A stretch of DNA of 13,555 nucleotides from positions 1-13,555 of the forward strand of contig QUFP01000063.1 in assembly GCA_003478935.1 (NCBI GenBank), in the 5' to 3' direction. Positions 1 through 13,555 of the stretch are shown piece by piece (the stretch's first letter is position 1; each line of letters opens with the position of its first letter). The notes under the pieces are model-generated. The model was given only the letters and a program-made list of their open reading frames with translations, had not been told where the DNA came from and searched no databases. The stretch is from Firmicutes bacterium AF25-13AC. GTDB taxonomy: Bacteria; Bacillota; Clostridia; Lachnospirales; Lachnospiraceae. The translations under genes and the position numbers were made by a program.

Positions 1-29
1 TTTGTTAATCTGTGTATAAGTTTTATTGA

Positions 30-227
30 TACAATACAGTAAGTAAGAGGAATACCAGTCTCTTTGAACTTTTGTCCCATCTGCCAGATGATACATTCGC
101 TGTGACAATGCTCATATACGGTAAAGAAGCAACAACACAAATTGAGAACAGCGTACCCTACTATTCTGTATCAAGTGGAGCAGTAACACGAAAATGTTGC
201 TGCTCCATTTTCATGCCCCTTAAATAA
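30..227 (+). other. possible 3' remnant of an unrecognised gene
   Basis: An open frame without a start runs from just after a TGA at 27-29 to a TAA at 225-227. The part near 60-130 reads like protein (FELLSHLPDDTFAVTMLIYG), but I do not recognise it. A strong terminator hairpin (177-211) lies inside the frame, so either the true gene ended earlier in another frame or the end has been rearranged. It could be the broken tail of a gene that starts left of the window, or non-coding. Apart from this, the terminator and the padR promoter, I see nothing in positions 1-303. Confidence 0.2.
177..212 (+). terminator. rho-independent terminator
   Basis: A 12-bp stem (177-188 with 195-206, one G-T wobble) with a six-base loop is followed by ATTTTC. 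It would end transcription of whatever lies to the left and insulate the padR promoter. Confidence 0.6.
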
Positions 228-242
228 TTTCCTTGAATCTGC

Positions 243-271
243 TTGACTTATATTACGGTTAGTGATATATT
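243..271 (+). promoter_or_regulatory. promoter of the padR-DUF2812 operon
   Basis: TTGACT (243-248) and TATATT (266-271) are separated by 17 bp, close to the sigma-70/sigma-A consensus. The only good ribosome site downstream (AAGGAGG, 290-296) is placed 7 nt before the padR ATG at 304. The -10 box sits between the arms of the dyad at 251-290. Confidence 0.7.
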
Positions 272-290
272 TATTACAGTAACCGTAATA
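251..290. promoter_or_regulatory. inverted-repeat operator over the padR promoter
   Basis: TATTACGGTTA (251-261) and TAACCGTAATA (280-290) are perfect 11-bp inverted repeats. Most bases between them also pair about the same centre (263-265 with 276-278, and 267-269 with 272-274). The dyad spans the -10 element and the probable start site. PadR proteins commonly bind dyads of this kind in their own promoters, so autorepression is the natural inference; binding itself is not shown. Confidence 0.65.
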
Positions 291-303
291 AGGAGGCTGG
301 ACT

Positions 304-627
304 ATGAGAGACAATGCAAAAAGTGGCGCACTTACAGAAGTGACCTTTTATATTTTACTCTCTCTTTATACACCAAAACACGGATACGCCGTTATGCAGT
401 TTGTTGAAGAAAAAACGGGCGGGCGGCTTTCGTTAGGCGCAGGCACTTTATATGGAGCATTAAACTCTTTGCAGGACAAGAAGTGGATTGAACCTTATGG
501 AGATAGTGAGGGAAGAAAAAAAGAATACCACATTACAGCACAGGGAAAAGAAATTGCAGAAAAAGAGCTTGCAAGACTAAATGAACTTGTAAGCATTGCA
601 AGTGAAATTATTGGAGGTGCAGTATGA
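304..627 (+). CDS. PadR family transcriptional regulator
   Basis: A 107-aa DNA-binding repressor of the PadR family, a winged helix-turn-helix dimer in the cytoplasm. The family pattern is visible: an N-terminal helix (about 10-35, LTEVTFYILLSLYTPKHGYA), the recognition region GTLYGALNSLQDKKWIE (about 47-63), then the wing with GRKKEYHITAQGKE (about 70-83). Its length is normal for the short PadR class. The start has an ideal ribosome site at 290-296, 7 nt upstream. The stop overlaps the next gene's ATG by four bases (ATGA), so the two are translationally coupled. PadR/DUF2812 pairs are common in Firmicutes, where the regulator is thought to control its membrane partner. The effector is unknown. 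Confidence 0.9.
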   Translation: MRDNAKSGALTEVTFYILLSLYTPKHGYAVMQFVEEKTGGRLSLGAGTLYGALNSLQDKKWIEPYGDSEGRKKEYHITAQGKEIAEKELARLNELVSIASEIIGGAV

Positions 628-1211
628 GTAAAAAATGTTATCGATTTTTTGGCGGATTGCTAAATACGCAGGAAAAATGGTTAAACAAAATGTCTGAAAA
701 GGGTTATCGACTTGTTCGGACAGGAAAACTGTTATACGAATTTGAAAAATGCAAGCCCGATGAAGTGACCTATTGTGTAGAGTTTATCGGAGAAAAATCA
801 AAAGAGAGTTCAATAGATTATGCTAATTTTTTGGAGGATATGGGATATAAGGTGTTTTTTAAAAATATCAATCTAAACTATTCTGTTGGAAAAGTTCGTT
901 GGCGCCCATGGGCAGAAAGGGGCGGTCGTATTGCGACAAACACAACAACTTTTAATCGAGAAATCTTGATTGTGGAAAAATCAAATGATGGAAAGCCTTT
1001 TGAACTCCATACCTCTTATGACGATAAAGAAAAATATTATCGCAACTTACGCAATCCGTGGCTATTTCTACTGCTCATGTTTGCACTATTCGCAGTTACA
1101 AAGCAATCTATAATCTTTGGTATTTTTGCATTGGTTTCTGTAATTCCTGGCAGTATATATCAAATACAGGTAATGAAAATCCGGAAGGAAGCCAAGACAC
1201 AGGAATGGTGA
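624..1211 (+). CDS. DUF2812 domain-containing membrane protein
   Basis: A 195-aa protein with an N-terminal soluble DUF2812 region (about 1-135) and two C-terminal hydrophobic segments (about 141-158 and 160-178), ending in a basic cytoplasmic tail. The opening KKCYRFFGGLLNTQEKWLNK and the GYRL segment fit the DUF2812 pattern. The gene starts inside the padR stop (4-nt overlap), so translation is coupled. The function of DUF2812 is not established; proteins of this group typically sit next to PadR regulators and are presumed to act at the membrane. Together with padR it forms a two-gene regulated unit that is either cargo at the element's left side or neighbouring DNA. Confidence 0.8.
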   Translation: MSKKCYRFFGGLLNTQEKWLNKMSEKGYRLVRTGKLLYEFEKCKPDEVTYCVEFIGEKSKESSIDYANFLEDMGYKVFFKNINLNYSVGKVRWRPWAERGGRIATNTTTFNREILIVEKSNDGKPFELHTSYDDKEKYYRNLRNPWLFLLLMFALFAVTKQSIIFGIFALVSVIPGSIYQIQVMKIRKEAKTQEW

Positions 1212-1263
1212 GGAAATAAATAGCAAACCCAGACTTGCCCGTCTTTGCTGTTCGGTAATCAAG

Positions 1264-1294
1264 AGGGCGACAGCACAAAATGCTGCCGCCCTTT
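1264..1294 (+). terminator. hairpin after the padR operon / leader of the sigma-like gene
   Basis: A 12-bp stem (1264-1275 with 1281-1292, one A-C mismatch) with loop CAAAA is followed by only three T. It lies between DUF2812 and the sigma-like gene. It could be a weak terminator, or a structure in the leader of the next transcript. Confidence 0.45.
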
Positions 1295-1322
1295 CCCATA
1301 ATTGAAGAAAGGGGGAGTTTCT

Positions 1323-1766
1323 ATGACCGAACAGGAAGCCTATCAAGAACATATCCGCTATACCCATGATACCTACTACCGAATTGTTATTCGCCATGCG
1401 TCCTTTGACGCTGCCCGTATGCTGGCGGCGAGGTGGAAACGGGAAATCTCCCTTGAATATTTGACCGAAGAAAAGTTTGTCCCACTAAGCACCACAGACG
1501 AGTTTTTTCAAGTGCCGGACTATAGCGAAACCTACCCGTTCTCTGTCCGGGGGCAGACGATACTTTTAGACAGCCGTTCCCTTGCGGCGGCTCTTGCCCG
1601 GCTGCCGGAACAGACGCAGGAGGAAATCTTTTTGCATTACTTCCAGCACTTGACGCAGAAAGAAATCGGAGAACAAAACGGCTGGACACGCAGCACAATC
1701 GGACGGCATATCCAGCTTGCCTTGAAGCGACTGAAAGAGGAAATGGCGGTGTTGTCCCATGAGTAA
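1323..1766 (+). CDS. sigma-70-like (ECF/region 4) regulator of the element
   Basis: A 147-aa protein resembling the sigma-factor-like regulators of Tn916-type and mobilizable elements (ORF7-like). The C-terminal half carries a region-4 helix-turn-helix: LPEQTQEEIFLHYFQHLTQK then EIGEQNGWTRSTIGRHIQ and ALKRLKEEM. The N-terminal part matches the family's conserved lead but lacks an obvious complete region 2. I chose ATG 1323 over an upstream TTG at 1302 because AAAGGGGGAG (1308-1316) stands 6 nt before it. The stop overlaps the next gene by 8 nt, indicating coupling. It probably helps control transcription of the mobilization genes, by analogy with Tn916; the target promoter is not identified. 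Confidence 0.85.
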   Translation: MTEQEAYQEHIRYTHDTYYRIVIRHASFDAARMLAARWKREISLEYLTEEKFVPLSTTDEFFQVPDYSETYPFSVRGQTILLDSRSLAAALARLPEQTQEEIFLHYFQHLTQKEIGEQNGWTRSTIGRHIQLALKRLKEEMAVLSHE

Positions 1767-1959
1767 CCGACTTCTTCCTTATGACACTATCATAAAGGCA
1801 CATGAGGGCGACCCCATAGCGATACAAGCTGTCCTTGACCGATATGCCTGGTATATCCGCTATTTCTCCAAAATGAACGGCTATTATAACTCTGATATGG
1901 AGGACTACATCAGAACAAAGCTGATTGAAAGCCTGTTCAAGTTCTGGCTTGACCGATAA
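1759..1959 (+). CDS. small helix-turn-helix protein (HTH_16 / Tn916 ORF8-like)
   Basis: A 66-aa protein beginning SNRLLPYDTIIKAHEGDPIA and ending IRTKLIESLFKFWLDR. It matches the small helix-turn-helix proteins (HTH_16 family) encoded directly after the sigma-like gene in Tn916-related and mobilizable elements. Its ATG lies within the last codons of the sigma-like gene (8-nt overlap), so the two are made together and probably act together in regulating the element. A terminator follows at 2002-2035. Length and sequence look intact. Confidence 0.85.
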   Translation: MSNRLLPYDTIIKAHEGDPIAIQAVLDRYAWYIRYFSKMNGYYNSDMEDYIRTKLIESLFKFWLDR

Positions 1960-2001
1960 CATAAAAACTGAATATCCCGCCGCCCCGCAGCGGCACATGA
2001 A

Positions 2002-2035
2002 GCAGTAAATCCGAAAAAGATTTGCTGCTTTTTTT
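2002..2035 (+). terminator. rho-independent terminator of the regulatory pair
   Basis: GCAGTAAATC (2002-2011) pairs with GATTTGCTGC (2019-2028), one G-T wobble, loop of seven, followed by seven T (2029-2035). It ends the sigma-like/HTH transcript, 42 nt after the HTH stop. Confidence 0.85.
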
Positions 2036-2040
2036 GCGCC

Positions 2041-2424
2041 CATTTTCAAAAATCTTTGGCAAACCACACCGCCGGATTGTTGTAAGGAGCAGACAGGGAA
2101 AATAAAAAATTTCTGCTGCGTTTGCCAAAACGCATCCTTTTCACCGTTGTAGTGGTGAACGGCGGGCAGAACACGCCGCTGTAATCGCTATATTGGTGAA
2201 GCAAGCCAGTATATCCGCAAACCAGAGTCGCAGAGGAAAGCGGCAGTTTCTTAGAGCAAGATTCTACCACGGTGCCAAAATCTGCATATCTGCGGTTTTG
2301 CCCCTTTGGTAAATCTTGTTGGGGAGTGCCTTCCCCAAACCCTGCTATGCGGCTTGTGCCGCTTGAAAATCCCACCAAAAAATACTTAAAAAATCGCCCA
2401 CAAAACGGCGGTAAGTGAAAGGAG
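2041..2424. other. candidate oriT / mobC leader, non-coding
   Basis: This stretch holds no convincing gene but is rich in dyads. TTTGGCAAAC (2055-2064) is the inverted copy of GTTTGCCAAA (2120-2129). TTCACC (2140-2145) pairs with GGTGAA (2154-2159). TTGGGGA (2319-2325) pairs with TCCCCAA (2332-2338) across a 6-nt loop. GCGGC (2349-2353) pairs with GCCGC (2358-2362). It lies directly upstream of mobC and the relaxase, where such elements keep their transfer origin. I cannot name the nick site; the 2300-2365 part nearest mobC is the best guess. Confidence 0.45.
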
Positions 2425-2832
2425 TTGATACCCATAGGAAAGCGATACAATACGCCCCACCGAAGCCATGTAGTCAAGACACGCATGACCAAAGAAGAAT
2501 ATGCCGACTTCACGGAACGGCTAAAGAATTATGACATGAGCCAAGCCGAGTTTATCCGACAAGCCATTGCAAGGGCGACCATTCGCCCTATTGTTACCGT
2601 TTCCCCGGTCAATGATGAACTGCTATCCACTGTTGGAAAGTTGATAGCCGAATACGGAAAAATCGGCGGCAACCTTAATCAGATTGCCCGTGCCCTCAAC
2701 GAATACGGAACACCATACAATACGCTGTCCGTTGAAGTGCGAGCCGCCATTTCCAACCTTGCCGCCTTGAAGTTTGAAGTCTTGCGAAAGGTAGGTGACG
2801 CTGTTGGCAACATTCAAGCATATCAGCTCTAA
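2425..2832 (+). CDS. mobC: MobC-like relaxosome accessory protein
   Basis: A protein of about 132-135 aa that binds the transfer origin and helps the relaxase open and nick it. The N-terminal third has the ribbon-helix-helix look (VVKTRMTKEEYADFTERLKN, then MSQAEFIRQAI), and the centre has the MobC signature GKIGGNLNQIARALNEYG (about residues 79-96). It is followed by the relaxase with a 29-nt overlap. The start is doubtful. The ribosome site AAAGGAG (2418-2424) directly abuts the TTG at 2425, while the codon at a proper distance (2434) is ATA. It may use a rare start, or an ATG may have been lost by mutation. The body of the gene is intact. Confidence 0.85.
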   Translation: MIPIGKRYNTPHRSHVVKTRMTKEEYADFTERLKNYDMSQAEFIRQAIARATIRPIVTVSPVNDELLSTVGKLIAEYGKIGGNLNQIARALNEYGTPYNTLSVEVRAAISNLAALKFEVLRKVGDAVGNIQAYQL

Positions 2833-4420
2833 AAATGCGGACTACGGTGCAGCCGAGCAGTATCTAACCTTTGAGCATGACGAGTTTACCATGAAGCCCA
2901 CCCTTGACGAAACCGGGCGGCTCATACTCCGGGAGGATTATCGGATAGCCACGCTGAACTGCGGCGAGGAAGATTTTGCCGTTGCCTGTATGCGGGCAAA
3001 TCTCCGATACGGTAAAAACCAAAAACGGGAAGATGTGAAAAGCCACCACTATATCATTTCCTTTGACCCACGGGACGCAGCGGACAACGGCTTGACCGTA
3101 GACCGGGCGCAAGCATTGGGCGAGGAATTTTGTGCCGAGCATTTCCACGGACACCAAGCCATTGTCTGCACCCACCCGGACGGACACAACCACAGCGGCA
3201 ATATCCATGTTCATATCGTTATCAATTCTCTGCGTATTGAGGAAGTACCCTTGCTGCCCTACATGGACAGACCGGCAGATACCCGTGCCGGGTGCAAACA
3301 TCGCTGCACGGACGCTGCTATGGAATACTTCAAAGCCGAGGTCATGGAGATGTGCCACCGGGAAAATCTCTATCAAATCGACCTGCTCCATGGCAGTAAA
3401 AACCGCATTACCGAGCGTGAGTATTGGGCGCAGAAGAAAGGACAAGCCAAACTTGACAAGGAAAATGCCACCCTTGCAGCCGAGGGGCAGCCTGCAAAGC
3501 AGACCAAGTTTGAAACCGACAAGGCGAAGCTGCGGCAGACCATACGGAACACCATGAGCGAAGCTACTACCTTTGACGAGTTTTCCGCTTTACTTCTGCG
3601 GCAGGGTGTGATCGTCAAAGAGAGCCGAGGGCGGTTGTCCTACCTTACCCCGGACAGGACAAAGCCCATTACCGCCCGCAAGCTGGGAGATGATTTTGAC
3701 CGCGCTGCCGTTCTTGCCCTTTTGGAACAGAACGCCCACAGAGCCGCCGAAAAGACTGCACCAATACCCGAATACCATACCGCTGAAACAAACCGCACAG
3801 AGCGAGGAAAAACGCAGAAAATCGCCCCGACAGGCAACATTCAGAGAATGGTTGACCGTGCGGCGAAGCGAGCCGAGGGAAAAGGTATCGGCTATGACCG
3901 TTGGGTGGCTGTCCACAATCTCAAACAGATGGCGGCTACCGTTGCCACTATGGAGCAATACGGCTTTACCCCGGATGAACTGGACGCAGCCCTTGTGTCT
4001 GCCAATGCGGATTTACACAGCAGCACCGCCAAGCTGAAGCCCATTGAAACGGCTATCCGTGAGAAAAAGGACTTGCAGAAACAGGTGCTTGCCTATGCCA
4101 AGACAAGAGATGTGCGTGACGGATTGAAAAAGCAGAAAACCGATAAGGCACGCAAAGCCTACCGGGAAAAGCATGAAAGCGACTTTATCATAGCAGACGC
4201 AGCCGTAAGATATTTTCGGCAAAAAGGCATTACCAAGCTGCCCACCTATAAATCGTTGCAGGCTGAAATCGAGCAGCTTACCGCCGAGAAGAACGCCCTT
4301 TACAACGAGTACCGGGCAAATAAAGAGCTTGTCCGGGAGTTGCAGACCATGAAAAGCAATCTTTCCCAAATGCACCACGGCGAGCCGAGCCGACAGAAAA
4401 AGCATGAACAGGAGCGTTAA
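2804..4420 (+). CDS. relaxase (MOBP type, Relaxase/Mobilization nuclease domain)
   Basis: A 538-aa DNA strand transferase that nicks oriT and pilots the single strand during mobilization by a helper conjugative system. From the TTG start, HHYIISF lies at 81-87 and the metal-binding histidine motif HPDGHNHSGNIHVH at about 124-137, followed by IVINSLR. These are typical of the VirD2-like MOBP relaxases of clostridial mobilizable elements. The C-terminal half (from about 360) is charged and predicted helical (coiled-coil-like). I chose TTG 2804 because GAAAGGTAGG (2786-2795) is 8 nt upstream; an in-frame GTG at 2795 overlaps that site. The frame is open throughout, so the gene appears functional, unlike its DnaC and recombinase neighbours. 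Confidence 0.9.
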   Translation: MATFKHISSKNADYGAAEQYLTFEHDEFTMKPTLDETGRLILREDYRIATLNCGEEDFAVACMRANLRYGKNQKREDVKSHHYIISFDPRDAADNGLTVDRAQALGEEFCAEHFHGHQAIVCTHPDGHNHSGNIHVHIVINSLRIEEVPLLPYMDRPADTRAGCKHRCTDAAMEYFKAEVMEMCHRENLYQIDLLHGSKNRITEREYWAQKKGQAKLDKENATLAAEGQPAKQTKFETDKAKLRQTIRNTMSEATTFDEFSALLLRQGVIVKESRGRLSYLTPDRTKPITARKLGDDFDRAAVLALLEQNAHRAAEKTAPIPEYHTAETNRTERGKTQKIAPTGNIQRMVDRAAKRAEGKGIGYDRWVAVHNLKQMAATVATMEQYGFTPDELDAALVSANADLHSSTAKLKPIETAIREKKDLQKQVLAYAKTRDVRDGLKKQKTDKARKAYREKHESDFIIADAAVRYFRQKGITKLPTYKSLQAEIEQLTAEKNALYNEYRANKELVRELQTMKSNLSQMHHGEPSRQKKHEQER

Positions 4421-4727
4421 AAACCGCCCCGAAATGATACCGGAACCAAACAAAAACAGGGATATGCCCTTACCCCTATCCGCAATACTCCCCGACCTCA
4501 AAACAGGGCGTACAGGGCAAAAAATCCCCGAAAATGATACCGAGATGATACAGAATTACCGCCGATACCGCCACACCAGCGGAAACGGCAGAAAGGAGCG
4601 CACCCATGCCAAGAATGAGCAAGAAACGGCGGCTGGAATGGCCTTTTTTCCTGCGGCAAGTAAAAGTCGGGAATACCACCTGCGACCGTATCACATACAA
4701 CGACCTCTGCCGGGGCTGTACCCATAG
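4404..4727 (+). CDS. possible small hydrophilic protein between relaxase and Cys-rich gene
   Basis: A 107-aa open frame that starts within the last codons of the relaxase. Its first ~65 codons fill the otherwise empty stretch 4421-4605 and use codons like those of neighbouring genes (MPLPLSAILPDLKTGRTGQK is protein-like). The last ~40 codons overlap the better-supported Cys-rich gene in another frame. No clear ribosome site precedes the ATG. I do not recognise a family. It may be a real short gene whose original stop was lost, or a chance frame. Confidence 0.25.
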   Translation: MNRSVKNRPEMIPEPNKNRDMPLPLSAILPDLKTGRTGQKIPENDTEMIQNYRRYRHTSGNGRKERTHAKNEQETAAGMAFFPAASKSREYHLRPYHIQRPLPGLYP

Positions 4728-4818
4728 CTGCAAGCAGAGCTTCCGGGCGGTTATTATACTCTGCCCCCGCTACTACTCCAAACGCCGGAAAAAGGAGGAC
4801 AGGGACAATGGCAGATAA
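4606..4818 (+). CDS. small Cys-rich basic hypothetical protein
   Basis: A 70-aa, very basic protein with four cysteines in a compact pattern (CRGCTHSCKQSF, with one Cys before and one after) that could bind a metal. It starts MPRMSKKRR after an excellent ribosome site (AAAGGAG, 4592-4598, 7 nt before the ATG) and overlaps the replisome-organizer start by 11 nt, so it belongs to the same operon. Short proteins of this kind are found between relaxase and replication genes in related mobilizable elements; their role is unknown. A nucleic-acid-binding function would suit the charge, but nothing in the sequence proves it. Confidence 0.65.
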   Translation: MPRMSKKRRLEWPFFLRQVKVGNTTCDRITYNDLCRGCTHSCKQSFRAVIILCPRYYSKRRKKEDRDNGR

Positions 4819-5551
4819 CCGCAAGTATTACTACCTCAAGCTGAAAGAGAACTTTTTTGACAGCGACTCCATTGTGCTGCTGGAAGATATGAAAGACGGG
4901 ATTTTATATTCCAATATCCTCTTGAAGCTGTACTTAAAATCGCTGAAAAACGGTGGGAAGTTGCAGCTTGACGAGCATATCCCCTACACAGCGCAGATGA
5001 TAGCGACACTGACCCGCCACCAGATAGGGACGGTTGAGAGGGCTTTAGAGATTTTCCGGCAGTTGGGGCTTGTGGAGCAGCTTGACAGCGGGGCTTTTTA
5101 TATGACCGACATTGAGCTGATGATAGGACAATCCTCTACCGAAGCGGAACGAAACCGGGCGGCAAGGCTTGCAAACAAGGCTTTGCCACCACCCCGGACA
5201 AACGGCGGACATTTGTCCGACATTCGTCCACCAGAGATAGAGATAAAGAAAGAGATAGATATAGAGATAGAAAAAGAGAGAGAGTTAGAAACGGGACAAG
5301 CCCCCGCCCGCAGCTATGGCAGATACAACAATGTTTTTCTTTCCGATACGGAACTGGACGAGCTGAAAGCGGAACTGCCCGACAAATGGGAGTATTATAT
5401 TGACCGCTTATCTACTCATATAGCGTCCAAAGGAACGAAATACCGCAGTCATGCAGCCACGATATACAAGTGGGCGCAGGAGGACGAAGCCAAGAAACCG
5501 CCGAAAAAAGGCATACCCGATTACACCTTTAAGGAGGGCGAGAGTTTATGA
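4808..5551 (+). CDS. phage replisome organizer-like replication initiator
   Basis: A 247-aa protein whose N-terminal ~120 residues match the phage replisome organizer N-terminal domain (winged-helix; opening NRKYYYLKLKENFFDSDSIV, with GILYSNILLKLYLKSL at about 31-46). A charged linker follows (about 143-160, runs of Glu/Ile/Lys encoded by GATAGAGATA-like DNA at 5226-5290), then a C-terminal part with WEYYIDRLSTHIASKG resembling DnaD-type helicase-loader contacts. Such proteins open an origin and recruit the DnaC-like loader encoded next, which allows the excised element to replicate. AAAGGAGG (4791-4798) lies 9 nt before the ATG. The stop overlaps the dnaC-like start (ATGA). The gene is intact. 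Confidence 0.85.
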   Translation: MADNRKYYYLKLKENFFDSDSIVLLEDMKDGILYSNILLKLYLKSLKNGGKLQLDEHIPYTAQMIATLTRHQIGTVERALEIFRQLGLVEQLDSGAFYMTDIELMIGQSSTEAERNRAARLANKALPPPRTNGGHLSDIRPPEIEIKKEIDIEIEKERELETGQAPARSYGRYNNVFLSDTELDELKAELPDKWEYYIDRLSTHIASKGTKYRSHAATIYKWAQEDEAKKPPKKGIPDYTFKEGESL

Positions 5552-6386
5552 CTGAACTTTTTACCGATACCGTTTTGAATATGATGACTACTACCGCAGA
5601 GCCGGAGGACTACACGGGCGAGGACGGTCTGCTTTACTGCGGCAAGTGCCGCACGGCGAAAGAAGCCTACTTTCCCAAAGAAACCGCCGCATGGTTGGGG
5701 CATGACAAGCACCCGACAGAATGTGACTGCCAACGGGAGAAGCGTTTGGAATGTGAATCCGCCGAGGAACGCAGACGACACCTTGACACCGTTATGGAAC
5801 TGAAACGCCGAGGCTTTACCGACCTCACCATGCAGGAATGAACTTTTGCACATGACAACGGCAAATGCCCGCAGATGAGCAAGGCACATTTATATGTGGA
5901 GCATTGGGAGCAGATGAGAGAAAACAACTATGGTCTGCTCTTGTGGGGCAAGGTAGGCACAGGAAAAAGCTATTTTGCCGGGTGCATTGCCAATGCCTTA
6001 TGGAACAGGGAATCTCCGTCTGCATGACAAACTTTTCTGCGATACTGAATGATTTAACTGCCAGCTTTGAGGGGCGAAACGAATATATCGAGCGTCTTTG
6101 CCGTTTCCCTCTGCTGATGCTTGATGATTTTGGTATGGAGCGTGGCACAGAGTACGGTTTGGAACAGGTCTACAATGTAATTGACAGCCGATACCGCAGC
6201 CGAAAGCCGCTGATTGTCACCACCAATCTAAGCCTTACGGAACTGCAGAATCCACAGGACACCGCCCACGCCCGTATCTATGACCGAGTGCTTGAAATGT
6301 GTCTGCCTATCCTCTTTACAGGCGAGAACTTCCGAAAGGAAACGGCACAAGCCAAGCTCAATGGACTAAAAGAACTGTTGAAGTGA
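5548..6386 (+). pseudogene. DnaC-like helicase loader ATPase, broken by a stop and a frameshift
   Basis: The gene would encode an AAA+ ATP-binding protein that loads replicative helicase. The first 97 codons (5548-5838) include a Cys-rich segment (CGKCRTAKEAYF, then CDCQRE). A TGA at 5839-5841 replaces what should be a Trp codon, and the same frame continues in homology (TFAHDNGKCPQMSKAH) through the Walker A motif GKVGTGKS (5947-5970). One base is missing at about 6000-6001 (TTATGGAACAG where TTAATGGAACAG is expected). Homology then continues in the next frame to 6386, including LMLDDFGMERG (Walker B) and the sensor-1 region IVTTNLSL. Two separate lesions argue for decay rather than a single sequencing error, though errors cannot be ruled out. 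Its partner genes upstream are intact. Confidence 0.85.
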
Positions 6387-6398
6387 AAGGAGTTGCCT

Positions 6399-6587
6399 AT
6401 GACAGAAAACAAACAGAATAACAATGACCGCACCGACCGCCGCCCGGACTGTGTGACGGAGATCCGCATGGGCAACACCGTCCTTGTCGTTTCCGGCTTT
6501 TTCAAAAAAGATACCACCGACACCGCAGCCGATAAGATGATGAAAGTGCTGGAAGCGGAAGCTGCTACACAAAAAACGGCGATTTGA
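6399..6587 (+). CDS. tnpW: transposon-encoded protein TnpW
   Basis: A 62-aa acidic-to-neutral protein matching the TnpW family of clostridial transposons and mobilizable elements. The conserved core is TEIRMGNTVLVVSGFFKK (about 24-41), followed by a helix ending KMMKVLEAE. I chose ATG 6399 over the TTG at 6393 because AAAGGAG (6386-6392) stands 6 nt before it. It follows the broken dnaC-like gene by 12 nt and ends the mobilization/replication operon. The role of TnpW is not established. It appears intact. Confidence 0.85.
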   Translation: MTENKQNNNDRTDRRPDCVTEIRMGNTVLVVSGFFKKDTTDTAADKMMKVLEAEAATQKTAI

Positions 6588-6595
6588 CATGATAC

Positions 6596-6627
6596 TGAAA
6601 AGCGGTCACGCTTTTGGCGTGACCGCT
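6596..6627 (-). terminator. terminator of the hydrolase gene
   Basis: AGCGGTCACGC (6601-6611) and GCGTGACCGCT (6617-6627) form a perfect 11-bp stem with a 5-nt loop. On the minus strand the hairpin is followed by TTTT, and it lies 10 nt after the hydrolase stop. The stem may also slow plus-strand transcription leaving tnpW, but there is no T-tract on that side. Confidence 0.7.
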
Positions 6628-6637
6628 GGCAGAGAAA

Positions 6638-7258
6638 TTATAGGTTGAAAAATGCGGAGAGTGCTTTCCCCAAATCTTCGGGAGCGTCTATGTTTACTTC
6701 ATGTCCAGAATTTTTAATCACTAATAATTCGGCTTGCGGTAACTGCGATTGAAGCTGTAAAGAAGCCTGTTTATTTGCTGTATCTTTCTCCCCGCAGATA
6801 ACCATTACAGGGCTATTGATACACTTCAATTCTTTTTGGAAATCCAAGTTTATCATGGATTTTGACAGATTGATAAAATCCGTTTTACCAAGTCCCATGC
6901 TTTCAAATGTCCTTTTAGGCATAAACCGAAAGAGCATATTTTGAAATTGCAAGAGTTTTTTCGGCATTGTATATTGTGTCGCAACCAACGCCAAAGAGTT
7001 TATTTTATCTGGATTTTCAATCCCATATTGCAATGCGAGAATACCGCCTAAAGATAGCCCACAGATATTGACCGGTTCTGAAAATTGCTTACAGTATTCG
7101 GAGAAAGCAAGATATAAAACTTGATAGCAGACCTCTTTATCTTCAAACCAATCAAAAAGGTTCGGACATAAAATGTCCGCACTTTTCTCCATAGTGTTAA
7201 TCGTATTTTTCCAGCTTGATGATGTTTGCCCTAATCCATGAAGTAATATAGTTTTCAT
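6638..7258 (-). CDS. alpha/beta hydrolase (serine hydrolase)
   Basis: A 206-aa alpha/beta-hydrolase-fold enzyme, probably cytoplasmic as there is no signal peptide. The catalytic set is visible: oxyanion segment HGLGQTSSSW (7-16), nucleophile elbow GLSLGG with Ser69, acid Asp159 in CGEKDTANK, and His186 in NSGHE. It is short for the family because the cap region between Ser and Asp is small. A ribosome site (AGGAGAGA on the minus strand, 7260-7267) supports the start. The gene sits alone, opposite to its neighbours, between tnpW and the recombinase. That is the usual cargo slot in these elements, and its base composition is more AT-rich than the mobilization genes. The substrate cannot be predicted; esterase or peroxidase-like activity is possible. 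Confidence 0.85.
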   Translation of the reverse strand: MKTILLHGLGQTSSSWKNTINTMEKSADILCPNLFDWFEDKEVCYQVLYLAFSEYCKQFSEPVNICGLSLGGILALQYGIENPDKINSLALVATQYTMPKKLLQFQNMLFRFMPKRTFESMGLGKTDFINLSKSMINLDFQKELKCINSPVMVICGEKDTANKQASLQLQSQLPQAELLVIKNSGHEVNIDAPEDLGKALSAFFNL

Positions 7259-7285
7259 TTTCTCTCCTGCAATGTCTGATGTGTA

Positions 7286-7296
7286 TTTACGGTAAA
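7286..7296. promoter_or_regulatory. short palindrome in the hydrolase promoter region
   Basis: TTTACGGTAAA is an 11-bp odd palindrome 28 nt upstream of the hydrolase ATG. It directly follows a possible minus-strand -10 box (TATACT, rc of 7295-7300); no good -35 is visible. It may be an operator. Confidence 0.35.
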
Positions 7297-7363
7297 GTAT
7301 ATCACAGAGTTACGAACTTTTCTATCTTTTTTGCAGCGATAAGCCGCACAGAAAAATCGTCAT

Positions 7364-7379
7364 TTTACCGGGCGGTAAA
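7364..7379. promoter_or_regulatory. 16-bp palindrome between hydrolase and recombinase
   Basis: TTTACCG-GG-CGGTAAA is a perfect 7+7 dyad in the divergent region between the hydrolase and the recombinase. Its outer bases resemble the 7286-7296 palindrome, suggesting one regulator could bind both. No regulator gene lies nearby. Confidence 0.4.
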
Positions 7380-7393
7380 GAAGCAGAAGCCGC

Positions 7394-7423
7394 TATACAG
7401 ACAGCCGCCCCATGTGGTATAAT
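7394..7423 (+). promoter_or_regulatory. promoter of the serine recombinase gene
   Basis: A perfect TATAAT (7418-7423) with a weak -35 (TATACA, 7394-7399, 18-bp spacer) stands 45 nt before the recombinase ATG. The -10 box is enclosed by inverted arms GACAGCC-GCCCCA (7400-7412) and TGGGGC-T-GGCTGTC (7439-7452), a 13-bp pairing with one bulged base. This dyad may be an operator or a leader hairpin. Confidence 0.6.
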
Positions 7424-7468
7424 CGAAATACGGAATAGTGGGGCTGGCTGTCGGAAACGGAGGATTTT

Positions 7469-7564
7469 ATGTTAAGACAGACCACCCAGAAAATCACTGC
7501 CCTTTATCCAAGACTATCCCATGAGGACGAGCTGCAAGGCGAAAGTAATTCCATTTCCAACCAA
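7469..7564 (+). pseudogene. large serine recombinase, 5' fragment (codons 1-32)
   Basis: The first 32 codons of the outer element's TnpX-like integrase. The start is supported by GGAGG (7459-7463), 5 nt upstream. The fragment reads ALYPRLSHEDELQGESNSIS and contains the catalytic serine (Ser17 in RLSHEDE). After codon 32 (CAA) the reading runs into foreign DNA and stops at 7613-7615. The rest of the gene resumes at 11867 with Gln-Lys-Arg-Ile-Leu-Glu-Thr-Tyr. Since the nucleophile is separated from the rest of the catalytic domain, the enzyme must be inactive while the insert is present. Confidence 0.9.
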
Positions 7565-7592
7565 GACGGAATTTGTCAAGGAGGCTTTCTGC
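7562..7592 (+). repeat. left att core and inverted-repeat arm of the nested element
   Basis: CA at 7562-7563 is the duplicated core. The arm 7564-7592 matches the reverse complement of 11838-11866 at 22 of 29 positions with no gap, counted outward from each CA. Best-conserved blocks are TTTCTGC (7586-7592) and AAGG (7578-7581). This matches the imperfect inverted arms of a large serine recombinase attachment site. Confidence 0.85.
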
Positions 7593-7625
7593 AAAAGTTA
7601 CAAATTGTTCAATAATTATGTATTC

Positions 7626-7738
7626 TCACATCAATTTTTTCTCAACAAACTGTTGAATTACAAGTTGTATCGTATCTTCTACAAAGTTTGCATACTCGTC
7701 TCTTGATATAGTAATTTACCATTTCTATAGTTTTGCAT
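7626..7738 (-). pseudogene. small unrecognised gene with a frameshift
   Basis: On the minus strand an ATG at 7736-7738 opens a frame reading QNYRNGKLLYQETSMQT that hits TAG after 19 codons. Shifting by one base near 7681-7686 continues a convincing protein sequence (VEDTIQLVIQQFVEKKLM) to a TGA at 7626-7628. A ribosome-like GAGGCGG lies upstream (about 7743-7751). It follows the DUF3795 gene by 30 nt, in the same operon direction. I do not recognise the family; it may be a short accessory gene of the parent element, now decayed. Beyond it, 7565-7625 holds only the left arm. Confidence 0.4.
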
Positions 7739-7768
7739 AACTCACCGCCTCTGTTTCTGAAAAACAAA

Positions 7769-8137
7769 TCACTTTCCGGTCTTAATCATTTCAATGATTT
7801 CTTCCTCGGTCTGGCATTTGTCATAGTCGCCAACAAGCTGACTTTCATAGTGATACACAATGCCTTTTTTCTTGTTTCTAAGGAGACATTTTTCAAGTTC
7901 CTCTACACCATATCTTCTTGCAAACTCTGCAAAAGCACGAATACGGGGCTTATCGAGCATACATCCGGTGCAAGGAAATTCAGAACATTCCCAACAGCCG
8001 TTCAGCCCTTTTTCTTTACAACAGTTATAGTTTTTGCACCAGCCGTGGCTTTCACCGCCTCCGTCTTGGCAACCTACACAGCCTTTATTTTCGGAACAAA
8101 CGCAACACGCAAGACCACAAAATGCAATAGCTTTCAT
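7769..8137 (-). CDS. DUF3795 Cys-rich protein
   Basis: A 122-aa protein of the DUF3795 family. The opening KAIAFCGLACCVCSENKGC is characteristic, and about a dozen cysteines in the first 65 residues (for example WCKNYNCCKEKG, CWECSEFPCTGC) probably bind zinc or an iron-sulfur cluster. The C-terminal half is helical and charged. I chose the ATG at 8137, not the upstream ATG at 8155, because GGGAGG (minus strand) then sits about 10 nt upstream as ribosome site. The start is only 2 nt after the APH-kinase stop, so the two are co-translated. The family's function is unknown. Confidence 0.85.
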   Translation of the reverse strand: MKAIAFCGLACCVCSENKGCVGCQDGGGESHGWCKNYNCCKEKGLNGCWECSEFPCTGCMLDKPRIRAFAEFARRYGVEELEKCLLRNKKKGIVYHYESQLVGDYDKCQTEEEIIEMIKTGK

Positions 8138-8139
8138 TA

Positions 8140-9819
8140 TTATGCCGCCTCCCATTCTGCTGTGAATTGTCTGATTGTTTGCTGACGGTTGGCACGATCA
8201 TCACTTACTGCTCTCGTTGCGATCTCAAAGAGCTTGTCGCTGAGCTGCCACTTTTCCCGTGTGCGGTTATACTCTCCAAAGAGCGCAAAAGCGGTAGCAC
8301 CAAGAGTATAGACGTTCGTAATTTCATCAATATCGGCTCCGAGCTGATGTTCTTCCGGGGATTGGAAGCGAGAGCTGCCCCACATATGTCCCATATCGTT
8401 GACACACGGTTGTTTGCGGAAAAGGTCAATATCGCAGATTGTAGTCTTTCCGTTCACAAAATCATACATAATGCTGCCGTCATAAAAATCTATGGCTACA
8501 TAATTGCGCGAGACAACACATTCCAAGAAGCTCAATATGTCGCTGAACACAGCGAGCCTGTCATTGATGGGAAGCTGAATAAAGCGACGATATGCCGCGG
8601 GGTACATTCTGCCCATACAATCGCCATCAGCCCACTTGAATACCATAGCGAACCCGTCGCCAATTTCCTTGGCTTCAATAAGCTCAATCAGATTCTCGTG
8701 CTTCAGATCGCTGTAAATCGGGAGAGTAGCTTTCAATCTGGAGATAGCATCTGCAGGATCGCCGCCGTACTGCTCGGTAGGAGCACCGGCGAACTTTACA
8801 AAATAACGCTGACCGTCTTTTTCAGTACCAAAGCAGATGTTTCCGGAATCCTGGTCATCGTAAACCTTGAACACCGTTCCATACTCTTTCATAAAGCTGA
8901 AATCAAAAGTACTTTTCAGCTTGAAAGGAATCCCGTCGATGTACTGCAGATAATACCCTTTGAAATACCATGTCGGCACAGGATTACGCATATTATCGTA
9001 CCAAGACAGAACCTCCTTGGCTTGGTTCAGCATGGTGTTCACTTCGTCCTGTCCGAACGGAATCGCCCAATATACAGATGAGAGAGTATTGCTTGAAATG
9101 TAAAGAGCAAGCAATCTCCAAAATTCCATAGGTACGTTATCATCAAAGTATCCGTTTACCATACCGGAAGCAAAGAGAGGAGCTTTCTGAGCGCACCAAA
9201 CAATGCGGTTAAATTCTTCCCACGGATCACCGTAATCGTTACGGTTAAAGTCGATAACGTGGAGCTGACCGCCTCTGTCGATCATCATATTGCCGATGTG
9301 GTAATCACCGTGCTGATATACCTGCGGTCTGTTTTTCAGCAAATGACGGTTCTCGTTTATGTAGTCGATAAATGCCTGTCCGTTCTCATACTTGATGGGG
9401 CACTCAACGTACTTTTTGATCTTATAATCCATTTTACGGTTAAAACGGATTTCCCAATCCTCCTGCGTTGCAGGAGCAGGAATGGAGTGGATATTGCGAA
9501 GAATACGTCCTGCTTCCAAGCCATATACATATTGCTCGGTATCAGAATAGCCCGACATGACCTGTTCTGCATCTTCGCCGTCAATCCAACTTTGGATGGA
9601 ATAAACGCCATCCTCACAAGTGCCAAATTCAATGGGCTGGCACATAGGCACTCCAAAAGAAGCGACCTGTTTCATCATATTAAACTCAGACTGCTTTGTG
9701 TCGTGCTGTGCAATATCGGAAACACGCAAAAGATACCGTGTGCCGTTTTCGTCGGTAACACAGTATTTTTTATCACTCGACCAGCCTTTGTTTATTGGTT
9801 CTTTCGTTACAAAATTCAT
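8140..9819 (-). CDS. APH-like phosphotransferase fused to a protein-kinase-like domain
   Basis: A 559-aa cytoplasmic protein with two kinase-fold domains. Residues 1-~285 are an aminoglycoside/choline-kinase-type phosphotransferase, with catalytic H170-G-D172-Y-H174 and N177, and metal-binding D190 in HVIDF. Residues ~310-559 resemble a Ser/Thr kinase: possible ATP-binding Lys342 (YFVKFAG), catalytic-loop-like AIDFYDGSIMYD (D444, with Ser449 where the usual Asn would be), metal-site-like CDID (463-465), a P+1-like GSSRFQSPEE (481-490) and the helix-F-like VYTLGATAFALF. It lies 17 nt after the GNAT gene and 2 nt before DUF3795, in one operon. Substrates are unknown: drug or metabolite phosphorylation is plausible for the first domain, a regulatory or protein-directed role for the second. 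It appears intact. Confidence 0.85.
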   Translation of the reverse strand: MNFVTKEPINKGWSSDKKYCVTDENGTRYLLRVSDIAQHDTKQSEFNMMKQVASFGVPMCQPIEFGTCEDGVYSIQSWIDGEDAEQVMSGYSDTEQYVYGLEAGRILRNIHSIPAPATQEDWEIRFNRKMDYKIKKYVECPIKYENGQAFIDYINENRHLLKNRPQVYQHGDYHIGNMMIDRGGQLHVIDFNRNDYGDPWEEFNRIVWCAQKAPLFASGMVNGYFDDNVPMEFWRLLALYISSNTLSSVYWAIPFGQDEVNTMLNQAKEVLSWYDNMRNPVPTWYFKGYYLQYIDGIPFKLKSTFDFSFMKEYGTVFKVYDDQDSGNICFGTEKDGQRYFVKFAGAPTEQYGGDPADAISRLKATLPIYSDLKHENLIELIEAKEIGDGFAMVFKWADGDCMGRMYPAAYRRFIQLPINDRLAVFSDILSFLECVVSRNYVAIDFYDGSIMYDFVNGKTTICDIDLFRKQPCVNDMGHMWGSSRFQSPEEHQLGADIDEITNVYTLGATAFALFGEYNRTREKWQLSDKLFEIATRAVSDDRANRQQTIRQFTAEWEAA

Positions 9820-9836
9820 ATCTTTTCTCCGTAGCT

Positions 9837-10448
9837 CTATCTGCCAAACACCTTGACATCACCGAGCAGTTTAAGGTTTCCATTATCCACGAGAATTGCG
9901 CCAGCTCGCGCAGCGGTTGCGTACACGGTTTTACCACGTTCAGCGCTGATTTCACGAACCGTAGTATTGATAGCGAGCTGTCGTTCTTTTCGTTCTGATC
10001 CTGCAGGATGCAGGACATATTTCTGATTTGGGTAATCAAATTCTTCAATAAGCTCGTCTGCAACAAAACCATATTTTTCATACAATGCTCTTGGGGCGGT
10101 TCCTTTTTCATCGTCAGCACGGAAAGTAGATACCGAGATTTCTTTTGTTCTGTCTAAATTGGTAAGAACTTCATCCATGAGAATGGAAGCAACACCACGG
10201 CGACGGTATTCGGGCGAAACAGCGAGATAGCAGATCATGTTGTGTCCTCGTAAGAACAGCATAACACCGGCAATCTCGTTTTCGTCCTTTATACAGATAG
10301 CCTGTCTCTTGTCCATGAACTTGAGAACGGTGGCTCGATGCTCGTTTAGCTTCTCTTGCGTTTCCAGACCTGGGAAATTCCAGCGCACCTGTGTAACAAG
10401 GCTCATCCAATTTTCAATATCTTCCGGTACTCCATAAAAGAGCTGCAC
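9837..10448 (-). CDS. GNAT family N-acetyltransferase with a C-terminal extension
   Basis: A 203-aa acetyl-CoA-dependent acetyltransferase. Residues 1-~148 form the GNAT fold: motif A at 74-92 with the acetyl-CoA loop RRRGVAS (82-88), and motif B ALYEKYGF (121-128). Residues ~152-203 are an extra tail (ending LKLLGDVKVFGR) that I do not recognise and that ordinary GNATs of this size lack. The start is GTG, supported by GGAGG on the minus strand 9 nt upstream. It is the first gene of the cargo operon, with a TATAAT box (10524-10529) about 75 nt upstream. The substrate is unknown; acetylation of a small amine or drug is possible. Confidence 0.85.
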   Translation of the reverse strand: MQLFYGVPEDIENWMSLVTQVRWNFPGLETQEKLNEHRATVLKFMDKRQAICIKDENEIAGVMLFLRGHNMICYLAVSPEYRRRGVASILMDEVLTNLDRTKEISVSTFRADDEKGTAPRALYEKYGFVADELIEEFDYPNQKYVLHPAGSERKERQLAINTTVREISAERGKTVYATAARAGAILVDNGNLKLLGDVKVFGR

Positions 10449-10523
10449 AGTATTTCGCCTCCGTTCGTAATCAATTGGTTATCAAAGCAATCGCCTTACT
10501 CATAGATACAAAAATCCATAATA

Positions 10524-10529
10524 ATTATA
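10524..10529 (-). promoter_or_regulatory. -10 box of the GNAT/APH-kinase/DUF3795 operon
   Basis: A perfect TATAAT on the minus strand lies between the relaxase terminator and the GNAT start. The -35 position is poor (TAGAAT at 17 bp), so an activator may be needed. The rest of 10449-10617 is AT-rich with no gene. Confidence 0.55.
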
Positions 10530-10572
10530 GCACAAAAATATGAAAAATTCTACCGGCTTCACGAATAAAACA

Positions 10573-10609
10573 GAAAAATCGGGAGTGCATCGTTCAAAAT
10601 GCACTCCCG
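10573..10609 (-). terminator. terminator of the MobA/MobL relaxase remnant
   Basis: A perfect 11-bp stem (10580-10590 with 10599-10609) is followed on the minus strand by ATTTTTC. It lies 9 nt after the relaxase stop and separates it from the cargo operon. Confidence 0.85.
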
Positions 10610-10617
10610 CTGAAATT

Positions 10618-11831
10618 TTATCGCTCCCAACTGTCTCGATTTTTCTTCTTGTTCTGCTTTTGCTGTGACTGCTGTTGCTGTTTCCGGCGAATGAACTCCC
10701 GAACAGAACGTGTATCTGATTCTTCATGGAGCAGATTTGCCACATCACGCTTGCTGTCGTGCATCAGCATCGGATCGTATTTCTCGCCGTAGGCAGCTTT
10801 CACACGGTCAACAGCAGAGCGTTCCTTTTCCTCACGAACGGCAAGCCGTGCATCCATCAGCTCAGCGGCATCCATACCAGCGCCTTGTTCTTTCAGCTCG
10901 GCATACTGCTTCAAAGCTTCATCAAGCTCGGCAGAATATTTTTCTTCCTGCTCGGACAGCTTCTGCAGCGCACCCTCCAATGTGGCGATTTCTTTCTTCA
11001 CCTCGGAAATACCCGCATCGTCGGCGCAGTCCAAAGAACGAAGCAGAAAGTCTTTTTCGGTTTTCAGCTCCTCGATTTCCTCAGTCAGCTCGGTAATGCG
11101 GTGGGTAAGGTCATGCAGCTTGGGTATCAGATAGAACGGCGTTTCCTTTTTCTCCGCAAGCAGATTCCTCCGTTCCTTGGATTTCTCCTTGATTTGTTGC
11201 ACCAAACTCGCATAGCGTTCAAGCTCCGGCTTGACTGCATCAACACGCTTACCCATGCGGTTCTTACCTACACCAATATAACGAAGCTGATAGCTGAAAA
11301 TCAGTATACTGCTGCATAGCTTTTCCAATGCTTCCGCTATGGCAGGAACCGTATTCTTTACCGCTTGCATCAGCTTCTTGACCGTTGCTTTCAGCTCACG
11401 GAGCAGTGCATTGTCTGCCTTGATCTGACGGTTGATTTCACAGCGGTCAGAGATAACACCCTTTTTCTCCAACGCACGGGCAACCACACCCTCGTGAATA
11501 GTGGGCTGCTCGGTCAAGCCTCTGTCTGCATGGCTGCGGTGGTCGATGCGCTCGTTGTGTCCGTATCTCTATAAATAACAGTTGGTCACGTCTGCCCACG
11601 CCTTGCGCCACTCCACAAGCTGTTCTTCGCTGTTCCAACGCTCGGCAATGGGATTCTGTCTGCCGAACTTGGTGCTTTTTGGGTGTTTCTTGGCTCGTTC
11701 ATAGCCGTGCTTCTCAGCCTCGGATGGAGGCATATACACTTTCTTTCGACCGACCTTGTACGGATATTGCTTTTCCCATCCGTCTGCCAGTTGCCCTGTT
11801 CATCAAGCGGGCGCACCGTCAGCATATGTAT
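10618..11831 (-). pseudogene. MobA/MobL relaxase, 5'-truncated and frameshifted
   Basis: This is the C-terminal part of a MOBQ-type relaxase. Homology begins abruptly at IHMLTVRPLDEQGNW (11831 downward), the end of the histidine-triad motif, so the catalytic N-terminus is gone. Within 11757-11785 the frame shifts, and homology continues (YKVGRKKVYMPPSEAEKHGY, later ERWNSEEQLVEWRKAWAD). At 11569-11571 a TAG stands where Glu is expected. RYGHNERIDHRSHADRGL follows in the same frame, which then runs open for over 300 codons to 10618. The long C-terminal region is rich in Glu, Lys and Leu (coiled-coil-like) and ends in Gln/Lys runs. With three lesions it cannot act as a relaxase. Confidence 0.9.
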
Positions 11832-11837
11832 TAGGTG

Positions 11838-11868
11838 GCAGAAACCACCCTTTACATATTACATCTCA
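11838..11868 (-). repeat. right att arm and core of the nested element
   Basis: Inverted partner of 7562-7592. CA core at 11867-11868 and arm 11838-11866, with matching blocks GCAGAAA (11838-11844) and CCTT (11849-11852). The arm touches the truncated relaxase within a few bases (11831-11838), which marks an old deletion joint. Confidence 0.85.
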
Positions 11869-13277
11869 GAAGCGTATCCTTGAAACCTACGCAAAGCAGA
11901 ACGGCTTTTCCAATCTGCGCTGGTACACGGACGATGGCTATTCTGGTGCGAACTTCCAAAGACCAGGCTTTCAATCCATGCTGGCGGACATTGAAGCCGG
12001 GAAAGTGGCTACCGTTATCGTAAAGGATATGTCACGGTTAGGGCGAAACTACCTGCAGGTGGGAATGTATACCGAGATGATTTTCCCACAAAAAGGCGTC
12101 CGCTTTATCGCCATCAACGATGGAGTAGACAGCGCACAGGGCGACAATGATTTTGCCCATCTGCGGAACATTTTCAACGAATGGCTGGTGAGAGATACGA
12201 GTAAGAAAATCAAAGCTGTAAAACGGTCAAAAGGCATGAGCGGCAAGCCTGTTACGAGCAAACCCGTGTACGGCTACCTCATGGACGAGGACGAAAACTT
12301 CATCATTGACGAGGAAGCCGCACCCGTGGTCAAGCAGATATACCGTCTGTGCCTTGCCGGGAACGGTCCGACCAAGATAGCCCGTATGCTGACCGAGCAG
12401 GAAATCCCAACGCCGGGAACGCTGGAATACCGCAGGACGGGCAGCACACGCCGCTATCACCCCGGCTATGAGTGCAAATGGGCGACAAATACCGTGGTGC
12501 ATATCCTTGAAAACCGGGAGTACATGGGCTGTTTGGTGAACTTCAAGACGGAGAAACCGTCCTACAAGACCAAGCACAGCATAGAAAATCCCATTGAGAA
12601 ACAGGCAATTTTCGAGAACCACCATGAGCCTATCATCGACACCCAGACATGGGAGCGTGTGCAGGAATTACGCAAACAGCGCAAGCGTCCGAACCGCTAT
12701 GATGAAGTGGGCTTGTTCTCTGGTATGCTCTTTTGTGCGGACTGCGGCAGCGTCATGTATCAGCAGCGTTACCAGACCGATAAGCGGAAACAGGACTGCT
12801 ATATCTGCGGGAAAGCATGAAGCCCGGTTTATGAAGCTGCTGATCGAGCAGAACGAGGACGGCGGCAAACGCCGGAACGCCGCCAAGAAAAAGGAAATGG
12901 AAGCTGCCGAAAAGCGTATCGGTGAACTTTCCGCTATTTTCAAGCGGCTGTATGAGGACAGCGTAAGCGGTCGCATTTCTGACGAGCGTTTCACGGAGTT
13001 TTCGGCAGACTATGAAGCCGAACAGCAGGAATTGAAAGAGCGTGTTGCCAGAATACAGGCGGAGCTTTCCAAAGCACAGGAAGCTACCGTAAACGCAGAA
13101 AAGTTTATGAACATTGTCCGCAAGCACATGAACTTTGAAGAACTGACCCACACCCTCTTGCGTGAGTTTGTAGAGAAAATCGTTGTGCATGAGTGCAGCT
13201 ACGATGAAAACGGCACACGCAGACAGGATATTGAGATTTACTATTCTTTCGTCGGCAAGGTGGACTTGCCCGAATGA
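11867..13277 (+). pseudogene. large serine recombinase, 3' fragment with an internal deletion
   Basis: This continues the 5' fragment from the Gln codon at 11867. It holds the rest of the resolvase domain (VKDMSRLGRNYLQVGMYTEM; the Arg pair around SRLGR is catalytic in this family), the recombinase domain (KPVYGYLMDEDE through TNTVVHILENREYMGC), and the zinc ribbon FCADCG...DCYICG. At 12801-12812 a deletion fuses the ribbon to KHEARFMKLL out of frame, so the first frame ends at TGA 12818-12820. The remainder (12813-13277) is a coiled coil and a DUF4368-type tail ending SFVGKVDLPE. From memory of the family about 35-40 codons are missing. With the 4.3-kb insert and this deletion the integrase is dead. 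Confidence 0.9.
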
Positions 13278-13285
13278 CCGCCCGC

Positions 13286-13334
13286 CCTATCCGATATCAA
13301 AGGCAAGTATCGGATAGGAAAGGCAAAATTTTTT
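13286..13334 (+). terminator. terminator after the recombinase gene
   Basis: CCTATCCGATA (13286-13296) and TATCGGATAGG (13308-13318) form a perfect 11-bp stem with an 11-nt loop; six T follow at 13329-13334 after a 10-nt gap. The gap makes it an untypical terminator. Position next to the element end also allows a role as a recombinase site. Confidence 0.5.
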
Positions 13335-13354
13335 ACACTTCTATTACTTCTTTA

Positions 13355-13555
13355 TCACACATAAGAAAATTTCTTTGGAATGTAACTATCTGATGTGTGA
13401 TCGTACTGACTGGCACGATATAAAATCGGTACCTCAACATACATCTCGCCTGTTGATTCAAAAAGCTGTTTTGCCTTTGCCTGCAGGTAGCCGGGGCAAC
13501 GATTTTTTATGGATCTTCCGAAGCGCTTTTTTCGCTTCATTCGTCCATTCTTATC
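13355..13555 (-). CDS. C-terminal part of a probable transposase (partial)
   Basis: A minus-strand frame enters from beyond the window edge with no stop and ends at 13355. It contains FGRSIKNRCPGYLQ, then LYRASQYDHTSDSYIPKK, resembling the conserved end region of transposases (TnpB-like/zinc-ribbon type) in which ASQYDH is followed by KKxLSQRW. Here the frame ends a few residues after IPKK (FSYV, then stop), so the usual C-terminal stretch appears replaced. That is consistent with the outer element's right end lying at about 13340-13372, inside this gene. Family assignment is by motif only. Confidence 0.4.
   Translation of the reverse strand, partial: DKNGRMKRKKRFGRSIKNRCPGYLQAKAKQLFESTGEMYVEVPILYRASQYDHTSDSYIPKKFSYV

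What the first reader, a model, noticed from the sequence alone, without database searches (positions are those of the whole stretch)
7562..11868. A complete second element is nested inside the outer element's integrase gene, with exact att signature
Seen directly: the recombinase reading stops at codon 32 (7564) and resumes at 11867. CA is repeated at both junctions. 29-nt arms measured outward from the two CA cores match inverted at 22 of 29 positions with no gap. Removing 7564-11868 restores AAC-CAG-AAG in frame. Known: large serine recombinases exchange at a 2-bp core flanked by imperfect inverted arms. Inference: a different serine recombinase used a site within this integrase gene, silencing it. 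Integrase genes as insertion targets would let one element immobilise another and ride within it.
Basis: partly seen in the sequence, partly recalled or inferred. Interest (0 to 1): 0.88.

Follow-up and report, generated by a model that had tools for sequence, protein, structure and literature searches.

The report
Element remnant inside an integrase gene
A worn-out copy of a bacterial mobile element sits inside the integrase gene of another mobile element, and relatives of it were found at the same codon of many other integrase genes.

Summary
The insertion is real. Window 7564-11866, with CA on both sides, interrupts a large serine recombinase (LSR) gene at codon Q32. The 22/29 arms are the insert's own two ends; the host flanks match at 7/29. 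The insert is not complete: it lacks recombinase and TnpV and is a four-times-deleted copy of a 17.7-kb integrative and mobilizable element (IME) that is intact in another genome, in another LSR gene. Of 59 loci found by the family's right-end motif alone, 37 lie in an LSR gene at the same codon (S-I-x-N-Q|K), in either orientation; 22 do not. Among the 37 the core dinucleotide (CA or TG) predicts orientation in 36. Of 13 inner recombinases 12 form one clade; the interrupted ones are scattered. IMEs nested in genes of other elements are known; in my searches I met no description of the integrase gene as main target. Excision, circular forms and effects on the outer element are not shown; one search for the circular joint found nothing.

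The parts
7469..7563 (+). N-terminal piece of the outer LSR gene (M1 to the first two bases of codon Q32)
   Evidence: reading; same residues in P0002; abuts the C-terminal piece in L127, L128, L129
7562..7563 (.). left CA core
   Evidence: CA once in the empty sites
7564..11866 (.). insert without its cores, 4303 bp: deletion-bearing copy of the IME seen whole in L123
7564..7592 (.). left end of the insert, arm matching the right end inverted at 22 of 29
   Evidence: same left end in G001 and L123 beside other LSR genes
7703..7715 (.). internal deletion junction 1 relative to L123 (13-bp overlap)
7769..8155 (-). DUF3795 protein
   Evidence: PF12675, 1.9e-06
8140..9819 (-). APH-family phosphotransferase domain plus kinase-like C-terminal part; not a recognised resistance gene by the curated cut-offs
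   Evidence: PF01636 1.5e-35, Pkinase below its cut-off; NCBIfam APH_3p 38 bits against cut-off 205
9837..10448 (-). GNAT protein, fused by a deletion at 9944 to the end of a peptidase S51 gene
10618..11517 (-). C-terminal fragment of the MobA/MobL relaxase gene
   Evidence: no MobL profile hit for this fragment; 99% DNA identity to the MobL gene of L123, PF03389 9.4e-91 there
11586..11825 (-). further MobL fragment, separated by a stop, with deletion junctions at 11784-11791 and 11823-11826
11823..11866 (.). right end of the insert with the family's right-end motif (inner arm 11838-11866)
11867..11868 (.). right CA core
11867..12817 (+). C-terminal piece of the outer LSR gene from Q32 on (most of the Resolvase domain, Recombinase, start of the zinc ribbon)
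   Evidence: (Resolvase profile positions 16-139 of 145)
12806..12813 (.). second lesion of the outer LSR gene: deletion of about 104 bp relative to L127, L128 and L129, 8-bp overlap, followed by a stop at 12818
12810..13277 (+). tail of the outer LSR gene with DUF4368, in another frame
   Evidence: PF14287 1.4e-23
2795..4420 (+). relaxase of the outer element
   Evidence: PF03432 1.5e-13
4808..5551 (+). replication-organiser-like protein of the outer element
   Evidence: TIGR01714 6.7e-37

Best explanation
The insert is a decayed copy (a cis-mobilizable remnant) of an IME of the TnpX/TnpV type. Relatives carry TnpV close to the right end, a DUF4368 large serine recombinase and a MobA/MobL relaxase. 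That recombinase exchanges strands at a 2-bp core, CA or in other members TG. The core lies in a site with AT eight and nine bases out, supplied by the conserved codons S-I-x-N-Q-K-x-(I/L) in the catalytic domain of other serine integrases. Because the core is not palindromic, its sequence fixes the orientation in the target gene. The event cuts the outer integrase gene behind the codons of the catalytic serine, so the outer element should be unable to excise with its own enzyme until the inner one leaves. Shown: the anatomy, empty sites, repeated insertion at the same codon of different integrase genes, the core/orientation rule, one clade of inner recombinases. Inferred: which enzyme acts, loss of outer integrase function, its return on excision, any benefit to the inner element.
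For: Empty sites with CA once; uninterrupted protein P0002. Near-identical element at the same codon of two other outer LSR genes: G001 left end and L123 both ends, 17,732 bp. 37 of 59 right ends found without flank letters lie in an LSR gene at the same codon (35 distinct flanks). 23 of 30 left-end loci likewise. Core CA with C-side flank 20 of 20, core TG with N-side flank 16 of 17. AT at core +8/+9 in LSR sites 15 of 20 (CA) and 15 of 17 (TG), in other sites 8 of 10 and 5 of 10. TnpV 80-207 bp from the right end in 39 of 59. LSR, TnpV and MobL domains in L123. 12 of 13 inner recombinases one clade, 100/100.
Against: 22 of 59 right ends are not in an LSR gene. One TG end has the opposite orientation (L083), two ends have neither core (L070, L081). 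One of the 13 inner recombinases, L055_inner, is of another clade, and the tree carries long-branch warnings. No circular joint in viral contigs. The left-end pattern is loose: 34 matches against 11 of its reversed control (my sums). By a two-mismatch end pattern only 3 of 145 relatives of G001 hold an end. The window copy has no recombinase of its own, so how and when it moved last is unknown.
Confidence: 0.87

Rival explanations
1. Low-specificity TnpX-like integration: the enzyme needs little more than a CA/TG core and AT in the arms, and integrase genes are hit because their conserved codons happen to make a good site and such genes are plentiful. No selection for attacking integrases.
For: 22 of 59 ends lie elsewhere and share mainly the core and the AT. 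DUF4368 LSRs are described as a multi-targeting clade (PMC10083194, passages), and Tn4451 is described as of low specificity (PMC5704250 section 5). About 126 uninterrupted sites of the form SNSI-x-NQK-x-(NT) stand in 46 of 145 genomes, against 4 for the reversed control (my sums).
Against: 37 of 59 at one codon of one gene family, over very diverged targets. This rival is compatible with the same molecular mechanism and differs only in whether the targeting evolved.
Confidence: 0.45
2. A DDE-type transposon with terminal inverted repeats and a 2-bp target duplication.
For: Inverted ends (22 of 29) and a 2-bp direct repeat.
Against: No transposase among the insert ORFs searched. The intact relative L123 has an LSR and TnpV. 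The ends are only partly alike (23 of 29 in L123, 17 of 29 in L125). Orientation follows the core, as expected of LSRs and not of DDE enzymes (recalled).
Confidence: 0.02
3. Assembly artefact or chimera.
For: The window's own assembly is not held. The window shows several deletions at overlaps of 1-13 bp.
Against: The left junction recurs in G001 and L123 and the right junction type in L123, L028, L046 and L052, at the same base beside other LSR genes.
Confidence: 0.03

Closest known systems
Tn4451/Tn4453 and Tn6104 (TnpX-TnpV-Mob elements of Clostridia)
   Same: Large serine recombinase, TnpV, MobA/MobL relaxase, 2-bp direct repeat; Tn6104 is nested in Tn6103 and excises (PMC3158075 section 6)
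   Different: The insertion places of Tn6104-Tn6106 are given as ORFs 1743 and 1776 without a function in the part I read, so a precedent there is not excluded; Tn4451 is described as of low specificity (PMC5704250). Here one codon of LSR genes is the main target. No sequence of Tn4451 or Tn6104 was compared
IMEs of streptococci integrated in traG, maff2 or snf2 of ICEs, and IME_Rho_tet in MAFF2
   Same: Serine-recombinase IMEs that disrupt conserved genes of other mobile elements (12 of 16 in PMC5357655, passages; PMC12904643 section 19)
   Different: Target is an LSR gene in 37 of 59; the genes hit at the other 22 were not identified
CIMEs in snf2 of S. suis ICEs
   Same: Elements that lost integrase and relaxase but keep their ends; TnpV named in that family (PMC9815147, passages)
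   Different: Other target gene; the window copy has also lost TnpV
DUF4368 multi-targeting LSR clade (TndX-like)
   Same: Inner recombinase has Resolvase, Recombinase, zinc ribbon and DUF4368; tndX of enterococcal plasmids is 38.5% identical
   Different: PMC10083194 (passages) does not, in what I read, name integrase genes as target
res-site-hunter transposons (Tn5053 family)
   Same: Mobile DNA that homes to the recombination system of other elements (PMC7765201, start of abstract in listing)
   Different: They use another transposition system aimed at res sites (recalled); here the coding sequence of the integrase is the site

Membership tests
TnpX/TnpV-type IME, intact relative L123 | large serine recombinase with DUF4368 | tested here: met
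   PF00239, PF07508, PF13408, PF14287
TnpX/TnpV-type IME, intact relative L123 | TnpV near the end | tested here: met
   PF14198 2.9e-48; 144 bp from the right end in L052, the same element; 39 of 59 loci
TnpX/TnpV-type IME, intact relative L123 | MobA/MobL relaxase | tested here: met
   PF03389 9.4e-91
TnpX/TnpV-type IME, intact relative L123 | 2-bp direct repeat at the junctions | tested here: met
   CA on both sides
TnpX/TnpV-type IME, intact relative L123 | excision as a circle and mobilisation | not testable with these tools
   no circular joint in viral contigs; wet test needed
TnpX/TnpV-type IME, the window insert itself | own recombinase, TnpV and intact relaxase | tested here: not met
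CIME (remnant with both ends, without integrase and relaxase) | both ends kept, integrase and working relaxase lost | tested here: met
IMEs of maff2, snf2 or traG | integration in maff2, snf2 or traG | tested here: not met
   in the window the target is an LSR gene; in the family 37 of 59, the other 22 target genes not identified
IMEs of maff2, snf2 or traG | their terminal repeats (21 bp or 11 bp) | not tested
   motifs not compared

The most novel reading that the evidence does not exclude
An evolved 'integrase hunter': an IME family whose recombinase has specialised on the conserved catalytic-domain codons of serine integrases, so that it can disable and ride in very different serine-integrase elements. 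It spares its own integrase gene, whose site carries TA instead of AT at core +8/+9 (16 of 16 own genes; 0 of 21 C-side flanks at right ends; but 1 of 6 C-side flanks at left ends, L111, has the same Q-K-K-Y). How common that variant is among integrases generally was not measured, and L069 lies in a gene whose first 32 residues resemble the family's own recombinase.
Probability: 0.28. Interest if true: 0.85.

Novelty: new variant of a known kind. Interest (0 to 1): 0.72.

Why it matters
It turns one nested insertion into a testable rule of conflict between mobile elements: one family may switch off other elements' integrases at a site they cannot easily change, because it encodes conserved residues. 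It offers dozens of natural junctions, with a natural core difference (CA/TG) that goes with orientation, for an LSR clade that I found no experiments on. It also means that some 'truncated' integrases in Clostridia genomes may be reversible insertions.

Tried and rejected
Complete-element reading: rejected by comparison with L123. Host arms as the inverted repeat: rejected, 7 of 29. DDE transposon and assembly artefact: see rivals. Circular joint in viral contigs: none. Self-sparing of the own integrase gene: suggestive only; the background test was not obtained. Loose codon patterns were too unspecific to count LSR genes and are not used. Own assembly: not held. Plasmid and phage searches with the L123 recombinase listed tndX (38.5%) as the only named gene among the 25 plasmid rows shown; the best plasmid rows (51.8%) are called 'recombinase family protein'; an unannotated faecal phage-collection record (MT838923) is 87% identical over half of it and was not followed. 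Literature: over open-licence PMC papers; no listing or passage that I read describes the integrase gene as the preferred target, but most subscription papers are not held and some insertion places (Tn6104-Tn6106) were not resolved.

Full report
WHAT IS THERE. The outer LSR gene starts at 7469 and is left at Q32 (7562-7564); it is resumed at 11867. CA stands at both junctions. The insert's two ends, read inward, match at 22 of 29 positions; the host flanks read outward match at 7 of 29, so the arms belong to the insert. In the window 11 of 63,383,450 position pairs reach 22 or more.

EMPTY SITES. In L127 (G074), L128 (G111) and L129 (G036) the window's flanks 7341-7563 and 11866/11867-12813 lie next to each other with CA once, at 83-89% identity, and most of window 2.2-6.6 kb (the outer element) is present in the same order. 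These three stretches were chosen from sites listed. P0002 is an uninterrupted protein of the window's type in a cluster of 5521 sequences; the search behind it listed 120 of 7837 matches and had scored only the 7992 candidates with most shared words. The outer gene has a second lesion: about 104 bp present in all three relatives are missing at 12806-12813 (8-bp overlap), and a stop follows.

THE INSERT IS A RELIC. Its genes are a DUF3795 protein, an APH-like/kinase-like protein, a GNAT-peptidase fusion and MobL fragments; I found no recombinase. In L123 (G161) the same element is whole: 17,732 bp between the CA cores, with MobL, an actin-like protein, a 694-aa LSR and TnpV. The window copy matches it at 99% over 7703-11791 in two blocks and differs by four deletions (L123 1688 to 4068, 6309 to 7607, 9454 to 9532, 9574 to 19225) with overlaps of 13, 1, 8 and 4 bp. 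G001 holds the same element, left end included, in a third outer LSR gene; its right end was not seen in the 37 kb that I read, nor by a two-mismatch end pattern over that genome. L125 (G180) holds a 1.5-kb member with both ends in yet another LSR gene, so short derivatives are not unique to the window. The cargo families resemble antibiotic-modifying enzymes but lie well below the curated cut-offs where such exist; function unknown.

THE FAMILY. A right-end motif without any flank letters (GGCAGAAACCACCCNNTACATA) was found in 59 stretches of genome contigs, mostly Clostridia by record title (one genome for each of 84,980 species, so the exact motif is scattered, not common; a two-mismatch pattern for both ends hit 3 of 145 relatives of G001). 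Reading the flank in frame, 37 of 59 lie in an LSR gene exactly at the codons N-Q|K. The C-terminal side is seen in 21: L025 L028 L030 L031 L036 L041 L046 L047 L049 L052 L054 L055 L060 L064 L066 L072 L073 L075 L080 L082 L083. The N-terminal side is seen in 16: L026 L034 L037 L038 L040 L043 L044 L051 L056 L057 L058 L061 L063 L069 L074 L078. I made this assignment by eye on the printed peptides; BLAST against four reference pieces found an LSR at the junction in most of them but gave no hit for L038, L056 and L061, only a weak one for L054, and for L031, L041, L052 and L072 a best hit that does not begin at the junction. The other 22 are 10 with core CA, 10 with core TG and 2 with neither. Core CA goes with C-side flanks in 20 of 20; core TG with N-side flanks in 16 of 17 (exception L083). 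Left ends (AGACGNNATTTGTCAAGG, one mismatch) were sought in the genomes of 50 of the 59 loci (44 genomes): 34 places in 21 genomes, against 11 for the reversed control (my sums); 30 places were held as loci, and 23 of these abut an LSR gene at the same codon, 17 from the N side with CA and 6 from the C side with TG. Left and right ends lie on one contig for G041 C10 (13.46 kb apart), L123 and L125; for G165 and G156 this is inferred from equal contig lengths. Left and right counts therefore overlap and are not independent.

SITE AND ENZYME. Distinct LSR flanks number 18 of 20 and 17 of 17. AT at core +8/+9 occurs in 15 of 20 (CA, LSR), 15 of 17 (TG, LSR; L083 among them), 8 of 10 (CA, other) and 5 of 10 (TG, other). 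The consensus of the element's right ends shows AT at the same distance for TG ends and in most CA ends. Half-sites of this kind around a 2-bp core fit LSR sites (recalled). TnpV lies 80-207 bp from the right end in 39 of 59 (5 loci hold too little interior to tell). A recombinase at least 62% identical to that of L123 is seen in 17 of 59; most loci show only part of the interior, and three more (L026, L031, L055) show other LSRs. In the tree (26 rows; inner rows kept by a length and motif filter that dropped L037) 12 of 13 inner recombinases are one clade (100/100), L055_inner falls elsewhere, and the outer ones are scattered, three on end branches above 1; the tool warns of long branches. 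L123 (core CA) groups with L044, L023 and L057 (core TG), which suggests that the core switched within the clade.

MECHANISM. Most likely the IME's LSR integrates by exchange at the 2-bp core in the conserved codons S-I-x-N-Q-K of other integrases. The split parts the piece with the catalytic serine (position recalled) from the rest of the Resolvase domain (profile positions 16-139 of 145 are in the C-terminal piece). Loss of outer integrase function and its return on excision are inferred. About 126 sites of the form SNSI-x-NQK-x-(NT) stand uninterrupted in 46 of 145 genomes, against 4 matches of the reversed control (my sums), so targets are plentiful there.

OWN GENE. In 16 of 16 own recombinase genes with the site in the loci searched, +8/+9 read TA (Q-K-K-Y), while 21 of 21 C-side flanks at right ends have T at +9 and 16 of 21 have AT; among the 6 C-side left ends one (L111) has Q-K-K-Y. 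L069 lies in an N-terminus that resembles the family's own recombinase (81% over 32 residues), so sparing may not be complete.

LITERATURE. Seen: PMC3158075 section 6 and passages; PMC5704250 section 5 part 1 and passages; PMC12904643 section 19 and passages; PMC10083194, PMC3485107, PMC11911784, PMC12424338, PMC5357655 and PMC9815147 passages; PMC7765201 start of abstract in a listing. Nested IMEs that disrupt genes of host elements are established (12 of 16 streptococcal serine-integrase IMEs in PMC5357655). I found none described as targeting the integrase gene.

VERDICT. Real, and more general than the finding says; the window's own copy is a relic. New variant of a known kind.

Noticed in passing
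window 6566-7341: About 0.75 kb with an alpha/beta-hydrolase gene (6638-7258, minus strand) is absent from L127, L128, L129 and L051; its borders align to the same ~30 bp of L127, as if flanked by an imperfect repeat. Possibly a small gained cassette.
   Followed up: partly
window 1974, 7703-7715, 9944, 11784-11791, 11823-11826, 12806-12813: At least six deletions relative to relatives, in both the outer element and the insert, at overlaps of 1-13 bp: unusually many for 13.5 kb.
   Followed up: partly
L125 793-2305: 1.5-kb member with both family ends in an LSR gene, without recombinase or TnpV, with one longer reading frame of up to 264 codons that was not searched.
   Followed up: no
L039, right end at 7430-7451: MobL-like sequence (72%) only 149 bp from the right end, as in the window copy: perhaps another deletion derivative.
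   Followed up: no
L101 around 1501: A left-end-like motif preceded by TTAGCTCTCA, which resembles a right end; possible tandem junction.
   Followed up: no
L123 4715-8111: APH-like, peptidase S51 and GNAT plus AadA-C-like domains side by side in the intact relative: perhaps a small-molecule-modifying cluster of unknown substrate.
   Followed up: no
L055 interior: TnpV-bearing member whose nearby recombinase belongs to another LSR clade: recombinase exchange or a further nested element.
   Followed up: no
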